Shown here: positions 1-64,000 of the stretch, piece by piece
Numbering within the stretch: the first letter of the stretch is position 1
How the letters are laid out: the number at the start of each line of letters is the position of its first letter
Assembly (NCBI RefSeq): GCF_004210215.2
Contig: NZ_CP067394.1
Location: forward strand, 2,914,001-2,978,000
Length of the DNA: 64,000 nt
Source of the DNA: Cryobacterium sp. SO1
GTDB lineage: Bacteria > Actinomycetota > Actinomycetes > Actinomycetales > Microbacteriaceae
Direction of reading: 5' to 3'
Program-made: the position numbers and the translations under genes
The notes under the pieces: generated by a model
The model's database searches: none
Told to the model about the DNA's origin: nothing
Seen by the model: the letters and a program-made list of their open reading frames with translations, nothing else

Positions 1-259
1 GTTCGATCAGTTGCGGCGCGACGTGCGCGAAGTCCGGTGCCTGCATGATGTCGGCGGCGCGGATGCGGTGGATGTCCTGCCTGCCCAGATCTCGGCCCGG
101 ATTGATCAGCGTGTCCCAGCTGCCGGTGATGCGACCACTTGGATCGACGTGGACAACGGCCACCTCGATAACCCGGTGGCTCGACTTGGCGAAGAGGCCG
201 GTGGTTTCGAAGTCGATGACCGCGTAGCCCCTGGCGCTCGAATCAAGGCTGTGCGACAT
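1..259 (-). CDS. DEDDh-family 3'-5' exonuclease (DnaQ/epsilon-like), N-terminal part
   Basis: Reading the minus strand from the ATG at 259 gives 86 codons that run off the left edge. Residues 16-21 read DFETTG, the exonuclease I motif with the two metal-binding acidic residues (D16, E18). Further on come INPGRDLG and IHRI, the usual segment of DnaQ-like 3'-5' exonucleases between motifs I and II. Such proteins trim 3' ends during DNA repair or replication proofreading; whether this is a stand-alone exonuclease or a larger fusion cannot be told because the C-terminus is missing. Confidence 0.85.
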   Translation of the reverse strand, partial: MSHSLDSSARGYAVIDFETTGLFAKSSHRVIEVAVVHVDPSGRITGSWDTLINPGRDLGRQDIHRIRAADIMQAPDFAHVAPQLIE

Positions 260-577
260 AGTGCGTCCGTTCCCCCGTGCGCCTGAGGCATCGGGGATGA
301 TGGCGGCGTCGGCTCAGCTTTCCAGGGAGTTGGTGCTCTGTCCACTCCCCAGTGGTGGTGGGTGCGAAGGGCTTCTCGCTGAGCGTGCGCCGTGCGGTCG
401 ATCACTCTTCCCAGATCCACGAACAGGTAGATCGTCCGGGTTGACTTCCCCGGCGCCGGCCCCGGTTGGGGGTTGGTGCCAAGCCACTCGCTCCTGAAGG
501 ATGAAAGAGCGCGGGTGCGCCGCCTAGGGGGAATTCCATGGACAGATCTACGCAGCCGTGTGCCCGCTCAAGGACTC

Positions 578-1282
578 ATGGCCATGGTGCTCAACTCTCA
601 GACCAGCGGCGATCTGGCGCCGTCGCCACGGCCTGGAATGATTCGCCTCAACGAAGAAGCTCGGCCTTGGTACACGGGTGCGATCGGCGAACGCCGGGTG
701 GGGAGACTACTGGCTGAGCTCGGGCCCGACTGGACTGTGCTGCACTCCGTGCCGGTTGGCAGCGGTACAAGCGATATCGATCATGTCGTGATCGGCCAGC
801 CGGGCGTATTCACGATCAATACGAAACACCACCCGGGCAAGTCTGTCTGGATCGGTGGAAAGGGAATGCTGGTCGGTGGTCACCGGGTGCCATACATCCG
901 CAACGCCATCCACGAAGCCGAGCGCGCGGCTACCCTGCTTTCGGCAGCGAGCGGAATGACTGTACCGGTGACGTCCATAATCACGCTCGTGGATGTGTCG
1001 AACGTCGTCACGAAGAGCCCACCGGATGGCGGCGCCGTCGAATTGCACATCGTGACAGAGCGCCGACTTCTCCAAACCCTCACGACTTGGCACAAGAAGC
1101 CTGAGCAGCATCAGGACGGAGTCGCGATCAACACCGCATTCGAAGCGCTGCATGACGGTGTCGCCGTGATGGACGCGCACATCCGCCGCCGCGCCTACTG
1201 GGTTGGCCTAGCGAAGCGGCTGGTGCCAGTGTTGGTCCCATTCGTTGCGGCCGCGATTTTCTATCGGTCGTTCGCCCGCTGA
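578..1282 (+). CDS. NERD (nuclease-related) domain protein with C-terminal membrane anchor
   Basis: A 234-residue product. The central part has the NERD core SDIDHVVIGQPGVFTINTKH, in which the acidic residues and the final lysine match the predicted nuclease-like site. The last 30 residues form one hydrophobic helix followed by a basic tail, so it is probably membrane-bound with the NERD domain in the cytoplasm. The frame stays open upstream to 473, but AAGGA at 570-574 favours ATG 578 or 584. A paralogue with the same order of domain and anchor lies at 61286-62086. The biological role of NERD proteins is not established; nuclease activity is inferred from fold only. Confidence 0.75.
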   Translation: MAMVLNSQTSGDLAPSPRPGMIRLNEEARPWYTGAIGERRVGRLLAELGPDWTVLHSVPVGSGTSDIDHVVIGQPGVFTINTKHHPGKSVWIGGKGMLVGGHRVPYIRNAIHEAERAATLLSAASGMTVPVTSIITLVDVSNVVTKSPPDGGAVELHIVTERRLLQTLTTWHKKPEQHQDGVAINTAFEALHDGVAVMDAHIRRRAYWVGLAKRLVPVLVPFVAAAIFYRSFAR

Positions 1283-1307
1283 GTGCCTGGCGGCAACCGC
1301 GCCGTCA

Positions 1308-1562
1308 TCATCGGGCATCCAAGTTCTCGAGCGCAGCCTGCAGGGTGGAGGTCGCGTCGACGCAGCCGGGCAGCGCCGCGAGACCCGCGAGGGAAGGCGT
1401 GAGTCGCTGCCCACCGACCGACGCGGAAACGCTGGCTTTCTCCCGCACTGCATTAGCTGGCACTTCGTATCCGGCCAAGATCTCGTAGGTCTGGGCCGCG
1501 AACACGACGAAGATCGCGGCGTCAAAGTCGGGGCGACATCCGCCACACGTTCCGCGGGCATC
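1308..1562 (-). pseudogene. C-terminal remnant of an unidentified protein
   Basis: The minus strand ends at a TGA at 1308 and the preceding 70-80 codons read like genuine protein (FDAAIFVVFAAQTYEILAGY, then a segment with EVPANAVREKA). Further upstream the frame simply runs antisense through the DM13 gene, so no plausible start or N-terminal domain exists. The pattern of hydrophobic strand, Y/W-E and then a VP-containing helix is like the tail of small nuclease-fold proteins, but I cannot name the family with confidence. It fills most of the 1283-1602 gap. Confidence 0.35.
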
Positions 1563-1602
1563 AACACGGGAGCGGGGCTTCGCAGCATCTAGGGTGAGCA
1601 TC

Positions 1603-2115
1603 ATGGGGCGAACACGGGCACGTCGATGGATGGGCATGGTCGGGATTCCGGTCGCGGTGTTGATGGGCGGGTGCACAGCGACCTCAGATCCGGAGCCGCC
1701 ACCCACGGCCGCCACCGCGCCTCCGACCGGGGACGCCCAGGCATCCGATCTCAGTAAGTTCGAACAGCAACTGCCGCTCAGCGGGCAGTTCGTCTCCCAA
1801 GCAACAGCCACTGAGGGCACCGTCGACATTGAGCGCCGCAATGATGGGTCAGTCTGGGTCCTGCTCGAGGACTTCCACACCGGGGACGCCGCAGATCTGC
1901 GTCTCTATCTGAAGGAGGATGCCCTGCTTCAGGATGCGGACGGCTTCTGGGGCTCCGCCGAGGGCGGTTACGAGATCGCGGTGATCGACCCGGGCGCCTC
2001 CACCCAAGAGATCGAGGTCCCCGGGGCCTGGGACATGCCGGCGATCCAGTCGCTCACCGTCATGGACTACACGCCGCCCGATTTCCCTGCACTGGGTTCT
2101 GTCACGCTCGACTGA
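1603..2115 (+). CDS. DM13-domain lipoprotein
   Basis: The 170-residue product begins with an RTRARRW basic stretch, a hydrophobic helix and the lipobox LMGGC, so it should be exported and lipid-anchored. A Pro/Thr-rich linker follows and then a DM13-like domain from about residue 48: GQFVSQATATEGTV, LLEDFHTGDAADLRLYL, and a C-terminal YTPPDFPALGSVTL. DM13 domains are proposed to take part in extracellular redox reactions; no substrate is evident here. ATG 1603 is chosen because AGGGTGAG lies just upstream; GTG 1594 is the alternative. Confidence 0.75.
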   Translation: MGRTRARRWMGMVGIPVAVLMGGCTATSDPEPPPTAATAPPTGDAQASDLSKFEQQLPLSGQFVSQATATEGTVDIERRNDGSVWVLLEDFHTGDAADLRLYLKEDALLQDADGFWGSAEGGYEIAVIDPGASTQEIEVPGAWDMPAIQSLTVMDYTPPDFPALGSVTLD

Positions 2116-2178
2116 TCGCTGCAGTCGCGCTGCGGCCGACCGACGGTCACGGGCGCGCAGCATCCTAGGCTCACACGT

Positions 2179-2802
2179 ATGGCCCTCGACATCACTGCTG
2201 CGTATGCCCGGCGTGCGGTGGAGTACGCCGAGCAACTCGGCTCGATGACATCGGTGCATCCAGCGGATCTGCAGCTGGTCACCGGGTGGGCCGAACGGCT
2301 CGACGGCCCGGTGATCGATGCCGGCTGCGGGCCGGGGCACTGGACGGGGTATCTCGCCGAGCGAGGAGTGAACGTGCGGGGCGTCGACCTGGTGCCGAGC
2401 TTCATCGACCACGCCCGGCGTGCCTATCCCAAAGGGTTTTTCGCGGTCGGCGACCTCGGCGCGTTACCGGAGACGGCCGGCACGGTGGCGGGCGTTCTTG
2501 CCTGGTACTCGCTCATTCACCACAAGCCCGGCTCCCTCCGGGGCGCTCATGCCGAGTTCGCCCGGGTGCTGCGCCCGGGTGGAGAGCTCCTGCTCGGCTT
2601 CTTCGAAGGCCCGGCGGTCGCGCAGTTTGACCATGCCGTCGCGACCGCGTATTTCTGGCCCGTCGACGCTCTGAACGACGAGCTGCGCGCCGCTCACTTC
2701 GACATCATCGAGACCCACACGCGCACCGGGCCCGGGCATCGGCCACACGGCGCGATCCTGGCTCGAGTTTGCGCCCCAGAGGATGCCGTCGTCCCTCGAT
2801 AG
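2179..2802 (+). CDS. Class I SAM-dependent methyltransferase
   Basis: 207 residues with the SAM-binding motif I VIDAGCGPGHWTGYL (residues about 44-58), the acidic end of strand 2 in VRGVDLVPSF, and the VLRPGGELLLGF post-I segment typical of Methyltransf_11/25 enzymes. The substrate cannot be deduced. The stretch of 22 bases at 2212-2233 recurs exactly at 11662-11683, just after a truncated TetR gene. Stands alone; the next gene is convergent. Confidence 0.85.
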   Translation: MALDITAAYARRAVEYAEQLGSMTSVHPADLQLVTGWAERLDGPVIDAGCGPGHWTGYLAERGVNVRGVDLVPSFIDHARRAYPKGFFAVGDLGALPETAGTVAGVLAWYSLIHHKPGSLRGAHAEFARVLRPGGELLLGFFEGPAVAQFDHAVATAYFWPVDALNDELRAAHFDIIETHTRTGPGHRPHGAILARVCAPEDAVVPR

Positions 2803-2905
2803 TCGAGCTGACCCCAGCCTGCGCGCACCTATCCAGCTGCGCTCGGCCTGGGCACGGGGTGGCGCAGCTCCGCCGTGTCGGGGAAGCGTCACCGCAGGCG
2901 ATGGA

Positions 2906-3529
2906 CTACTGGACACCGACTGAAGGGTAGCGCCCACCACTGAGGGCGCCGGACACGAGGGTCTGAACGAGCTCGTCAGCGTTGTAGTCCGAATCGTGGG
3001 TCGCTCCGATGCACAGGTTCCCGATGCCCTTCAGGAGGCTGTACCCGTTCAGGGCCATCTCGTGCTCTGGGATGCCCCGGCCAGCACGGGCCGCCTCGAG
3101 GAGCGTGCCGCAGACCGGTACGAGCCGATCGACGAAGTACGCGTGAAGCGCGTCTGATCCGGCGTTGTCGCCGTGAAGTGCGCCGGCGAGCCCGTGCTTG
3201 GTCACCAGGAAATCCACGAACAGTGCCACCCATTCGCGGAGGGCCACTTCAGCGGTCTGCTCGGCGAGCAGCCTCGGCCCGGCTTCCGCGCACGCCTCGA
3301 CCTGGTGCCGGTACACCGCCACGACCAACTCCGACCGGGTGGGAAAGTGCCGGTAGATGGTGCCCATCCCGACACCCGCTTTCGCCGCTATTTGGCGCAC
3401 GGGCGCGTCCACGCCGGACTCCACGAACACTTCCGCGGCCGCATCGAGCAAGGCCTGAGGGCTTCGGCGCGGGCGGCCCACCTGCCGGGGTTCGGCGGGG
3501 GGCCCCGGCGAGTCCTGCGTGTCGATCAT
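2906..3529 (-). CDS. TetR-family transcriptional repressor
   Basis: 207 residues. The N-terminal helix-turn-helix is clear (ALLDAAAEVFVESG, then VRQIAAKAGVGMGTIYRHFP at about residues 43-62), followed by the helical ligand domain of the TetR_C_33-like type. It is divergent from the alpha/beta hydrolase at 3645, and two near-perfect palindromes lie in the shared intergenic region, so it very likely represses itself and the hydrolase until a small ligand binds. Confidence 0.9.
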   Translation of the reverse strand: MIDTQDSPGPPAEPRQVGRPRRSPQALLDAAAEVFVESGVDAPVRQIAAKAGVGMGTIYRHFPTRSELVVAVYRHQVEACAEAGPRLLAEQTAEVALREWVALFVDFLVTKHGLAGALHGDNAGSDALHAYFVDRLVPVCGTLLEAARAGRGIPEHEMALNGYSLLKGIGNLCIGATHDSDYNADELVQTLVSGALSGGRYPSVGVQ

Positions 3530-3563
3530 GTTCCCCTCGCCATCGTTCTGCCCGCTCTTGCAT

Positions 3564-3607
3564 TACGGAGCGTTGTTCCGTATTGTTACGGAGCGGCGCT
3601 CCGATAA
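3564..3607. promoter_or_regulatory. Tandem TetR operators between divergent genes
   Basis: Two palindromes: TACGGAGCGTTGTTCCGTA at 3564-3582 and ACGGAGCGGCGCTCCGAT at 3588-3605. They share the half-site CGGAGC/GCTCCG or a one-base variant and are spaced about two helical turns centre to centre. The location between the TetR gene and the divergent hydrolase makes them its likely operators. Confidence 0.7.
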
Positions 3608-3644
3608 CTAGTCTTTCAGAGCGCACCACCGAAAGGAAATTACT

Positions 3645-4589
3645 GTGACCTCATCCATCCTTAGCGCCCTCGACCGTATCGTCGGCGGCGGCACCCCGGT
3701 CGCGTCCGTGGCTCCCGTGACCCTGTCGGCTCCGGGCCGCGCGGTTGCGCTGCAGGTACGCATCTCCGCCCCGGTAACCGGCAGCAACCTGCCCGTGGTG
3801 TTGTTCTCGCACGGCAACGGGTGGAACCTCGACGGATACGCGCCTCTCACCGCGTTCTGGGCATCTCGCGGGTTCGTGGTCATCCAGCCCACGCACCTGG
3901 ATTCGCGTCGTTATGGGTTCGGTTTCGACCACCCGGTGTTCCCGACGATCTGGACCGAGCGGATCGCGGATCTCACGCGCGCGCTGGACCAGCTCGACAC
4001 CATCGAAGCCGCCGTCCCGGGCCTCAAGGGGCGACTGGACCGCAGCCGCGTCGCCGCCACCGGTCACTCCTGGGGAAGCCAAACCGCACAGTCGCTCCTC
4101 GGCGCGCGGATCGTCGACGAGGAAGGCCATGTCGGTCAGGACGGGTCCGACAGCCGCGTGAGCGCGGGTATTCTCTTTGCTGCAACGGGGCTCGGCGGTG
4201 ACGACCTGCACCCGTTCGCCCAGGCGAACTTCCCGTTCATGCGCCCCTCCTTCCAGGAGCTGACCACATCGACCCTCGTCATCGCCGGCGACCACGATCA
4301 GTCCAAGATGTCCAGCCGCGGACCCGACTGGTTCACCGACGCGTACACCCACAGCCCCGGAGCCACCGACCTCCTCACCCTGCACGGTGCCGAGCACGGC
4401 CTCGGCGGGATCGTCGGATACGAGGTGGCCGAGACCACCGACGAGAACCCCGAGCGCGTCGCCATCATCCAGCGTCTGAGCACCGCCTACCTTCGAACCG
4501 CTCTTCACGTCGACGAGAACAGCTGGCCCGCCGCCCGCGCCGCCTTCCGTGACGGCACCGAGTCGATCGGCCAGGTCGACAGCAAGTAG
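3645..4589 (+). CDS. Alpha/beta hydrolase (chlorophyllase/PAF-acetylhydrolase-like)
   Basis: 314 residues, GTG start with GAAAGGAA upstream. The oxyanion strand VVLFSHGNG (about 50-58) and the nucleophile elbow ATGHSWGSQT (serine near 141) are present, and a C-terminal HGAEHGLGG supplies the likely catalytic histidine. This arrangement fits dienelactone-hydrolase or chlorophyllase-like serine esterases. Probably regulated by the divergent TetR protein, so it may act on the regulator's ligand; substrate unknown. Confidence 0.85.
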   Translation: MTSSILSALDRIVGGGTPVASVAPVTLSAPGRAVALQVRISAPVTGSNLPVVLFSHGNGWNLDGYAPLTAFWASRGFVVIQPTHLDSRRYGFGFDHPVFPTIWTERIADLTRALDQLDTIEAAVPGLKGRLDRSRVAATGHSWGSQTAQSLLGARIVDEEGHVGQDGSDSRVSAGILFAATGLGGDDLHPFAQANFPFMRPSFQELTTSTLVIAGDHDQSKMSSRGPDWFTDAYTHSPGATDLLTLHGAEHGLGGIVGYEVAETTDENPERVAIIQRLSTAYLRTALHVDENSWPAARAAFRDGTESIGQVDSK

Positions 4590-4723
4590 GGCGACGGCTC
4601 ACGGCACGGGGGCGGATGCGCGTACTGCCCAGCAACGGGGCACTCCCGACGACCAGTCCGGGCCCGGTCGTTGGGAGGCCGTTACCTTGCGCTCTCTCGT
4701 CGACCGAACGACGGAGTAGGACC

Positions 4724-5787
4724 ATGGCACTCATCGACAACGGCATCTACGTGACTGGGCAGCGCACCTCCAGCCCGCAGAGCCTCGTCGAGACCTACCA
4801 GCAGTTACGCGAATGCGAGGGGATGGCCTGGATCGGGCTGTACCGGCCCGATGCGGACGAGATCCGCAGCGTCGCCGACGAGTTCTCGCTGCATCCGCTC
4901 GCCGTCGAAGACGCACTCAAGGGTCACCAGCGGGCCAAGCTCGAGCGGTTCGGCGACACCCTCTTCGTGGTGCTGCGGCCGGCCTGGTACCTGGACGCCG
5001 AGGAGCGGGTGGAGTTCGGCGAGGTGAACGTGTTCATCGGGCCGGGCTTCGTCGTGACGGTGCGGCACGCCGAGAACCCCGACCTGGCCAACGTGCGCCG
5101 GCGGATGGAGTCGAACCCGGCCCTGCTCGCCCTTGGGCCCGAGGCGGTGCTGCACGCCGTGCTCGACGAGGTGGTGGATGCGTACGCCCCGGTGGTCGCC
5201 GGCCTGGAGAACGACATCGACGAGATCGAGAACCAACTCTTCGGCGGCGACCCGTCGGTGTCCCGGCGTATCTACGAGCTGCTCAGCGAGGTGATCGACT
5301 TCCAGCGTGCCACCGGGCCGCTGCGCGGCATGCTCGAGGCGCTGCTGCGCGGCTCGGAGAAGTACCAGGTGGACGTGGAGCTGCAGCGCTCCTTCCGGGA
5401 CGGGACGTGCTCGACCACGTGCTGCGGGTCACCGAGCAGGCCGACTCGTTCCGGGCGCTGTTGGAGAACGCGCTCACCGTGCACGCCACCCTGGTGACCC
5501 AGCAGCAGAACGACGAGATGCGCCGCCTCTCGGAGGCCGGCCTGGCGCAGAACGAGGAAACCCGGCGACTGTCGGAGGTGGGCCTGGCGCAGAACGAAGA
5601 GGTGAAGAAGATCTCCTCCTGGGCAGCGATCCTGTTCGCGCCAACGCTGGTGGGCACGATCTACGGGATGAACTTCGACAGCATGCCGGAGCTGCACTGG
5701 GAGTTCGGCTACCCGGTGGCGGTGGCGGCGATGGGGCTGATGGGGTTGGGGCTGTGGGGGATCTTCAAGCGGCGCAAGTGGTTGTAG
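4724..5787 (+). pseudogene. corA: CorA-family magnesium transporter, broken by a 5-bp tandem duplication
   Basis: Frame 1 (ATG 4724) encodes the cytoplasmic alpha/beta domain through ELQRSFRD; the rest of the protein, including the two membrane helices and the signature YGMNF, continues in another frame to 5787. At the break GGGAC occurs twice in tandem (5397-5401, 5402-5406); removing one copy restores a continuous protein of about 350 residues reading FRDVLDHVLRV. A repeated LSEAGLAQNEE / LSEVGLAQNEE unit precedes the pore helices. CorA forms a pentameric Mg2+/Co2+ channel in the inner membrane. As written the gene is not translatable in full. Confidence 0.85.
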
Positions 5788-5793
5788 ACAGTT

Positions 5794-6228
5794 CTACGCC
5801 GTTGGCCCGACGACGAGCAGGGTGGTCTTGCACCGCGGGCAACGTCCGCAACCCAGGAAAGGGCCGCGCTTGCTGGTGCGGTTGACCATGAATCCATGGC
5901 CGCATTTGGGGCACACGGACGACCCGAGGGCTTCGCCAATAGCGTTCGTCCGCGGTACGCCGTGGTCGCCAATCAGTTCCATCAGGAACGGTGACTCCCG
6001 CTTATTGACAGTGAACAGCAGGACCGCCCGGCGAGCGCGGGTCATCGCCACATAGAAGAGCCGTCGTTCCTCGGCCTGCCTGAAATCCTCGGCGGCGGGC
6101 ATCGCCATGCGCAGCACCGGGTCGTTTGGGATGGTGCTCGGGAATCCCCACTTGCCCGAAACCATGCCCGGGATCACGATGTAGTCCGCCTCGGCACCCT
6201 TTGACCCATGGATGGTCATGAACGTCAC
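5794..6228 (-). pseudogene. 3' end of a UvrD/helicase-IV-like helicase with C-terminal zinc ribbon
   Basis: The 144 codons start directly in helicase motif V (VTFMTIHGSKGAEADYIVIP) and contain motif VI (RLFYVAMTRARRAVLLF), then a cysteine-rich tail CPKCGHGFM...CGRCPRCKTTL resembling topoisomerase-type zinc ribbons. All upstream motifs (Walker A, II, III, IV) are missing: sequence similarity to a helicase stops at about 6229, where the promoter region of the IclR gene begins. This looks like a gene cut by arrival of the neighbouring KDG cassette. It converges with corA, with only 6 bases between the stops. Confidence 0.75.
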
Positions 6229-6234
6229 CTAGCC

Positions 6235-6268
6235 TTCCTATACGTGGGATGGGTTCCGATACGTGGCA
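6235..6268. promoter_or_regulatory. Direct repeat, likely IclR operator
   Basis: TTCCTATACGTGGGA (6235-6249) and TTCCGATACGTGGCA (6254-6268) match at 13 of 15 positions with 19-base periodicity, directly in front of the IclR gene. IclR-family proteins often bind such repeats to control their own promoter. Confidence 0.45.
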
Positions 6269-6278
6269 TGATGGTTGG

Positions 6279-7049
6279 ATGGAAGCCAATCCTGCTGGTG
6301 CCCGAACGCTGGAACGTGGACTCAGCCTGCTCGATCACGTCGCTGCGGGCGCAAATCGTCTGGAAGAGATCACTCAGGCGTCAGGCCTGAGCCGCTCCGC
6401 AACCCATCGGATGCTGACCTCATTGGTGGGAGCCAGGTATCTCCGCCAGGGGCCTGACCACAGGTATCATTTGGGCATCAAGCTGCTTGAGCTCGGCGCC
6501 AAGGCGGAGGCGATGATCAGCCTCCCCGACGCCGTGCAGACTGTTCTTGCCGATGTTGCCAAGACAACTCAGGACACTACGCATCTGGGCATCCTCAGTG
6601 GTAACGATGTACTCTATTTGGCCAAGGCGCGCGGGCACCGGGGCATTGAGATGGCGTCCCGGCCCGGGGCGAGGCTGCGGGCACAGAATACGGCCATGGG
6701 CAAGGTCCTGCTGGCTCAACGTAGCAATGACGAGGCCATCAGCACCTTCGATGCTGCCGCAGTGGCGACGCCCCGGTCAATCCGAGATGTTGGTGCCTTC
6801 CAGGAAGCACTGGACCAGGTGCGGGCCTCCGGTTATGCATTGGACGATCAGGAGAATGAGCTCGGCATCACGTGCGTGGGCATCGCCATCCCCGATCTGC
6901 TGGGTGAGGTCGCGGCGGCTGTGTCCATCTCATCCCCCAGCGTCTACATGAACCCGGAACGGATCCAATCTCTCGTGGCGCTGCTTCGGGATGTGCAGCC
7001 TGAGCTGAGCCGGTGCCTGCCGCCAGGATTCGAGAGGGCCTGGATCTGA
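6279..7049 (+). CDS. IclR-family transcriptional regulator
   Basis: 256 residues from ATG 6279. An N-terminal winged helix (LERGLSLLDHV, ITQASGLSRSATHRMLTSL) is followed by the IclR ligand domain (DTTHLGILSGNDVLYL, AMGKVLLAQ, ELGITCVGIAIPD). It faces away from the helicase remnant and converges with the KDG kinase gene, whose operon it probably controls in response to a sugar acid or KDG. An upstream ATG at 6249 exists but has no better signal. Confidence 0.9.
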   Translation: MEANPAGARTLERGLSLLDHVAAGANRLEEITQASGLSRSATHRMLTSLVGARYLRQGPDHRYHLGIKLLELGAKAEAMISLPDAVQTVLADVAKTTQDTTHLGILSGNDVLYLAKARGHRGIEMASRPGARLRAQNTAMGKVLLAQRSNDEAISTFDAAAVATPRSIRDVGAFQEALDQVRASGYALDDQENELGITCVGIAIPDLLGEVAAAVSISSPSVYMNPERIQSLVALLRDVQPELSRCLPPGFERAWI

Positions 7050-7111
7050 GGCGAGAACCTGCCGTGCCGCGCGCCTCGACGGCGGCCATGGCCTGACTCT
7101 CGCAACCGGTG

Positions 7112-7139
7112 GGTCACAGTGCTCCTCGTTTCTGTGACC
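7112..7139. terminator. Hairpin between convergent IclR and KDG kinase genes
   Basis: GGTCACAG (7112-7119) and CTGTGACC (7132-7139) form an 8-bp perfect stem with a 12-base loop in the gap between convergent genes. No strong T tract follows, so efficiency is uncertain. Confidence 0.4.
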
Positions 7140-7204
7140 GGTTGGCCGCTCCATCCGCGGTCTGTTTGCGGACAGGTCGAAAACCGCTTGCATTCTGCCC
7201 GGGT

Positions 7205-8155
7205 TCAGCGTGCCACGGGTTCGGTGGCGTCCAGCAGGGAAAGTTCGTGCCTGCGCGGCATACCTTCCCAGTCGCCGGGCACCAGGCAGGCAAAGGCTCC
7301 GACGCGGACTGCCGTTAGCAGCCGCTCCTGCACGGTGCAGCCTGCCAGCAGGTCCGCGATGTAGCCGGCCACGAAGGCGTCACCGGCACCCACGGTGTCG
7401 ATTGCGTTCACTCTGACAGCATCCTGCTCGTATTCGATTCCTTCGATCACGGCCGCACAGCCTTCCGCCCCTCGCTTGATGATGGTCTGGCTTGGTCCCA
7501 TGGAGGTGATCCTGCGGGCAAGCTCCAGGGAATCCCCCGACTTGCCAACCGCTATGACGGCTTCGTCATCGCCTGCGAAGACGATGTCGGCCTGGGCGAT
7601 ATAGTTCCGGAATGCCCTTCCGGCATCCTCCTCGGACCACAGTGAGGAACGATAGTTGAGGTCGAACGAGACCATTACACCGGCCTCGCGCGCGACGTCC
7701 AGCGCGTATTGTGCTGCCTGGGCCGCGGATGGTGACAGGGCGGGTGTGATGCCGGTGAGGTGCAGCAGCCGTGAATGAGCAATCCGTTCGATGGGGATGT
7801 CCTCCTTTGACAGCCGAGACCCTGCGCTTCCGGCCCGGTAGTACCAGACCTTGAGCTGGTCCATTGTGCGCCGTTCCTTAATCATGATGCCGGTGGGCGC
7901 CGTGGGGTCGTGCAGCGGGTCAACTACGATCCCCTCGGCGGCGAGCTCACGAAGGACGAGTTCGCCGAGGCTGTCGTTGCCGACCCGGCCAACCCAGGTC
8001 ACCGTTGTGTTAAGGCGGCGAAGTGCGATCGCGAAGTTGCTCTCGGAACCGCCCATGCCAAGGCTGAGTGAGGACACCAGGGCCAGCGGGCCTGGCGTCT
8101 CCGCCTTCATCAGTCCCATGGTTTCGCCAATAGTGACGACATCCGTGAAGATCAT
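7205..8155 (-). CDS. kdgK: 2-dehydro-3-deoxygluconokinase (KDG kinase), PfkB family
   Basis: 316 residues. The PfkB signatures are present: GGSESNFAIALRRL near residue 35 and DTVGAGDAFVAGY at 253-265 with the catalytic base D259; DLNYRSSLW (165-173) is typical of KDG kinases. It phosphorylates 2-keto-3-deoxygluconate to KDPG in the cytoplasm. The start overlaps the aldolase stop by ATGA, so the two are translationally coupled and together take KDG to pyruvate and glyceraldehyde 3-phosphate. Confidence 0.9.
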   Translation of the reverse strand: MIFTDVVTIGETMGLMKAETPGPLALVSSLSLGMGGSESNFAIALRRLNTTVTWVGRVGNDSLGELVLRELAAEGIVVDPLHDPTAPTGIMIKERRTMDQLKVWYYRAGSAGSRLSKEDIPIERIAHSRLLHLTGITPALSPSAAQAAQYALDVAREAGVMVSFDLNYRSSLWSEEDAGRAFRNYIAQADIVFAGDDEAVIAVGKSGDSLELARRITSMGPSQTIIKRGAEGCAAVIEGIEYEQDAVRVNAIDTVGAGDAFVAGYIADLLAGCTVQERLLTAVRVGAFACLVPGDWEGMPRRHELSLLDATEPVAR

Positions 8156-8817
8156 CTGGTGCCCCTCGACCGGACTGCGTCTGCAACCAGGGAACTGAGC
8201 CGTTCGGCCCGGGCGGTGAGCGCGGCGAGGCTGCCACCGGCGAATGCGTCACGGAGCAGCGGGCCGCCCAGGCTGACTGCAAGGGCTCCGGCCGCGATCC
8301 AGTCCGCGGCATCATCGATTCCGATTCCGCCGGACGGAATGACCCTCATGTCCGGGAAGGGCCCGCGCAGCTGCCCCAGGTAGCCCGGCCCGACCGCTGA
8401 GGCCGGGAACAGCTTCACGGCTGTTGCACCCGCCTGCATCCCGGTCAGGAGTTCCGTGGGCGTCAGGCCGCCGGGATACACCGGAACGCCGGCTTGAACC
8501 GCCATGTGCACCACGTCCACCACCATGGCGGGCGTCACCAGGTAGTCAGCACCGTCGTCGAGGGCGCGTGCGGCCTCCTCGCGGGAAGTGACGGTGCCAA
8601 CCCCGATTTCCACGTCGGGACCGAATTCCTGTTTCAGTTCGGGCAGGAAGGCAAACACTCCGTCAGTACTCAGGGTCAGTTCTATGGAGCGGACTCCGCC
8701 CCTGACCAGGGCTTCGATGACAGGAGCGTACTCGCGCGCATGGCGGGCGCGGAGGACTGCCACAACCGGGGTGGCCTGCAGGATGGCGGAGACGGGTGGG
8801 CGCTGGATTTCGATCAT
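8152..8817 (-). CDS. eda: KDPG/KDG aldolase (2-dehydro-3-deoxy-phosphogluconate aldolase)
   Basis: 221 residues from ATG 8817, class I aldolase barrel of the Eda type. Visible active-site features: VVAVLRA (R23), SIELTL (E46), GVGTV (72-76), and the Schiff-base lysine in ATAVKLFPAS (K135), then SGGI near the phosphate site. It cleaves KDPG to pyruvate and glyceraldehyde 3-phosphate. Start overlaps the preceding 46-codon frame by ATGA and its stop overlaps kdgK, so it sits inside a coupled operon. Confidence 0.9.
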   Translation of the reverse strand: MIEIQRPPVSAILQATPVVAVLRARHAREYAPVIEALVRGGVRSIELTLSTDGVFAFLPELKQEFGPDVEIGVGTVTSREEAARALDDGADYLVTPAMVVDVVHMAVQAGVPVYPGGLTPTELLTGMQAGATAVKLFPASAVGPGYLGQLRGPFPDMRVIPSGGIGIDDAADWIAAGALAVSLGGPLLRDAFAGGSLAALTARAERLSSLVADAVRSRGTR

Positions 8818-8954
8818 CGTGCCATCCCCCCGCTCTCGATCGTCGGTACTGCCGGCTTGGTGGTTTTCACCAGGGCTGTAGTACTGCGGCTGACAGCCAG
8901 GGCACTGGTGTGGTCGCAGTCGGTGATGACGATACGGGTGGGTGTACCTGGCAT
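8814..8954 (-). pseudogene. 46-codon coupled remnant, N-terminus like a D-2-hydroxyacid dehydrogenase
   Basis: This frame starts at ATG 8954, overlapping the MFS stop as TGATG, and stops at 8814, overlapping the aldolase start as ATGA. Its first residues, MPGTPTRIVITDCDH, look like the N-terminal strand of NAD-dependent 2-hydroxyacid dehydrogenases, but the product then ends after 46 residues. The most economical reading is a full gene that collapsed by an in-frame internal deletion while keeping both translational junctions. It could instead be a coupling leader peptide. Function of the short product is unknown. Confidence 0.45.
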
Positions 8955-10342
8955 CACTTGGCATCCTCTTCGGTGAACAGGTCACGATCAACGGTTTCGG
9001 GGGCCTTGATTGTGGCGAAGAGGCTGATGCCCATCATGGCCATCATGTAGATGGCCACAGGGATCCAGGAACCGCTGAAGGCGGTGACCAGCGCCGAGGA
9101 GATCAGCGGGGCGATGCCACCGCCAAAGACGGATGAGAACTCCCGACCCAGGGCGACGCCTGCATACCTGTAGCGGGATCCAAAGAGCTCAGGGAAGTAT
9201 GCTGCCTGCACTCCCACGGCCCCCTGGGCCGCGAAGATGAACCCGAGCACTATCACTAGTGAAATCAGGAACAGGTTTCCCGTATTCAGCAACAGGAAGG
9301 CGGGGATCGGGAAGACAAACAGGAACGCGGTGACTACGAGGTACATCCGGCGGCGTCCGAAGCGGTCAGACATAGTGCCGAACGCATAGGCAGAGACGCA
9401 TGCGAACAGTGCGCCCACGAGCAGCACCTTGGGAATGAACGTCGCGTCGATTTTGAGCTGCGAGATGAGGTAGGAGCCTAGGAATACCTGGAAGATGTAG
9501 GAATGGGCGTTAGCACCCACGTTCATGAAGAAGACGCGGAACAGGCTCTTGCGTCCGTTCTTGACGACATCGGCTACCGGAGTCGTCCGGGCAGATCCTG
9601 CGATTTCCTCCTTCTTTTCCTCGAAGACAGGCGATTCCTTGAGCTTGCGCCGGATGACATAGGCAGCGATCGTCACAAAGATCGACGAGAAAAACACCAG
9701 CCGCCAGCCGTAGGCTTCAAGGGCCTCCTCGGGCATCATTTGTGCAAGGATCCAGACAATCGCTCCCAGCGCTGTACCGGCCGCCGCGCCAACGAAGACA
9801 AGAGAGGTGTAGCGTCCACGGGCACCCTTGGGCGCCGTCTCGGCAATCAGCACCACACCGCCAGCCTGCTCGGCGCCGGCTCCGAAGCCTTGAAGGAAGC
9901 GGCATGCAACCAGCAGCACGGGGGCCCAGATGCCGACCTGGTCGAAGGTAGGCAGCAGTCCGATGGCGAAGGTAGCGATGCCCATCAAGAAGAGGGTTGC
10001 CACCAGGACCCACTTACGCCCAAGCCGGTCACCGTACTTGGAGAAAAACAGCCCACCCAGGGGGCGCGCGCCAAATCCGACGGCATAGGCGCCGAAAGCG
10101 GCGATGATGCCAATGGCCGGATCCACGTTGGGAAAGAAGATCCGGTTAAAGATGATCGCCGTTGCAGTGCCGTAGATCACGAAGTCGTACTGTTCCAGGG
10201 CGGTGCCGATCAGGCCGGCCCAGGCCGCCCGGCGAACGGGTCTCTTATCAGCCGCGCCGTCATTCGACCCCAGTGCTGTCCGTTCAGGGGTCGGGCCACC
10301 AAGGACCACCGACCGGCCTCGAACATCATCGTTCTCAGTCAC
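8954..10342 (-). CDS. MHS-type major facilitator transporter, likely for a sugar acid
   Basis: About 462 residues with twelve predicted membrane helices. The first helix carries GTALEQYDFVIYGTA, and the loop motif KYGDRLGRKWVLVATL matches the MFS signature of the metabolite:H+ symporter family (shikimate, proline/betaine, dicarboxylate porters). As first gene of the operon with kdgK and eda it probably imports the KDG precursor. GTG 10342 (VTEND) is chosen because AAGGA lies nine bases upstream; an upstream ATG at 10378 is possible. Confidence 0.85.
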   Translation of the reverse strand: MTENDDVRGRSVVLGGPTPERTALGSNDGAADKRPVRRAAWAGLIGTALEQYDFVIYGTATAIIFNRIFFPNVDPAIGIIAAFGAYAVGFGARPLGGLFFSKYGDRLGRKWVLVATLFLMGIATFAIGLLPTFDQVGIWAPVLLVACRFLQGFGAGAEQAGGVVLIAETAPKGARGRYTSLVFVGAAAGTALGAIVWILAQMMPEEALEAYGWRLVFFSSIFVTIAAYVIRRKLKESPVFEEKKEEIAGSARTTPVADVVKNGRKSLFRVFFMNVGANAHSYIFQVFLGSYLISQLKIDATFIPKVLLVGALFACVSAYAFGTMSDRFGRRRMYLVVTAFLFVFPIPAFLLLNTGNLFLISLVIVLGFIFAAQGAVGVQAAYFPELFGSRYRYAGVALGREFSSVFGGGIAPLISSALVTAFSGSWIPVAIYMMAMMGISLFATIKAPETVDRDLFTEEDAK

Positions 10343-10389
10343 ATTCCACCATTCCTTTTGGGAGCGCCTCATGCGCAAGTTCCGATTAT

Positions 10390-10406
10390 CGGGATGACAT
10401 CCCGAA
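10390..10406. promoter_or_regulatory. Perfect palindrome upstream of the KDG operon
   Basis: TCGGGATGACATCCCGA has 8-bp perfect arms around one central base and lies 48 bases before the MFS start codon. It is a strong candidate operator for the operon; the IclR protein at 6279 is the nearest regulator, although its own promoter carries a different repeat. Confidence 0.5.
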
Positions 10407-10503
10407 GATTAAGTTCGACTGTATACGGCTGCCACCCGCACTACAAGACGCGCTCCGTAAGACGGGCCAAAAAGTGGCTCCGCTGACGTAAGTGTGGGTG
10501 GCG

Positions 10504-10716
10504 TCATCTGTGCTTTGGGAGTTCGCGCGAGTATCGATTGACATGCGCGAAGGCCCAGCTGTCCGAATGCGCGGCGCGCACGTCCCGCACCGCGGTCCAA
10601 GTGTGGTCGCCGTCGCCGTCGTTGTCGACGTGGTGCAGCTGGGCCTGGGCGTTGAACATGCTCACGAAGTACTGCATGCCCTGACAGCCCTGCTCAGTCT
10701 CAATGCCGTCGGTCAT
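10504..10716 (-). pseudogene. Fragment of an unidentified protein (possibly SnoaL-like)
   Basis: A 70-codon frame whose middle reads QLHHVDNDGDGDHTWTAV and then HVNRYSREL. The order of strand, H-x-V-D-N, variable loop, and terminal RYS is reminiscent of the C-terminal half of SnoaL/NTF2-like domains, but it lacks the N-terminal helices. It lies at the edge of the KDG cassette in a gap between genes and is most likely a remnant. Low confidence in the family. Confidence 0.3.
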
Positions 10717-10831
10717 CTAATCGCGTAGTTCAGCGAAGTGGCCCGGGCGAGCCCTTCGCGCTGCTCGAGCGGCCCAAGCTACTGGTCGCGGACATCTGTG
10801 CCAGGTCCCACGGGCTGTAGCGGAGACCCGG

Positions 10832-11467
10832 TCAGTTGGCGATGCTGTCCAACCAGCTGCTGCGCAGCCGGAGGGCGCGTTCGGTGCTGCCGAGTACGGT
10901 GACGACGCCGAGGGAGATGTTTGCCCAGAGCGGCAGCCGCAGCGGGGACTCGAACGAACCGAACGCCTCCCGGATGGGCGGGATCTGGGAGATCGGATCG
11001 ATCAGCTGCAGGAGCGCACACGTGACACCGATGAGCACCAGGGCCGTCGAGACGACCGCGATACTCCGGCTGAGGCCAGGGCGCGTCTGCTCGAGGCGTG
11101 CTCTCCGGCCTTGGGCCGAGGCGGGGTGCGGCGTGAGCAGGCGTTCCGCGCCGTCGGTGGTGACGAAATGGCAGCGCTTCATGCCGAACCCGCCGGCCTC
11201 CACCTCGATAACTCCCCCCTCCACCGGGAAGTGTGCCGGCATCTTGGAGAGGGCCTGCTGCAGCCCGTCGCGGTACAACCGGGCGCGCACCTCACCGTCG
11301 CGACCGTCACCCCCGTGCCGCACATCGACGGCGTAGTCGGCAGCCGGGGTGTTGAGGAGGAACAGCGAGCGGCTGAACAGCTGCCACCAGCGGAACCGGG
11401 GCAACGGCCGACCGTCGCCCGGCCGGATGCGCCGCTCCGCTAGACGTTGACGCCATCCCTGCTTCAT
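10832..11467 (-). CDS. Two-helix membrane protein of unknown function
   Basis: 211 residues from ATG 11467, preceded by GGGAGGGGAG. A basic N-terminus and a soluble alpha/beta-looking part (residues about 30-110) are followed by two hydrophobic helices (SIAVVSTALVLIGVTCALL and LPLWANISLGVVTVLG) and a basic tail. I do not recognise the family. It is divergent from a truncated TetR gene with palindromic operators in between, so it was probably that regulator's target and may now be derepressed. Confidence 0.65.
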   Translation of the reverse strand: MKQGWRQRLAERRIRPGDGRPLPRFRWWQLFSRSLFLLNTPAADYAVDVRHGGDGRDGEVRARLYRDGLQQALSKMPAHFPVEGGVIEVEAGGFGMKRCHFVTTDGAERLLTPHPASAQGRRARLEQTRPGLSRSIAVVSTALVLIGVTCALLQLIDPISQIPPIREAFGSFESPLRLPLWANISLGVVTVLGSTERALRLRSSWLDSIAN

Positions 11468-11486
11468 CCTGCTCCCCTCCCGCCGT

Positions 11487-11537
11487 TCTAGCACACTGTG
11501 TGTGTGAACGGATGCCACGCTAGCACAGTGTGCTAGT
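11487..11537. promoter_or_regulatory. TetR-type operators
   Basis: CTAGCACAGTGTGCTAG at 11520-11536 is a palindrome broken only at the centre, and a related TCTAGCACACTGTGTGTG lies at 11487-11504. They sit between the membrane protein gene and the truncated TetR gene. Confidence 0.6.
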
Positions 11538-11558
11538 ATCGTGGTGGCGGACGCACCC

Positions 11559-11657
11559 ATGGCACCCGACCATAGCAGCGCTCCCGGCACTCGCGACAGA
11601 ATTCTCATCGCGGCGGCGACCGTGCTCGGCGAGAATCCCACCGCGCGCCGCCGATAG
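11559..11657 (+). pseudogene. Truncated TetR-family regulator (32 codons)
   Basis: From ATG 11559 the frame reads MAPDHSSAPGTRDRILIAAA, the first helix of a TetR DNA-binding domain, continues TVLGENPTARRR, and stops at 11657 before the recognition helix. The rest of the gene is gone. Immediately afterwards comes a 22-base stretch identical to the methyltransferase gene start region (2212-2233), marking a recombination junction. The operators upstream remain intact. Confidence 0.65.
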
Positions 11658-11706
11658 TCGTCGTGCGGTGGAGTACGCCGAGCGAGGACAGAGCGCTGCT
11701 GAGGAG

Positions 11707-11759
11707 ATAGTGAGTTTAATAGGATGCGATCGGCGATTGCGTCCTATCAAAGTCACTAT
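11707..11759. repeat. 53-bp near-perfect palindrome
   Basis: Two 26-base arms (11707-11732 and 11734-11759) match at 22 of 26 positions around a single central base. The arms start ATAGTGA and contain ATAGGA. The stretch is clearly richer in A+T than its surroundings. It could be a terminator-like hairpin, a large operator or a miniature mobile element; nothing decides between these. Confidence 0.6.
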
Positions 11760-11829
11760 TTCCCGCTAAACGTGTGGGCCATCGCTCCGCGCGGGGCGGA
11801 TGCACCTCTCGGCGCGTCCGCCCCGCCTG

Positions 11830-11908
11830 CTACCCCTCGATCACCGTGAAGGCGCTTTCGAGCAACACGCTGTCCCGTGACGACGGACCGACCAGGAGCC
11901 AATTCGGG
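11830..11908 (-). pseudogene. C-terminal remnant of a GH3 beta-glucosidase
   Basis: The last 24 codons before the TAG at 11830 read LLVGPSSRDSVLLESAFTV and end IEG. The intact GH3 gene at 16225 ends with LLVGPSSRESALLGASFTV. Upstream the frame dissolves into a simple repeat and a palindromic repeat element, so only the tail of a second GH3 gene survives here. Confidence 0.6.
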
Positions 11909-11935
11909 CGGCTACGGCTACGGCTACGGCTGCGC
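11908..11935. repeat. Simple hexamer repeat (GGCTAC)
   Basis: Four tandem units of CGGCTA at the point where the GH3 remnant loses similarity; a slippage-prone sequence at a rearrangement border. Confidence 0.7.
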
Positions 11936-12005
11936 GAGGCGACGCCCCGCGGGTCTCGCGCCAGGGCACGCGAGGCGCGCAAAGCCCCCGCGGTGCGGCC
12001 CGCGC

Positions 12006-12076
12006 GAGGCATGCGGGTCAGACGCCGCTGCGCGGGTGGCGCGCCACGCGCGCAGCGGCGCCCGCCCCGCGCAGCG
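12006..12076. repeat. Dispersed palindromic repeat, copy 1
   Basis: Nested palindrome with inner stem GCCGCTGCGCG and core GGGTGGCGCGCC, related to copies at 32501-32570 and 37279-37347. In this copy the repeat overlaps the 3' end of the GH13 gene and supplies its last 18 or so codons and stop. Confidence 0.65.
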
Positions 12077-13556
12077 ACCAGGCGCCCGCCGTGAGCAGAT
12101 CGTCGACCCGGCCGGTCTGTTCGCCGTCGGACCAAGCCAGCGTGACGTCGCCCGACTGCAGGTCCACCGTCAGCGCCGCCGACCGGGGCCCGTCGGTCCA
12201 AGACAGGATGAGGCCGTTGGTCTCTGCGTTGCGGGCTGCCGTGAAGGACCCGTTGAACACGTCGAAGGTGTTGCGGAACCGGGCGAGTTCGAAGCCGGCC
12301 GCCACGACCGGGCGCGTGAGGTTGGCCTGCAGATCCTCCGGTGTGTACCGGTGGCGGTTGATGTCCCGCCCCACGCCCGACTGCTCGAGCAGGTCGGTGT
12401 CGTTGCCGCCGGCGAAGGCGCCCACGTAGTACACCTGGGGAACTCCGGGGGTGAAGTACTGCACGGCGCGGGCGGCCAGGTAGCGGCGGTCGTCACTGCC
12501 CAGGGCGTCGAAGAAGGTGGAGTTCACCTGGTACAGGTCCAGGTTCGACGCTGCGGCCCCGGTCGCGAGCCGGCTGGTTCCACCGGTGGCGTCGTGAATC
12601 GACTCGACGAGCGCATCCAGCTGCTGGTCGTCGAGCAGGCCCGCCTCGCCGGTGTCGGGGTCGGAGCCAACGTCCACGATGCCGATGCCGTCGTGAGTGT
12701 CGAGCACCGTGACGGCGTTGGTCGGGCGCACCTCGAGCCAGCGCAGCAGCGGCTCGTGATCGCCGGAATGTGCGGCGTGCAGCACCAAGGGCGGCAGGGC
12801 GAAGTCGTAGACGCAGTCCACGAGGGCCGCGATCTCCACCTGGCGCTTGTAGTAGGAGTGCACCTCCACGAGGGTCTGCATCCCCCGCTCGGCGGCCTCG
12901 ACCCGCAGCTCCTCGATGAAGGCGAAGGTCTCGGGCGTCATGAAGCTCGTGGTGCCCGGGGTCTTCACGGCGTAGCCGACGGCATCCATGCGGATCATGG
13001 TGACCCCGGCGGCGGCGAGGGCGTCGAGGATGGAGCGCAGGTAGTCCCGGGTGAGCTCGGAGCGCACATCCACGTCGATCTGCTGCGGGGTGAACGTGGT
13101 CCACACCAGGTGCGGTTCATCGCCGAGCGTCATCTGGATCAGCGGCAGGCCCGGGCGCGGGCGGTACACGCCGAGGAGGTCGCTTTCCCGGGCGCCGTCG
13201 GGGAAGACCTTGTCCATGGTGAGGAACATCTCGAACCAGCGGGAGTCCCGCCCGTGGGCGACCACGTCGCGGAATTGCGCCGAGTCGGCGGAGACGTGGT
13301 TGACGATGACGTCGACGACGACGTCGTGGGTGTTGGCGAGGGCGCGCACGTCGTCCCACGAGCCCAGCCGGGCGTCGACCTCGGTGTGGTCGACGGGATC
13401 GAACCCGGCATCCACGCCGTCGAACGGGGTGAAGAACGGCAGGATGTGCACACCGTTGAAGACGCCCTTCAGGTCGGTGTCGAGCAGGCCCTGCAGGCCG
13501 GCCAGGGAGCCGCCGAGGCGGTCGGCGTAGGCAATGAGTTGCACGTGGTTGCGCAT
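12018..13556 (-). CDS. GH13 sucrose phosphorylase-like glucosyltransferase (GH13_18)
   Basis: 512 residues. The barrel carries the GH13 regions: VDVIVNHVSAD, IRMDAVGYAVK with nucleophile D191, TLVEVHSYYK with acid/base E231, and VLDTHDGIGIVDVG. The positions fit sucrose phosphorylase, which splits sucrose with phosphate into glucose 1-phosphate and fructose in the cytoplasm; glucosylglycerate or sucrose-6-phosphate phosphorylase are alternatives. The final residues GAGAAARVARHPRSGV come from a palindromic repeat, so the native C-terminus has been replaced. It follows the LacI gene by four bases and is probably co-transcribed. Confidence 0.85.
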   Translation of the reverse strand: MRNHVQLIAYADRLGGSLAGLQGLLDTDLKGVFNGVHILPFFTPFDGVDAGFDPVDHTEVDARLGSWDDVRALANTHDVVVDVIVNHVSADSAQFRDVVAHGRDSRWFEMFLTMDKVFPDGARESDLLGVYRPRPGLPLIQMTLGDEPHLVWTTFTPQQIDVDVRSELTRDYLRSILDALAAAGVTMIRMDAVGYAVKTPGTTSFMTPETFAFIEELRVEAAERGMQTLVEVHSYYKRQVEIAALVDCVYDFALPPLVLHAAHSGDHEPLLRWLEVRPTNAVTVLDTHDGIGIVDVGSDPDTGEAGLLDDQQLDALVESIHDATGGTSRLATGAAASNLDLYQVNSTFFDALGSDDRRYLAARAVQYFTPGVPQVYYVGAFAGGNDTDLLEQSGVGRDINRHRYTPEDLQANLTRPVVAAGFELARFRNTFDVFNGSFTAARNAETNGLILSWTDGPRSAALTVDLQSGDVTLAWSDGEQTGRVDDLLTAGAWSLRGAGAAARVARHPRSGV

Positions 13557-13560
13557 GATT

Positions 13561-14616
13561 TCACTCCGTTGTGTGTAGCGAGGGGGTTGGTTTCGGGGAG
13601 GTCTGGTGGCGTCGGATCGAGCCCCGGGCCAGGACGGGCATGGGCACCAGCAGCGGGCCGCCCGGCTGGGCGGCGAGCAGCATGTCGACGGCGGCGCGGC
13701 CCATCGCCTCGTGCGGCAGGGCCACGGTGCTCAGCGCCGGCCGGAGGTAGCCGGCGATCTCGTCGTCATCGAACGAGGCGATCGAGATGCTCTCCGGGAT
13801 GGTCAGCGACGTCTCGGCGATCGCCTGGTACGCGCCGAACGCGAGCCGGTCGTTCATGCAGAGCAGCGCTCGCACATCGTCGCGGCGCTCGAGCAGGGCC
13901 GTCGTGGCGGCGTAGCCGTCGGCGGGCTCCCAGTCCAGGCAGGCGACCTCGTCCAGAAACGCGTGACCGTGGGCGCTCATCCCGGTGCGGATGCCGCGCA
14001 TCCGCTGGGCGATCGTGGCTGAGGTGTGTTGTTCGATCTCGTCGTTTCGTCCGAGGAGCACGATGGCGTCGCCCAGACCCTGCTCGATGAGCAGCCGAAC
14101 CGCGGCGGCGCCGCCGGTCTCTTCGTCGGGAAGCACCGAGTTACCGTGGAGCGCATTGGTGGCGTTGAGCATGACGACGGGGATCCCGCTCGGCACCTCC
14201 GGCACCGAGACCTCCCGGGCGCGCATGGAGGCGAAAATGAGTCCCTCAACCTGCCGGTCCAGCATCGCCCGCACGGCCTGAGTCTCACGGCCGGCATCGC
14301 CGCCGGTTTCCAGCACGAAGACCACCTGGCCGGCCTCCTCGGCGGCGGCGAGCGCACCGCGGATGAGCCCGCTGGCGAAGCGGGTGGTGGCGACCACATC
14401 TGAGATGAAACCGATGGTGGCCGTTTGGTCGGTGCGGAGCGACCTCGCGGCGACATTCGGGCGGTACCCCAGCTGCAGCGCCGCGTCTCGCACCCGCCGG
14501 TGCGCATCTTCGGAGAGCCGGGTGCCCGGGCGGCCGTTGAGGATCATGGATGCCGCGGCCGACGAAAGCCCGGCGCGCCGGGCAACGTCGGCCAGCGTGA
14601 CCCGCTTCTCTGCCAT
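13561..14616 (-). CDS. LacI-family transcriptional repressor
   Basis: 351 residues from ATG 14616. HTH and hinge read VTLADVARRAGLSSAAASMI and LGYRPNVAARSLRT, followed by the periplasmic-binding-like effector domain (ATIGFISDVVATTRFASGLI, SIASFDDDEIAGYLRPALST). It lies directly upstream of the sucrose phosphorylase-like gene and is expected to control both in response to a sugar. A palindromic operator lies in its promoter. Confidence 0.9.
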   Translation of the reverse strand: MAEKRVTLADVARRAGLSSAAASMILNGRPGTRLSEDAHRRVRDAALQLGYRPNVAARSLRTDQTATIGFISDVVATTRFASGLIRGALAAAEEAGQVVFVLETGGDAGRETQAVRAMLDRQVEGLIFASMRAREVSVPEVPSGIPVVMLNATNALHGNSVLPDEETGGAAAVRLLIEQGLGDAIVLLGRNDEIEQHTSATIAQRMRGIRTGMSAHGHAFLDEVACLDWEPADGYAATTALLERRDDVRALLCMNDRLAFGAYQAIAETSLTIPESISIASFDDDEIAGYLRPALSTVALPHEAMGRAAVDMLLAAQPGGPLLVPMPVLARGSIRRHQTSPKPTPSLHTTE

Positions 14617-14691
14617 GGGTTGCCTCTTCGGTGATTCGTGGGCGATGATCGGCGGCTGATCTCTGCCGGCTATGGCTTCCACACTAGACCT

Positions 14692-14707
14692 GCTGAATCG
14701 ATTTAGC
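14692..14707. promoter_or_regulatory. LacI-type operator
   Basis: GCTGAATCGATTTAGC is a 16-base palindrome with one mismatched pair and the central CG typical of LacI-family operators. It lies 76 bases upstream of the LacI start codon. Confidence 0.6.
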
Positions 14708-14741
14708 TGGTCGGCGGGCGCGCGGCCAATCAGCAGCGCAC

Positions 14742-14757
14742 GTCAACTAGTATTGAC
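14742..14757. promoter_or_regulatory. Operator site 1 for the small HTH protein
   Basis: GTCAACTAGTATTGAC resembles the two perfect GTCAACA-N2-TGTTGAC sites downstream. It ends two bases before the HTH start codon, so a bound protein would block its own transcription or translation initiation. Confidence 0.5.
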
Positions 14758-14759
14758 GA

Positions 14760-14975
14760 ATGGAAGCGGAGCGGTTGAAGGCACTCGTCGGATCGATAGG
14801 CGGGAAGGGACCGGCCGAAGCTCTGCACATCGTGGCGGAGCTTCATCGGGAGGTCGCGCGCAGCGAGGCCGGCCTCGTTCGCAGTGCCCGCCAGGCCGGG
14901 CTGTCCTGGGAAGCCATTGCCCAGTGCCTCGGTGTAACCAAGCAGGCCGTGCACCGCAAGTACGGCAAGCAATAG
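14760..14975 (+). CDS. Small helix-turn-helix DNA-binding protein
   Basis: 71 residues. An N-terminal amphipathic helical part is followed by a clear helix-turn-helix at the C-terminus, GLSWEAIAQCLGVTKQAVHR. No ligand domain. The position between three copies of a GTCAACA palindrome and upstream of a serine hydrolase gene suggests an autoregulator that also controls that gene. There is no good ribosome binding site before ATG 14760, so a leaderless transcript is likely. Confidence 0.7.
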   Translation: MEAERLKALVGSIGGKGPAEALHIVAELHREVARSEAGLVRSARQAGLSWEAIAQCLGVTKQAVHRKYGKQ

Positions 14976-14993
14976 CGAGCGGTCGCCGAATCT

Positions 14994-15009
14994 GTCAACA
15001 TTTGTTGAC
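14994..15009. promoter_or_regulatory. Operator site 2, GTCAACA-TT-TGTTGAC
   Basis: Perfect 7-bp inverted arms around two bases, in the promoter region of the serine hydrolase gene. Confidence 0.6.
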
Positions 15010-15048
15010 TTTTAACGCGGAGCCCTCTACGGTGAACCAGGTGAGGTC

Positions 15049-15064
15049 GTCAACAACTGTTGAC
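15049..15064. promoter_or_regulatory. Operator site 3, GTCAACA-AC-TGTTGAC
   Basis: Second perfect copy, 55 bases from site 2 (about five helical turns) and 47 bases before the hydrolase start. Confidence 0.6.
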
Positions 15065-15110
15065 GTAGCGTGGGAAACGGCGCTGGTTTCGTGAGCAGAG
15101 GAAGGCCGAC

Positions 15111-16076
15111 ATGGAGAAGGAATGGACCGGGGACTCGGACCTCGTTCGCGCTGTGGATCGCGCGTTCCGCCCATCCGGGGTGGCCGCAGTGGCGGTGATC
15201 ACCCCCGAGCGTGACCTGACCGCCACGGCGGGTGCCGACCGTCACTCCACCTTCGAGATCGGGTCGATCACCAAGGCACTCACGGGCATGCTGTATCGCG
15301 ACGCGACCGAACGCGGCCTCGTCTCGCCGACGACGGTCCTGCGCGAGGTGCTTCCGCTCAACGGTCCCGGCGAGGTCGGCTCGGTGAGTCTCGGTTCCCT
15401 GGCGATTCACCGCTCCGGCCTGCCTGGACTGCCGCCGGGGATGCATCCGATTCGACGAACCCTCGATTTCTACGTTCGGGGCGTGAACCCGTACGGGGAG
15501 TCGCTGTCCGAGCTTCTCGACCAGACGCGCACCGTGCGGCTGGGCACCGCGCGATCTCGGTACTCGAACCTCGGGTTTCAGTTGCTCGGGCACGCCGTGG
15601 CGGAAGCCGCCGGCAGCGGGTACGGCCGGCTCCTCCAGAACGTTCTGGGCGACGGGTTCTCCACACCCGCGCGGCAACAGGACCTCGGACCGATGGATCT
15701 GACGGGACGGAGTCGATTCGGACGCCCGCTGCCTGCCTGGGTCGGTGAAGGTCTCGCGCCGGCCGGGGGCGTCCGCGCCACCATCGGCACCATGCGCGAC
15801 TTCCTCCGGTCGGTTCTCGCCGGGACGGCTCGGGGTCTGGGCGCCCTGGAACCGGTCGCGGAGTACAGTCCGCGGATCGGTATCGGCGCGGGGTGGATCA
15901 CCCTCCAGGTCCGCGGCCGGGCGATCACCTGGCACAACGGCAGCACCGGGGGGTTCAGCAGCTGGATCGGCCTGGACCGAGCCGCCGGCGTCGGCGTCGT
16001 CGTGCTGTCCGCGCGGCACGGGTCCGTCGACCGGCAGGGGTTCCGTCTGCTCACGGACTTCAGCACCGCCGCCTGA
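15111..16076 (+). CDS. Beta-lactamase-fold serine hydrolase (class C/penicillin-binding-like)
   Basis: 321 residues with the three active-site motifs of the family: S52-I-T-K55 (FEIGSITKALTGM), Y151-S-N153, and HNGSTGGF near residue 275 in the KTG position. No signal peptide is visible, so the enzyme is probably cytoplasmic and acts as an esterase or amidase rather than a secreted beta-lactamase. Start is ATG 15111 behind GAGGAAGG. Preceded by two GTCAACA palindromes, so it is likely controlled by the small HTH protein. Confidence 0.85.
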   Translation: MEKEWTGDSDLVRAVDRAFRPSGVAAVAVITPERDLTATAGADRHSTFEIGSITKALTGMLYRDATERGLVSPTTVLREVLPLNGPGEVGSVSLGSLAIHRSGLPGLPPGMHPIRRTLDFYVRGVNPYGESLSELLDQTRTVRLGTARSRYSNLGFQLLGHAVAEAAGSGYGRLLQNVLGDGFSTPARQQDLGPMDLTGRSRFGRPLPAWVGEGLAPAGGVRATIGTMRDFLRSVLAGTARGLGALEPVAEYSPRIGIGAGWITLQVRGRAITWHNGSTGGFSSWIGLDRAAGVGVVVLSARHGSVDRQGFRLLTDFSTAA

Positions 16077-16101
16077 GTCGCCGCCTCAGTCGCCGCCTCA
16101 G

Positions 16102-16236
16102 TGGCGGTACGGGTGGATCCACACCGAGCTCGGCGGTCCGCACACCACCGGCGCGTCGTGTGTGTACGTCAAGCGGCTCGACGACGTCGATCTCGAGCGG
16201 CTCATCGGCGACGCCTGGCGGGCGTCACACCCCGAC
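16102..16236 (+). pseudogene. C-terminal fragment of a DUF1801-like protein
   Basis: About 45 codons reading WIHTELGGPHTTGASCVYVK and then RLDDVDLERL. The combination HTTG-x-x-C-x-Y-x-K-x-L-x-DVD is the tail of DUF1801 proteins. No start or N-terminal domain precedes it; a short tandem repeat (CGCCGCCTCAGT, 16077-16105) lies at its front edge, and its end overlaps the 3' end of the opposing GH3 gene. Confidence 0.45.
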
Positions 16237-18483
16237 AGTGAACGAGGCCCCGAGCAGCGCACTCTCTCGTGACGACGGACCGACCAGCAGCTGGAACTCC
16301 CCCGGTTCCACCACCCGGCGCCCCGCGACATCCACGATGCTGCAGTCGGTCACGGGCAGTTCGAGCCGCACCCGCACGGACTCCCCCGGCGCCACCTGCA
16401 CCTGCCGGTAGGCCTTGAGCTCCTTGTCGGCCCAGCTCACCGAGGTGACAACGTCGCGCACGTACACCTGCACCGTCTCCAGCACCGCACGGGCGCCGGT
16501 GTTCCGCACCGTCACGTGAGCGACGATCGTGCCGCCCGTCGTGAGCGCCGTCTGCTCGAGCTCGAGGTCGGCGTAGTGAACCGCACTGTAGCTGCGCCCC
16601 TCCCCGAACGCCCAGGCGGGCGACTGGGTGAGGTCGGCGTAGCGGTCGCCGTGCTGGCCGCGGATCTGGTTGTAGTACGCCGGCTGCTGGCCGACGTGCC
16701 GCACGAAGGAGATCGGCAGGCGGCCGGACGGCTCTACCTCGCCGAGGAGGATCTCGGCCAGGGCCAGGCCACCCTGCATTCCCGGGTTCGCCGTCCACAG
16801 CACGGCCGCGGCCCGCTGCACCGACGGCGGCAGCACCAGCGGTTTGGAGGCGAGCAGCACCACGACCACCGGTGTGCCCGTCGCGATCAACGCGTCGAGC
16901 AGGGCGATCTGCCCGCCGATGAGCTCGAGCGTGGCCGTAGACCGGGCCTCGCCGATGAGTTCGATCCGGTCGCCGACAACGGCGACCACGACATCCGCGT
17001 CCTGGGCCAGGGCGACGGCCTCGGCGATGAGGGCCGGATCGGGCGCGCACGGCACCATGTGCGGGTGGCGGGGCTGCCCGTCCGGGTAGGTCACTCCGGC
17101 GGGATAGGGCTCCAGGGTGAGGATGTCGGCCCCGCGGGCATGGCTGACGGTCCAGCCCGCCGGCGCGATCTGGCGGATGCCGTCGAGCACGGTCGTGATC
17201 ATCTCGCGCGGCTGCCCGTCGAGCCAGGCGACCTGACCCGACCCGCCGGCCCAGTCGCCCAGTTGGGACTGGGCGTCGTCGGCCAGGGGACCGACCACGG
17301 CGACCCGGGCCGGGCGGGCTGCGTTCAGCGGCAGCACCCCGTCGTTCTCCAGCAGCACGATCGAGCGACGGGCCGCCTCCAGGTTCAGCCGGGCGTGCGC
17401 GGCATCCCCCACGATCACGCTCAGGTCGGCGCACGGCAGCCGGGGGTTCTCGAACAGTCCGAGCTCGAACTTGAGGGTGAGGATGCGCGCCACGGCCGGG
17501 TCGAACGCGCTCGCGTCGAGCAGACCCCGGTCGACGGCGTCCAGCGCCCCCTGGTAGAACCTCGGGGTCGTCATGATCATGTCGTTGCCGGCCCGCACGG
17601 CGGCGGCGGCGGCGTGCGTGTAGTCGGGTTGCACCTTCTGCTCCCAGACCATCCGGCCCACGTTGTCCCAGTCGGTGATCAGGGTGCCGGTGTAGCCCCA
17701 CTCGCCGCGCAGAACGTCGCTGAGCAGCCAGTCGTTGATCGTGATCGGCAGGCCGTCCATGCTCTGGTAGCCGAGCATGAAGGACCGGCAGCCCGCGCGG
17801 GCCACCCGCTCGAACGGCGGCAGGAACCAGGAGCGGAGCTTCCGCCGGGAGAGGTCCGCCTCGCTGGCGTCCCGCCCGCCCTGCGTCTCCGAGTACCCGG
17901 CGAAGTGCTTGGCGGTCGCGAGGATTGCCGTCGGATCGGCCAGGCCCTCGCCCTGGTAGCCCCGCACCATCGCCGCGGCGAGCTCGCCGATGAGGAAGGG
18001 GTCTTCGCCGAAGGTCTCGCCCACCCGCCCCCAGCGCAGGTCACGAGAGATGCACAGCACGGGTGAGAAGGTCCAGTGCACACCCGTGGCCGCCACCTCG
18101 ACCGCCGTTGCCCGGGCGACCCGCTCGAGCAGGTCGGCGTCCCAGGACGCCGCCATCGCCAGCTGGGTCGGGTAGATCGTCGCGCCCTCCCAGAAGGAGT
18201 GGCCGTGGATGCAGTCCTCGGCGACGAGGAGCGGGATCCGCAGTCGCGTCAAAGCGGTCAGTTCGTTGGCCCGCAGTATCGACGCCGGGGAGGAGTGCAG
18301 GATCGATCCGGCCTGCTTGTGCAGGACGTGGTCGTCGAGGTCCTCCTGAGCATCGAGCTGGAGCATCTGCCCGACCTTCTCCTCCAGCGACATCCGCGCG
18401 AGGAGGTCGGCGACGCGGTCGGGGATCGTGAGCGCGGAGTCCTGGTACGGGAGGGAATCGGTGACGCTGATGGAGAGGGTCAT
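16225..18483 (-). CDS. Glycoside hydrolase family 3 beta-glucosidase
   Basis: 752 residues, full length for GH3. The N-terminal barrel carries TAKHFAGYSETQGGRD (190-205) and the nucleophile in GTLITDWDNV (D271); the alpha/beta sandwich (RSIVLLENDGVLPL) and a C-terminal fibronectin-III-like domain (TVRNTGARAVLETVQVYV) follow. No signal peptide, so it should hydrolyse imported beta-glucosides or similar oligosaccharides inside the cell. It is the last gene of the ABC importer operon and overlaps the preceding permease stop by four bases, which links the transporter to a sugar rather than a peptide substrate. Confidence 0.9.
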   Translation of the reverse strand: MTLSISVTDSLPYQDSALTIPDRVADLLARMSLEEKVGQMLQLDAQEDLDDHVLHKQAGSILHSSPASILRANELTALTRLRIPLLVAEDCIHGHSFWEGATIYPTQLAMAASWDADLLERVARATAVEVAATGVHWTFSPVLCISRDLRWGRVGETFGEDPFLIGELAAAMVRGYQGEGLADPTAILATAKHFAGYSETQGGRDASEADLSRRKLRSWFLPPFERVARAGCRSFMLGYQSMDGLPITINDWLLSDVLRGEWGYTGTLITDWDNVGRMVWEQKVQPDYTHAAAAAVRAGNDMIMTTPRFYQGALDAVDRGLLDASAFDPAVARILTLKFELGLFENPRLPCADLSVIVGDAAHARLNLEAARRSIVLLENDGVLPLNAARPARVAVVGPLADDAQSQLGDWAGGSGQVAWLDGQPREMITTVLDGIRQIAPAGWTVSHARGADILTLEPYPAGVTYPDGQPRHPHMVPCAPDPALIAEAVALAQDADVVVAVVGDRIELIGEARSTATLELIGGQIALLDALIATGTPVVVVLLASKPLVLPPSVQRAAAVLWTANPGMQGGLALAEILLGEVEPSGRLPISFVRHVGQQPAYYNQIRGQHGDRYADLTQSPAWAFGEGRSYSAVHYADLELEQTALTTGGTIVAHVTVRNTGARAVLETVQVYVRDVVTSVSWADKELKAYRQVQVAPGESVRVRLELPVTDCSIVDVAGRRVVEPGEFQLLVGPSSRESALLGASFTVGV

Positions 18484-19538
18484 GTCGTTTTCTTTGCCTT
18501 GCGGTGCGTGGTGGTCTCACTGGTGCGTACGACGGTCATCGTCTCGTTGATGTCCAGACCCTTCTTCTTCATGGCCCGGGCGCGCTCCCCGGCCGACCGC
18601 AGGCGCGGATTGACGTACTCGTCGATGCCGAAGTTGATCAGCGACAGCGCCACGCCGAGGATGGCGATGCAGAGCCCGGCCGGGATGTACCACCACCAGA
18701 AGTCCGGGAAGGCGCCGTTCTGCTGAGCCCAGAACAGGATCGTGCCCCAGTTGAGGTTGGTGATGGGGATCACCCCGATGAAGGCCAGGGTGGTCAGGCC
18801 CAGCACCGCCGCGGTGACGGTGCCGACGAAGCTGGACGCGATGATCGCCATCAGGTTCGGCAGCATCTCCACCAGGATGATGCGGTGCAGCGGCTCGCCG
18901 TTGGCCCGGGCGGCCTGGATGAAGTCGCGGTTGCGCAGTGACATGGTCTGCGCGCGCAGCACCCGTGCGCCCCAGGCCCAGCCGGTCGCGGCCAGCACGG
19001 CGGCGACGAGGATCAGCGGCGGGTTCTCGAACTGGGACGCGACGATGATGATCAACGGCAGTCCCGGGATGACGAGGAACACGTTCGTGATCGCGGACAG
19101 CGACTCGCTGCGCCAGCCCCGGGTGTACCCGGCGACGACACCCATCAGCACGGCGATCGCCGTGCCGATGATCCCGGCCAGGAATCCGACGATGAGCACG
19201 CCGCGGGTGCCGTAGATGATCTGGCTGAGGATGTCCTCTCCCATGTGCGTCGTGCCGAGCAGGTGGGTCCACGACGGCGCCTGCCGCAGCGCCGTGAAGT
19301 CCTTCTCGAGCGCGCCGTAGGGGGCGAGGACGTCGCCGAGGAGCGCGACCGCGACGAAAACGCCCAGGATGACGAGTCCGGTCAGCGACTTCGGGTTGCG
19401 GAACATCGCGAACGACGACGCCAGCTGCGACAGGAACGTCTTCTCCCTGGGCGGGTCGCTCCGTCCGGGAGCGATCAGGAGGGCGGTCTCGGGGCTGCCG
19501 GGGCTGGCCGGTCCGGTGAGGTTAAGTGGGATTGTCAT
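18480..19538 (-). CDS. ABC transporter permease, Opp/Dpp-C type
   Basis: 352 residues with an N-terminal cytoplasmic part and six membrane helices. The binding-protein-dependent permease motif lies in QAARANGEPLHRIILVEMLP, the EAA loop that contacts the ATPases. OppC-type permeases pair with OppB-type ones; here the linked GH3 enzyme implies an oligosaccharide substrate. The C-terminal tail after the last helix is unusually long and basic (KKKGLDINETMTVV). Confidence 0.85.
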   Translation of the reverse strand: MTIPLNLTGPASPGSPETALLIAPGRSDPPREKTFLSQLASSFAMFRNPKSLTGLVILGVFVAVALLGDVLAPYGALEKDFTALRQAPSWTHLLGTTHMGEDILSQIIYGTRGVLIVGFLAGIIGTAIAVLMGVVAGYTRGWRSESLSAITNVFLVIPGLPLIIIVASQFENPPLILVAAVLAATGWAWGARVLRAQTMSLRNRDFIQAARANGEPLHRIILVEMLPNLMAIIASSFVGTVTAAVLGLTTLAFIGVIPITNLNWGTILFWAQQNGAFPDFWWWYIPAGLCIAILGVALSLINFGIDEYVNPRLRSAGERARAMKKKGLDINETMTVVRTSETTTHRKAKKTT

Positions 19539-19539
19539 C

Positions 19540-20535
19540 TCAGGCCTCCGTCTGACGTGTGCGGGGATCGAGGATGGCGTACGCGGCGTCGGCGAGGATG
19601 TTCGCGCACAGCACCGCCATCGTGATGATGAGGAACACGCCCTGCATCAGCGGGTAGTCCTTCGCGGTGGTCGCGTCCAGCAGCAGCTTGCCGATGCCGG
19701 GATAGGAGAACACCATCTCCATCACGATGGTGCCGCCCACGATGAAGCCGATCGACAGCGCGAAGCTGGAGAGCTGCGGCAGCATCGCGTTGCGGGCGGC
19801 GTAGTTCCAGAGCACCCGACGGTTGGGCAGGCCCTTGGCCTGCGCCACGGTGATGTAGTCCTCGTCGAGCACGGTGAGCATCATGTTGCGCATGCCGAGG
19901 ATCCAGCCGCCGAGCGAGGCGATCACGATCGTGATCGCGGGGAGGGCGCCGTGGGCGATCACCTGACCGATGAAGTCGGCGGTGAACGCGGGCGAGGAGC
20001 CCTTGTCGTAGGCGTGGGAGGCGGGGAACCAGCCCAGGGTGGAGGAGAAGACGGCGATGGCGATCAGTCCGAGCCAGAAGTACGGCACGGTGCTGAAGAA
20101 GGTGGAGATCGGCACAATCACGTCGGCCTTGCTGCCGCGACGCCAGCCGATCAGGGCGCCGGTGGCGGTGCCGAGCAGGAACGACACGATGGTGGCGATG
20201 CCGACCAGGCCGAGGGTCCACGGCAGCGCCGAGGAGATGACCTCGCCCACCGGGGCGAGCCCGTTGGAGAAGGAGCGGCCGAGGTCACCGCTGAACAGGA
20301 GCTGCCAGTAATCGGTGTACTGCTCCCAGACCGTGCTGTCCTGGTCGAGACCGAAGAGGATGCGCAGGGAGCGTTCGGCCTCGGGGGTGATCTGGCCGGC
20401 GTTTCGCTGCATGTAGGCGGTGACGGGGTCTCCGGCCATCATGCGGGGCAGGAAGAAGTTGATGGTGATCGCCGCGAACGCCGTGAACAGGTAGAACGCG
20501 GAACGGCTGGCGATGAAACGCACCGGGATCTTCAT
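19540..20535 (-). CDS. ABC transporter permease, Opp/Dpp-B type
   Basis: 331 residues, six helices, beginning with a first helix of the OppB type (FYLFTAFAAITINFFLPRMM). The EAA loop reads VAQAKGLPNRRVLWNYAARN. Its start overlaps the upstream ATPase stop by ATGA and its stop lies one base from the next permease start, so the two permeases are made together. Confidence 0.88.
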   Translation of the reverse strand: MKIPVRFIASRSAFYLFTAFAAITINFFLPRMMAGDPVTAYMQRNAGQITPEAERSLRILFGLDQDSTVWEQYTDYWQLLFSGDLGRSFSNGLAPVGEVISSALPWTLGLVGIATIVSFLLGTATGALIGWRRGSKADVIVPISTFFSTVPYFWLGLIAIAVFSSTLGWFPASHAYDKGSSPAFTADFIGQVIAHGALPAITIVIASLGGWILGMRNMMLTVLDEDYITVAQAKGLPNRRVLWNYAARNAMLPQLSSFALSIGFIVGGTIVMEMVFSYPGIGKLLLDATTAKDYPLMQGVFLIITMAVLCANILADAAYAILDPRTRQTEA

Positions 20536-21344
20536 GCGACACCTCCCTCGGGTCGGGTCGCTGCGGCCGCGAAGTGCTTCTCCGGGTCGGGTGAGGCCGC
20601 GCGGAGTTCCCGGGTGTATTCATGCTGGGGGTTGAGAATGACGTCGTCGGCGGGGCCGTGTTCGACCACGCGGCCGTGGTGCAGCACCATGATCTGGTCG
20701 CTGAAGTGCCGCGCGGTGGCGAGGTCGTGGGTGATGTACAGCACGCCAAGGCCTTCCTCACGCTGCAGATCGGCGAGCAGGTTCAGCACACCGAGGCGAA
20801 TCGACACGTCGAGCATCGACACCGGCTCATCGGCGACGAGGAGCGCCGGCCGGGAGGCCAGCGCCCGGGCGATGGCGACGCGTTGGCGTTGTCCGCCGGA
20901 GAGCTCGTGCGGTCGCCGGTCGATGACCGCGCCCGGGTCCAAACGCACCCTCTCCAGCAGACGCCGCACTTCGGCCTCGGTGTCGGCCGGGGGCACGACG
21001 TTGTCCAGCCGCAGCGGTCGCTCGAGGTGGTACCGAATGGAGTGGTACGGGTTGAGCGAGGCGAACGGGTCCTGGAAGATCATCCGCAGAGTCTGGCGGT
21101 AGCGGCGCAGGCCCTTGCCGTGGCGTGGAATGGGCTGGCCGTTCAGCAGCACCTGCCCGCTGGTGGGGGTCTCCAGCTGGGTGAGGATCTTGGCGATGGT
21201 GGACTTGCCGCTGCCGGACTGGCCGACCAGGGCGATGGTCTCGCGGTCGTGCAGGGTGAAGCTCACGTCGTCGAGGGCGAGCATCGACGAGGCGCCGCGC
21301 ACCCGGTACCGTTTGGACACGTTGACAAACTCGAGCGTGGTCAT
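20532..21344 (-). CDS. ABC transporter ATPase, Opp/Dpp-F type
   Basis: 270 residues with Walker A GQSGSGKST, Q-loop QDPFASLNPYHS, signature ELSGGQRQRVAIARAL, and Walker B LLVADEPVSMLDVS. The sequence around the Q-loop is typical of OppF/DppF subunits that pair with an OppD subunit. Overlaps both neighbours by four bases (ATGA). Confidence 0.9.
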   Translation of the reverse strand: MTTLEFVNVSKRYRVRGASSMLALDDVSFTLHDRETIALVGQSGSGKSTIAKILTQLETPTSGQVLLNGQPIPRHGKGLRRYRQTLRMIFQDPFASLNPYHSIRYHLERPLRLDNVVPPADTEAEVRRLLERVRLDPGAVIDRRPHELSGGQRQRVAIARALASRPALLVADEPVSMLDVSIRLGVLNLLADLQREEGLGVLYITHDLATARHFSDQIMVLHHGRVVEHGPADDVILNPQHEYTRELRAASPDPEKHFAAAATRPEGGVA

Positions 21345-22165
21345 CGGACCAGCACTCCCCTCTCGCCGGTGAGGCGGGGAAACGACGCCAGCAGCGTCTT
21401 GGTGTACTCGTGTTGCGGGTGCTCCCAGAGCTCGCGCGCCGGGGCGAGTTCGATGATTTCGCCGTCACGCATCACCGCGATCCGGTCGCTGATTTCCAGC
21501 AGCAGCGGCAGGTCGTGGGTGATGAAGATCACTGAGAAGCCGAATTCGTGGCGCAGCTGGGAGATCTGGCGCAGGATCTCGCGCTGCACCAGCACGTCCA
21601 GGGCCGTGGTCGGTTCGTCCATCACCATCAGCTGTGGGCGCAGCGCCAGCGCCATGGCGATCATCACGCGCTGCCGCATGCCGCCGGAGAGTTCGTGCGG
21701 GTAGGAGCGGATGCGGTCCTTACCGACGGCGACGAGCTCGAGGAGCTCCTCGCAGGCGGCGCGGCGCTCGCGCCGGCTCAGGTCGGGACGGTGCACCCGG
21801 AACACGTCGTCGAGTTGGGCGCCGATCGTGGTGACGGGGTTGAGAGCGTTCATGGCCCCCTGGAACACCATCGAGATCTTGTCCCAGCGGAAGCGTCGCA
21901 TCTCTTCGATGTCGAGGGCGTTGACGTCGATGTCGACACCGGAGGCATCGTGGAAGGTAACACTGCCGCCGGTGATCACCGCGGGTGCACGGAGCAGGCG
22001 CTGCAGGCCGTAGGCGAGCGTGGTCTTGCCGCATCCGCTCTCGCCGGCGAGCCCGAGGATCTCGCCGCGTTGCAGTTGGAGGGTGACGTTCTTGACCGCC
22101 TCGACGGGCGGATCGACGTCGTACACGATGGAGAAGTCGTGCACGGTGAGGAGGGGCTCTGACAT
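21341..22165 (-). CDS. ABC transporter ATPase, Opp/Dpp-D type
   Basis: 274 residues with Walker A GESGCGKTT, Q-loop QGAMNALNPVTTIG, signature ELSGGMRQRVMIAMAL and Walker B LMVMDEPTTALDV. Compared with many OppD proteins the C-terminal Fe-S/oligopeptide extension is short. It starts after a strong hairpin that separates it from the binding-protein gene. Confidence 0.9.
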   Translation of the reverse strand: MSEPLLTVHDFSIVYDVDPPVEAVKNVTLQLQRGEILGLAGESGCGKTTLAYGLQRLLRAPAVITGGSVTFHDASGVDIDVNALDIEEMRRFRWDKISMVFQGAMNALNPVTTIGAQLDDVFRVHRPDLSRRERRAACEELLELVAVGKDRIRSYPHELSGGMRQRVMIAMALALRPQLMVMDEPTTALDVLVQREILRQISQLRHEFGFSVIFITHDLPLLLEISDRIAVMRDGEIIELAPARELWEHPQHEYTKTLLASFPRLTGERGVLVR

Positions 22166-22193
22166 GGGTTTCGTCGCTTTCGTGAAGGTCGGC

Positions 22194-22231
22194 GAAGGAG
22201 GGGCGGATGCGATAGCGTCCGCCCCTCCTTC
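22194..22231 (-). terminator. Intercistronic hairpin after the binding-protein gene
   Basis: GAAGGAGGGGCGGA and its exact complement form a perfect 14-bp stem with a 10-base loop in the 74-base gap between the binding-protein stop and the ATPase start. There is no T tract, so it more likely stabilises the upstream message or partly attenuates, giving more binding protein than membrane subunits. Confidence 0.65.
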
Positions 22232-22239
22232 GATTCGAG

Positions 22240-23895
22240 CTACTCGGCCGGTGTCAGCTTGGTGAGGATCAGCGGGACGGTGACCTGCAGGGGGTCAGCC
22301 GTGGCGTACTGGTCGTCCTCGTTGGGCCAGCCCACGTAGTTGCGGGTGTTGTACTCGCCCAGCACCGGGTGGGTGCCGACCGGGATCACCGGAACGTCAT
22401 CGACGAAGATGCTCTGCACTTCTTCGAGGGCCGCGGTGCGCTCCTCATCGGTGGCCGCGGTGGCGTAGGTGTTCAGCAGCTCGGTGGCACGCGGGTTCTC
22501 GTAGCGACCGAAGTTGTAGTCCACCTCTTCGCCCGTCAGCAACCAGCGACCGTCCATCGTGTCGGAGTAGAGGTCGTACGGCGTGGTGCCGCTGTCGGTC
22601 CAGTGCATGATGGCGTCGAAGTTGCCGGTGCGCTTGTTGGCCCACCAGGTGTCGACGTCCGGCGTGTTCACCTTCGCGTCGGCGCCGAGGGTCTTCGTGA
22701 CCTGGTCGGCGATGAGGCTGATGCCGGTGACGTAGTCGTTCCAGCCCTGCGGAACCTCGAGGGTGAACGAGACCGGCTCGCCGTCGGGGTCGACCAGGGC
22801 GTCATCCGCCCAGGTGTAGCCGGCGTCTTCGAGGATCGCGCGAGCGGCGTCAACGTCGGTCGAGAGCTCCTCGCCCTCGTACTGGGGAGCGATGTACTGC
22901 TCGCCCACCGGGGTCGGCAGACCGGTCACCGAGGACAGCTCGGGGCCGGCCTTCTCACGGGCGATCTCGGTGTGTGCCGTACGGTCGATGACGGTGTTGA
23001 CCGCCTGGCGGAAGGCGACGTTGTTGAACGGCTTCTTCTGGTGGTTGACGAACAAGACGTCCGGCGCCATCACGTTGGCCGCCCAGAACACGTTGTGGTC
23101 GGGGTCCTTGTCCACGAATGCGCTCTGCACGTTGGGGATGAAGGCCTGCGCCCAGTCGGCGTCGCCGTTGGCGAGGGCCGTGGTCAGCGCCGTGTTGTCG
23201 TTGTACGAGACGTAGTACAGGGTCGGCACGGCGAGGTCGCCGCCCCAGTAGTCGTCACGGGCCTGCATCGTGACCGACTGGCTGCTGAAGCTGTCCAGCG
23301 TGTACGGGCCGGTGCCGACGGGCTCGGGGTTGACTTCCGTGCTCGGGTCGGCGATGTCGGCCCAGACGTGCTCCGGGACCATCGGGATGTGCAGCACCTG
23401 CGCCTGCTTGACGAACTTGGATTCGGCGAAGGTGAGGACGACGTTCTCGCCGTCCTTGACCACGTCGGTCAGCTGCAGGTTGCCCGTGTCGAGCGCGGGA
23501 GTGTTTTTGATCAGGTTGAAGGAGAACACGATGTCGTCCGCGGTGAAGTCCTCACCGTCGTTCCAGGTCACGCCGGTGCGCGGGGTGACGGTGAGCTGGG
23601 TGTAGTCGGCGTTCCATTCGACTTTCTCGGCCAGCCAGGGGGTGGTCTCGTTCTTGCCGACGGCGTTGACCATGGCGAGGGGTTCGAAGACGACGTTCTT
23701 GTAGCCGAGCTTGTTCGCGGACGAATCCCCGACCCAGGGGTTGTTCGACTCCGTGGTGATCGCTCCGTCAGGCTTGGCGATGGTGATGGACGCCCCGCCC
23801 TCAGGCTGCGAGGTGGGTGCGGCGCCTCCGGTGCAACCGGTGAGTGCGAGAGCCGCCACCAGTCCAGCGCCGATAAAGGTTGATCTAAGCCTCAT
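22240..23895 (-). CDS. ABC transporter substrate-binding lipoprotein (SBP family 5)
   Basis: 551 residues from ATG 23895. A short signal peptide ends in the lipobox LALTGC, then the SBP_bac_5 fold begins: LAEKVEWNADYTQLTVTPR, GVTWNDGEDFTADDIVFSFN and KKPFNNVAFRQAVNTVIDR. It should be anchored outside the membrane and deliver substrate to the Opp-type permeases. First gene of the operon; the longer frame from 24003 would cross the operators and is not used. Confidence 0.9.
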   Translation of the reverse strand: MRLRSTFIGAGLVAALALTGCTGGAAPTSQPEGGASITIAKPDGAITTESNNPWVGDSSANKLGYKNVVFEPLAMVNAVGKNETTPWLAEKVEWNADYTQLTVTPRTGVTWNDGEDFTADDIVFSFNLIKNTPALDTGNLQLTDVVKDGENVVLTFAESKFVKQAQVLHIPMVPEHVWADIADPSTEVNPEPVGTGPYTLDSFSSQSVTMQARDDYWGGDLAVPTLYYVSYNDNTALTTALANGDADWAQAFIPNVQSAFVDKDPDHNVFWAANVMAPDVLFVNHQKKPFNNVAFRQAVNTVIDRTAHTEIAREKAGPELSSVTGLPTPVGEQYIAPQYEGEELSTDVDAARAILEDAGYTWADDALVDPDGEPVSFTLEVPQGWNDYVTGISLIADQVTKTLGADAKVNTPDVDTWWANKRTGNFDAIMHWTDSGTTPYDLYSDTMDGRWLLTGEEVDYNFGRYENPRATELLNTYATAATDEERTAALEEVQSIFVDDVPVIPVGTHPVLGEYNTRNYVGWPNEDDQYATADPLQVTVPLILTKLTPAE

Positions 23896-23946
23896 TGCTT
23901 CTCCTTTTGTGATGCAGCACCGTCTTTGGTGCGCCCTACGAGTTAT

Positions 23947-23995
23947 CTTACTGGCTGGTAAGTAACTTGATGGCACGTTACCAATTGGTTGGTAA
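23947..23995. promoter_or_regulatory. Two TetR operators in the divergent promoter region
   Basis: CTTACTGGCTGGTAAG at 23947-23962 and TTACCAATTGGTTGGTAA at 23978-23995 share the half-site TTACC(A)/(T)GGTAA. They lie between the importer operon and the TetR gene and would allow one repressor to silence both. Confidence 0.7.
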
Positions 23996-24044
23996 TATGA
24001 CAAGTAACGATTCAGACCTCATCGTCGCCGCTGAAGGGGGCACC

Positions 24045-24695
24045 GTGACACAGGAAGCCCCGAGCCCGGCGCCCCGCACCAGGCCCGCGACGCAGCGCAA
24101 GCGCCGAGAGATCCTCGACGCCGCCATCGGCATCTTCGGCAACAAGGGCTACGCGAACGGCACCCTCGCCGACATCGCCGAGCAGGTGGACATCACCCAC
24201 GCCGGGGTGCTTCACCACTTCGGGTCGAAGCAGAACCTCCTGCTCGAAATGCTCAGCTACCGCGACGAGACCGACGTCGCCGATCTCGACAAGCAGCACA
24301 TCCCGGATGGGCCGGAACTGTTCCTGCACCTGGTGCGGACGGCCCTCGTGAACTCGCGCCGCGCCGGTGTCGTGCAGACCTACACCGTACTCTCGGCCGA
24401 GTCCGTCACGGACGACCACCCGGCACGCCCGTTCTTCGAGAACCGGTACTCCACTCTGCGGGCCGTGGTCACGGATGCCTTCCGCGTGCTGTGCAAACAG
24501 GAGGGCGTCACCGAGCCCGCGACGATCGCCGCCGCCTCGGCGAGCATCCTCGCGGTGATGGACGGCTTGCAGCTGCAATGGCTCCTGCACCCGCAGGAGA
24601 TCGAACTCGCCGAGGCCAGCGAGTTCGCCATCCGGGCGATCGTCAACGCCGTGCTGCGCCCCGGGCCGGAGCTCTCCGACTACTCCCGAACCTGA
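24045..24695 (+). CDS. TetR-family repressor of the oligosaccharide importer operon
   Basis: 216 residues from GTG 24045, chosen because AAGGGGG lies five bases upstream; ATG 23997 is an in-frame alternative that would start next to operator 2. The DNA-binding domain reads RREILDAAIGIFGNKGYANG and LADIAEQVDITHAGVLHHFG. The C-terminal domain is all-helical. Divergent from the importer genes with two operators between, it most likely responds to the imported sugar. Confidence 0.88.
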   Translation: MTQEAPSPAPRTRPATQRKRREILDAAIGIFGNKGYANGTLADIAEQVDITHAGVLHHFGSKQNLLLEMLSYRDETDVADLDKQHIPDGPELFLHLVRTALVNSRRAGVVQTYTVLSAESVTDDHPARPFFENRYSTLRAVVTDAFRVLCKQEGVTEPATIAAASASILAVMDGLQLQWLLHPQEIELAEASEFAIRAIVNAVLRPGPELSDYSRT

Positions 24696-24750
24696 GGCGC
24701 TGGCCCGGCAGCGTGACGGCTTGGAGGCACCCCGGCGGCTCCTCCTTCGC

Positions 24751-25445
24751 TCAGCCCCGCTTGTGCACCGGTCTGGCGTTCGCCGGGGGCTCTCCGACCT
24801 CCTGGATGGTGTGGCCGGTGCAGGCCGCCTTGGTTACGCTGGCGCGCTCGATGCGCGACACGGTGAACCACCGCATGGCATCGCGCAGTCGGCACCACCC
24901 GACCAGGTACCACTGGCCGCTCGTGGAGGCGAACAGCACGGGTTCGACGTCGCGCGTGGTCGTGGTCCCGTCTCCCGATGTGTAGCGCAGACGGAGGACC
25001 CGCTGCTCGGCCATCGCCTCCTCCAACGCAGATCTGGTTGCTCTGGACGAGGAGGGCGGCGCGTTGACCCAGACGCGGCGGGCCAAAGCGTCTGCTCGTG
25101 CTCGGGTTCGTGGATCCAGGACGTCCAGGATCTTCTGCACACCGGCGGCGGCCAGATCGGCGTAGGGGGCATCGGACGCAGCGGAGACGGCTGCCAGGAG
25201 CGCCACGGCCTGCGCCGGGGACAGACTGACTGGCGGCAGCGACGCGCCCACGGCCATCCCGTAGCCACCGCCCGGACCTGGGCGGGACCAGAGCGGCGCG
25301 CCGCTGCTCTCGAGCGCAGCGAGGTCTCTCTTGACGGTGCGCACCGACACTTCTAACTCTCTCGCCAGCCGCTCGGCGGAGCACCCCTTGAGCCGTTGCG
25401 GCGTAGCATCTCGGACAACGCATGGAGTCGTTCTGTGCGCTTCAC
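24751..25445 (-). pseudogene. WYL-domain (YafY-type) regulator with N-terminal frameshift
   Basis: From GTG 25445 the frame reads RTERLHALSEMLRRNGSRG, the first helix of a YafY-type HTH, but then stops. The HTH continues in a different frame: CSAERLARELEVSVRTVKRD, which requires one missing base near 25381-25390 in a run of four Cs. The remainder holds the WYL domain (VLRLRYTSGDGTTTTRDVEP, WYLVGWCRLRDAMRWF) and is open to 24751. Such regulators bind ligands through WYL and usually control the divergent gene, here an alpha/beta hydrolase. The frameshift may be real or a sequencing error. Confidence 0.75.
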
Positions 25446-25518
25446 CGTTCAGCTCTCAGCAAATTCATGACACAAATAGTGACACACACCTGCCCGTAGC
25501 GCCTACGAAGGTAGTGAC

Positions 25519-26253
25519 ATGACAACTACACCGAGCAGTCCCACCCTCATTCTCATCGCCGGCCACTGGCTGGGCGCCTGGGCGTGGGCTGAGGTCCTTG
25601 ACCACCTGAACCCCTCTCGGGCAATCGCGATGACTCTGCCCGGTCTCGACGGGGACGATCCTGAGCGTGCCGCGAAGACTCTGGACGATCAAGCCGCAGC
25701 GATCCTGGACGTCATCGCTCGCCTCGGGGAGTCCGGGGATCAGCCCTCGATCATCGTCGCTCACAGTGGGGCAAACGCCCCCGTCAGCCTGGTGCTGGAC
25801 CGGCACCCCGAGCGTGTCCATCGGGTGGTGTGGGTCGACTCCGGCCCGGTGGCGCCGGGAAGCGTCTACGCCCCCGACCTCCCGGAGGGGGTGCAGGAGC
25901 TTCCGCTGCCACCCTTCGACGTTCTCGCCCAGCAGGCGAGCCTCGACGGGCTGAGCGCAGAGGTCCTCGAGCGTTTTCGGGCCCGGGCGGTGCCTGAGCC
26001 CGGCCCCGTGCTTCGTCAGAGCGTCGAGCTCACGAACGATGCCCGGCGCACGGTTCCGACCACCCTGATTTGCTGCTCGCTCCCGAGCGCGCAGGTGCTG
26101 GAGCTGGCCCGGGCAGGCCATGCCATGTTCGCCGAGGTCGCGAAGCTCGAGCACCTCGACGTCATCGACCTCCCGACGGGCCACTGGCCGATGTGGAGCC
26201 GTCCCGGCGACCTCGCCGAGGCCATTCAGTCGGCGGCTGCACGAACCGACTGA
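25519..26253 (+). CDS. Alpha/beta hydrolase (salicylate/acetone-cyanohydrin esterase-like)
   Basis: 244 residues. LILIAGHWLGAWAW supplies the oxyanion hole, IIVAHSGANAPV the nucleophile serine, and DLPTGHWPMWSRP the catalytic histidine in the position usual for the HNL/MES esterase group. It is divergent from the WYL regulator, a common pair in actinobacteria. Substrate unknown. Confidence 0.85.
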   Translation: MTTTPSSPTLILIAGHWLGAWAWAEVLDHLNPSRAIAMTLPGLDGDDPERAAKTLDDQAAAILDVIARLGESGDQPSIIVAHSGANAPVSLVLDRHPERVHRVVWVDSGPVAPGSVYAPDLPEGVQELPLPPFDVLAQQASLDGLSAEVLERFRARAVPEPGPVLRQSVELTNDARRTVPTTLICCSLPSAQVLELARAGHAMFAEVAKLEHLDVIDLPTGHWPMWSRPGDLAEAIQSAAARTD

Positions 26254-26284
26254 AGTCGTATGGTCCGGCCGCCCCGCCGGGCGG

Positions 26285-26378
26285 CGCACATCCCTCGGGG
26301 CTTCGCACATCCGTCGGGGCTTCGCACATCCGTCGGGGCTTCGCACATCCGTCGGGGCTTCGTTCGTCCCTCGGGCTT
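26285..26378. repeat. 19-bp tandem repeat, about five units
   Basis: Unit CGCACATCCGTCGGGGCTT, four near-identical copies (26285-26360) plus a degenerate fifth. There are no spacers, so it is not a CRISPR array. It fills the gap after the hydrolase gene. Confidence 0.85.
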
Positions 26379-26382
26379 CGTT

Positions 26383-26440
26383 GCACCTCGTGTGGCTGGA
26401 TGCGCCCGCTTTAGCGGGCGCATCCAGCCAGAGGGGGTGC
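26383..26440. repeat. Long inverted repeat with perfect 18-bp inner arms
   Basis: TGGCTGGATGCGCCCGCT at 26393-26410 is followed after two bases by its exact complement to 26430; weaker pairing continues to GCACC/GGGTGC at 26383 and 26440. The left arm with its flank (GCACCTCGTGTGGCTGGATG) recurs at 31299. It may act as a terminator for the hydrolase gene. The rest of the gap to 26645 shows nothing else I can interpret. Confidence 0.75.
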
Positions 26441-26645
26441 ACTGTCGGATCCAGGCGGGCGCGCGGCGGGCGGGCTGGCTGGCGCGCAGCATCCACAAAC
26501 TGGCAGCGCAAAATGGCGGACCGGCAGCCCCGTTCGGGTGTCATTTTTTGCTGTCTGACCTGCAAAAGCACTGCGTTCGCTGCCGAATGACAGCAGTCCG
26601 GGCGGGGCGAGGATCGTGACGCGAAACACCCACTACTCTCAGGGG

Positions 26646-27146
26646 GTGTCCACCCCCTCCACGCCGATCCCCGCCGAGCACCTTCCGCTCGCGTTCCACC
26701 CGGCACCCGGATGGCCGACACCCACCTTGGAGTGGGTGACCACGCACTTGGGCTGGCAACCACCGCCGGGGTGGGTGCCGCTCCCCGGATGCCCGCACTC
26801 GCCGCCCCGGTGGCAGTTCTGGAGCCGCAACGACTCGGGCTGGGCCCGAATGGCCCGTCCGCACCTGCGAGCCGGGCGACGGAACGTACGGGCCGGCACC
26901 GTGCTGATGCTGCTCGCAGTCGGACTCCTCATCTTCGGCCTGGTTGACGGTGTGGATGTCATTCGGATGATCCTCGGGGCGCTGCTTCTCAGCACGGTCT
27001 GGTTCAAAGTGGCGCAGGCCCGAGCCGACATGCGGCGGATCGAAGCGGCCCTACTCACGGCAGTGGTGGACACGGCAGCGCAGCTCAAGCTGCAGTCCGA
27101 CCGCGCCCATTACGAGCGGTACCTGCGCTCGAGCGGTGGCCACTGA
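26646..27146 (+). CDS. Two-helix membrane protein of unknown function
   Basis: 166 residues from GTG 26646. The N-terminal 65 residues are rich in Pro and Trp with repeated P-x-P-x-W turns (AFHPAPGWPTPTLEWV, HLGWQPPPGWVPLPG), resembling the Pro/Trp-rich N-termini of DUF2510-like proteins. Two adjacent hydrophobic helices follow (TVLMLLAVGLLIFGLVDG, MILGALLLSTVWF), then an amphipathic helical tail. The stop overlaps the J-domain gene start as TGATG, so the products are probably made together. Confidence 0.6.
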   Translation: MSTPSTPIPAEHLPLAFHPAPGWPTPTLEWVTTHLGWQPPPGWVPLPGCPHSPPRWQFWSRNDSGWARMARPHLRAGRRNVRAGTVLMLLAVGLLIFGLVDGVDVIRMILGALLLSTVWFKVAQARADMRRIEAALLTAVVDTAAQLKLQSDRAHYERYLRSSGGH

Positions 27147-28189
27147 TGAAGCCCGCAGCGATGAGCGTCACCACAGCCTCGGTCGTGCTTGATGTTGGAC
27201 TTTTCGCCACCAAGACCGAGATCGACAGAGCCTTTCGGCAGCGAGCACGACTGTGCCACCCCGACCGCCTGATCGGAGCGACCACCGCCGAACTCGCGGC
27301 CGCGAATGCCCAGTTCACCCGGGTGTGCGACGCCCGGGACGTGCTGCACGCCCGGCTGAGGTCCGCGCCACACCCGGCGGCCTCCTCGGCCGGATCGTCG
27401 TCGGCACCTCGGTCATCCTCGTCGGCCCCCCGGTCCTCCTCGTCGGCCCCACCGACACCCTCGTCAGCTCCACGGTCCTCCTCGTCGGCCCCACCGCGAC
27501 CGCCGAGCCAGACCCGCTCGTCCGGGCAGGATCGCCGATCAGCTCCCCCGTCGCCGCCACACCGAGCCACTCCTACGCCGTCGAAAACCATGAGCTTCGC
27601 CGAGTTCGTGGCGGCCCGCGACGCCGCAGCGTGGGTGCAGGCCGGCCCGACGAGCCCCTCGACGGGTCGGCCGCGGTCGGATCGCAAACTGGCCCGGGCC
27701 CGCAGGGCGTCCGCGCGGGCGGCCCAACCGGGCAGCTGGCAGCCCGCGGCACCGCGGTACCGGCGCGGTCGCTCGCCGTTCGGCGTGCTCCTCGGTGTGC
27801 TCGGGGTTGTCAGCGTGGGCGTCTATCTGGCGGTGCTGCTGAGCAACCTGCTTACCGGCACGAACCTCCCCAGCGTGGCGCCCGCGCCGCTGCTGGAATC
27901 TGCGGCGACCGATCTGTTGGTCGGCGCATCCGTGGTGCCCGTGGATGATGCCGCGACCTATCAGGGCAACTGTCAGGGCGATCTGGGCTGCTGGATCTGG
28001 TCGGTGACGGCCCGGGTCGACTGCCCGGTCGCGACCATCAACGCCGGCTTCTCGGACGCCGCGGACGGTGCCAACCTGCGCACCGCCACGACACAGGCCG
28101 CAGTCGTGGCTGAGGTGCCGTTCCTGGTCGTGGAACACGCCGCAACGGCGGCGGAGCAATACGCCGGGATCGTGTCGATGACGTGTTGA
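27146..28189 (+). CDS. J-domain-like protein with Ser/Pro-rich linker and membrane helix
   Basis: 347 residues. The N-terminus resembles a J domain: hydrophobic helix, EIDRAFRQRARLCHPDRLIG with the HPD triad, and a third helix. Then comes a low-complexity region built from SSSAP repeats (about residues 78-120), one membrane helix (FGVLLGVLGVVSVGVYLAVLL) and an extracytoplasmic domain with cysteines (GNCQGDLGCWIWSV). J domains stimulate Hsp70 ATPase; a membrane-tethered form could recruit DnaK to the membrane. Coupled to the upstream membrane-protein gene. Confidence 0.6.
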   Translation: MKPAAMSVTTASVVLDVGLFATKTEIDRAFRQRARLCHPDRLIGATTAELAAANAQFTRVCDARDVLHARLRSAPHPAASSAGSSSAPRSSSSAPRSSSSAPPTPSSAPRSSSSAPPRPPSQTRSSGQDRRSAPPSPPHRATPTPSKTMSFAEFVAARDAAAWVQAGPTSPSTGRPRSDRKLARARRASARAAQPGSWQPAAPRYRRGRSPFGVLLGVLGVVSVGVYLAVLLSNLLTGTNLPSVAPAPLLESAATDLLVGASVVPVDDAATYQGNCQGDLGCWIWSVTARVDCPVATINAGFSDAADGANLRTATTQAAVVAEVPFLVVEHAATAAEQYAGIVSMTC

Positions 28190-28274
28190 TCGGGCGGGCG
28201 TCGGGTCTGGGGTCACAAGGGGCACTGCACCATCGTCGAAAAGTGCAGGTAAAGCAATCAAACGGGGGAGTTCT

Positions 28275-29303
28275 GTGGGCGATCAACCAGGCTATGTGAC
28301 ACCGGCCGGCTGGTATGTGGATCCAGGTGGCGGCACGCGTCTGCGCTGGTGGAGCGGACTGGAGTGGACGGAACACCTCGCTCCCCTGACCGAGCACAAA
28401 CCGGAACCGACCGCCCGGCCGGACGGCGACCCCGTCGGGGCCCGGCCGGCTGCCGGCGCAGGGGCCGGGGCAGGTGCCGGGGCAGGGGCCGGGTCGGCCG
28501 AGACGAGCGCCGACGCCGACCAGCCGGCTCCGGCGCTGTCACGCCGGGATCGACGAGCGCTGGAGGAGGAGGCCGCGGCAACCCGGGCGTTGCCGCCGCC
28601 GGTGACGCGCATCGCGCCCATCACCAGCTACGCCTGGGACCGCGAGTCCGACCGGTCGGAGAAGCTGCCGCCGGCGAGCGTGCCCTCTATGGCGCCGGAG
28701 GAGGTGACGCTGTACCGGGACATTCCGAATCGGTGGAGTACCGCATCCGTGTGGACGATCGTGTTCATGCCCTGGATCGCCGGAGTCTCGGTGGTGGCTG
28801 CGCTGGTGTTGGCGTGGTGGGGATCCGGTTGGTGGTTGCAATTGGGCGCGCTTGCCCTGCCTTTTCTGCTCACGCTGGCGGCGGCGCAACGGGATGTGAA
28901 GCGCCTTCGGTCGTGGCGGCACCAAGCAGTGGCGCACTGGGCCTGGTCGCTGCTGGGTTCGCTGGGCTACCTGATCGCGCGCACGGTGGTGCTGCGTCGG
29001 AACGCCGGGTTGGGCTCAGCGCCGCTCTGGGTCGGGGTGGCGAACACGGTACTGGTGTGCGGCGCCACGGTTTGGCTCGTCGGAACGGTGATAGTCAACC
29101 TGGCCGGCTTCCACGCGGCCATTGAGGACGACCTGGTCACGGCGCTCGAGCCGACGTACGGAATCGTGCAAGTGGCCTGCCCGGCTGAGGTGGAGTCGCT
29201 GAGTTTCGCGTGCAGCATGACGGATGCCGGCGGAGTGGAGCGCTCGGTCTGGGTGGAGCTGAACGGCGCCGACGGCACCTACACGTATGCGGTGGCCGAG
29301 TAG
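28275..29303 (+). CDS. DUF2510-domain membrane protein
   Basis: 342 residues, GTG start behind AACGGGGGA. The DUF2510 motif AGWYVDPGGGTRLRWWSGLEW occupies residues 11-31. An Ala/Gly-rich linker leads to a four-helix membrane region (from about residue 165), and a C-terminal extracytoplasmic part has two cysteines (IVQVACPAEVESLSFACSM). The tail organisation matches the preceding J-domain protein (membrane helices followed by a small Cys-containing domain), so the two may work together. Function unknown. Confidence 0.7.
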   Translation: MGDQPGYVTPAGWYVDPGGGTRLRWWSGLEWTEHLAPLTEHKPEPTARPDGDPVGARPAAGAGAGAGAGAGAGSAETSADADQPAPALSRRDRRALEEEAAATRALPPPVTRIAPITSYAWDRESDRSEKLPPASVPSMAPEEVTLYRDIPNRWSTASVWTIVFMPWIAGVSVVAALVLAWWGSGWWLQLGALALPFLLTLAAAQRDVKRLRSWRHQAVAHWAWSLLGSLGYLIARTVVLRRNAGLGSAPLWVGVANTVLVCGATVWLVGTVIVNLAGFHAAIEDDLVTALEPTYGIVQVACPAEVESLSFACSMTDAGGVERSVWVELNGADGTYTYAVAE

Positions 29304-29383
29304 TCGGGCGGGGAAAGGGTGGCCTCATCGGCTGCACTGCAAGCATGCGGTGTCGTCCGTGGGCGCCTGACTAGGCTGGGATT

Positions 29384-29911
29384 GTGGTCACCGTCGAACC
29401 GTACAGCCCCGAGTGGCCGCATCGTTTCCGACAGCAGGCAGAGCTGCTCGAGCGTGCTCTGACCCTCCGCATCACGGCGATCGAGCACGTCGGGAGCACC
29501 GCCATCCCGGGTCTCGCCGCCAAGCCGGTGATCGATCTCGCCGCCCGAGTAGCTGCGGGGGTTGACCCGTTCTCGCTTGAACCGTTCATCGAGAGTCTCG
29601 GCTACCGGCTGCACCGATCGGGCCCGAAAACCCATGCCGTCTACACCCGGGGAGACAGCATCGGTCGGACGGAGATTCTGCATGTGTTCACCGCAACTGC
29701 TTGGTCGACCAGCCACCAGCGGGTCTTTCGAGACAAGCTCCATCATGATGCGACCGCTCGTCGTCGGTACGGAGAGCTGAAGATCAGTCTGGCGGCATCC
29801 GGGATGAGCGGCATGGACTACACCGCCGCCAAGCTCCACCTCATTCAAGAGCTTCTCAACGAGGAGCGAGCCTCGCGCGGCTTGCCGCTGGTCGACGCCT
29901 GGGAAAAGTGA
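29384..29911 (+). CDS. GrpB-family (nucleotidyltransferase-fold) protein
   Basis: 175 residues. The family pattern is clear: VEPYSPEWPHRFRQQAELL at the N-terminus, IEHVGSTAIPGLAAKPVIDL in the nucleotidyltransferase-like core, and a C-terminal YTAAKLHLIQELLNEER helix. GrpB proteins share the nucleotidyltransferase fold with kanamycin nucleotidyltransferases; cellular role is unclear. Stands alone. Confidence 0.9.
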   Translation: MVTVEPYSPEWPHRFRQQAELLERALTLRITAIEHVGSTAIPGLAAKPVIDLAARVAAGVDPFSLEPFIESLGYRLHRSGPKTHAVYTRGDSIGRTEILHVFTATAWSTSHQRVFRDKLHHDATARRRYGELKISLAASGMSGMDYTAAKLHLIQELLNEERASRGLPLVDAWEK

Positions 29912-30046
29912 GCCGCGTCGCCGGGAGGCGAGCTGGCGACGCCGGCTGGTGGCGGGTGGCCGGTTCGCCGGGACTCGGCGGGCAATGCCAGACACGAACC
30001 GTCATCTCCATGCGAGAAGCGGAGCGACTGACCTAGTGTCCTGTGC

Positions 30047-31282
30047 ATGACCACCCTCGCTTCCTCCCCCGTGACCACCGTCGACTACGCCAGCCTGGCC
30101 GCGCGATTCCGGCCCATCTTCGCTCGGATCGCCGCCGGCGCATCCGTGCGTGAGCAGGACCATCGGCTGCCCCACGAGCAGATCGCCGAGCTCACTGCCG
30201 CCGGCTTCGGCGCCCTGCGGGTGCCCGTCGCCGATGGTGGGCTGGGCGCCAGCCTGCCGCAGTTGTTTCGGCTGCTCACCGAGCTGGCCGCGGCGGACTC
30301 GAACATCGCGCAGGCGCTGCGCGGGCATTTCGCCTTCGTCGAAGACCGCCTCGTGGCATCCGGCGACCAGCGCGACGTGTGGCTGGCCCGGTTCGTGCGG
30401 GGCGAGATCGTGGGCAACTCGTGGACCGAGGTGGGCAGCGTCACCGTGGGCGACGTCATCACCCGGGTGCGTCCGGCGCCGAACGGCGCGCCCGGGGACC
30501 TGGTCGTGAACGGCACCAAGTACTACTCCACGGGCAGCATCTTCGCGGATTGGATCGACACGTTCGCCCAGGTGGGCGATACCGGCAAGAACGTGATCGC
30601 CGTCGTCAACGCCCACCAGCCCGGGGTCACGCACAGCGACGACTGGGACGGTTTCGGCCAACGCACCACCGGCAGCGGCACCAGCACCTTCGTGGATGCC
30701 GTCGTGGCCGAAGCAGACGTGATCGATTTCGACACCCGGTTCAAGTACCAGACCGCCTTCTACCAGGCGGTGCTGCTGGCGGTGCTGGCCGGCACGGTCA
30801 AGGCCGCCGAAGAGGAGATCGCCGCCGAGGTGAAGGCCCGCACCCGCATCTTCTCGCACGGTAACACGCAGTCCTTCGCCACCGACCCGCAGATTCTGCA
30901 GGTGGTGGGCGAGGTGTCGGCGCAGGCATTCGCCGCCGAGGCGATCGTGGAGAAGGCGGCCTGGGCGTTGCAGGGGGCGTACGAGGGGGCGTTCCTCGGA
31001 GATCTGGCGGAGGAAGAACGGCTCAATGACCTCGCCGAGCTGGCAACGGCCCAGGCTCAGGTGGTGCTGGTGTCGCTGGCAACCCGCGCCACTTCCGACA
31101 TCTTCGACGCCCTGGCCGCATCCGGGGTCTCCACAACGAAGAACCTCGACCGGCACTGGCGCAACGCCCGAACCGCCGCCAGCCACAACCCGTGGGTGTT
31201 CAAGGCGCGCATCGTGGGCGACTACGCCGTGAACGGAACGCCTCCCACCCGGATCTGGTCGATCGGGGCGGCGCCGAAGTAG
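30047..31282 (+). CDS. Acyl-CoA-dehydrogenase-fold flavin monooxygenase (DszC/SfnC-like)
   Basis: 411 residues with the acyl-CoA dehydrogenase N-terminal helical domain (ELTAAGFGALRVPVADGG), middle beta domain (GNSWTEVGSVTVGDV, VVNGTKYYSTGSIFADWID) and C-terminal helices (ARTAASHNPWVFKARIVGDY). The catalytic glutamate of dehydrogenases is not apparent and the TKYYSTG and H-N-P patterns fit the flavin-dependent monooxygenase branch that acts on sulfur compounds or thioethers. A separate flavin reductase would be needed; none is adjacent. Confidence 0.8.
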   Translation: MTTLASSPVTTVDYASLAARFRPIFARIAAGASVREQDHRLPHEQIAELTAAGFGALRVPVADGGLGASLPQLFRLLTELAAADSNIAQALRGHFAFVEDRLVASGDQRDVWLARFVRGEIVGNSWTEVGSVTVGDVITRVRPAPNGAPGDLVVNGTKYYSTGSIFADWIDTFAQVGDTGKNVIAVVNAHQPGVTHSDDWDGFGQRTTGSGTSTFVDAVVAEADVIDFDTRFKYQTAFYQAVLLAVLAGTVKAAEEEIAAEVKARTRIFSHGNTQSFATDPQILQVVGEVSAQAFAAEAIVEKAAWALQGAYEGAFLGDLAEEERLNDLAELATAQAQVVLVSLATRATSDIFDALAASGVSTTKNLDRHWRNARTAASHNPWVFKARIVGDYAVNGTPPTRIWSIGAAPK

Positions 31283-31296
31283 GGCACCATCCGCTT

Positions 31297-31322
31297 CGCT
31301 GCACCTCGTGTGGCTGGATGCG
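31297..31322. repeat. Second copy of the repeat arm found at 26381
   Basis: GCACCTCGTGTGGCTGGATG with flanks CGCT...CGCC matches 26381-26407 almost exactly. Here the complementary arm is missing. It lies just after the stop of the monooxygenase gene. The remaining gap to 31544 shows no gene. Confidence 0.6.
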
Positions 31323-31544
31323 CCGAGGTCGCCCTACAACTCGCGGAGCTCCTCTGCACGCGGATCGAGTTCGATTGGTCCAGCGGCTGCCCTCGGTGGA
31401 TCGTCACCGCGGGTAGCTTCTTTGTTATTTGTTGCTCGTGTGCGAGCCTGCGAGACGCCCGGTGTGCGAGTACCATTCCGGTATCGCGGCACCGTGACCG
31501 GCTCGCCATCACTGCCGGCGCGGAGCCGCCCAGAGGAGTGCACC

Positions 31545-32330
31545 ATGCGTGCAACCAGCGAAGATTACAGCGGGACCGCGTCGGCGGGGGCCGCGGCCGG
31601 GAACACCAATCGGGCAGTCTTGCGCGCCGGTGGAATGGCGGCGGTTCTTGCCGGGCTCGGCGGCATCACCTGGTTCACGCTCGAGCTCCTGCCACCGGTT
31701 CTCGGGTTCGATGACACCGACAACCCCGCAGTGAGCCTCGACTATCTGCGCCAGTACCCGCAGTTTTATGCCCTTGCCGGGGTCGTACTTTTCGCTATGG
31801 CAATCGCATGCGTTGTGGCGAGTTTCGCCGTCTCAGATGCGCTGGCACCACGCACAAGCAGTCTCACCCGCCGAAGCCTGAGCGCACTCGGAATCATGTC
31901 GGCCGCGTTCCTCTTCATGCACGGGGTCTTGCGCATGTCGGTGGGGCCGTTGCTCTATATCGACGATATGAATAGCAGCTGGGGTGAGTCCGCCTACCTC
32001 ACCATTCAGACGGTGGGAATCCACGGTTTCGCCCAAGCCGGCCTCCTCACGCTCTGTGTCTGGACCGTGGGCATCAGTATCGCTGGGGCACGTTCCCGCG
32101 CCCTGCCGATCTGGATTTGCGTTCTGGGAGTCGTCACCGGCCTCCGGCTCGGGGTGGTGATCGCTGGTCCAATCCTGATGGCAGCAAGCATCGACGTGCC
32201 CGAGGTTTTCTGGCTTGGCTCGATGGCACTGATCCCGCTATCAATGCTCTGGTGGATTGGACTCGGCGTGGTGCTGCTGGTCAAGTCCCGCCCCCACCGC
32301 GAGCAGAGACCTGTCGATTCGGCTCCGTGA
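31545..32330 (+). CDS. Multi-pass membrane protein (DUF998-like)
   Basis: 261 residues from ATG 31545 behind CAGAGGAG. Six to seven hydrophobic helices are visible (GGMAAVLAGLGGITWFTLEL, YALAGVVLFAMAIACVVASF, ALGIMSAAFLFMHGVL, GFAQAGLLTLCVWTVGISIA, PIWICVLGVVTGLRLGVVIA, MALIPLSMLWWIGLGVVLLV). The spacing resembles DUF998/DUF4386-type proteins. No enzymatic motif. A small single-helix protein gene follows. Confidence 0.65.
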   Translation: MRATSEDYSGTASAGAAAGNTNRAVLRAGGMAAVLAGLGGITWFTLELLPPVLGFDDTDNPAVSLDYLRQYPQFYALAGVVLFAMAIACVVASFAVSDALAPRTSSLTRRSLSALGIMSAAFLFMHGVLRMSVGPLLYIDDMNSSWGESAYLTIQTVGIHGFAQAGLLTLCVWTVGISIAGARSRALPIWICVLGVVTGLRLGVVIAGPILMAASIDVPEVFWLGSMALIPLSMLWWIGLGVVLLVKSRPHREQRPVDSAP

Positions 32331-32344
32331 GCTACGTCTAGTGG

Positions 32345-32470
32345 ATGCGTCGCGAATCTGGTGGCAGCCCGCGGTGGTACCGCCCGCCGCCGCCGCCCGC
32401 GCGTGGTCTCATCGGCGCGATTCTGCTGGCATTGGTGATGGTTAGCGGCGTCGTCGCACTCTTCGTCTAG
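32345..32470 (+). CDS. Small single-helix membrane protein (41 residues)
   Basis: The frame reads MRRESGGSPRWYR, then a run of five prolines, then a hydrophobic helix GLIGAILLALVMVSGVVALF and ends. Basic N-terminus, polyproline and one helix are typical of small inner-membrane proteins. It begins 14 bases after the stop of the multi-pass protein and may be co-transcribed. Confidence 0.5.
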   Translation: MRRESGGSPRWYRPPPPPARGLIGAILLALVMVSGVVALFV

Positions 32471-32500
32471 AGCCCGGCACTCGGTGCCGGCGTTATTCCG

Positions 32501-32570
32501 GAGCTATGCGGGCCAGGCGCCGCCATGCGGGTGGCGCGCCAGGCGCATAGCGGCGCCTGACCCGCGTAAC
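32501..32570. repeat. Dispersed palindromic repeat, copy 2
   Basis: Contains GCCATGCGGGTGGCGCGCC flanked by GGCGC/GCATAGCGGCGCC; the outer parts GCGGG and CCCGC also pair. Same family as 12006 and 37279. Lies in the gap before the siderophore genes. Confidence 0.75.
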
Positions 32571-32785
32571 CCGCCCTGACCCGCGCAACCCGCGAAAGCG
32601 GCGCCCAGCTCGCGCAACGAGAATCGGGCATCCGTGGGCCGTCGATCTCTCGGGGCACCACCGTCGCTGGTCATCGGGCTACCGTATCGACCAGCCGGGG
32701 ACGCAGCTTCTTCTCGGTGGTACCGCACGTTCGGGCAGGTGACGCCGGTGGAATCGGGACTTGCATTCGGGCGCAACCACACTGG

Positions 32786-32804
32786 TAAGGTTAGGCAACC
32801 CTTA
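32786..32804. promoter_or_regulatory. Iron box (IdeR/DtxR-type) upstream of the siderophore importer
   Basis: TAAGGTTAGGCAACCCTTA fits the actinobacterial iron-box pattern TTAGGTTAGGCTAACCTAA closely. It lies about 100 bases upstream of the binding-protein start, so iron-loaded DtxR/IdeR should repress this operon. Confidence 0.75.
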
Positions 32805-32905
32805 CGACCACGCCGGCCTGGACCTCTGCGCGCGGACGAGGGCTGCGGCATCACAGCGGCCGCCGGTCCGTCCCCGACCCCTGCATCACAATCACGAGGA
32901 AAACC

Positions 32906-33934
32906 ATGCCCCGCGCATCCACTCTCATTGCTTTCTCGGCCGCCGCCGTGCTCACCCTCGGCCTGGCCGGCTGCACCACCTCCCCCGCCGCTGACACCGC
33001 CGCGGCCGCATCCGGTGACTTCACGCCGGTCACCATTGAGCACGCCTTCGGCGAGACCGTGATCGAGGCCAAGCCCGAGCGCGTCGCCACCGTCAACTGG
33101 GCCAACCAAGAGGTGCCGCTGGCCCTTGGCGTGGTGCCGGTGGGCATGGCCGCCGCCACCTGGGGCGACGACAACACCGACGGCATGCTGCCCTGGGTGA
33201 AGGAGACGCTCGACGAGCTCGGCGGCGAGGCCCCGGTGCTGTTCGACGAGACCGACGGCATCGACTTCGAAGCCGTCGCCGACACCAAGCCCGACGTGAT
33301 CCTCGCCGCCTATTCCGGCCTCACCGAGGAGGACTACGACACCCTCAGCGCCATCGCGCCGGTCGTGGCCTACCCGGAAACAGCCTGGGGCACCTCCTGG
33401 CGCGACATGATCTCGCAGAACGCCGCCGGCATGGGCATGGCCGCCGAGGGCGACGACCTCATCGCCGAGCTCGAAACCGAGATCGCCGCCACCGCCGCGA
33501 AGTACCCGTCGCTCGAGGGCAAGACCGCGATGTTCCTCACCCACGTGGACGAGGCCGACCTCAGCGAGGTCAGCTTCTACACTACGCACGACACCCGCAC
33601 CATGTTCTTCGACGACTTGGGGCTGCTGAGCGCACCGAGCATCATCGAAGCCTCCGACGCCACCGACCTGTACTCCCTCACGGTCAGCGCCGAGCAGTCG
33701 GATGCGTTCAGCGACGTGGACATCATCGTCACCTACGGCGGCGCCGACCTGGTCGCCACCCTCGAGGGCGACCCGTTGCTCTCGCAGATCCCCGCGGTGG
33801 CCAACAAGTCCATCGTGAACCTCTCCGGCGACGGCCCCATGGGCACCGCTGCGAACCCCACCCCGCTGTCGATCTCCTACATCCTCGACGACTACGCCGC
33901 CCTGCTCGCCGCGGCGGCCGACAACGCTCAGTGA
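32906..33934 (+). CDS. Siderophore ABC transporter substrate-binding lipoprotein
   Basis: 342 residues. Signal peptide with lipobox LGLAGC, then the class III (FecB/FepB/FhuD) binding fold: TIEHAFGETVIEAKPERVAT, VLFDETDGIDFEAVADTKPD, VILAAYSGLTEEDYDTLSAI. It binds ferric siderophore outside the membrane and passes it to the two FecCD-type permeases. Its stop overlaps the next start by GTGA. Confidence 0.9.
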   Translation: MPRASTLIAFSAAAVLTLGLAGCTTSPAADTAAAASGDFTPVTIEHAFGETVIEAKPERVATVNWANQEVPLALGVVPVGMAAATWGDDNTDGMLPWVKETLDELGGEAPVLFDETDGIDFEAVADTKPDVILAAYSGLTEEDYDTLSAIAPVVAYPETAWGTSWRDMISQNAAGMGMAAEGDDLIAELETEIAATAAKYPSLEGKTAMFLTHVDEADLSEVSFYTTHDTRTMFFDDLGLLSAPSIIEASDATDLYSLTVSAEQSDAFSDVDIIVTYGGADLVATLEGDPLLSQIPAVANKSIVNLSGDGPMGTAANPTPLSISYILDDYAALLAAAADNAQ

Positions 33935-34980
33935 CTCTTACCACCACTGCTTCATCAGCCGCTTCGAGCGTCGCCGTTGTGCGACGCCCGAAGCGGCTGC
34001 GGTCGTTGTGGTTGCTGGCCGCATTCGGCGTGCTGGCCGCTCTGATGCTGGCGTCGGTGATGATCGGCTCCCGCGAGGTGAGCTGGGCCGAGATCGTCGC
34101 CGCCCTGGGCGGCTCGGTTGACGGGTTCGGTGAGGCCGCCGTGGCCACCCGCATCCCGCGCACCCTGCTGGCCGTGGTGGCCGGGGCTGCTCTGGGCATG
34201 TCGGGCGCCGTGATGCAGGGCGTCACGCGCAACCCGCTGGCCGACCCGGGCGTCCTCGGCGTGAACGTGGGCGCGGCTCTCGCCGTGGTGAGCGGCATGG
34301 CCTACTTCGGGCTCACCTCGGCGTCGTCGATGATCTGGGTCGCCATCCTCGGCGCCGGCGTCACCGCCCTATTCGTCTACACGATCGGCTCACTCGGCCG
34401 CGGCGGCTCCACCCCGCTCAAACTCGCCCTGGCCGGCGCGGCCACCTCGGCGGCACTGGCCTCGTTCGTCACCGCCGTGGTACTGCCGCGCAATGACATC
34501 GCCGGCGGGGTGCGGTCCTGGCAGATCGGCGGCGTGGGCGGCGCCACCATGGAGAACATCTGGGTGGTGGTGCCGTTTCTCGTGCTGGGTTTCCTCGTCT
34601 GCTTCCTCTCCGCCCGCTCCCTGAATTCCCTCGCCCTCGGCGACGACCTGGCTGCGGGCCTGGGCGAACGGGTGGCCGTGGCCCGCGCCGCCGCTGCGAT
34701 CGGCGCCGTCGTGTTGTGCGGCGCGATCACCGCCGTGGCCGGACCGATCGGCTTCGTCGGCCTCGTTGTGCCGCATGCCTGCCGGCTGCTCGTGGGCGTC
34801 GACCACCGCTGGCTGCTGCCGTTCGCCGCGGTGCTCGGCGCGGCCCTGCTCACCGGCGCCGACGTGCTCGGCCGCATCATCGCCCGCCCCAGCGAGATCG
34901 ACGTGGGCATCATCACCGCCCTGATCGGCGCCCCGTTCTTCATCTACATCGTGCGCCGCCGCAAGGTGCGTGAACTGTGA
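33931..34980 (+). CDS. FecCD-type siderophore permease 1
   Basis: 349 residues with about nine to ten helices. Family marks: PRTLLAVVAGAALGMSGAVM, GVTRNPLADPGVLGVNVGAA and GPIGFVGLVVPHACRLLVG, the segment that contacts the ATPase. Overlaps both neighbouring genes by four bases. An excess of Ala/Leu codons is usual for this class. Confidence 0.92.
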   Translation: MTLTTTASSAASSVAVVRRPKRLRSLWLLAAFGVLAALMLASVMIGSREVSWAEIVAALGGSVDGFGEAAVATRIPRTLLAVVAGAALGMSGAVMQGVTRNPLADPGVLGVNVGAALAVVSGMAYFGLTSASSMIWVAILGAGVTALFVYTIGSLGRGGSTPLKLALAGAATSAALASFVTAVVLPRNDIAGGVRSWQIGGVGGATMENIWVVVPFLVLGFLVCFLSARSLNSLALGDDLAAGLGERVAVARAAAAIGAVVLCGAITAVAGPIGFVGLVVPHACRLLVGVDHRWLLPFAAVLGAALLTGADVLGRIIARPSEIDVGIITALIGAPFFIYIVRRRKVREL

Positions 34981-36032
34981 GCGCCACCATTGGTGTGCGG
35001 CCGTCTTCGACCGCGGCTGCCGTGGCCCGCAGCCGCGCGCGCCGCGTCAGCCGCCGCCGCACCGTGATCACCGTGCTCGCGCTGCTCATCGTGGCGGGGT
35101 ATCTCGTGAGCCTCATGGTCGGCCAGACCTTCTACTCCCCCGCCGAGGTGCTCGGCGTGGTGCTCGGCCAGGACGTGCCGGGCGCCGGCTTCACCGTGGG
35201 CCGACTGCGGCTGCCGCGGGCGACGTTGGCCGTGCTGGCCGGGCTGTGCTTCGGGCTTGGCGGGGTGACTTTCCAGACCATGCTGCGCAACCCCCTGGCC
35301 AGCCCCGACATCATCGGCATCAGCTCCGGCGCCAGCGCCGCCGCCGCATTTGCGATCATCGTGCTGGGCCTGGGCACCACCGCAGTGTCGGTGGTCGCCA
35401 TCGTCTCCGGCCTGGCGGTGGCGCTGGCCGTTTACGCCCTCGCGTACAAGGGCGGCGTGGCCGGCACGCGGCTGATCCTGATCGGCATCGGCGTGGCCGC
35501 GATGCTCGACAGTATGACCGCGTACGTGCTCTCCCAGGCCGCCGAGTGGGACCTGCAGGTGGCCATGCGCTGGCTCACCGGCAGCCTGAACGGCAGCACC
35601 TGGGCGCAAACCGTGCCGGTGCTGGTGGCGCTGGTGCTGCTCGCGCCGGTGCTGCTCGGGCAGGGCCGCAACCTGTCGATGAGCCAGCTCGGCGACGACA
35701 CCGCATCCGCCCTGGGTGTGCGGGTGGAACGCTCCCGGGTGATCATGATCATCGCCGCGGTGGGCCTGATCGCGTTCGCCACCGCGGCGGCCGGGCCGAT
35801 CGCGTTCGTGGCCTTTTTGGCCGGACCGATCGCGGCGCGCATCGTGGGGCCCGGCGTCTCGCTGCTCGTGCCCGCCGCGCTGGTGGGCGCGCTGCTCGTG
35901 CTGGTGGGCGATTTCGCCGGCCAGTACGCGCTCGGCACCCGTCTGCCGGTGGGCGTCATCACCGGCGTGCTCGGCGCGCCGTACCTGATCTACCTCATCA
36001 TCCGCACCAACCGCGCCGGAGGCTCACTGTGA
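34977..36032 (+). CDS. FecCD-type siderophore permease 2
   Basis: 351 residues, paralogous to the previous gene: LRLPRATLAVLAGLCFGLGG, MLRNPLASPDIIGISSGASA and AAGPIAFVAFLAGPIAARIV are the corresponding segments. FecCD importers of this type use a heterodimer of two such permeases. GTG start overlapping the previous stop. Confidence 0.92.
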   Translation: MSATIGVRPSSTAAAVARSRARRVSRRRTVITVLALLIVAGYLVSLMVGQTFYSPAEVLGVVLGQDVPGAGFTVGRLRLPRATLAVLAGLCFGLGGVTFQTMLRNPLASPDIIGISSGASAAAAFAIIVLGLGTTAVSVVAIVSGLAVALAVYALAYKGGVAGTRLILIGIGVAAMLDSMTAYVLSQAAEWDLQVAMRWLTGSLNGSTWAQTVPVLVALVLLAPVLLGQGRNLSMSQLGDDTASALGVRVERSRVIMIIAAVGLIAFATAAAGPIAFVAFLAGPIAARIVGPGVSLLVPAALVGALLVLVGDFAGQYALGTRLPVGVITGVLGAPYLIYLIIRTNRAGGSL

Positions 36033-36838
36033 CCCACGCCCATACCCTCGCAGTGCAGAACCTCACCCTCGGCTACGGCGACCGCACCGTGATCGACGGC
36101 CTCGACCTGGTGCTGCCGGCCGGCCGCATCACCGCGATCGTGGGCGCGAACGCCTGCGGCAAGTCCACCCTGTTGCGCTCGATGTCGCGGCTGCTCGTGC
36201 CGCGGGCCGGCCAGGTGCTGCTCGACGGCAAGCAGGTGCACCGGATGCCCGCCAAGGAGCTGGCCCGCACGCTGGGCCTGCTCCCCCAGTCACCGATCGC
36301 GCCCGAGGGCATCACGGTGGCCGACCTGGTCGGCCGCGGCCGCAACCCGCACCAGCGGATGTTCTCCCGCTGGAGCGCTACCGACGACGAAGCCGTCGCA
36401 GCGGCGCTGGACGCCACCGACACCGCCTCGTTGGCTGACCGGTCGGTGGATGAGCTCTCGGGCGGGCAGCGGCAACGGGTCTGGATCGCGATGGCCCTGG
36501 CCCAGCAGACCGACCTGCTGCTGCTCGACGAGCCGACGACGTTCCTCGACGTGAGCCACCAGGTGGAGGTGCTCGACCTGCTCACCGACCTCAACCGCTC
36601 CCGCGGCACCACCATCGTGATGGTCCTGCACGACCTCAACCTCGCCGCCCGCTACGCCGACCACCTGATCGCCCTCGCGGATGGCCGGGTGCGCGCCGTC
36701 GGCGACCCGCACGAGGTGCTCACCGAGGACACGGTGCAGGCGGTCTTCGGGCTCTCCAGCCGGGTGCTCCTCGATCCCACGTCCGGCCGCCCGATGATGC
36801 TCCCGATCGGGCGGCACAACGTGCGGGTGCCGGTCTAA
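36029..36838 (+). CDS. Siderophore ABC transporter ATPase (FepC/FecE-like)
   Basis: 269 residues from GTG 36029, overlapping the permease stop. Walker A GANACGKST (Ala in place of the usual Gly before Cys), Q-loop LLPQSPIAPEGITVADLVGR, signature ELSGGQRQRVWIAMAL, Walker B LLLLDEPTTFLD and the H-loop VLHDLNLAARYAD are all present. The RGRNPHQ segment after the Q-loop is typical of ferric-siderophore ATPases. Confidence 0.92.
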   Translation: MTHAHTLAVQNLTLGYGDRTVIDGLDLVLPAGRITAIVGANACGKSTLLRSMSRLLVPRAGQVLLDGKQVHRMPAKELARTLGLLPQSPIAPEGITVADLVGRGRNPHQRMFSRWSATDDEAVAAALDATDTASLADRSVDELSGGQRQRVWIAMALAQQTDLLLLDEPTTFLDVSHQVEVLDLLTDLNRSRGTTIVMVLHDLNLAARYADHLIALADGRVRAVGDPHEVLTEDTVQAVFGLSSRVLLDPTSGRPMMLPIGRHNVRVPV

Positions 36839-36863
36839 GGTCTCGTCCGGTTGAGCCCCCGAC

Positions 36864-37215
36864 GCTGGTCCTCCGCCGGTCGCACCCCTCCCGCTGGTCG
36901 AGTCCCTCCCGCCGGTTGAGCCTGTCCCGCTGGTCGAGCTTGTCCCGCTGGTCGAGCCCGTCGAGACCCGGTGACCCGCCCTCAGGGACGCACCACGGCC
37001 ATCCGCCCGAGCCGGTCGATCCCCCTCCGCTGGTCGAGCCCGTCGAGACCCGGTGACCCGCCCTCTCGGACGCACCCCCAGCCATCCGCTCGAGCCGGTC
37101 GATCCCCCTCCGCTGGTCGAACCCCCTCCGCTGGTCGAACCCCTTCCGCTGGTCGAACCCCTTCCGCTGGTCGAGCTTGTCAGACCTGGTGACCCGCCCT
37201 CAGGGACGCGCCCCC
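36864..37215. repeat. Repeat block of GCTGGTCGAGCC / GTCGAGACCCGGTGACC units
   Basis: Many degenerate copies of CTGGTCGAGCCCGTCGAGAC and CCGCTGGTCGAACCCCTTC are packed together with no coding content. The same family makes up 63438-63715. It begins soon after the siderophore operon and fills the gap up to the palindromic repeats. Confidence 0.85.
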
Positions 37216-37227
37216 AGCCATCCGCCC

Positions 37228-37347
37228 GAGCTACGCGGGTCAAACGCCGTTATGCGGGCCACGCGCCAGGGCCGTTTTGAGCTACGCGGGCAAGGCGCCG
37301 CTATGCGGGTGGCGCGCCCGGGGCATAGCGGCGCCTACCCCGCAGAA
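37228..37347. repeat. Dispersed palindromic repeats, copies 3a and 3b
   Basis: A partial copy at 37228-37270 (GAGCTACGCGGG...TTATGCGGGCCACGCGCC) is followed by a complete one at 37279-37347, with inner stem CGCCGCTATGC and complement GCATAGCGGCG around a GGGTGGCGCGCC core. The gap to 37518 has no recognisable gene. Confidence 0.75.
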
Positions 37348-37518
37348 CACAAACGGCCCCACTCCAACCAGCATCCGCGCCCCACCGATGCGGCGGCGGC
37401 CACGTGCAGACGCAAACGACACCCCGTGGTGGATGCTTGACCCCACGACCGTGGAGCCGACTGCGGGAATCAGCTCGTCGCCTGCACGGATTCTCCATTC
37501 CCCGACGCTCAGGGAGAA

Positions 37519-38148
37519 GTGACCACATCGGGCAGTCGAGGTCAGGGCATTCGTCTGGCTCTCGAACTCTTTAACCTCAGAGCCGCGTTGGTGACCACCC
37601 TCGAGAACCAACTCACAGACCAGCGCCACGACCTGTTCACCCGCGCCGGCCTCGGACACCTCGCCGGGAAGATCTACGCGCTCCTACGTCAGATCCCCGC
37701 ACTCACCGTTGAAAGCGCTGCACGCCTACTAGGGGTCTCGACCAGGCACACCGCCACCATCTTCAGTCGACTGCGCCGCCACAAGCTCATCGTCAAACAT
37801 GCTGATGGCTGGGCAAGCTCCAAGAGGGACCTCCGGGACCACGCAGCTCGCACCGAAGGCGTAGCCGGCACCCTGGCCGATCGAGCCGAACGATATCGAG
37901 CCGAACGCGAAGTGTGGGCATGGTGGCACGCCGAAATTGACCGGATGACCACAGCACCGAGAGCCCGCACACGTCGACTCCACGTCACCAGCCGAACTCT
38001 CGAATTCACCGACAGCCGACCAGGTGAGCGCAACTGGCCGCTCTACCCCCGCGACCGCGACGGCCGGGGCGATCACCGTATGGCGCGTTACTGGGCTGTC
38101 AACGGAATGCTCGCCCCGGGCTCGCTCTGGTGGTCAAGCGCCGCCTAA
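37519..38148 (+). CDS. Plasmid-type winged-helix DNA-binding protein
   Basis: 209 residues, GTG start behind AGGGAGAA. The centre holds a helix-turn-helix with wing: TVESAARLLGVSTRHTATIF and SRLRRHKLIVKHADGWASSK. The C-terminal part is basic and Trp/Arg-rich (RYRAEREVWAWWHAEIDRMT; RNWPLYPRDRDGRGDHRMARY). I do not recognise the exact family. As the first gene of the island that carries ParB-, DUF3846- and DUF3560-type genes, it probably regulates or maintains the element. Confidence 0.6.
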   Translation: MTTSGSRGQGIRLALELFNLRAALVTTLENQLTDQRHDLFTRAGLGHLAGKIYALLRQIPALTVESAARLLGVSTRHTATIFSRLRRHKLIVKHADGWASSKRDLRDHAARTEGVAGTLADRAERYRAEREVWAWWHAEIDRMTTAPRARTRRLHVTSRTLEFTDSRPGERNWPLYPRDRDGRGDHRMARYWAVNGMLAPGSLWWSSAA

Positions 38149-38208
38149 CGGACTCAGTAGTAGCACCCAGCCGATACTCTGACCGGAGAAGCGTTCTCAG
38201 GGGGAAAT

Positions 38209-38829
38209 TTGACGATCACCAGCCGATATACCTACGCCGCAGCGATGCTGCTGGCTCTCACGCTCACTGGATGCAGCGCTTCGGCGAGCTCGACCAACGT
38301 GCTCGCCCCATCGGCCCGCAGCGCCTCAGCGGTACCAACACCAACTCCGACCGCTATTCCTGGCGATACTGACGGCGACGGCACTCTTTCCGAATTCGAA
38401 AAACAAGTCGCAGCTCAAAATGCACCACGCGATTATGCGCTTCCAGACGGCACCGTTGTGAGCATCGACCCGAAGGTACCGCTTCCCGCCGAAGTCGTCG
38501 CCGCGATCCGTGGCCAGTTTGCTGAATACGGAGCATATGCGTTAGCTCTGTCCTCTCATTCCGACGTCTCCGAGCAGCAAGCAAGAAGTGATGTCAGCGC
38601 GACGTTCCTCGCGGATCTTGACGCACTAGCTGAGGCCCTTGGTAAGGGAATTGTTCTCACGTATCAAGCGCAATCATCAGTGCCCGGAGGAGGCGAAGAA
38701 ACCCTTTGGGTTTGTACGGCATCCAAGGGTCAGTATCCGGTCCAGGCCCTCGCGGATGGTGACAAGTTCAATGCTGACGTTCAGGCGTGGGCCGCTAGCC
38801 GTGGCTACGAAGTTATCTACATTCAGTAG
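38209..38829 (+). CDS. Secreted lipoprotein with an EF-hand-like calcium loop
   Basis: 206 residues from a TTG start with AGGGGGA upstream. The signal peptide ends in LTLTGC. After a Thr/Pro linker comes DTDGDGTLSEFE, a canonical 12-residue EF-hand/dockerin loop (ligands at positions 1, 3, 5, 12). The remaining domain (from LPDGTVVSIDPKVPLPAEVV) has no motif I can name. It lies directly upstream of the first copy of the leader RNA. Confidence 0.6.
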   Translation: MTITSRYTYAAAMLLALTLTGCSASASSTNVLAPSARSASAVPTPTPTAIPGDTDGDGTLSEFEKQVAAQNAPRDYALPDGTVVSIDPKVPLPAEVVAAIRGQFAEYGAYALALSSHSDVSEQQARSDVSATFLADLDALAEALGKGIVLTYQAQSSVPGGGEETLWVCTASKGQYPVQALADGDKFNADVQAWAASRGYEVIYIQ

Positions 38830-38886
38830 CCACCTTCGGTGAGGCCGTGCCGGCCCTGGGAGCCGCTGCGCGGCACGTCCTTTTCC

Positions 38887-39038
38887 TTTTTTCGTCTGTC
38901 TGGCCGGTCATCGTAGTTCGCTCCGTGCCTTCGTTCCGGGCTTTCGCGGCATATCCTCGCTGCGCTGCGGTATTCCACGACCCTGCACTACGGCACTCCC
39001 GCTCTCAATCGATTTCTCTTGCCAGACAGGCAAAAAAA
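38887..39038 (+). ncRNA. Candidate structured leader RNA, copy A (upstream of the ParB-like gene)
   Basis: A 152-nt element ending 23 nt before the ParB-like start codon. Its ends pair as a long helix: TTTTTTCGTCTGTCTGGC (38887-38904) with GCCAGACAGGCAAAAAAA (39021-39038). Inside, CGTAGT and ACTACG can form a second helix, and GTGCC/GGCAC a further, possibly pseudoknotted one. Two blocks are nearly identical to copy B (33 nt after the 5' strand and about 35 nt before the 3' strand), while the closing helix differs in sequence but keeps pairing. Role unknown; position suggests control of the downstream gene. Confidence 0.6.
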
Positions 39039-39061
39039 TCAGTTGATGGAGAGAGAACCCA

Positions 39062-40462
39062 ATGACTAACACCACCGTAAATGTCGGCACCATCGAGCAC
39101 ATTGACCCGAACCTGATCGTTGTAGAAGCCAACGTGCGCACCGAAGCTCAGCTGGGCCGCGAGTTCGTGGCCAGCATCAAGGCAAACGGCGTCCTGACGC
39201 CGATCCTCGCCCGCCGCGACGACCAGGGCAACATCATCGTGCGAGCCGGTCAGCGCCGCACCCTCGCCGCCCGTGAGGCCGGTTTGGCTACGATTCCGGT
39301 TTACGTAGTATCCGCCGACGAAACGACCGTCGAGCGCATCGTGCAGCAGATGGCCGAGAACGATCACCGCGAGGCCGTCACCGACGCCGACCGGGTGGCC
39401 GCGTTTCAGCAGTTGGCTTTTGAGGGACTGACCCCCGCCGTGATCGCCAAGCGACTGGGCAGCAAGCCTGCCACAGTCAAGGCCGGAATCGCCGTCGCAG
39501 AGAACGCCGTCGCGGCATCCGCCATCGTCAGCCACTCCCTCACTCTCGACCAGGCTGCCGCCTTGATCGAGTTCGAGGGCGACGACGAAACCGTGTCCGT
39601 GCTCATCGACATTGCCACCACCAGCCCGGAGCAGTTCGCCCACGCAGCGCAGCGCGCACGCGACGACAAGCGCGTGGCCACGATGAAGGCCGACGCGACC
39701 GCCGACCTGATCGCGCGCGGCTTCGAGGTTCTGGACCGCGACCGGGGATCCTACGAAACCGACTACACGAGCATCAGCTACCTGACCACCGCAGACGGCG
39801 AGGCAGTCACCGCCGAGCACATCACCGAGAGCGACGGCCGCGCCGCGTACGTGTACGCGTACAGCAGCAGCGACGCCGCCACGGTGCGCTATTACCTGAA
39901 AGACCCCAAGGCTGCCGGGTTCCGCAAGTCCAGCGGCAGCGGGGCCACCAGCGGACCGATGACCGACGAGCAGAAGGACGAACGTAAGACCCTGATCGCC
40001 AACAACAAGGCGTGGGCCAGCGCCGAGGTCGTGCGCCGCGAATGGCTGGCAGAGTTCCTGAGCCGTAAGACGCTCCCGAAGGATGCCACCCAGGCCATCA
40101 CCTACGGCCTGACCGTGCACCACGGCATGGTCGGCAAAGCCATCCAGAACGGCAACGTGCTCGCGCACACGCTGCTCGGGATGAAGCGGGCCAACTACTG
40201 GGATGCCGACAAGCTCGCTGCACTGGTGGAAAAGACCCCCACCAAGGCGCAGCACGTCAGCCTCGCAATCGTCCTGGCCGGTATCGAGGACAGCACCAGC
40301 AAGGAAACGTGGCGCTACCCGAACGCACACAGCGCCCGGTACTTCGTGCAGCTGGCCGCATGGGGCTACGGGCTCAGCGACGTTGAGCAGATCGTGATCG
40401 ACGCCGTTGCCGAGAACGCCGCGACCAAGGCAGCCGAAGAAGGGGAAAAAACAAAGGAGTAG
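39062..40462 (+). CDS. ParB/Spo0J-like nuclease-domain protein
   Basis: 466 residues. The N-terminus is a ParB-type domain: DPNLIVVEANVRTEAQLGRE, IKANGVLTPILARR, VRAGQRRTLAAREAG, with the GxRR CTP-binding pattern, then QQMAENDHREAVTDADRVAA and an HTH (GLTPAVIAKRLGSKPATVKA). The C-terminal 250 residues are a separate helical region seen in plasmid-borne ParB-like proteins of actinobacteria. No ParA gene is adjacent, so partition is unproven. Expression is likely influenced by the leader RNA immediately upstream; a strong terminator follows. Confidence 0.8.
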   Translation: MTNTTVNVGTIEHIDPNLIVVEANVRTEAQLGREFVASIKANGVLTPILARRDDQGNIIVRAGQRRTLAAREAGLATIPVYVVSADETTVERIVQQMAENDHREAVTDADRVAAFQQLAFEGLTPAVIAKRLGSKPATVKAGIAVAENAVAASAIVSHSLTLDQAAALIEFEGDDETVSVLIDIATTSPEQFAHAAQRARDDKRVATMKADATADLIARGFEVLDRDRGSYETDYTSISYLTTADGEAVTAEHITESDGRAAYVYAYSSSDAATVRYYLKDPKAAGFRKSSGSGATSGPMTDEQKDERKTLIANNKAWASAEVVRREWLAEFLSRKTLPKDATQAITYGLTVHHGMVGKAIQNGNVLAHTLLGMKRANYWDADKLAALVEKTPTKAQHVSLAIVLAGIEDSTSKETWRYPNAHSARYFVQLAAWGYGLSDVEQIVIDAVAENAATKAAEEGEKTKE

Positions 40463-40476
40463 CCTCAGCCCAAGAC

Positions 40477-40507
40477 CCGGCGCGACAGTCCCCCACTGCC
40501 GCGCCGG
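40477..40507 (+). terminator. Terminator of the ParB-like gene
   Basis: CCGGCGCG and CGCGCCGG form an 8-bp perfect stem with a 15-base loop, followed by ATCCTTTT. Confidence 0.75.
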
Positions 40508-40532
40508 ATCCTTTTCCCGTGATGTCTCGCAG

Positions 40533-41025
40533 CTAGCTGCAGACTGGATCCTTACAAACAGTGAGCCGCAACGTATTCTCCACAGTCTTGATCTTCTTGT
40601 AGTAAGCCAGTGTGCCTTCCCTGTTCATGTTGCTCAAGAGCCCCATGGCGGTGTTACCTCCGTATAAAGGGCCCCCACTATCTCCAAATGTCATGGAGTG
40701 GTCCACCTCCACGAGATTGCCAATTGTTGTGGTGACACCGTTTTGAGTCGCAGATTTGATTGAACTGAGAGAACTGACGGTGCCGCTGTGCTCATAGTTG
40801 GATGCACGTCCGTATGAGAGCACTCTCTCGTTCAGCCACGGATCGCGTACTTCCTTGACGGGCTTTCCGGCGGTCTCCCTATAGTGAAACCAGGCGTCCA
40901 TCATTACCGGTGATCGCATGAGCATGGCGTCTCCGGTATAGCTGAGCATTTGGGATTGCATGGTCAGTTGCTGCACTTCCCCTGTTGGGGCGTAGTAGTA
41001 CCGGAGATTGGTCGGGCAGTGGCCT
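40533..41025 (-). pseudogene. C-terminal half of a trypsin-like (S1) serine protease
   Basis: The frame preserves ATGHCPTNL (catalytic His region), RSPVMMDAWFH, and TFGDSGGPLYGGNTAMGLLS (catalytic serine), ending CKDPVCS. The signal peptide and pro-domain seen in the paralogue at 42886-44117 are absent: upstream of about 41025 the reading frame runs into unrelated sequence near an insertion-sequence end. It is related to the second protease (shared RSPVMMDAWFH, GDSGGP, C-terminal Cys-x-DP-x-C). Confidence 0.7.
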
Positions 41026-41227
41026 GTTGCGCGTCTCCACGGGTGACGATGAGGCCGGGGTTGTGCGTCGCGTTGGTTGACGATGGGGTTGTCGACATCG
41101 GCGGCGTCATCGTGACGAGCAGCGATGGTCGCGGACGAACGCACGGGCCGGGGTCGTCGCGTTGATCCTGGCGAGGCTGGTCGGCAGTGTGACTGCGAGC
41201 GCCGCCTCCTCAACACGAGGTGGCCCC

Positions 41228-41876
41228 TTCCCGGGTCGGGTGTGGTAGTCAAGAGTTGCTGGCATGACCTGGTGGCAGCAGAACGGAGCTGGACGCGATG
41301 ATCGTGGTCGCCTCGCCGGTGCAGGCCGAGGCCCTGCTCGACGCGGGGCAGCTGAGTTGTCCCGGCTGCGCCGGGACGTTACGCCCGCACGGATATGGCC
41401 GCATCCGCAGGGTGCGCAGCCTCGGCGAGGCACCGGTCACGGTGCGACCTCGCCGGGCCCGCTGCTTCTCGTGCGCGGCCACGCACGTGCTGCTGCCCGC
41501 CGGACTGGTTCTGCGCCGGGCGGACACGGCCGAGGTGATCGGCACGGCCCTGGCGGCGCAGGCCCGCGGCGAGGGGCACCGTACGATCGCGGCCCAGCTG
41601 GGCCGCCCGGTCTCCACGGTGCGCCGCTGGCTGCGGCGGGCACGGGAACCACACGCCGATTGGTTGCATGAACAGGGCGTGCAGCACGCGTACCGCGCCG
41701 ATCCTGACATCCTGAACCGTGAGCTGGTCTGGCCGACCACGCTCGGGGACGCACTGAACCTCCTGGCCGGCGCAGCGCTGGCCTGTCAGCGGCGTGGGGA
41801 CTGCCCGTTGCCGGTGTGGACGCTGATTGGCATGTTCACCCGCGGCCGGCTCCTGCCCCCGCCCCTGCGCACCTGA
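41228..41876 (+). mobile_element. Insertion-sequence remnant carrying a DUF6431 gene
   Basis: The DUF6431 accessory gene (41298-41876) is usually paired with a DDE transposase in actinobacterial elements. Here the transposase is missing: after 41876 the sequence passes quickly into a DUF3560-related frame. The left end is placed tentatively near TGTGGTAGTCAAGAGTTGCT at about 41228. Exact ends cannot be fixed from this copy. Confidence 0.5.
41298..41876 (+). CDS. DUF6431-family zinc-finger/HTH protein of an insertion sequence
   Basis: 192 residues. A zinc-ribbon-like start (LSCPGCAGTLRPHG ... RARCFSCAATHVLLP) is followed by an HTH (GHRTIAAQLGRPVSTVRRWL). The pattern is that of DUF6431 proteins found beside transposases; it may bind the element's ends. 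Whether it still acts without its transposase is doubtful. Confidence 0.7.
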   Translation: MIVVASPVQAEALLDAGQLSCPGCAGTLRPHGYGRIRRVRSLGEAPVTVRPRRARCFSCAATHVLLPAGLVLRRADTAEVIGTALAAQARGEGHRTIAAQLGRPVSTVRRWLRRAREPHADWLHEQGVQHAYRADPDILNRELVWPTTLGDALNLLAGAALACQRRGDCPLPVWTLIGMFTRGRLLPPPLRT

Positions 41877-41922
41877 GAATCCACGCCGGAGCGCTCCCGC
41901 GTGCCCGAAAATCGCCGTCATC

Positions 41923-42330
41923 GTGACGACCGCGACAATTCCCACCGTCACCATCGACGATCACCACGTCACCGTGCCGACCACACCCCCAAAACTCATC
42001 GTCAAACTGGATGACGCCTCATCGTCATCCAACGTGACGGACAACACCGCCGAGCAGATCCAGGCCCGCGCAACCCGCCTCGCCCCGCACATCGACGAGA
42101 AGCGCGACCAGATCGCCTACTGGGAAGCCGTACGCGCCGCCCAGGTCGAAAGCGGCACGGCCACCGGCTACGACCGCTCCACCGTCAAGAAGGGCGACCG
42201 GGTGAAGATTCGCGGGCAGTGGCGCGAAGTCGTGCGCGCCAACCTCAAAACGGTCAGCGTCACAACCGGCTACACGTGGACCGACACCGCCCCGTATGCC
42301 GAGGTTCAGCAGCTCGTGCGGCCCGAGTAG
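41923..42330 (+). pseudogene. DUF3560 C-terminal remnant 1 (chimeric frame)
   Basis: From GTG 41923 the first 40 codons (VTTATIPTVTIDDHHVTVPT onward) look like the start of an unrelated small protein. From about 42030 the frame is the tail of a DUF3560 protein: AEQIQARATRLAPHIDEKRD, QIAYWEAVRAAQVESG, KKGDRVKIRGQWREVVRANL, WTDTAPYAEVQQL. This is the longest of the three remnants at its 3' end. It is followed by a hairpin repeat, as are the other two. Confidence 0.65.
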
Positions 42331-42365
42331 TCCCGCCGCAGCGACCGGCCCGCCCAGGGCCGGCC

Positions 42366-42386
42366 GTGAGGGGGTATCCCCCTCAC
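42366..42386. repeat. GTGAGGGG hairpin repeat H1
   Basis: GTGAGGGGG-TAT-CCCCCTCAC, a 9-bp stem, followed by ACTCCCCCACC. Lies after DUF3560 remnant 1 and is preceded by GGGCCGGCC. Confidence 0.8.
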
Positions 42387-42491
42387 ACTCCCCCACCAGG
42401 TAAAGCGGGGCGAGGCGGCACCGACCTCGAGAACGGCCCCGCCGACGGTCCCAGGAAGGCTCGAGCTGCCTGTTCCAAGTCGGCTTACAGG

Positions 42492-42908
42492 TTAGTTGGG
42501 TCGCGGTGGGGAGATAACTATGACGGCTCCATCGCCGCACGATTCAGGAATCGAAACAGGCCCGTCCTCACCTGCGAGAGGGATTCCCCCGCCGAGCGCC
42601 ATCTCATCCCCAATCTGGTATTTGTCGCCGGCGAAAGTAAGCGTTGTGCCATCCCAGCTGGTGATTGAGTCAGGGAAGACGGGGATAGAGCCGTCCTCAA
42701 AACGAACACAGTTGTCTATGACCGTAAGGGTCCCGATTTTTAGGCCGGCCGATGCGATCGAGTCCTCACTAAGGGGGTAAGTGACTAGCCCAGATGATTC
42801 AGGTGCGACGGGCTCGGTGGCTGTGCATCCGGCCAACAGCGCCACAGAAACGAAGACCACGCTGATCGGGGGCCAACGCCTTCCTCTATTGACAGCCTGG
42901 AGGGTCAA
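42492..42908 (-). CDS. Small lipoprotein of unknown function next to a protease gene
   Basis: The product has a hydrophobic helix ending in the lipobox LLAGC (VVFVSVALLAGCTATEPVAP) and a beta-rich C-terminal domain (GTLTVIDNCVRFEDGSIPVF, TLTFAGDKYQIGDEMALGGG). The start is uncertain: TTG 42908 overlaps the end of the protease gene and is used here. Tight spacing suggests co-transcription with the protease. The second half resembles small beta-barrel lipoproteins but I cannot assign a family. Confidence 0.55.
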   Translation of the reverse strand: MTLQAVNRGRRWPPISVVFVSVALLAGCTATEPVAPESSGLVTYPLSEDSIASAGLKIGTLTVIDNCVRFEDGSIPVFPDSITSWDGTTLTFAGDKYQIGDEMALGGGIPLAGEDGPVSIPESCGDGAVIVISPPRPN

Positions 42909-44117
42909 TGCAGAGCTGGAGACTGAAGCGAGAAAGGATCGGATTGATAGGTGTGATGTAGTCATAGAAGGCTCCATACGCAGTGATGATGCCCAGAGCA
43001 GTGTTGTTGATAAACACAGGTCCGCCGCTATCACCCTTTTCTACAATTGTGTTTGCGATTTCTGCAAGGCCATAGATTTCTATTCCGGAATCGCTGGTGC
43101 GATGCGCGGATAGAGCGTGGACAGTACCGCAGTCGTATCCTCCAACACGCCCAAACAGGCAAATCGGGTCGCCCACTTCAAGCGCATCCTTTCCGGTGAC
43201 AGGCCGGCCGACCCCGAAGTTTGCGTGGAACCACGCATCCATCATCACCGGACTTCTCATCCTCGGAAGCTGAAGAGGAAGTTGCCATTGGGCGAAATCT
43301 GCCGGAGGTAATTTGAGCAGTGTCCCGCAGTAATCACACCGAGATCCGGCCCTGTCGCTGAGGTCACGACGAACCCAGAGGTGCACGAGAGTTGTCCGTC
43401 TGTGGCGTCAATAGCAGTACCACCCGCCTGCCCATACCCCGCAAGACCGGCCTCGTCGGGTTTCTCGAGAACAGCCCGCACCTCAAATCCCGCTAGGGCA
43501 TTCTCGCCTATCGCGGCCTTGATCTCGGCGGCAATCGAGTCCGCGTCCACCAGTTCCCCACCACGGTTCTGAGGCTGACCCGCGATCGAAACGTTGAAAG
43601 CGCGTTCTTGAATGACTGCACTGGATGAGACAGTGACGCCCTCCCCAGCCAAGGCGACGGCTGCCGCGTGCACCTGGTCGGCGGCAGCGTAGATTTCAAC
43701 TTCCGATGCGCCATAGTCGTCGACCAAGACATAGGGATAGCCTGCCGCTGCCAGTATCTCAACGGCACCAGCCGGGGGTTTCGCTACGAAGGCAAGAGCC
43801 ACCCCGGTGTCGGTCACCCATCCCCCTGCAAACTCGGCAGGGAAGGCCTCCCGGACAACAGCGATGCTATCGTCCGCTTCGAGCTTCCAGGCCTGTGTCT
43901 TCTCAAAGGCCCCAGTATCTTCATCCTCGGCTGTGGCTGTGGCTGTGGCTGTGGCTGTGGCTCCTTCTGCTCCTGCAGTCCGAGACCCGTTTATGCCATT
44001 CGATGAGGCTGCTGGGCCAGTTTGGGCGTCTGCGAGCGTTGGGTGCGCAATCTGTAGTCCCAAGAGCGCCGGCGCTAACGCGAGTATCAATCCGACTCGA
44101 ACGACAGCTCTTGACAT
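42886..44117 (-). pseudogene. Secreted trypsin-like serine protease, frameshifted
   Basis: From ATG 44117 (GGAGG upstream): signal peptide (RVGLILALAPALLGLQIA), a TATATATA repeat encoded by a hexamer (GGCTGT) run at about 43930-43960, a pro-domain (EAFPAEFAGGWVTDTGVALA onward), then CTSGFVVTS and GVITAGHCSNYL with the catalytic histidine. The frame stops at 43257, but the protease continues in another frame: RSPVMMDAWFHANFGVGRPV and KGDSGGPVFINNTALG with the catalytic serine, to 42886. Compared with the paralogue at 40533 about a dozen residues are missing at the junction, so a deletion probably caused the shift. Confidence 0.75.
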
Positions 44118-44245
44118 GCGACCTCCATCAACAATGAGAAGTGCGGGCGATGTGAGCATATCTGTTTTGGACAGCTGACCGGTGGATTAGTGAGGATTGA
44201 GCGCGGTCAGAGGCGAATCCAACTGTCAAGAGTAATTAGGGTGCC

Positions 44246-44341
44246 CGGGTGAAGATCCGCGGCCAGTGGCGCGACGTCGTGCGCACCTGGACCGACACCG
44301 CCCCATACGCCGAGATTCAGCAGCTCATGCGGCCCGAGTAA
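44246..44341 (+). pseudogene. DUF3560 C-terminal remnant 3
   Basis: 31 codons, RVKIRGQWRDVVRTWTDTAP then YAEIQQLMRPE, ending at TAA. Relative to remnant 1 a stretch between VVR and TWTD has been lost in frame. Nothing of the N-terminal part remains. It is followed by the same GGGCCGGCC plus hairpin sequence. Confidence 0.6.
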
Positions 44342-44376
44342 TCCCGCCCCAGCGGCCGGCCCACCCAGGGCCGGCC

Positions 44377-44396
44377 GTGAGGGGAATCCCCCTCAC
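44377..44396. repeat. GTGAGGGG hairpin repeat H2
   Basis: GTGAGGGG-AATC-CCCCTCAC followed by ACTCCCCCACC. Lies between DUF3560 remnant 3 and the 145-residue protein gene. Confidence 0.8.
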
Positions 44397-44479
44397 ACTC
44401 CCCCACCAGCTGCAGCCGGCCCCGCCCGGCACCCACCCTCGAGAACGGTCCCGACACAGGGACCACAGGAGATCCGGCC

Positions 44480-44917
44480 ATGATCATCACCTACCAACGC
44501 CCCACCACGCTCGAGGCGCACCAACTCGACCAGGACGCCCCCGCCGCCGACCTCAGCCCCACCGGGGCCACGTGCGGAACAACGACCGTTGACGTACTCG
44601 GGATCCAGTGGAACTGCAGCAGAGCACCCCACCCCGGCCAGGACGAACACCGCGCCACCATCACGCCCGCAGGCGACGGCCCGACCGGCGCCGTTGCCAT
44701 CGCGTGGACGTACCAATACACCACCGACGCCCAGCGCGGCGACGTCGACCAGGCTGCCCCCACCCAGAGCATCACCGTCACCCTGTCGTTTCCCGACCGA
44801 GCTGCACACGGCATCAACGCGGCCGCGCTGATCCGCAGCATGATCGACGCCGGAGTAGGCCACTTCTGGGAGGGCGACCAGGACGACGTAACTGCCAGCT
44901 CAACGGCCACGCCCTAA
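44480..44917 (+). CDS. Hypothetical island protein (145 residues)
   Basis: ATG 44480, with AGGAGA upstream. The sequence has no recognised motif: MIITYQRPTTLEAHQLDQDA, a central beta-rich part (DVLGIQWNCSRAP, GAVAIAWTYQYTTDAQRGDV) and an amphipathic end (HGINAAALIRSMIDAGVGHF). Soluble, no signal peptide. It lies between two hairpin repeats. The sequence just before its start is also seen, degenerate, after remnant 1 (about 42418-42460), suggesting a lost second copy of this gene there. Confidence 0.55.
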   Translation: MIITYQRPTTLEAHQLDQDAPAADLSPTGATCGTTTVDVLGIQWNCSRAPHPGQDEHRATITPAGDGPTGAVAIAWTYQYTTDAQRGDVDQAAPTQSITVTLSFPDRAAHGINAAALIRSMIDAGVGHFWEGDQDDVTASSTATP

Positions 44918-44946
44918 CCGCAGGGCCGACCCTCATGAGCTCGTCC

Positions 44947-44970
44947 GTGAGGGGGACGAAACCCCCTCAC
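44947..44970. repeat. GTGAGGGG hairpin repeat H3
   Basis: GTGAGGGGG-ACGAAA-CCCCCTCAC followed by ACTCCCCCC. Same loop as H5. It is 80 bases upstream of the truncated leader RNA. Confidence 0.8.
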
Positions 44971-45050
44971 ACTCCCCCCCACCCATCAAATCCGGCCTCC
45001 GGCCACCCGTTACACGGACCCGGTCACGCCCCGCCCGATCATGCCACATC

Positions 45051-45096
45051 TTTTCTTCGCCCGGCAACCGGTCATCGTAGTGTGCTTCGCGCCTAC
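45051..45096 (+). ncRNA. Candidate leader RNA, truncated copy C
   Basis: Contains the 5' part only: TTTTCTTCGCCCGGCAACCG, then GGTCATCGTAGTGTGCTTCG, aligned with the 5' block of copies A and B. The 3' block and the closing strand are missing; after about 45100 the sequence changes to a GGTCGAG-type repeat and then unrelated DNA. Confidence 0.5.
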
Positions 45097-45181
45097 CACC
45101 GGGGGCTGCTGGTCGAGCCGTCCGAGAGACCTATTGCAGTTGATTCTGCCGAATTCCGACGTGGAGTCATAGGGTGGGCGG

Positions 45182-45580
45182 GTGAGCGATGATTCGCGGG
45201 TCGTTGATCCGGTTACCCAGATCGAGCTAGTAGTCCCTGTCTATGGCACGCCGGAACGAACGATTCGCCGGGCCGCGTTGGCGAGGAAGGGCCTTATCAG
45301 GACAGTTCGTTTTTATCCTGACTGGCCACATCCTTGGCCGTTTTGGGGCGAGGAAGGTGCTGTTTCGGCAGAAGACCTTGGTTTGAGTGAGAGCCTTCAA
45401 GGGGATCTACGTCGCTGGTTCGACGAGTGGAATGCGACATTTCGGTATGACACGGGTTGGCCAACCGCCGCTACAGGTGAAGCCTGGATGAGCGTCGGTG
45501 ACGATCTCGTCATTCGTGTGCAGCAAGAGGTCTGGGATTTCGCCGACGTTCGAGCCGAACATCGAGGGCTCCAGACATAG
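45182..45580 (+). CDS. Hypothetical protein (132 residues)
   Basis: GTG 45182 with GGGTGGGCGG upstream. Acidic, soluble, with aromatic-rich middle (RTVRFYPDWPHPWPFWGEEG, LRRWFDEWNATFRYDTGW). No signal peptide or known motif. Lower GC than the flanking genes. Small acidic Trp-rich proteins of this kind are often cargo of mobile elements, but I cannot assign a function. Confidence 0.5.
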   Translation: MSDDSRVVDPVTQIELVVPVYGTPERTIRRAALARKGLIRTVRFYPDWPHPWPFWGEEGAVSAEDLGLSESLQGDLRRWFDEWNATFRYDTGWPTAATGEAWMSVGDDLVIRVQQEVWDFADVRAEHRGLQT

Positions 45581-45674
45581 CTTGCCGAATCGACAGAGCC
45601 GGAAATCTCTTCTCCCCTGCAGTCTCTGAGAGGCGCCTTGGAGTGGCGGCTCCCAGAGACTTAGTATGGAATGC

Positions 45675-46352
45675 TCAGCAGGACGCGGACGTAGACGGGT
45701 ATGAATTTATTAGTCGGTCACTGTCCGTTGCCCACGAGGCCATAACCTGGAAAACGTACTGGACCTCGCCGGTTTGGCTGTTTATGAAGTAAGCGTCCGC
45801 GAGACCGCATTTCTTGTTGCTTATAGCGTTTTCAAACGTTCGTTCGGGCCAAGTAATAGCGACGCCAGCGGTAGCGGCCATAAGGTCATCCCACGATTCG
45901 ATTCCCTGAGATTGAGAGATCCACCCTGTGGCTCTTGCCTCATTTAGCGTCTTCTGCCACAGGGCCTCTTTACCTGCACGAATGTGCTTGTATCCCCAAG
46001 TGTCATTGCCGCACTTGAGGCGTACATCATGTACTGCTCCGTCCCAGTATTGAACGTATTCCGCGAACATGTCCTCTTCGTTATTCAGGCTGTAACAGCC
46101 GAACCATTGATCCCAAGAAATCGATGAGGGCGCAACCTCCCCTGGAGAAGATTCGGTAGCGCCATGGAGATCTAACGTTCGTTCGTCGATGAAACTCTGA
46201 TCGAGTGCGACTAACTGGCCGTCCACTTTGATGTAGATGAGAATTTCGCCTTCACTTTGCGTTTCCGCCAACGCGGGTGACGCTGTCAAGCCGAGACTAA
46301 AGACGATGGCGATGATCGAGCCAGAAATGATTGACTTCCGAATTTTGCGCAC
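45675..46352 (-). CDS. Secreted hypothetical protein (225 residues)
   Basis: GTG 46352 behind GGGGGG. N-terminus RKIRKSIISGSIIAIVFSLG then LTASPALAE is a cleavable Sec signal peptide. The mature part has four cysteines (WFGCYSLN, VRLKCGN, NKKCGLA, STSASC at the very end) that could form two disulfides. Composition is noticeably less GC-rich than the chromosome. No family recognised. Confidence 0.55.
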   Translation of the reverse strand: MRKIRKSIISGSIIAIVFSLGLTASPALAETQSEGEILIYIKVDGQLVALDQSFIDERTLDLHGATESSPGEVAPSSISWDQWFGCYSLNNEEDMFAEYVQYWDGAVHDVRLKCGNDTWGYKHIRAGKEALWQKTLNEARATGWISQSQGIESWDDLMAATAGVAITWPERTFENAISNKKCGLADAYFINSQTGEVQYVFQVMASWATDSDRLINSYPSTSASC

Positions 46353-46462
46353 ATTTACCCCCCGTAATGTCGGCTTCACCAATGAGCCGGTATGAGAGTG
46401 TCCCGTACATCGTCGTCGGAATGCTAGTAGTGCAGTTCGTTTGGAGGCGAAATAGCTCTGGC

Positions 46463-46786
46463 GCGGCCACCCACACCACAGATGCCCGTTACAACCCGGT
46501 CACCGTGGCCAACCGCATCGAAACGTTGGGCGCTGAGCTCCGCAAGCTCGAACGCCGCATAACCGCGCAGTGCTATGACGACACACGCGGCTACATCGAC
46601 GCCACCGCCGAGCAGATCCAGGCCCGCGCAACACGCCTCGCCCCGCATATCGACGAGAAGCGCGACCAGATCGCCTATTGGGAAGCCGTCCGCGCCGCCC
46701 AGGTCGACAGCGGCAAAGCCACCGGCTACACCTGGACCGACACCGTCCCCTACGCCGAGATTCAGCAGCTCGTGCGGCCCGAGTAG
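46463..46786 (+). pseudogene. DUF3560 C-terminal remnant 2
   Basis: Contains the DUF3560 segment YNPVTVANRIETLGAELRKL, AEQIQARATRLAPHIDEKRD and QIAYWEAVRAAQVDSGKATG, then jumps to YTWTDTVPYAEIQQL. Compared with remnant 1 about 35 codons are missing between two ACCGGCTAC repeats, so recombination between them explains the in-frame loss. The frame extends 5' into unrelated sequence; the domain's N-terminal half is absent. Confidence 0.65.
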
Positions 46787-46821
46787 TCCCGCCGCAGCGG
46801 CCGGCCCACCCAGGGCCGGCC

Positions 46822-46838
46822 GTGAGGGCCCCCCTCAC
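46822..46838. repeat. GTGAGGGG hairpin repeat H4
   Basis: GTGAGGG-CCC-CCCTCAC followed by ACTCCCCCACC, after DUF3560 remnant 2 and GGGCCGGCC. Confidence 0.75.
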
Positions 46839-46883
46839 ACTCCCCCACCAGACGCGGCGGGCATAAGAGTGCCTAGATCTCGA

Positions 46884-47195
46884 TCAATCGAAGACCTCGC
46901 CGGTGTCGTCGCGCATCTTGGCGCCGAGGAGGAGGATGGAGAGCCGGGCCGCCTCGTGCGCCTCGGGGGAGCGCGGGTCGTGCGAGATGAACCGCTGGCC
47001 GTCGCCTTCCAGGTGGAAGCCGGTGGCCTCCCCGGCCTCGTTCAACTCGAGCGCGAGCTCGAAGCCGAACGGGTGGAGGGCCATCTTATTCAGGTGGTCG
47101 AGCAGGCCCGAGTCAATGAGGTGCTCGAACGGCTGCGCGTCATCCGACCAGCGGATGTGCGCGATTACCTGCTTGGGCGTCATTTTCTCAGCCAT
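46884..47195 (-). CDS. Hypothetical small soluble protein (103 residues)
   Basis: ATG 47195. MAEKMTPKQVIAHIRWSDDA, FEHLIDSGLLDHLNKMALHP, FGFELALELNEAGEATGFHL; no motif, no signal peptide. It is the only minus-strand gene lying between two hairpin repeats on the plus-strand order, and its codon use is chromosomal in character, so it may be an intact passenger gene. Confidence 0.55.
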   Translation of the reverse strand: MAEKMTPKQVIAHIRWSDDAQPFEHLIDSGLLDHLNKMALHPFGFELALELNEAGEATGFHLEGDGQRFISHDPRSPEAHEAARLSILLLGAKMRDDTGEVFD

Positions 47196-47227
47196 GGGGC
47201 CACCCTAGTGGCCTGCCGGAATTGACG

Positions 47228-47251
47228 GCGAGGGGGACGAAACCCCCTCAC
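47228..47251. repeat. GTGAGGGG hairpin repeat H5
   Basis: GGCGAGGGGG-ACGAAA-CCCCCTCAC followed by ACTCCCCCA. One base of the first arm differs from the consensus. It is 75 bases upstream of leader copy B. Confidence 0.75.
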
Positions 47252-47326
47252 ACTCCCCCAGGGTGAAGCCGGCACGGAGGCCGGATCCACGCGGAGCCGG
47301 CTGCGCCGGCCTGACCCTGACAGAAC

Positions 47327-47482
47327 TTTTCTTCCCTTGGTGGCCGGTCATCGTAGTTCGCTCCGTGCCTTCGTCACCCACAATCTGGCACGCGGTCGCA
47401 AGCTCCCTTATTTCGCACCAGATTGCGTGCACTACGGCACTCCCGCTCTCAATCGATTTCTCTTGCCACCAAGGGCAGAAAA
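47327..47482 (+). ncRNA. Candidate structured leader RNA, copy B (upstream of the DUF3846 gene)
   Basis: A 156-nt element. The ends pair: TTTTCTTCCCTTGGTGGC (47327-47344) with GCCACCAAGGGCAGAAAA (47465-47482), 17 of 18 positions with one internal mismatch. CGTAGT/ACTACG is conserved from copy A, and the variable centre forms its own stem CAATCTGG/CCAGATTG. The start codon of the DUF3846 gene is 79 nt downstream, behind GGAGAGGG. Together with copy A this gives several compensatory changes in the closing helix. Confidence 0.6.
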
Positions 47483-47561
47483 ACGGTGGACGACTACACA
47501 ACCACTGCCCACGAGAGCCCGGGACCCCGCGTATCTCACCATCCTTGGAGAGGGAAACACC

Positions 47562-47987
47562 ATGACCACCAGCACCATCCGCAGCGTCAAGATCAACCCG
47601 ACCGAAACCATCACCACGCTCGACCTGGACAGCGCGAAGGGTGGCAACGACATAGCGGCAGCCATCGACTGCCGCATGTTCGCCGTCGTCGACCTGGCCG
47701 ACAGCATCGACCTATTCGTCGACGATGAAGGACTCATCAACGGGTCGACCCTGAACCTGCCCGCAACCGTGCTGGCCCACCTGCTCGGCAACCCGACCGT
47801 GATCTTTGGAACCGCCATCGCAGTCGGCACCAACCCCGAAGGCCAAACCATCGGGCTGAGCGATAGCCAGTTCGCGCGGGTCCAGAAGGCTTTCGCCCAG
47901 AAGCCCGACCCGGGAACTGTCGACACGCTCATTGAGACGAGACCTGTGGGCCGCCGTGCTTGCATAGGCAGGTATCTGCCTGCATGA
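47562..47987 (+). CDS. DUF3846-family protein with altered C-terminus
   Basis: 141 residues from ATG 47562. MKINPTE-like start (IRSVKINPTETITTLDLDSA), then MFAVVDLADSIDLFVDDEGL, LNLPATVLAHLLGNPTVIFG and GTAIAVGTNPEGQTIGLSDS, the pattern of DUF3846 proteins of actinobacterial plasmids and phages. The last 20 residues (ETRPVGRRACIGRYLPA) do not fit the family and overlap the promoter region of the next gene, so the 3' end was probably replaced at the island border. Function unknown. Confidence 0.65.
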   Translation: MTTSTIRSVKINPTETITTLDLDSAKGGNDIAAAIDCRMFAVVDLADSIDLFVDDEGLINGSTLNLPATVLAHLLGNPTVIFGTAIAVGTNPEGQTIGLSDSQFARVQKAFAQKPDPGTVDTLIETRPVGRRACIGRYLPA

Positions 47988-47995
47988 TGGTACCC

Positions 47996-48799
47996 ATGAC
48001 CGACGAGGCGCTGGGTCCGGTGTTCAAGGCGTTGGCCGACCCGACCAGGCGCGCCCTTCTCGATCGTCTCCGGCACCGGAACGGGCAGACCCTCACTGAG
48101 CTCTGCGAAACTCTCGAGATGGCCCGACAGTCGGCAACCCAGCATCTCGACATCCTCGCCGAAGCAAACCTCGTCTCCGTGGTGCGGCGAGGCCGGGAGC
48201 GCTTGCACTACCTCAATCCCGCGCCGATCCACGAGATGGGCGAGCGCTGGATCGCGGCGTACGACGCACCGCGACTGGCCACGATCAGCGCCATCAAAAA
48301 CCGAGCAGAGGAGTATGCAATGACCGACGCCGAGACATCCGTACCCACGTACGTCTACGTCACCTACATCCGGGCGAGAAGCGAGGACGTCTGGCAGGCA
48401 CTGACCGATGCCGACCTGACCGCGCGCTACTGGGGACACGCCAACGTGTCCGACTGGCTGCCCGGCTCGCCCTGGGAACATCGACGGGTGGACGGTTCCG
48501 ACGCAATCGACGTGACCGGCACGGTACTCGAGGCCGAGCCACCCACCCGGCTTGTGATCACGTTCGAAGATTCCGAAGACCAGCGGACGAACGGACCGTC
48601 CGTGGTCACCTTCCTCGTCGAACCCCATGAGGACATCGTCCGGCTGACCGTGACCCACGCGAACCTCCCGAACACCCACATGCTGAACGGGATCTCGCGC
48701 GGCTGGCCTGCGGTGCTCGCCAATCTCAAGTCCCTGCTGGAAACCGGCGACGTCCTGCCAACAGCGCCCTGGAACATGCCACAGGGGTCGCGCGCATGA
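47996..48799 (+). CDS. Fused ArsR-type regulator and SRPBCC/AHSA1 protein
   Basis: 267 residues. Residues 1-95 form an ArsR winged helix (FKALADPTRRALLDRLRHRN, TLTELCETLEMARQSATQHL); residues 110-255 are an AHSA1-type START domain (YVTYIRARSEDVWQALTDAD, GWPAVLANLKSLLETG). In most genomes these are two adjacent genes; here they are one frame. Metal-binding cysteines of ArsR sensors are absent. The stop overlaps the next start as ATGA. A palindromic GGCAGGTATCTGCC lies at 47968-47981 in its promoter. Confidence 0.85.
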   Translation: MTDEALGPVFKALADPTRRALLDRLRHRNGQTLTELCETLEMARQSATQHLDILAEANLVSVVRRGRERLHYLNPAPIHEMGERWIAAYDAPRLATISAIKNRAEEYAMTDAETSVPTYVYVTYIRARSEDVWQALTDADLTARYWGHANVSDWLPGSPWEHRRVDGSDAIDVTGTVLEAEPPTRLVITFEDSEDQRTNGPSVVTFLVEPHEDIVRLTVTHANLPNTHMLNGISRGWPAVLANLKSLLETGDVLPTAPWNMPQGSRA

Positions 48800-49323
48800 G
48801 TACCGAGCTGTTTGGCCGGGCCACCGACTACGCCCAGGGCGTCCTGTCCGAGCTGACCCACGATGATCTCCGACGACCGACTCCGTGTGAGGGCTGGGAT
48901 GCCGGAAGGGTCATCCTGCACCTCGCCGACGTCATCGACGCTCTCATCGGTCTGCTCGAGACGGGGCGGCTCGCCGTTCCACAGCCGCCACGAACCAACG
49001 ATCTCGACCCCGTGGCGCTGGTGACGGAACGGTTGGCACAGCTGACGCACGCGTTCTCCATCGCGGCCGACGCGACGAGGGTCGAGAACGCAACGATAGC
49101 CGGCGCGGTCGAGTTGACCACGCACTGCTGGGATATCGGTCTGGCCCGCCACCCGGCGCACCGCATCCCGGAGTCGCTGGCCGCAGACGTGCTCGCGCTG
49201 GTCTCACCCGCCCTCGACGCCAGTGCGCGGGGGGAGAACTTCGCCGCACCGATCGACATCCCCGGCAACTCCTCCGCAAACGATCGCCTAGTCGCCTTTC
49301 TCGGCCGGGTGCCGAGGCACTGA
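48796..49323 (+). CDS. TIGR03086/DinB-like metal-binding protein
   Basis: 175 residues. TPCEGWDAGRVILHLADVID near the N-terminus and ELTTHCWDIGLARHPAHRIP with the helix His residues fit the mycothiol-dependent maleylpyruvate isomerase N-terminal (DinB-like) family. Such proteins often bind a metal through three histidines. Coupled by ATGA to the ArsR-AHSA1 fusion, a frequent neighbour. Confidence 0.85.
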   Translation: MSTELFGRATDYAQGVLSELTHDDLRRPTPCEGWDAGRVILHLADVIDALIGLLETGRLAVPQPPRTNDLDPVALVTERLAQLTHAFSIAADATRVENATIAGAVELTTHCWDIGLARHPAHRIPESLAADVLALVSPALDASARGENFAAPIDIPGNSSANDRLVAFLGRVPRH

Positions 49324-49365
49324 CGGTCCCGCGTGTGGGTCGGTGGCTGATGCCAGACTGACTGC

Positions 49366-49961
49366 ATGAGCGCGGATGTTGAACGGCCGTGGGATGGCCA
49401 GGCGAACGACTTCGATGACGAAGCCGATCACGGCCTTCAAGATCCCCGGGTACGTGCTGCCTGGCAGTCGCTTCTGGCGCCGCTTCTTCCGGAACGGCCC
49501 GCGCGCATCGCCGATCTCGGCTGCGGAACGGGAAGCCTGGCTTTCTTCTCGCCGAAGCGGGAAACCAGGTATCCGTCGTCGATATTTCCGGCGAGATGAT
49601 TCGGTTGGCGCGAGCGAAAGCACAGGCAGCGGGTGTGAGCGTCGCCCTCGAGCGGGGTGATGCGGCGACCCCGTCGCTTGCGGCGGCATCCTTCGACGTC
49701 GTTCTGGCTCGACACGTGTTGTGGGCATTCGAGGATCCAGACGCCGCGTTGCAACGCTGGGTGGAATTGCTCGCCCCGAAGGGTCGTTTGATCCTCATTG
49801 AAGGCCGATGGTCGACCGGCGCAGGGTTGAGGGCACGCGATTGCCGCTCCCTGGTGCTGCGCCACCGAGCCAAGGCAGAGTTGCAGCATCTGAGTGAGAA
49901 CACCCAGCCGTGGGGCATGACAGTAGACGATGACCGCTATCTCATCCTCAGTCTCAGCTGA
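49366..49961 (+). pseudogene. SAM-dependent methyltransferase, frameshifted
   Basis: ATG 49366 opens MSADVERPWDGQANDFDDEA and reaches motif I IADLGCGTGSLAF; then the frame is lost. The next codons resume in another frame with LAEAGNQVSVVDISGEMIRL and continue to 49961 (DVVLARHVLWAFEDPDAALQ, LAPKGRLILIEGRW). One base is missing in the CTTTCTTCTC run at 49541-49550. Otherwise the gene looks complete. Sequencing error is possible. Confidence 0.8.
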
Positions 49962-50058
49962 CAGTCCACCACCGGCGAGCCGATCGTGGGCCTCGACGTT
50001 CCGCCGAGCGTTCCATTGATGACGCTGCCGACTGACGCCCAAACCGTCCGTCTGCGGA

Positions 50059-50826
50059 CTAATCAGGCGTTGGTCCTGAAGCGCGTCGGATGGGCGCGAA
50101 CCCGTCGGTCTTCTCGGTGTCGTGGAAGTCGCGGATCAGATGCGCGAGCAGAGCCGGTTTCTCAACGAGGACTCCGTGGGTGGCACGAGGTACCACCGCA
50201 AGCTCCCCGTCCGGAAGCGCACGAAACATTGCGAGCGCATGTTCGAACCGCACCTCGTCATCGTCTCCCAGTACCACGAGTGTCGGTACGGTGAGGGTCG
50301 CGAGGTCATCTGCGGTCAGCGATGGCGACACCGCATGAAGCTCGTCGAGCTTCGCGACGACAACAGGCCAATGCTCCCTCCCATCCGGGGATACCTCTCC
50401 GTAGGAATCGCCCATGAAATCTGGCGCCTCACCATCGAGCACTCCCGGCAACCAACCGTCGCGATGAAAAACGGCGGCAGCGAACACCAGGCTCCGCACC
50501 AGATCCGGCCGGGCCAGCGCAACATGCAGTGCAACAATCGCGCCGTCGCTATAGCCGAGGAGATGCACCGGCGTCTCAACGGACCGCTCCAGGAACGCGA
50601 CCGTGTCGTCCGCCATAGCCTGGAAACTCAGTGGCCCGGCAGCATCCCTTGTGCGCCCATGAGCGCGTTGATCCGGCGTGAAGCACGCGTACGTGCCGTC
50701 GAGCTCGGCAACCAGCGGGTCCAGAGCGCGAGAATCAACACCTCCCGGATGCAGGAGCACAAACGCTTCACCCCGTCCTCGCCTCGAAAACCACAGTTCG
50801 GGAGGTTGCTCTTCGCCGGGGACCAT
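50059..50826 (-). CDS. Alpha/beta hydrolase
   Basis: 255 residues from ATG 50826. AFVLLHPGGVDSRAL gives the oxyanion region, VHLLGYSDGAIVALHVAL the nucleophile, VPTLVVLGDDDEVRFEH the acid, and VPRATHGVLVEKP the histidine. This is the general BioH/3-oxoadipate-enol-lactonase-like branch. Substrate unknown; no neighbours suggest one. A longer frame from 50934 lacks a better start. Confidence 0.85.
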   Translation of the reverse strand: MVPGEEQPPELWFSRRGRGEAFVLLHPGGVDSRALDPLVAELDGTYACFTPDQRAHGRTRDAAGPLSFQAMADDTVAFLERSVETPVHLLGYSDGAIVALHVALARPDLVRSLVFAAAVFHRDGWLPGVLDGEAPDFMGDSYGEVSPDGREHWPVVVAKLDELHAVSPSLTADDLATLTVPTLVVLGDDDEVRFEHALAMFRALPDGELAVVPRATHGVLVEKPALLAHLIRDFHDTEKTDGFAPIRRASGPTPD

Positions 50827-50965
50827 ATCGACACTGTATTGAATCCGAGCTGCATTTCGACGGGAAAGTGCCCCGTTCTCGGCGGATGCCATGACGCTCG
50901 CCTGCCTGCGGAGTTGCCGCCCAGATCCTTGCATTGAACCCAGGGGTCGCTATCTGTGTCCTGGA

Positions 50966-51289
50966 TTACGAGGCCAGCGACACGAGAATTGCGAAGCCGA
51001 GACCCGCGAAAGCCACTCCCAACACGAGGGCGACAACCGCCCGGACTCCACGCTTGGGCGACCAGGGCACGAGGAAAATAGGGAGTCCGATTAAAAACGG
51101 AATTGGGGCAAGGTTACCGATCGTGCCGCCGATATCCCGACTGATTCCGAATCCGCCACCGGTACATCCGTTGATGCCGCAGAAGTCCCACAGTGCGCTG
51201 ATCAGCAGGACCGAACTCACAACAACTGGAATCGGAAGAGCCCAGAGCAGGTGGGGCCAGGTGCGCTCTTTGGGTACAGGTTCGGACAC
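50966..51289 (-). CDS. Small three-helix membrane protein
   Basis: 107 residues: basic start then LLWALPIPVVVSSVLLISAL, a Gly-rich loop with two cysteines (WDFCGINGCTGGGFG), and two further hydrophobic helices (LAPIPFLIGLPIFLVP and AVVALVLGVAFAGLGFAILV). No known family. Confidence 0.6.
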   Translation of the reverse strand: MSEPVPKERTWPHLLWALPIPVVVSSVLLISALWDFCGINGCTGGGFGISRDIGGTIGNLAPIPFLIGLPIFLVPWSPKRGVRAVVALVLGVAFAGLGFAILVSLAS

Positions 51290-51609
51290 CTAGATCCGTT
51301 CCTTTCATCAGAGCCTTTATGGCGATACCACCAGCCCTAGTGTGACTACGGCAGCTGGCCACACGCTACGGTCCTGTTGCACCTAACGTCAGCCCCAGAA
51401 TGGGGGGCGACCAAGTCCTTGGAAACCACGGACCGTGACCTCGCGCAGACATAGTGGGCTCCCGGCCGCGCCCGTTCTCGGCAGGATGCCGCGATAGACG
51501 GCTCACGAGACTTCGGGGTCTACGACACTGCCTCAAGCAGGCAAGTCGCAGATGCGCGGATGGTGACAGCTGGGTGACATTCGCTTGGCTCTGCGACGTC
51601 TTTGTCGAC
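51290..51609. other. Gap without recognisable gene
   Basis: I see no coding frame with protein-like composition, no clear operator pair and no repeat shared with the rest of the window in this 320-base stretch. Confidence 0.5.
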
Positions 51610-51780
51610 CCAGTTTGAGTGCTCCCAGCAGGTCAAGAACGGCAGACTGGTCTAGAGCCATCGTGTGGTGTCCTTTGTGAGTTCTTTGATCGGTGCTCAC
51701 TGGCCATCCCACGGTGGCTCTTCACGTTGTCGAAGCAACGCTCACGAGCGGGAAATCACACCACTTACAGGGACGTAACC
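51610..51780 (-). mobile_element. IS256-type element end with the first codons of its transposase
   Basis: On the minus strand, after GGTTACGTCCCTGTAAGTGG (an IS256-like end pattern) and a leader ending GGACACCACACG, ATG 51661 opens MALDQSAVLDLLGALKL, the start of actinobacterial IS256-family (mutator-like) transposases. The frame then loses the family pattern after about 17 codons. Only this end of the element remains. Confidence 0.6.
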
Positions 51781-51836
51781 CTCGAAACCCATCGGTTAGC
51801 GACACGTGCCCGCTCTGACGAGTGCCACCAGCCTGA

Positions 51837-52736
51837 TCATTGCGTTCCCCTGGTCACCACAGACGAGAGAGTGTGGAGGATCAGTTGCGCCGGCGGTGTC
51901 TCGGCGATGGCCCGGCGCACGACGACGTAGATCGTGCGGGTAGGTGCGGGGCGTACGACAGGGATCGAGCAGACTCCGTCCGGCAGCTGACGTGCGGCCA
52001 GGGCCGGCAGCAGGGTGATCCCGAGCCCGGCTTCGACGAATGCGATGGACATGGCGTAATCGTGCGCCTGCACCTGAAACACCGGGGCGATGCCCGCGGC
52101 GCTGCACGCCTCCAGGAGGTTCCGGCGGCACCATCCCGACGGCGCCTCGTTGTCGATCCAACGTTCCGAGGCGAGCTCCGCGAGCTCGATCTCCGCCCGG
52201 CGGGCCAGGGGGTGCGAGTCCTGGAGAACAACGCGATACGGGTCGTCCAGCAGATGGTGGGCGTCGAAGCCCGCCGTCGTGTGCAGAGACGCGGCGTCTC
52301 CGACGAGCAGCTGGATATCCGGGCGCTCCACATCTCCGTGGATCGCGCCTTCGAGAAGGCGAAGGTCGAGAGACACGTCCGGGTGCGCTGCGGCGAGGCG
52401 GCGTGCCACTTCCGGAAGCCAGGTGGCGCCGACCGAGGCGAAGTAGGAAAGCGTGAGGTGCGCCGTCCGCTCCGCGCGCAGGCCGGCAACCACAGTCTCC
52501 GCCTCGCTGAGGCGGGCAAGCACGCCCTCTGCCTGCGCGGCGATGACAAGACCGGCGGGCGTCGGCCGCAGCCCGCGGCCTATCCGCTCGAGCAGGACAA
52601 GTCCGGTCTCCCGGTGCAGTGCCGTCAAGTGCTGACTGATGGCCGACGGGGTATATCCGAGATTCGCCGCGGCCGCGGCCACGGACCCACTGGCGACGAC
52701 GGAACGGAAGACACGGAGCCGATGTACGTCCAACAT
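51837..52736 (-). CDS. LysR-family transcriptional regulator
   Basis: 299 residues from ATG 52736. The N-terminal winged helix reads LRVFRSVVASGSVAAAAANL and SAISQHLTALHRETGLVLLE; the C-terminal periplasmic-binding-like domain spans 90-299. Divergent from the EamA transporter gene at 52819, which it presumably controls. Confidence 0.92.
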   Translation of the reverse strand: MLDVHRLRVFRSVVASGSVAAAAANLGYTPSAISQHLTALHRETGLVLLERIGRGLRPTPAGLVIAAQAEGVLARLSEAETVVAGLRAERTAHLTLSYFASVGATWLPEVARRLAAAHPDVSLDLRLLEGAIHGDVERPDIQLLVGDAASLHTTAGFDAHHLLDDPYRVVLQDSHPLARRAEIELAELASERWIDNEAPSGWCRRNLLEACSAAGIAPVFQVQAHDYAMSIAFVEAGLGITLLPALAARQLPDGVCSIPVVRPAPTRTIYVVVRRAIAETPPAQLILHTLSSVVTRGTQ

Positions 52737-52818
52737 ATCGCCAACCATACAGCAGGGCTAAAGAGTTCTTCATATATCAGTACTGGTGCTAAACGGATGG
52801 CTCGACGAGGATCGGACC

Positions 52819-53772
52819 ATGACACTTCGAACACTCCCCGAGACATCGCCGATCGACCAACGCGATCGCGTGCTGTTGGGGAGCGCCGCCGTGGTGACCG
52901 TGGTGCTGTGGGCTTCTGCGTTTGTGGGCATCCGCGCCGCTGCGGAGGACTTCGATCCGGGCGCGTTGACCCTCGGCCGGATCGTGGTTGGGACGGCCGC
53001 CCTGGCGATCATGCAGCTGAGGATGCGGCGTCGACTGAAGCCGGCTGGCTCGACTCAGCAAACTCGGCGGATCCGCGACGCACCGCGGTGGGTACTGATC
53101 GGGGTCATCGTCTGGGGCATCTCCTGGTTCGGCGTCTACAACCTGGCCCTGAACGCAGCGGAACGGCACATCGATGCGGGGACGGCCGCACTGCTGGTGA
53201 ACATCGCCCCGATGATCACGGCGGTGCTCGCCGGCATCCTGCTCGGTGAGGGCTTCCCCCGGCGTCTTATCGTCGGGATGCTCGTCTCGCTGCTGGGCGT
53301 CGTCGTCGTCGCGGTTGCCACGTCGACGGGCCGGTTCGACCCGATCGGGGTCGCACTCGCGGTGCTGGCGGCGGTCATTTACGGAACGGCCGCGACAGCG
53401 CAGAAGCGGTTGCTGCACCACCTGAACGCATCGACGTTGACCCTGATCGGTTGCCTCGCGGGCACGCTCGCCTGCCTGCCGTTCCTGCCGAATCTGCTGC
53501 GCGCGCTCGAGGCCGCGCCGCTACCGTCGATTCTCGCGGTCGTCTACTTGGGGGTCTTCCCCACCGCCGTAGCGTTCACGACGTGGGGTTACGTTTTGTC
53601 GCGATCCAGCGCCGGTCGCACGGCGGCGACCACCTACGCCATCCCGGCGGTCGTGATTCTTCTGTCGTGGCTGGTACTGAACGAGACTCCACCGACGCTC
53701 GCGATCATCGGTGGCGCAGTGGCTCTCGCCGGCGTCGCGATCGCGACTCTGCGACGGCGCACCCCCAGATGA
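52819..53772 (+). CDS. EamA/DMT-superfamily transporter
   Basis: 317 residues, ten predicted helices in two EamA repeats: VLWASAFVGIRAAAEDFDPG in the first, and VLAAVIYGTAATAQKRLLHH with FPTAVAFTTWGYVLSRSSAG in the second. It probably exports a metabolite or amino acid. Two pieces of this gene are joined in a small pseudo-copy at 56305-56401. ATG 52819 is chosen; an upstream ATG at 52786 is possible. Confidence 0.9.
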   Translation: MTLRTLPETSPIDQRDRVLLGSAAVVTVVLWASAFVGIRAAAEDFDPGALTLGRIVVGTAALAIMQLRMRRRLKPAGSTQQTRRIRDAPRWVLIGVIVWGISWFGVYNLALNAAERHIDAGTAALLVNIAPMITAVLAGILLGEGFPRRLIVGMLVSLLGVVVVAVATSTGRFDPIGVALAVLAAVIYGTAATAQKRLLHHLNASTLTLIGCLAGTLACLPFLPNLLRALEAAPLPSILAVVYLGVFPTAVAFTTWGYVLSRSSAGRTAATTYAIPAVVILLSWLVLNETPPTLAIIGGAVALAGVAIATLRRRTPR

Positions 53773-53798
53773 GTGAGTCCCAATTGAACGAGACTCGG

Positions 53799-53828
53799 AC
53801 GCTCATCGGGCCAACGCCCGGTGAGCGT
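53799..53828 (+). terminator. Terminator of the EamA gene
   Basis: ACGCTCATCGGGC and GCCCGGTGAGCGT pair over 13 bp (one G-T) with a 4-base loop, followed by TTTCC. Confidence 0.75.
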
Positions 53829-53914
53829 TTCCTACTGCCACCCAGCTGTCAAACGCGAGTTGGACCCGGACGGTGAATTTCTGTGCCAATGAAAGCCCCC
53901 GCGCACGAATTGCT

Positions 53915-53977
53915 ATTCAGTATTGCTATCTACCGGTACTCATGGCTACTATGTACCAGTAGATAGCAACACTGAAT
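53915..53977. promoter_or_regulatory. Large inverted repeat, PadR operator
   Basis: Two 25-base arms (53915-53939 and 53953-53977) are complementary at 23 positions, separated by 13 bases. The inner halves contain TTGCTATCTAC and GTAGATAGCAA. It ends 17 bases before the PadR start codon and covers the expected promoter, so binding by PadR would shut the operon. Confidence 0.8.
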
Positions 53978-53994
53978 AGTTGAAGGAGAGGTTC

Positions 53995-54345
53995 ATGGGC
54001 AAGCAGACGACCGAAATGCTCAAGGGCACGCTCGAGGGCATCGTCCTCGCAATCCTCGCCGTGCAGCCGGCGTACGGCTATGAGATCACGGCCCGGCTAC
54101 GCAACCAGGGGTTCTCCGACATCGCCGAGGGCACCGTCTACGCCCTGCTGATCAGGGTCGAACAACGTGGCCTCGTTGACGTCGAGAAGGTCCCGTCTGA
54201 GAAGGGTCCGCCACGCAAGGTTTACGCGCTGAACGCACTCGGCGGCGAGTACCTCGAAGAGTTCTGGAGGACCTGGAGCTTCCTCGCAGAACGGATCGAA
54301 CAGCTCCACCACCACATCGAACACCCACAGGAAGAAGGAGCGTAA
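53995..54345 (+). CDS. PadR-family transcriptional regulator
   Basis: 116 residues from ATG 53995 with AAGGAGAG upstream. The PadR winged helix is clear: LKGTLEGIVLAILAVQPAYG, YEITARLRNQGFSDIAEGTV, YALLIRVEQRGLVDVEKV. It is the short type that pairs with DUF1048 proteins and drug ABC transporters. It should repress its own operon until a hydrophobic compound binds. Confidence 0.92.
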   Translation: MGKQTTEMLKGTLEGIVLAILAVQPAYGYEITARLRNQGFSDIAEGTVYALLIRVEQRGLVDVEKVPSEKGPPRKVYALNALGGEYLEEFWRTWSFLAERIEQLHHHIEHPQEEGA

Positions 54346-54347
54346 TC

Positions 54348-54716
54348 ATGGCTGCACAGTGGATTGAGACCCTCACCGGCTCGCTCGAGCAGAAGAAGCA
54401 GTACAAGCAGGACAAGGCCCGAATCGACGCCCTCCCCGAGCCCTACGGAACGGCAGCCAAGGCGATCCACCGCTACCTCATGTACTACGGAGGTATCACC
54501 GACAGCGACACTCTCGTGACGATGTTCGGCGACCTGGCCGATTTGTGGGAACGCGCCGCCGTCGACGGCATGCCGGTGCGCGAGATCGTCGGCGACAATC
54601 CCGCCGAGTTCGCCGAGACGTTCGCCCAGGCCTACTCAGGCACGCAGTGGATCGATAAGGAGCGTGCCCGCCTGAACGAGGCAATCGACAACGCCGAGCG
54701 AAAGGAACAGCGATGA
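54348..54716 (+). CDS. DUF1048-family protein
   Basis: 122 residues, all-helical: SLEQKKQYKQDKARIDALPE, YGTAAKAIHRYLMYYGGITD, REIVGDNPAEFAETFAQAYS. DUF1048 proteins are standard companions of PadR regulators and DrrAB transporters; a role in regulation is suspected but unproven. Two bases after the PadR stop; overlaps the ATPase start by ATGA. Confidence 0.9.
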   Translation: MAAQWIETLTGSLEQKKQYKQDKARIDALPEPYGTAAKAIHRYLMYYGGITDSDTLVTMFGDLADLWERAAVDGMPVREIVGDNPAEFAETFAQAYSGTQWIDKERARLNEAIDNAERKEQR

Positions 54717-55528
54717 CCACCGAAGCAGCCATCCGCGTCCAGGGCATCGAGAAATCGTTCAAGGACCTGCACGTGCTGCAAGGCGTCGATTTCGACGTGA
54801 CGGCGGGAAGCATCTTCGCGCTACTCGGCTCCAACGGTGCGGGCAAAACCACGCTCGTGCGGATCCTCTCGACGCTGCTGAAAGCCGACGCGGGCACCGC
54901 GACGGTGCACGGCTTCGACGTCGCCGCGAAACCGGCCGACGTGCGCGAGTCGATCAGCCTGACCGGCCAGTTCGCCGCGGTCGATGACATCCTCACCGGC
55001 CGGGAGAACCTCGTACTGATCGCCAAGCTGCGTCACCTGAAGAACCCGGGTGCGATCGCCGACGACCTGCTCACCCGGTTCTTCCTCACCGAAGCAGGAA
55101 ACCGCAAGGCATCGACCTACTCCGGCGGCATGCGACGCCGACTCGACATCTCGATGAGCCTGATCGGCAACCCGCCGATCATCTTCCTCGACGAACCGAC
55201 CACCGGACTCGACCCGCAGGCGCGCATCGAGGTGTGGCAAACCATCAAGGAACTCGCCAGAGCCGGCACAACCGTGCTGCTGACCACCCAGTACCTCGAC
55301 GAAGCCGAACACCTCGCCGACCGCATCGCAATCCTGCACAAGGGCACGATTATCCAGAACGGCACCCTCAGCGAACTGAAATGTCTCCTCCCCCCGGCCA
55401 CGGTCGAGTACGTCGAGAAGCAGCCCTCCCTTGAGGACGTCTTCCTCGCCCTCGTCACAGACACCGGCGAGACCACCACCACAGACCGTCCCCTCGGCAC
55501 TGTTCCGACAGGAAAGGAACCCCGATGA
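54713..55528 (+). CDS. ABC transporter ATPase, DrrA-type drug efflux
   Basis: 271 residues. Walker A GSNGAGKTT, signature YSGGMRRRLDISMSL, Walker B IIFLDEPTTGLDPQARIEVW and the H-loop region VLLTTQYLDEAEHLADRIAI are complete. The C-terminal part (PATVEYVEKQPSLEDVFLAL) fits DrrA proteins. It powers export of hydrophobic compounds with the DrrB-like permease. Overlaps the permease start by four bases. Confidence 0.92.
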   Translation: MTTEAAIRVQGIEKSFKDLHVLQGVDFDVTAGSIFALLGSNGAGKTTLVRILSTLLKADAGTATVHGFDVAAKPADVRESISLTGQFAAVDDILTGRENLVLIAKLRHLKNPGAIADDLLTRFFLTEAGNRKASTYSGGMRRRLDISMSLIGNPPIIFLDEPTTGLDPQARIEVWQTIKELARAGTTVLLTTQYLDEAEHLADRIAILHKGTIIQNGTLSELKCLLPPATVEYVEKQPSLEDVFLALVTDTGETTTTDRPLGTVPTGKEPR

Positions 55529-56288
55529 CCACCCACGTCCTTCGCGACACCAACATCCTCACCGGCCGCTCACTGCGCCACATCCTCCGCAGCCCCGACA
55601 CGATCATCACCACCGTCGTCACCCCGATCGCACTGCTGCTGCTGTTCGTGTTCGTGCTCGGCGGTGCGATCAACACCGGATCCGACGAGTCCTACGTCAA
55701 CTACCTGCTCCCCGGCATCCTGCTCATCACGATCGCGTCCGGCGTCGCGTACACCGCGTACCGGCTGTTCCTGGACATGCAGGGCGGCATCTTCGAACGC
55801 TTCCAATCGATGCCGATCTCACGGCCCAGCGTGCTCTGGGCACACGTGCTCACCTCCCTGACCGCGAACATGGTCTCCGTCGCAGTCGTCATCGGCGTCG
55901 CGCTGATCATGGGGTTCCGCACCGGGGCGTCCCCAGCCGCCTGGCTCGCGGTCACCGCCATCCTGATCCTGTTCACCCTCGCCCTGACCTGGCTCGCCGT
56001 GATCGCCGGCCTCTCAGCCAAAACCATCGACGGCGCCAGCGCGTTCAGCTACCCGCTGATCTCCTGCCCTTCATCAGCTCGGCCTTCGTGCCCACCACCT
56101 CGATGCCCGGCCCGGTCGCCTGGTTCGCCGAGAACCAGCCCGTGACCTCCATCGTGAACACCCTCCGCGCCCTGCTCGCCCAGGAACCCGTCGGCAACGA
56201 CATCTGGATCGCCCTCGCCTGGCTCGTCGGCATCCTCGCCGTCGCCTACACCTTCGCCATCGCCGCCTACCGCCGCAAGCTCAACTGA
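55525..56288 (+). pseudogene. ABC-2 permease, DrrB-type, frameshifted
   Basis: ATG 55525 opens a permease with six helices expected: TIITTVVTPIALLLLFVFVL, YVNYLLPGILLITIASGV, and LAVTAILILFTLALTWLAVI, up to AFSYPLI. There the frame is lost; the C-terminal helix continues in another frame (LPFISSAFVPTTSMPGPVAW, IALAWLVGILAVAYTFAIAA) to 56288. One T is missing near 56060-56064 (ATCTCCTG for ATCTTCCTG). If real, the efflux pump is inactive; a sequencing error would restore it. Confidence 0.82.
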
Positions 56289-56304
56289 GACCGAGCGCCG
56301 CATC

Positions 56305-56401
56305 TCGAGGCCGGGCCGCTACCGTCGATTCTCGCGGTTGTCTACTTGGGGGTCTTCCCCACCGCCGTCGCAATCGCAACTCTGCGACGGCGCACCCCCA
56401 G
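56305..56401 (+). pseudogene. Chimeric fragment of the EamA transporter gene
   Basis: The first part matches 53505-53570 (CTCGAGGCC...CCCCACCGCCGT) and the second matches 53737-53771 (TCGCGATCGCGACT...CACCCCCAG), with the 165 bases between them missing. A few point differences have accumulated. It lies just after the DrrB-like gene. Confidence 0.7.
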
Positions 56402-56530
56402 TGCTGCTCTGCAAGCAAGTCGTGATCTCCTGCGAGAGCAGCGCCACAAGCCGACATCCGGCACGTCATAGTAGAAACACACAAAGTGGCCCGGTTTGGG
56501 TCGGCGTCAACGGTCAGAAAGGCACATCTC

Positions 56531-57109
56531 ATGCGAAAGCTGGTCTACTACGTGGCCACGACCCTCGACGGCTACATCGCGGGCCCTGACGGGGGTGACC
56601 CGAGCGGTGCGGATTACTTCCCGCTCACGCCCGACGTCATCCAGTTCATCGCGAAACATTTTCCCGAAACTCTTCCAGGCCCAGCGCGTGACGCCATGGG
56701 CATCGACAGCATCGGCGAGAGCTTCGATACTGTTCTAGAAGGCCGGGCGTCCTACGAGATCGGCCTTGCAGCGGGCCTGACCGATGCGTATCCACATCTT
56801 CGCCACCTTGTCTTCTCAACCACGCTACAAAGCCAGGACTCCGCCGTCGAGGTCGTCCGAAGCGACGCGCTGGCCTGCGTACGGGCGCTCAAGGCCGAGA
56901 AGGGGAAAGACCTATGGCTGGTGGGAGGCGGAACGCTGGCCCACTCCCTACTGCCGGAAATCGACCGGCTCATCCTCAAACAGAACCGGTCCGTCATCGG
57001 AGCCGGCATCCCGCTCTTCAACGGCCCCTTCCAATCTCATCTGTTCCAGCCCGTCGATGAAGTCTTACTCGAATCCGGCATGCGAGTTCTCACCTACGAC
57101 CGCGCCTGA
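56531..57109 (+). CDS. RibD C-terminal/dihydrofolate-reductase-like protein
   Basis: 192 residues from ATG 56531. KLVYYVATTLDGYIAGPDGG, VLEGRASYEIGLAAGL, LWLVGGGTLAHSLLPEIDRL and VIGAGIPLFNG follow the family pattern (NADPH-binding GGG and the GxxLF segment). Such proteins are probable NADPH-dependent reductases of unknown substrate. Not related by operon to its neighbours; a similar protein is encoded at 59808-60398. Confidence 0.88.
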   Translation: MRKLVYYVATTLDGYIAGPDGGDPSGADYFPLTPDVIQFIAKHFPETLPGPARDAMGIDSIGESFDTVLEGRASYEIGLAAGLTDAYPHLRHLVFSTTLQSQDSAVEVVRSDALACVRALKAEKGKDLWLVGGGTLAHSLLPEIDRLILKQNRSVIGAGIPLFNGPFQSHLFQPVDEVLLESGMRVLTYDRA

Positions 57110-57436
57110 AACAAGTTCTGTCAGCGCTCCACAACCGGATCCGGTCGCGTGTGAGCGAGCAGCACGGGGTTTTCACGATGCAGGGTCGTCGACGCGGGAG
57201 CTTCTACCCGACGCCAGCGTATGGACCACTGAAGCACACTCGTTCGCAAGGATCCGGCCTTCGCCGCGCAAACGAAGGCCGGACGTCTGCAAACGAACGC
57301 CCCCACCGGGTGACCGCGCGCGCCCGGCCACGGCACGCGCATCCGTCAAGAGCGCGGGCTGCTCACTGGTACGTTCAACGTATGTGTCGTCGCGGCCACC
57401 AGCGGATGCTCAGACACGATCCAGGAAAGCAGTGAG
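57110..57436. other. Gap without recognisable gene
   Basis: 327 bases with no protein-like frame on either strand that I trust and no repeat shared with other parts of the window. It must contain the promoter of the GGDEF-EAL gene. Confidence 0.5.
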
Positions 57437-59770
57437 ATGGTCGCAGTCGGGGAACGATCTACCTTGAACAGAGCCGGTCGGCTCGGAGTGGCCGGAATCG
57501 GCCGCACGCTGCTGCGCCGCCCGCCGGGCATTCTGCAGGGCACCCGGTGGCTGTTCACCTGGCTGGCGTTGCTGTCGCTTCTGTTCAGCCTGCCGGGCAT
57601 CGTGGCGATGATGAGCGCGAGCCCGGAGGCCCTGCTGATGGCCGGGGCATCCGCAATCGCCCTCTGCGGCTCGTGGATCTACAGCCTGGTGCGGCAGCAG
57701 GTGCCGTTGGCCCTGGAGGTGCTCGACGCCCTCGCTCTGACCGCATTCGCCCTGGCCGGACCGGTTCCCGCGGCGGCAACTCCGCTGATCTTCGCTGCCG
57801 CCTGGCTGGGCACCCTCTACGGCACGCCGTGGCGCTCGGTGGTGCGCGGAGTGCTCTACTCCGCAGCAGTCGTGGCCATCACGATGCTCTGGTCGGTGTT
57901 TCCGGCACACGAAACCGCGCCGGACCTGGCCCGCCAGCTGGGCACCGCCACGATCATGCTGCTCATCATCGTGGTCTCGGGGCAGCTGCGCACCGGGCTG
58001 CAGGCCCACGACTGGGCCATCGAACGCGACAAGGCCCTCACCAAAACCGGCGCCAAGCTGCTCGGCATGACCGACGCCGCCCAGATCCGCACCCTCGCCT
58101 GGACCACCGCGAACGAACTCGGCTCCTCTACACCGGGGCTGCGGGTGCTCAAGGTGGTGCACGACGGCCAGGTGCTGCAGGTCGGCGCCCACACCGGCGA
58201 TTTCGTCGACTCGCCCACCACCTTGCCCGGCGATGTGCTGCGCAGCAGCGGCGCCGAGGCGCACATCCTGCACCCGGGCGCGCTGAACGACGCGGTCGGG
58301 GTCGCCCTGGTCTGGGAGTGCGTGCCGCTCACCGAGCAGGAGGAGGACGCCTGGCTCCTGGTCGGCGCGCCCAAGCGCATCCCCGAGGGCACCATCCTGT
58401 CGGTGCGCAGCCTGGTCAACCAGGTGAATCTGGCGTTGCGCAACAGCCACTCGCACCATCAGCTCACGGCGCAGGCGCAGTACGACGCCCTCACCGGGCT
58501 CGACAACCGGCTCTCGTTCACCACCCAGCTGGGCGCCCAGCTGGCCCGCACCGACACCGCCGAGGCGCTGCACGTGTTGTTCCTCGACCTCGACGACTTC
58601 AAGGACGTCAACGACCAGCTCGGCCACCGTGCCGGCGACGCCGTGCTCGCCGAGGTGGCCGAGCGGCTGCGGCACTGCACCCGGCCGCACGACATCGTGG
58701 CCCGGCTCGGCGGCGACGAGTTCGCGGTGGTGCTCACGGGCACCACGGATGCCGCGGCCGAGGTGATCGCGCAACGCATGGTGGGGTCGCTGGCCGCACC
58801 GATCATCGTGGACGGGCGGCCCTGCCGGGTGGGCGCCAGCGTGGGGGTGGCCACGGCCGTGCCCGGTGCCGACCTTGACGAGCTCGTGCACCAGGCCGAC
58901 GTGGCCATGTACGCTGCCAAGGCCAACGGCAAGGGCCAGGTGCAGCTGTTCAAGCCCGGGCTACTGCAGGGCGAATCGACGCTGGTGTCGTTCGAACGGC
59001 TGCTGGGCCGGGCGGCCGGCGGCGGGCAGCTCGAGGTGCACTACCAGCCGATCGTGTCGCTCACCGACCTGCACTGCACCGGAGCCGAGGCCCTGGTGCG
59101 GTGGCGGCATCCGGGGCGCGGCCTGCTGCTGCCGGAGGAGTTCATCCCGCTGGCCGAGTCCAGCGGCGCCATCCTGGCCATCGGCGCGTTTGTGCTGCGG
59201 CGCTCCTGCACGGATGCGATGACCTGGCCGGCCGCCCGGCCAGGGGTGCCGATGACGGTGCACGTGAACATCTCGGCCCTGGAGCTGGAGAGCGATCACT
59301 TTGTGGAGTCGGTGCTCTGGTGCCTGGCCGACAGCGGGCTGCCCGCCACTCGCCTGGTGCTCGAGCTCGCCGAAACGGTGGTGCTGGAGTCGGTCGCGGC
59401 GGTGGAGCGGTTGAAGAAGCTGGCCACGCACGGGGTGCAGGTGGGAATCGACGACTTCGGCACCGGGTACTCGTCGCTGTCGACGCTGCGGTCGCTGCCG
59501 ATCTCGGTGGTCAAGCTCGACGCGAGTTTTGTGACCGGGGCGCTGAGCAACCCGGTGGACCGCACCGTGGTGGAGGCGATCGTGCAGATGAGCGCGAAAC
59601 TGGGCATCGCCACCATCGCCGAGGGTGTGGAACGGCTGGACCAGCAGGAGATGCTCACCCTGATCGGCACCGACGCGGCGCAGGGGCACCTGTACTGCCG
59701 GGCGGTGCCCCCTGCCGAGCTGGCCGCGTGGCTGGCCCGCCACGCCCCTCCCGTCCTCCGCGAACTGTGA
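57437..59770 (+). CDS. Membrane-bound GGDEF-EAL protein (c-di-GMP turnover)
   Basis: 777 residues. Five to six N-terminal helices (about residues 30-180) form a membrane sensor, followed by a GAF-like region and a linker. The cyclase domain has an intact active site LGGDEFAVVL (GGDEF at about 424) with the inhibitory I-site RPHD five residues before it, so product feedback is likely. The phosphodiesterase domain keeps EALVRW (about 550), HVNISALELES and DDFGTGYSS (about 672), so both activities look possible. It should set c-di-GMP levels in response to a membrane signal. Confidence 0.92.
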   Translation: MVAVGERSTLNRAGRLGVAGIGRTLLRRPPGILQGTRWLFTWLALLSLLFSLPGIVAMMSASPEALLMAGASAIALCGSWIYSLVRQQVPLALEVLDALALTAFALAGPVPAAATPLIFAAAWLGTLYGTPWRSVVRGVLYSAAVVAITMLWSVFPAHETAPDLARQLGTATIMLLIIVVSGQLRTGLQAHDWAIERDKALTKTGAKLLGMTDAAQIRTLAWTTANELGSSTPGLRVLKVVHDGQVLQVGAHTGDFVDSPTTLPGDVLRSSGAEAHILHPGALNDAVGVALVWECVPLTEQEEDAWLLVGAPKRIPEGTILSVRSLVNQVNLALRNSHSHHQLTAQAQYDALTGLDNRLSFTTQLGAQLARTDTAEALHVLFLDLDDFKDVNDQLGHRAGDAVLAEVAERLRHCTRPHDIVARLGGDEFAVVLTGTTDAAAEVIAQRMVGSLAAPIIVDGRPCRVGASVGVATAVPGADLDELVHQADVAMYAAKANGKGQVQLFKPGLLQGESTLVSFERLLGRAAGGGQLEVHYQPIVSLTDLHCTGAEALVRWRHPGRGLLLPEEFIPLAESSGAILAIGAFVLRRSCTDAMTWPAARPGVPMTVHVNISALELESDHFVESVLWCLADSGLPATRLVLELAETVVLESVAAVERLKKLATHGVQVGIDDFGTGYSSLSTLRSLPISVVKLDASFVTGALSNPVDRTVVEAIVQMSAKLGIATIAEGVERLDQQEMLTLIGTDAAQGHLYCRAVPPAELAAWLARHAPPVLREL

Positions 59771-59819
59771 GAAAAGCACCACAAGACGCGAGTTTTCGGG
59801 GCTTTTCTCACGGTTCGCG
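59759..59819. terminator. Shared hairpin overlapping two convergent stop codons
   Basis: CGCGAACTGTGAGAAAAGC (59759-59777) and GCTTTTCTCACGGTTCGCG (59801-59819) pair at 18 of 19 positions. The left arm contains the stop of the GGDEF-EAL gene and the right arm the end of the reductase gene. The A-run and T-run in the arms make it work in both directions. Confidence 0.75.
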
Positions 59820-60398
59820 AGGGTGGTCGGGGCCCAACACCTCGTAGCTGGACTGGGTGAACCCCGCGCCCAACTCGCGGGTGCCCACGTGCCGCAGGTG
59901 CACATCCGCATCGAGCGGGCCGAACAGCGGGATGCCCGTACCGATCAGCACCGGGGCACGGGTGATGGTGAGTTCCCGAATCAGCCCGGCCCGCAGAAAG
60001 CTCTGGATGGTGCGGCCGCCGTCGACGTACACCCGGCGGCGGCCCTCGGCGACGAGGGTGGCGACCACGTCATCGAGCGTCGCGTGCGCGGTGGTGTCGG
60101 GCGCGGACTCGGCATCGACGCCGCGCACCAGGGTGCGGCTGAGCACCAGCACCCGTTTGCCGGCGTAGGGCCAGTCTGCGAAGCCGCTCACGGTGTCGAA
60201 GGTGGCGCGGCCCACGACCATCGCGTCGACAGAGGCGAAGAACTCGTCGTAGCCGGTCTCCCCCAGGGCGTCGCCGGCGGCGACGAGCCAGTCGAAGTCG
60301 CCGTTCTCCCTGGCGATGAAACCGTCGAGGCTGGTGCCCACGAACACGCAACCGATCACGGGCGGAACGGGCGCGCCCAGCCCAGTAGTGGTGGTCAT
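59808..60398 (-). CDS. Dihydrofolate-reductase-family protein (RibD C-terminal type)
   Basis: 196 residues. GCVFVGTSLDGFIARENGDF, VVGRATFDTVSGFADWPYAG, RRVYVDGGRTIQSFLRAGLI and LIGTGIPLFGPL are the family signatures. Same family as the protein at 56531 but not closely similar. Probable NADPH-dependent reductase, substrate unknown. Confidence 0.9.
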   Translation of the reverse strand: MTTTTGLGAPVPPVIGCVFVGTSLDGFIARENGDFDWLVAAGDALGETGYDEFFASVDAMVVGRATFDTVSGFADWPYAGKRVLVLSRTLVRGVDAESAPDTTAHATLDDVVATLVAEGRRRVYVDGGRTIQSFLRAGLIRELTITRAPVLIGTGIPLFGPLDADVHLRHVGTRELGAGFTQSSYEVLGPDHPREP

Positions 60399-60446
60399 GC
60401 CAGCACGCTAGCAGCGGCCGCCGACACTGGCGAGGGGTGCCGTCGG

Positions 60447-60620
60447 CTACCGGCGCGGCCGCATCGACAGAAACGTTCCGGCGCCCAGAACCGGTGCGAT
60501 GGCCGCGGCTATCGGCACCGGGAAGTTGCCGTTCACCCCCAACGCCAACACCAGGAACAGCGCGGCGACGGCCACGGCCGCTACCAATGGTGGCAGCATC
60601 GACTTCTTCGCGGTGGTCAT
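60447..60620 (-). CDS. Small two-helix membrane protein (57 residues)
   Basis: ATG 60620. MTTAKKSMLPPLVAAVAVAA then LFLVLALGV, a short polar NGNF turn, and a second helix PIAAAIAPVLGAGTFLSM ending in RPRR. Basic residues at both ends place both termini in the cytoplasm. Downstream of the reductase on the opposite reading order; no known family. Confidence 0.5.
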   Translation of the reverse strand: MTTAKKSMLPPLVAAVAVAALFLVLALGVNGNFPVPIAAAIAPVLGAGTFLSMRPRR

Positions 60621-60723
60621 GAGGTCAGGCTAGCGCTCCGCGGGCATCCGGAATCGCTCGCCGAAAACCATTCGTACGCATTGACTGTTTCGCCGGGGCT
60701 GCGCCACACGGTACGGTCAGCGT

Positions 60724-61212
60724 ATGGATCGGAAGTACCGGGTGCCTTACGGGGCCAGCCTGCAGCCGGATTCCGGCCTGAACAATGAGCACACGCAGGA
60801 GTTGCGCGACCTAGAGCCCACCCAGGGAGCGGTGGAACAGGGCTTCCGCAAGCATCGGCTTCTGCTGATCGCGGTCGGTTGCCTGATCGTGGTCACCGGG
60901 CTGCTGGTGCACGCCACGACAGCCGGCATCGTCAGCGATTTCGTCGGCGACGCGCTCTATGCAGTCCTGGTGTACCTGGTGCTGTCGGTGATCTTCGTCC
61001 GCCGGCCCAGCTGGCAGGTTGCAGCGGCCGCGATCGTGCTCTGCCTGGCTATCGAGGTCTTCCAGCTCACCGGCGTGCCCGCCGGCCTCGCCGAGCTCGT
61101 CCCGCCGGCCCGCTATCTGTTCGGTACCACCTTCCATGCCCTCGACCTGGTCGCCTACGTCGTCGGCGTGCTCACCGCCATTGCCGTGAGCACCTGGCAG
61201 CAACGGGACTGA
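60724..61212 (+). CDS. DUF2809-family membrane protein
   Basis: 162 residues. After a polar N-terminus of about 40 residues come four helices: HRLLLIAVGCLIVVTGLLVH, VGDALYAVLVYLVLSVIFV, AAAAIVLCLAIEVFQLTGVP, and LDLVAYVVGVLTAIAVSTW. The IEVFQ and G-x-x-FHALDL patterns are typical of DUF2809. Function unknown. The extended polar N-terminus is unusual for the family. Confidence 0.8.
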   Translation: MDRKYRVPYGASLQPDSGLNNEHTQELRDLEPTQGAVEQGFRKHRLLLIAVGCLIVVTGLLVHATTAGIVSDFVGDALYAVLVYLVLSVIFVRRPSWQVAAAAIVLCLAIEVFQLTGVPAGLAELVPPARYLFGTTFHALDLVAYVVGVLTAIAVSTWQQRD

Positions 61213-61285
61213 CCCGGGGGCACGCCGAAGACGACCGGCCTGAAGCCGGACGATCGGGTTGGGCGTTGGCGTTCCGCGCGGTGAG

Positions 61286-62086
61286 TCAGCCGCCCAGCAG
61301 GGCCCGCATTCCCAGCAGCGCTCCGCCCAGGAAGGCCGCACACACTGCCGTCGTCCCCGCGACCGCCCAGAGTACTCGGCGGATGCGGGCCCGGCGCACC
61401 TGCCCGTCGAGCGCGGCGAAGCGGGTCATCACGTCGGCGGGGGCCGGGGTGGGGTGCTGGCGCCAGGTGGCCGGGCTGTCCAGGATCACGACGGCCTCGG
61501 CGATCTCGTCGTCGCTGAGCACCGGCTGCAGCTTGAGCAGCCACCGGCGCAGGGTGCGGGCGTCGAGCACCTTCACCTGCACGGGCTTGTCGCGGAAGGT
61601 GATCTGCTTGGGGTCGACGAGGGCGATCACCGGTTGCACCGGCGCGACCAGCGGCATCCGCTCGCGCAGCACGGTGGTGACGCGTTCGGCCTCGTGCTCG
61701 GCGGCGGGCAGGTAGGCCTTCTTGTGTCCGGACACGGTGACCGTGCGGGCGCCCACCCAGATGTGCTTGCCGCAGTGGTGTTTGGTGTTGATGGTGAAGA
61801 TGCCGCCGGGGCCCACCAGAATGTGGTCGATGTCGGTGTCATTCTTGCCGATCGGCACCGCGTGGAAGGCGGTCCAGTCCGGGGGGAGGGTGGCGAGCAT
61901 CTTGCCGACCGTGATCTCGCCCTGCGCGCCGAGGTACCAGCTCACGCTTTCGGGGCAGAGCGGCGACTGTCCGAACAGCCGGGCGACCCGGGTGCGCGGG
62001 GGCACCGCGGTCTGGCGGGAGAGGAGGTGCTCGATGACCAGCTGAGCGGCGATGCGGTTGCGCATGGCGGGGGGATGCAGGGTCAC
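61286..62086 (-). CDS. NERD-domain protein with C-terminal membrane helix (paralogue)
   Basis: 266 residues from GTG 62086 with AAGGAG five bases upstream. NERD core: GAQGEITVGKMLATLPPDWT and DTDIDHILVGPGGIFTINTK, which parallel the protein at 578. The C-terminus has one helix (VLWAVAGTTAVCAAFLGGAL). About 60 residues precede the NERD domain here against 40 there. Function inferred from fold only; it may be a DNA-acting membrane-associated protein. Confidence 0.8.
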   Translation of the reverse strand: MTLHPPAMRNRIAAQLVIEHLLSRQTAVPPRTRVARLFGQSPLCPESVSWYLGAQGEITVGKMLATLPPDWTAFHAVPIGKNDTDIDHILVGPGGIFTINTKHHCGKHIWVGARTVTVSGHKKAYLPAAEHEAERVTTVLRERMPLVAPVQPVIALVDPKQITFRDKPVQVKVLDARTLRRWLLKLQPVLSDDEIAEAVVILDSPATWRQHPTPAPADVMTRFAALDGQVRRARIRRVLWAVAGTTAVCAAFLGGALLGMRALLGG

Positions 62087-62351
62087 GGTGCTCCTTCGGA
62101 CGCGCCCAGACGCGGCTGCGTCAGGGAGACCGCGTGGAAGGGATGGTCGCGCCGGGACCGCCACACGGAGGTGCGCCGCTTCGCAGGCGTCAGGCCATCC
62201 AGGGAGCGGCGCAGGCGGGGCGCCCACCACGTTCGGTGATTCGAGATTACCGAGCCGGGAGACCCCGGCGGCACCCCCACTGTAGGTGTCGGCGCACAGC
62301 GGATGCGCGTGCGCGCGGGCTGCGCGCGGCTATCCCGCGCCGCAACGCACG

Positions 62352-62415
62352 ACTGTTGCCCGTGCGGACATGTGGCCCCGGCGCACCGGGCGCAGATGTC
62401 CGTTTCGGCAACAGT
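62352..62415. repeat. Nested inverted repeat in the divergent gap
   Basis: ACTGTTGCC (62352-62360) pairs with GGCAACAGT (62407-62415), and inside it CGGACAT (62365-62371) with ATGTCCG (62396-62402). Lies between the NERD gene and the hydrolase gene. Confidence 0.6.
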
Positions 62416-62449
62416 TCTGAGCTGGCGGCCGCGGTCAGCGGGCACGGCC

Positions 62450-62559
62450 GGGGGCGCATCCGGGAGGATGGCCAGGCCGTGGCCGCGCAGGCGGCGGTCA
62501 GCCGAGAACTGCGGGGGCGCACCCGGGAGGATGGCCAGGCCGTGGCCGCGCAGGCGGCG
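62450..62559. repeat. Tandem duplication, 63-bp period
   Basis: A 47-base segment starting GGGGGCGCATCCGGGAGGAT at 62450 recurs at 62513 with one difference. It lies just upstream of the hydrolase gene and has no coding interpretation. Confidence 0.8.
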
Positions 62560-62597
62560 GGCGCCGCGGCATCCGCCCGTGTGGTCGAATAGAGCCG

Positions 62598-63386
62598 ATG
62601 CATACTCCCCAAGCCCCGCCCGCCCGCACGGTCATCTCCCCCGACAACGTGCAGATCGCCACCTACGAATTCGGCGATCCAGACGCCCCCACCGTGCTCG
62701 CTGTGCACGGCTTCGCCTCGAGCGCGCTGGCCAATTTTCACGCCACCGGCTGGATCCGCGACCTGGTGCGCGAGGGCTACCACGTGATCGCGATCGACCA
62801 GCGCGGCCACGGCCAGAGCGACAAGCCGCACTCCGCCGACGCGTACTCGATGGACCTGCTCGTCACCGACGTGCTCACCGTGCTGGACACCTTCATGCTC
62901 GACGAGGTGGACTACGTGGGCTACTCGCTCGGCGCCCGGGTCGGCTGGCACGCCGCCCGGTTCATGCCTACCCGCATCGACCGCGCCGTGTTCGGCGGCA
63001 TCCCCGACGGCGACCCGCTCACCCGGTTCCGCGTCGACCAGGCGCTCGCGTTCGTGCGCGAGGGCACTCCGGTCACGGATGCCCTCACCGGCGCGTACCT
63101 CACGATGGCCGGCGCCATCCGCGACAACGACCTCGAAGCGTTGATCGCGCTCGTCGAGGGGATGCGCGACGGCCCGCAGCCGCACGCCGCGAATGCGCCC
63201 GAGCAGCGGGTGCTCTTCGCCACCGGCAGCGAGGACCGCATCCTCGAGGCGTCCCGCGCGCTGGCCGAGGCCACCCCGCGCGCCTCGTTCTTCGAGATCC
63301 CCGGCCGCAACCACTTCAACGCGCCCACCTCCCGGGCGTTCCGGGATGCCGCGATCGAGTTCCTGGGGCTGCCCGGCTCCGAGTGA
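62598..63386 (+). CDS. Alpha/beta hydrolase
   Basis: 262 residues. TVLAVHGFASSALANFHATG (oxyanion), HVIAIDQRGHGQSDKPHSAD, VDYVGYSLGARVGWHAARFM (nucleophile serine), and FEIPGRNHFNAPTSRAFRD (catalytic histidine region) are complete. This is the general proline-iminopeptidase/epoxide-hydrolase/haloperoxidase-like group. Substrate unknown; no operon partner. Confidence 0.88.
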   Translation: MHTPQAPPARTVISPDNVQIATYEFGDPDAPTVLAVHGFASSALANFHATGWIRDLVREGYHVIAIDQRGHGQSDKPHSADAYSMDLLVTDVLTVLDTFMLDEVDYVGYSLGARVGWHAARFMPTRIDRAVFGGIPDGDPLTRFRVDQALAFVREGTPVTDALTGAYLTMAGAIRDNDLEALIALVEGMRDGPQPHAANAPEQRVLFATGSEDRILEASRALAEATPRASFFEIPGRNHFNAPTSRAFRDAAIEFLGLPGSE

Positions 63387-63437
63387 GCGCAGCCGCGGGG
63401 GCGGCTCGACGGCGCCGGTCGCGACGCATAGGCACGT

Positions 63438-63715
63438 CACCTGGTCTCGACAAGCTCGACCAACGAGTGGGCGCGACAGTCCCGCTGGTCGAGCCCGCCC
63501 CGCCGGTCGAGCCCGTCCCGCCGGTCGAGCCCGTCGAGACCCCGCGAGACGACCTCGTACCGCGACCGTCCCGCTGGTCGAGCCCGTCGCGGTGGTCGAG
63601 CCCGTCGAGACCCCGCGAGACGACCTTCAGGCCCGACAGCCCCGCTGGTCAAGCCCGTCCCGCTGGTCGAGCCCGTCGAGACCCCGCGAGACGACCTCGT
63701 ACCGCGACCGCGGCC
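63438..63715. repeat. Repeat block of CTGGTCGAGCCCGTCGAGAC units
   Basis: Several units of GTCGAGCCCGTCGAGACCCC and CGAGACGACCTCGTACCGCG alternate, related to the block at 36864-37215. It sits between two convergent genes. Confidence 0.85.
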
Positions 63716-63717
63716 CG

Positions 63718-64000
63718 CTAGCTCGGCTTGACGGCCTTGATGATGGCGCCGTGCATCTGCGGGGCCACCTCGTGGGTGAACTCCACGCTCACGTCGGTGA
63801 ACCCGGCCGCGGCCAGCGCCACCTGGTACTCCGCATCCGACAGCGCCCCGGCGATGCAGCCCGCATAGGAGCCCCGCTCAATGCGCTCGCTCTCGGTGAG
63901 CTGGTTCTCGGCCACGACATCGGAGAGCCCGAGTCGACCGCCCGGCGTGAGCACCCGGAACATCTCGCGCACGACGGCGTTCTTGTCGGCCGAGAGGTTG
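63718..64000 (-). CDS. SAM-dependent methyltransferase, ArsM-like, C-terminal part
   Basis: The frame enters from the right edge and ends at 63718. The visible part reads NLSADKNAVVREMFRVLTPG, GRLGLSDVVAENQLTESERI and YAGCIAGALSDAEYQVALAA. The NLS-x-DK-x-x-V and the SDVV motifs, together with the YxGCIxGA cysteine, fit arsenite S-adenosylmethionine methyltransferases, which detoxify arsenite by methylation. The SAM-binding motif lies beyond the window, so the assignment is tentative. Confidence 0.7.
   Translation of the reverse strand, partial: NLSADKNAVVREMFRVLTPGGRLGLSDVVAENQLTESERIERGSYAGCIAGALSDAEYQVALAAAGFTDVSVEFTHEVAPQMHGAIIKAVKPS

Follow-up and report, generated by a model that had tools for sequence, protein, structure and literature searches.

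The minus-strand origin of filamentous phages is a folded single-stranded DNA that is recognised by RNA polymerase and primes DNA synthesis. Single-strand origins (sso) are described in much the same terms in the pertinent section of PMC4595007, as folded single strands recognised by RNA polymerase; they too prime DNA synthesis. Concerning the Frpo/ssi elements of conjugative plasmids (Frpo1 and Frpo2 of F, ssi2 and ssi3 of ColIb-P9), folding of the strand is described as restoring the -35 and -10 boxes (parts of PMC9849209 and PMC11541004), and for Frpo1/2 there is a precedent in vivo (same part of PMC9849209). A survey published in 2024 looked for five known Frpo/ssi sequences at an E value of 1e-6, supplemented by candidates from the survey's own islands; the string 'actino' is absent from its main text (PMC11541004).

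The window analysed here is a stretch of 64,000 nucleotides from Cryobacterium sp. SO1 (contig NZ_CP067394.1, positions 2,914,001 to 2,978,000), which holds two full copies of a hairpin element. Judging from sequence comparison, each copy would be a single-stranded-DNA promoter of a conjugative plasmid leading region, similar to Frpo/ssi, with a probability of roughly 0.84. This reading draws on computed results, namely the fold and its strand preference, the -10-like motif at its fixed place, the genes around the element and the relaxase-strand rule, and the elements are best read as promoters of the Frpo kind that are new in sequence and in host range. They resemble Frpo1/Frpo2 and ssi2/ssi3 in their leading-region place, in the presence of more than one copy, in the SSB, ParB-like and antirestriction genes nearby and in that the transferred strand would be the template of the genes. 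They differ from Frpo/ssi in that no sequence relation is detectable, the host is actinobacterial, the -10 reads TAnnnT and the tip is another one. Unlike the sso and the phage minus-strand origin, the copies precede many genes.

Two other kinds of repeat bear comparison. Those of R46/pKM101 (IncN), which we take to be the CUP repeats, are similar in lying upstream of the leading-region genes ardA, ardB and ccg on the relaxase strand; they were rejected as relatives, as they give no match to the apex profile, and they are longer (up to 655 bp). EGeRS1 of pLS20 (Bacillus) is, according to the relevant portion of PMC8708921, a repeat of 420-750 bp that directly precedes the ribosome-binding site in several establishment operons, ardC included, and is thus like the element here in being repeated ahead of establishment genes; in the same portion its authors consider a single-strand promoter highly unlikely, in view of the length, of a fold without promoter and of the transferred strand.

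The question touched is the expression of defence-evading and establishment genes of Gram-positive conjugative elements before their DNA is double-stranded, and it becomes testable across many phyla with a conserved hairpin that can be searched for and that has its -10-like motif at a fixed place. Among literature titles and abstract openings none points to the element; subscription journals and bioRxiv lay outside that scope, so it may already be in print.

The copies in the window and their surroundings

Copies A and B, each of about 155 nt, were found where the initial annotation had placed them, and they stand, as it had stated, ahead of unrelated genes, ParB-like and DUF3846, respectively (Table 1); in relatives, genes of other families follow as well. 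The nearly identical blocks it described are real: a 30-nt block is the same in both copies, gave no match with up to three mismatches in 100 shuffles of the window and, at the same tolerance, occurs only twice in the 4.07-Mb genome. The ParB-like product after copy A is 93.9% identical to ParB of a Cryobacterium plasmid, and copy B shares 166 identical nt with the Cryobacterium arcticum plasmid NZ_CP016283.

Table 1. Features of the elements and their surroundings. Positions refer to the window, except where a locus handle is given.
Feature	Position	Strand	Remarks
Copy A, hairpin element	38887..39038	-	minus strand expected to fold; presumed transferred strand
Copy A base stem, left arm	38896..38904	-	reads CTGTCTGGC on plus strand; from sequence and covariation
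Copy A base stem, right arm	39021..39029	-	reads GCCAGACAG on plus strand
Copy A predicted transcript start	near G39021		inferred from -10 position
Copy A -10-like TACGAT	38910..38915	-	
Copy A -35 position, GGAACG	38932..38937	-	weak; 16-nt spacer
Copy A apex hairpin, type A	38945..38979	-	cross-phylum module
ParB-like gene downstream of copy A	39062..40462	+	PF02195
Copy B, hairpin element	47327..47482	-	apex type B
Copy B base stem, left arm	47336..47344	-	reads CTTGGTGGC on plus strand
Copy B base stem, right arm	47465..47473	-	reads GCCACCAAG on plus strand
Copy B predicted transcript start	near G47465		inferred
Copy B -10-like TACGAT	47350..47355	-	
Copy B -35 position, GTGACG	47372..47377	-	weak; 16-nt spacer; from sequence and inference
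DUF3846 gene downstream of copy B	47562..47987	+	PF12957
Copy C, truncated inside hairpin	45050..45094	-	left half only; at end of a plasmid-like fragment
Copy C -10-like TACGAT	45074..45079	-	
Region with scattered pieces of Cryobacterium-type plasmid leading region	37563..47937	+	blastn of window against eleven loci
Divergent elements near mobC/relaxase	L003:4409, L085:4067, L114:9943, L115:9448, L117:7970, L118:9907, G113:C176:50254		
IMG/VR apex contig	L263		G2P-type replication protein
IMG/VR apex contig	L277		pIV secretin
IMG/VR apex contig	L259		capsid protein of tailed-phage type

Plasmid pieces of the DUF3560 region are repeated in the window at 42045-42441, 44238-45094 and 46462-46851, and the island that carries them is, on the face of its sequence, a rearranged remnant. 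A family of 30-nt repeats ending in CCCCCTCACACTCCCCC is found at 42365, 44375, 44949 and 47230, the last one about 70 nt ahead of copy B. Neither an oriT nor a relaxase is recognisable in the window, and for this reason the transferred strand cannot be read from the window itself; the relaxase families PF03432 and PF08751 had no match in the whole genome. Copies A and B look like relics, to judge by their setting, of a plasmid or ICE on the chromosome and, since the window is a chromosomal remnant lacking a relaxase of the two families, they may be inactive.

Structure, covariation and folding strand

Covariation was followed in 29 sequences (A, B and 27 relatives; alignment A1) on a nested structure of 31 pairs, which is the part that the A and B folds have in common. 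Pairing held in 86.4% of the 898 cells, and 17 of the 31 pairs changed on both sides (72 cells); on none of five measures was the real alignment reached by any of 500 shuffles. Registers slid along the structure gave 37-47% of paired cells, a comparison that favours the 31-pair structure because the latter was derived from the folds of A and B. The covarying closing stem, CTGTCTGGC/GCCAGACAG in A against CTTGGTGGC/GCCACCAAG in B, which had been the basis of the initial annotation, is thereby upheld. Two details of that annotation had to be given up: GTGCC/GGCAC is a nested helix instead of a pseudoknot, and the CGTAGT/ACTACG pairing is not conserved, as elsewhere CGTAGT stays while ACTACG becomes ACTCCG, ACTTCG or ACTGCG. 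In A, B and relatives, two interchangeable tips occur on one lower hairpin, type A being the cross-phylum one and type B a CTTATTTCGC-like one of actinobacterial plasmids.

Inverted arms and a nearby ParB-like gene could also be expected of transposon ends or of a ParB/partition site. The stem is an interrupted, covarying hairpin and lies at short distance from the start codons of several unrelated families, so that the probability of such an origin is considered very low.

The strand that folds was studied with 72 full-length representatives, pruned from the best 150 matches of model R1. In 71 of them, the strand with the lower DNA folding energy was the one antisense to the genes. Corrected for composition, z was lower on the antisense strand in 47/72 (Wilcoxon p=4e-4) and on the opposite strand in 25/72, the advantage being small; the DNA-energy z of the antisense strand was -1.9 (weak) for A and -3.7 for B. 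Single (1x1) mismatches on the antisense strand set two purines against each other in 213 cases and two pyrimidines in 8. The asymmetry between G.T and A.C, also tried as a strand test, does not decide (23 versus 20 single mismatches, 51 versus 31 structure cells).

These data bear directly on the interpretation given in the initial annotation, that is, a structured 5' leader RNA in which folding of the sense transcript would control the gene behind it. Compared with its shuffles, the sense strand does fold better as well (z -3.4 and -4.9), the element lies just ahead of start codons, and covariation is neutral as to strand. An RNA leader requires, however, that the sense strand fold better, and the energies run the other way in all but one of the representatives; the excess of purine-purine mismatches on the antisense strand, the TAnnnT fixed on that same strand and the relaxase-strand rule (both described below) also argue against it. 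Nothing in Rfam reached its gathering score, and the matches that scored lower were of chance level, which counts against a leader too and agrees with the earlier statement that no known riboswitch or phage RNA is recognised. The RNA leader was rejected as the main reading on the position of the -10 and the antisense folding, and is regarded as improbable. Of the claim of a selected RNA structure, the selection for structure stands, while what folds is probably something other than an RNA leader. The antisense strand is presumably the transferred strand.

Downstream genes, promoter-like signals and relaxase strand

With copy A as query at E 1e-5, 72 PLSDB records matched, 46 of them typed conjugative, and in 14 of the 72 one single place spanned 80% or more of the query. 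Each of ten Micrococcales plasmids (L003-L012) carried one to five copies, followed by genes for ParB, ArdC, DUF3560, DUF3846, DprA and NrdH/SSB. In the family of the window, Microbacteriaceae, model R1 matched in 75 of 398 genomes, in its order in 17 of 396 and in a wider phylum sample in one of 296, this one being the own genome; a Cutibacterium plasmid (Propionibacteriales), which helped to build R1, has one copy. Of phages, which the initial annotation had proposed to search as well, the INPHARED genomes gave no match to copy A, to the apex or to a phage-contig stretch.

The 162 matches of R1 came from 74 sources, and 157 of them entered the count of downstream genes, with omission of two short pWW0 matches and of three opposite-strand overlaps of counted copies. 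Typed proteins taken from these plasmids served as the reference for gene labels. A labelled gene followed the element in 117 cases (ParB 29, SSB 17, ArdC 14, DUF3846 14, DprA 10, DUF3560 9, NrdH 7, glutaredoxin 3 and a few others), its start codon lying at a median of 25 nt past the element and within 60 nt in 76/117; the other 40 were unlabelled. Pfam confirmed, in examples, the ArdC, SSB, DprA, DUF3560, DUF3846 and ParB domains and, among ten unlabelled downstream ORFs, recognised one integrase and one transposase, leaving eight without family. The element marks leading regions, that is, a place to seek new anti-defence genes, for instance in the DUF3846 and DUF3560 families.

Concerning promoter-like signals, a TAnnnT starting 34-38 nt from the end was present in the 3' arm of the antisense strand in 68 of the 72 representatives, compared to a mean of 1.1 and a maximum of 6 in shuffles. 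It took the form of 13 different hexamers, with TACGAT occurring 34 times. Much of this conservation inside the main family is shared ancestry; after strict pruning, the motif was kept in 11/12 (shuffle maximum 3). In the fold, pairing at the second base of the -10 is low, with a mean of 0.31. A TTG at spacer 16 was found in 10 of the 68 anchored representatives and at any other spacer in at most three, the -35 being weak in A and B. In 33/36 of the actinobacterial representatives in which the apex word and the -10 occur together, the hexamer at spacer 16 starts 5-7 nt past the apex.

As the -10-like motif is antisense and inside the hairpin, a promoter there would start its transcript inside the right arm, and the mRNA would therefore lack most of the element. 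A start inside the element, which the initial annotation had listed among the observations contrary to its own view, is thus what the promoter model predicts from the -10 position.

For the single-stranded-promoter reading, we infer that RNA polymerase binds, where transcripts start and that the genes are expressed on entry. The antisense strand would be the first to enter the recipient and would form a long interrupted hairpin. The 3' arm, as non-template, would show RNA polymerase a -35 adjoining the tip and, in surroundings only partly paired, a -10 TAnnnT, and the 5' arm would be the template. Transcription would begin near the base stem, melt it and continue along the single strand into the genes for ParB, ArdC, DUF3846, SSB and similar establishment functions. 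Once the plasmid became double-stranded, the hairpin, and hence the promoter, would be lost.

In 25 MOBP contigs or plasmids, 60 of 68 elements among the matches listed drive genes on the relaxase strand, as counted by hand from those matches and the annotations; this sets them apart from EGeRS1 as it is presented in the cited portion of PMC8708921. Seven of the eight exceptions, again among the matches listed, are found no more than about 1.3 kb from the mobC/relaxase operon and diverge from it (Table 1), the eighth (G526:C36) being of neither sort, and the seven may be a separate class. The element at L085:4067 reads TTGACG-N16-TACCCT and that at L118:9907, by eye, TTGCCA-N16-TACATT. The MobF plasmids L007 (5/5) and L010 (4/4) agree with the rule; MobF ICE-like contigs were mixed among the matches listed, G304:C3 and G226:C1, for instance, disagreeing. 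In the chromosomal ICE-like contigs of G178, G304, G226, G267, G360, G125 and G334, an element lies about 1-1.5 kb before a small MobF relaxase TrwC-domain match, on the same strand.

For comparison, the leading genes of ColIb-P9 and R46 are on the strand of the relaxase gene, and those of F are on the strand of traM, traJ and traY, which is also that of traI. Leading genes on the relaxase-gene strand have the transferred strand as their template, so the count points, indirectly, to a transferred strand that would be the template of the genes downstream of the element. The place in a leading region, before establishment genes, is given in relatives by gene context and relaxase strand, and in the window by homology alone.

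The apex hairpin across phyla

The type A apex was present in 310 PLSDB records, 209 of them conjugative, and a pattern scan of GTDB representatives gave at least 118 contig pieces, from Lachnospiraceae, Geobacillus-type bacteria, Vibrio, Pseudomonas, Burkholderia, alphaproteobacteria and others. In the fold, the tip CGTGGAATACCG...GGATATGCCGCGAA has bulged As and an A.G mismatch. The first 80 pieces contained 94 apex matches, 55 after pruning; a TTG followed the apex at 5-6 nt in 29/55 (shuffle mean 1.0, maximum 5), in 13 of them as TTGACA, and at 16 nt in 5/55. The remaining 38 pieces were taken up only afterwards and added 23 pruned cases, with the TTG at 5-6 nt in 18/23 (shuffle maximum 4) and at 16 nt in 0/23. 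For all matches listed, the figures are 47/78 (shuffle maximum 8) and 5/78, respectively, the spacing of 16 nt being about one helical turn beyond that of 5-6 nt. The occurrence of CGTGGAATACCG in a Klebsiella CRISPR spacer, given in one part of PMC12195874, was set down to chance, as its flanks do not fit.

The two flanks were compared at the 54 loci where each of them extended for 900 nt or more, counting ORFs that start within 220 nt. ORFs of at least 100 aa were on the predicted side in 29/54 and on the other side in 6/54; the preference was 22 versus 4 of 54 with at least 150 aa and shrank to 46 versus 32 of 54 with at least 60 aa. In the later pieces it was weaker (8 versus 3 of 19, at least 100 aa). 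Ten non-actinobacterial downstream ORFs included, according to Pfam, three DNA methylases and one IS transposase, six being without family.

This test weighs on the notion of an ordinary duplex promoter on the minus strand, pointing away from the downstream gene, with incidental inverted repeats. TAnnnT together with TTG at spacer 16 can be read in that way, and the elements near mobC would then point at the mobC/relaxase operon. The side towards which such a promoter would point is, however, the one with 6/54 ORFs at the apex loci listed; the compensatory changes would be left unexplained, and a consensus scan of both strands found no consensus sigma-70 promoter in duplex A or B. The duplex promoter is accordingly taken as extremely improbable.

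In IMG/VR, 27 contigs carry the apex. Five were tested against Pfam and PHROGs, two of which encode filamentous-phage proteins (Table 1), and the folding strand was that of the longest ORF in 21 of the 25 contigs with an ORF of at least 200 aa. These results would also suit a single-strand origin (sso/ssi), in which RNA polymerase, loaded by the hairpin, would prime synthesis of the complementary strand and gene expression would be secondary; Frpo, moreover, is described with both roles in a section of PMC7736820. The several copies per plasmid and the closeness to start codons (76 of the 117 labelled genes within 60 nt) go beyond the needs of a primer site, and priming as the principal role is considered improbable.

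Returning to promoters on single-stranded DNA, the odds are about even that one near-universal tip (CGTGGAATACCG...GGATATGCCGCGAA) loads RNA polymerase on such DNA in Actinomycetota, Bacillota and Pseudomonadota, and serves both filamentous phages and conjugative leading regions, among them a third one in F, ahead of its DNA methylase gene. The apex profile matches F (NC_002483) at 53,995-54,073 on the minus strand with E 6.5e-13 (L015 8996-9074), ahead of the DNA methylase gene at 54,166 (PF01555) and on the strand expected to be transferred. The classical F plasmid can thus be put to the test at once. In ColIb-P9 (L253), the profile matches at 23,708-23,785, also ahead of a DNA methylase gene; the two Frpo2-like places of this plasmid lie elsewhere, at 28.1 and 35.1 kb. 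It had no significant match at the Frpo2 place of F, at the second copy or at the Frpo2-like places of ColIb-P9, and model R1 had none in the F stretch (L015). A section of PMC7736820 places an Frpo (ssi) upstream of a methylase gene of pESBL whose product is specific for single strands; should the two methylase genes be related, the site in F may not be wholly new. A 231-nt piece of F around the apex is present in at least 5000 PLSDB records and in 3412 of 5426 complete E. coli genomes.
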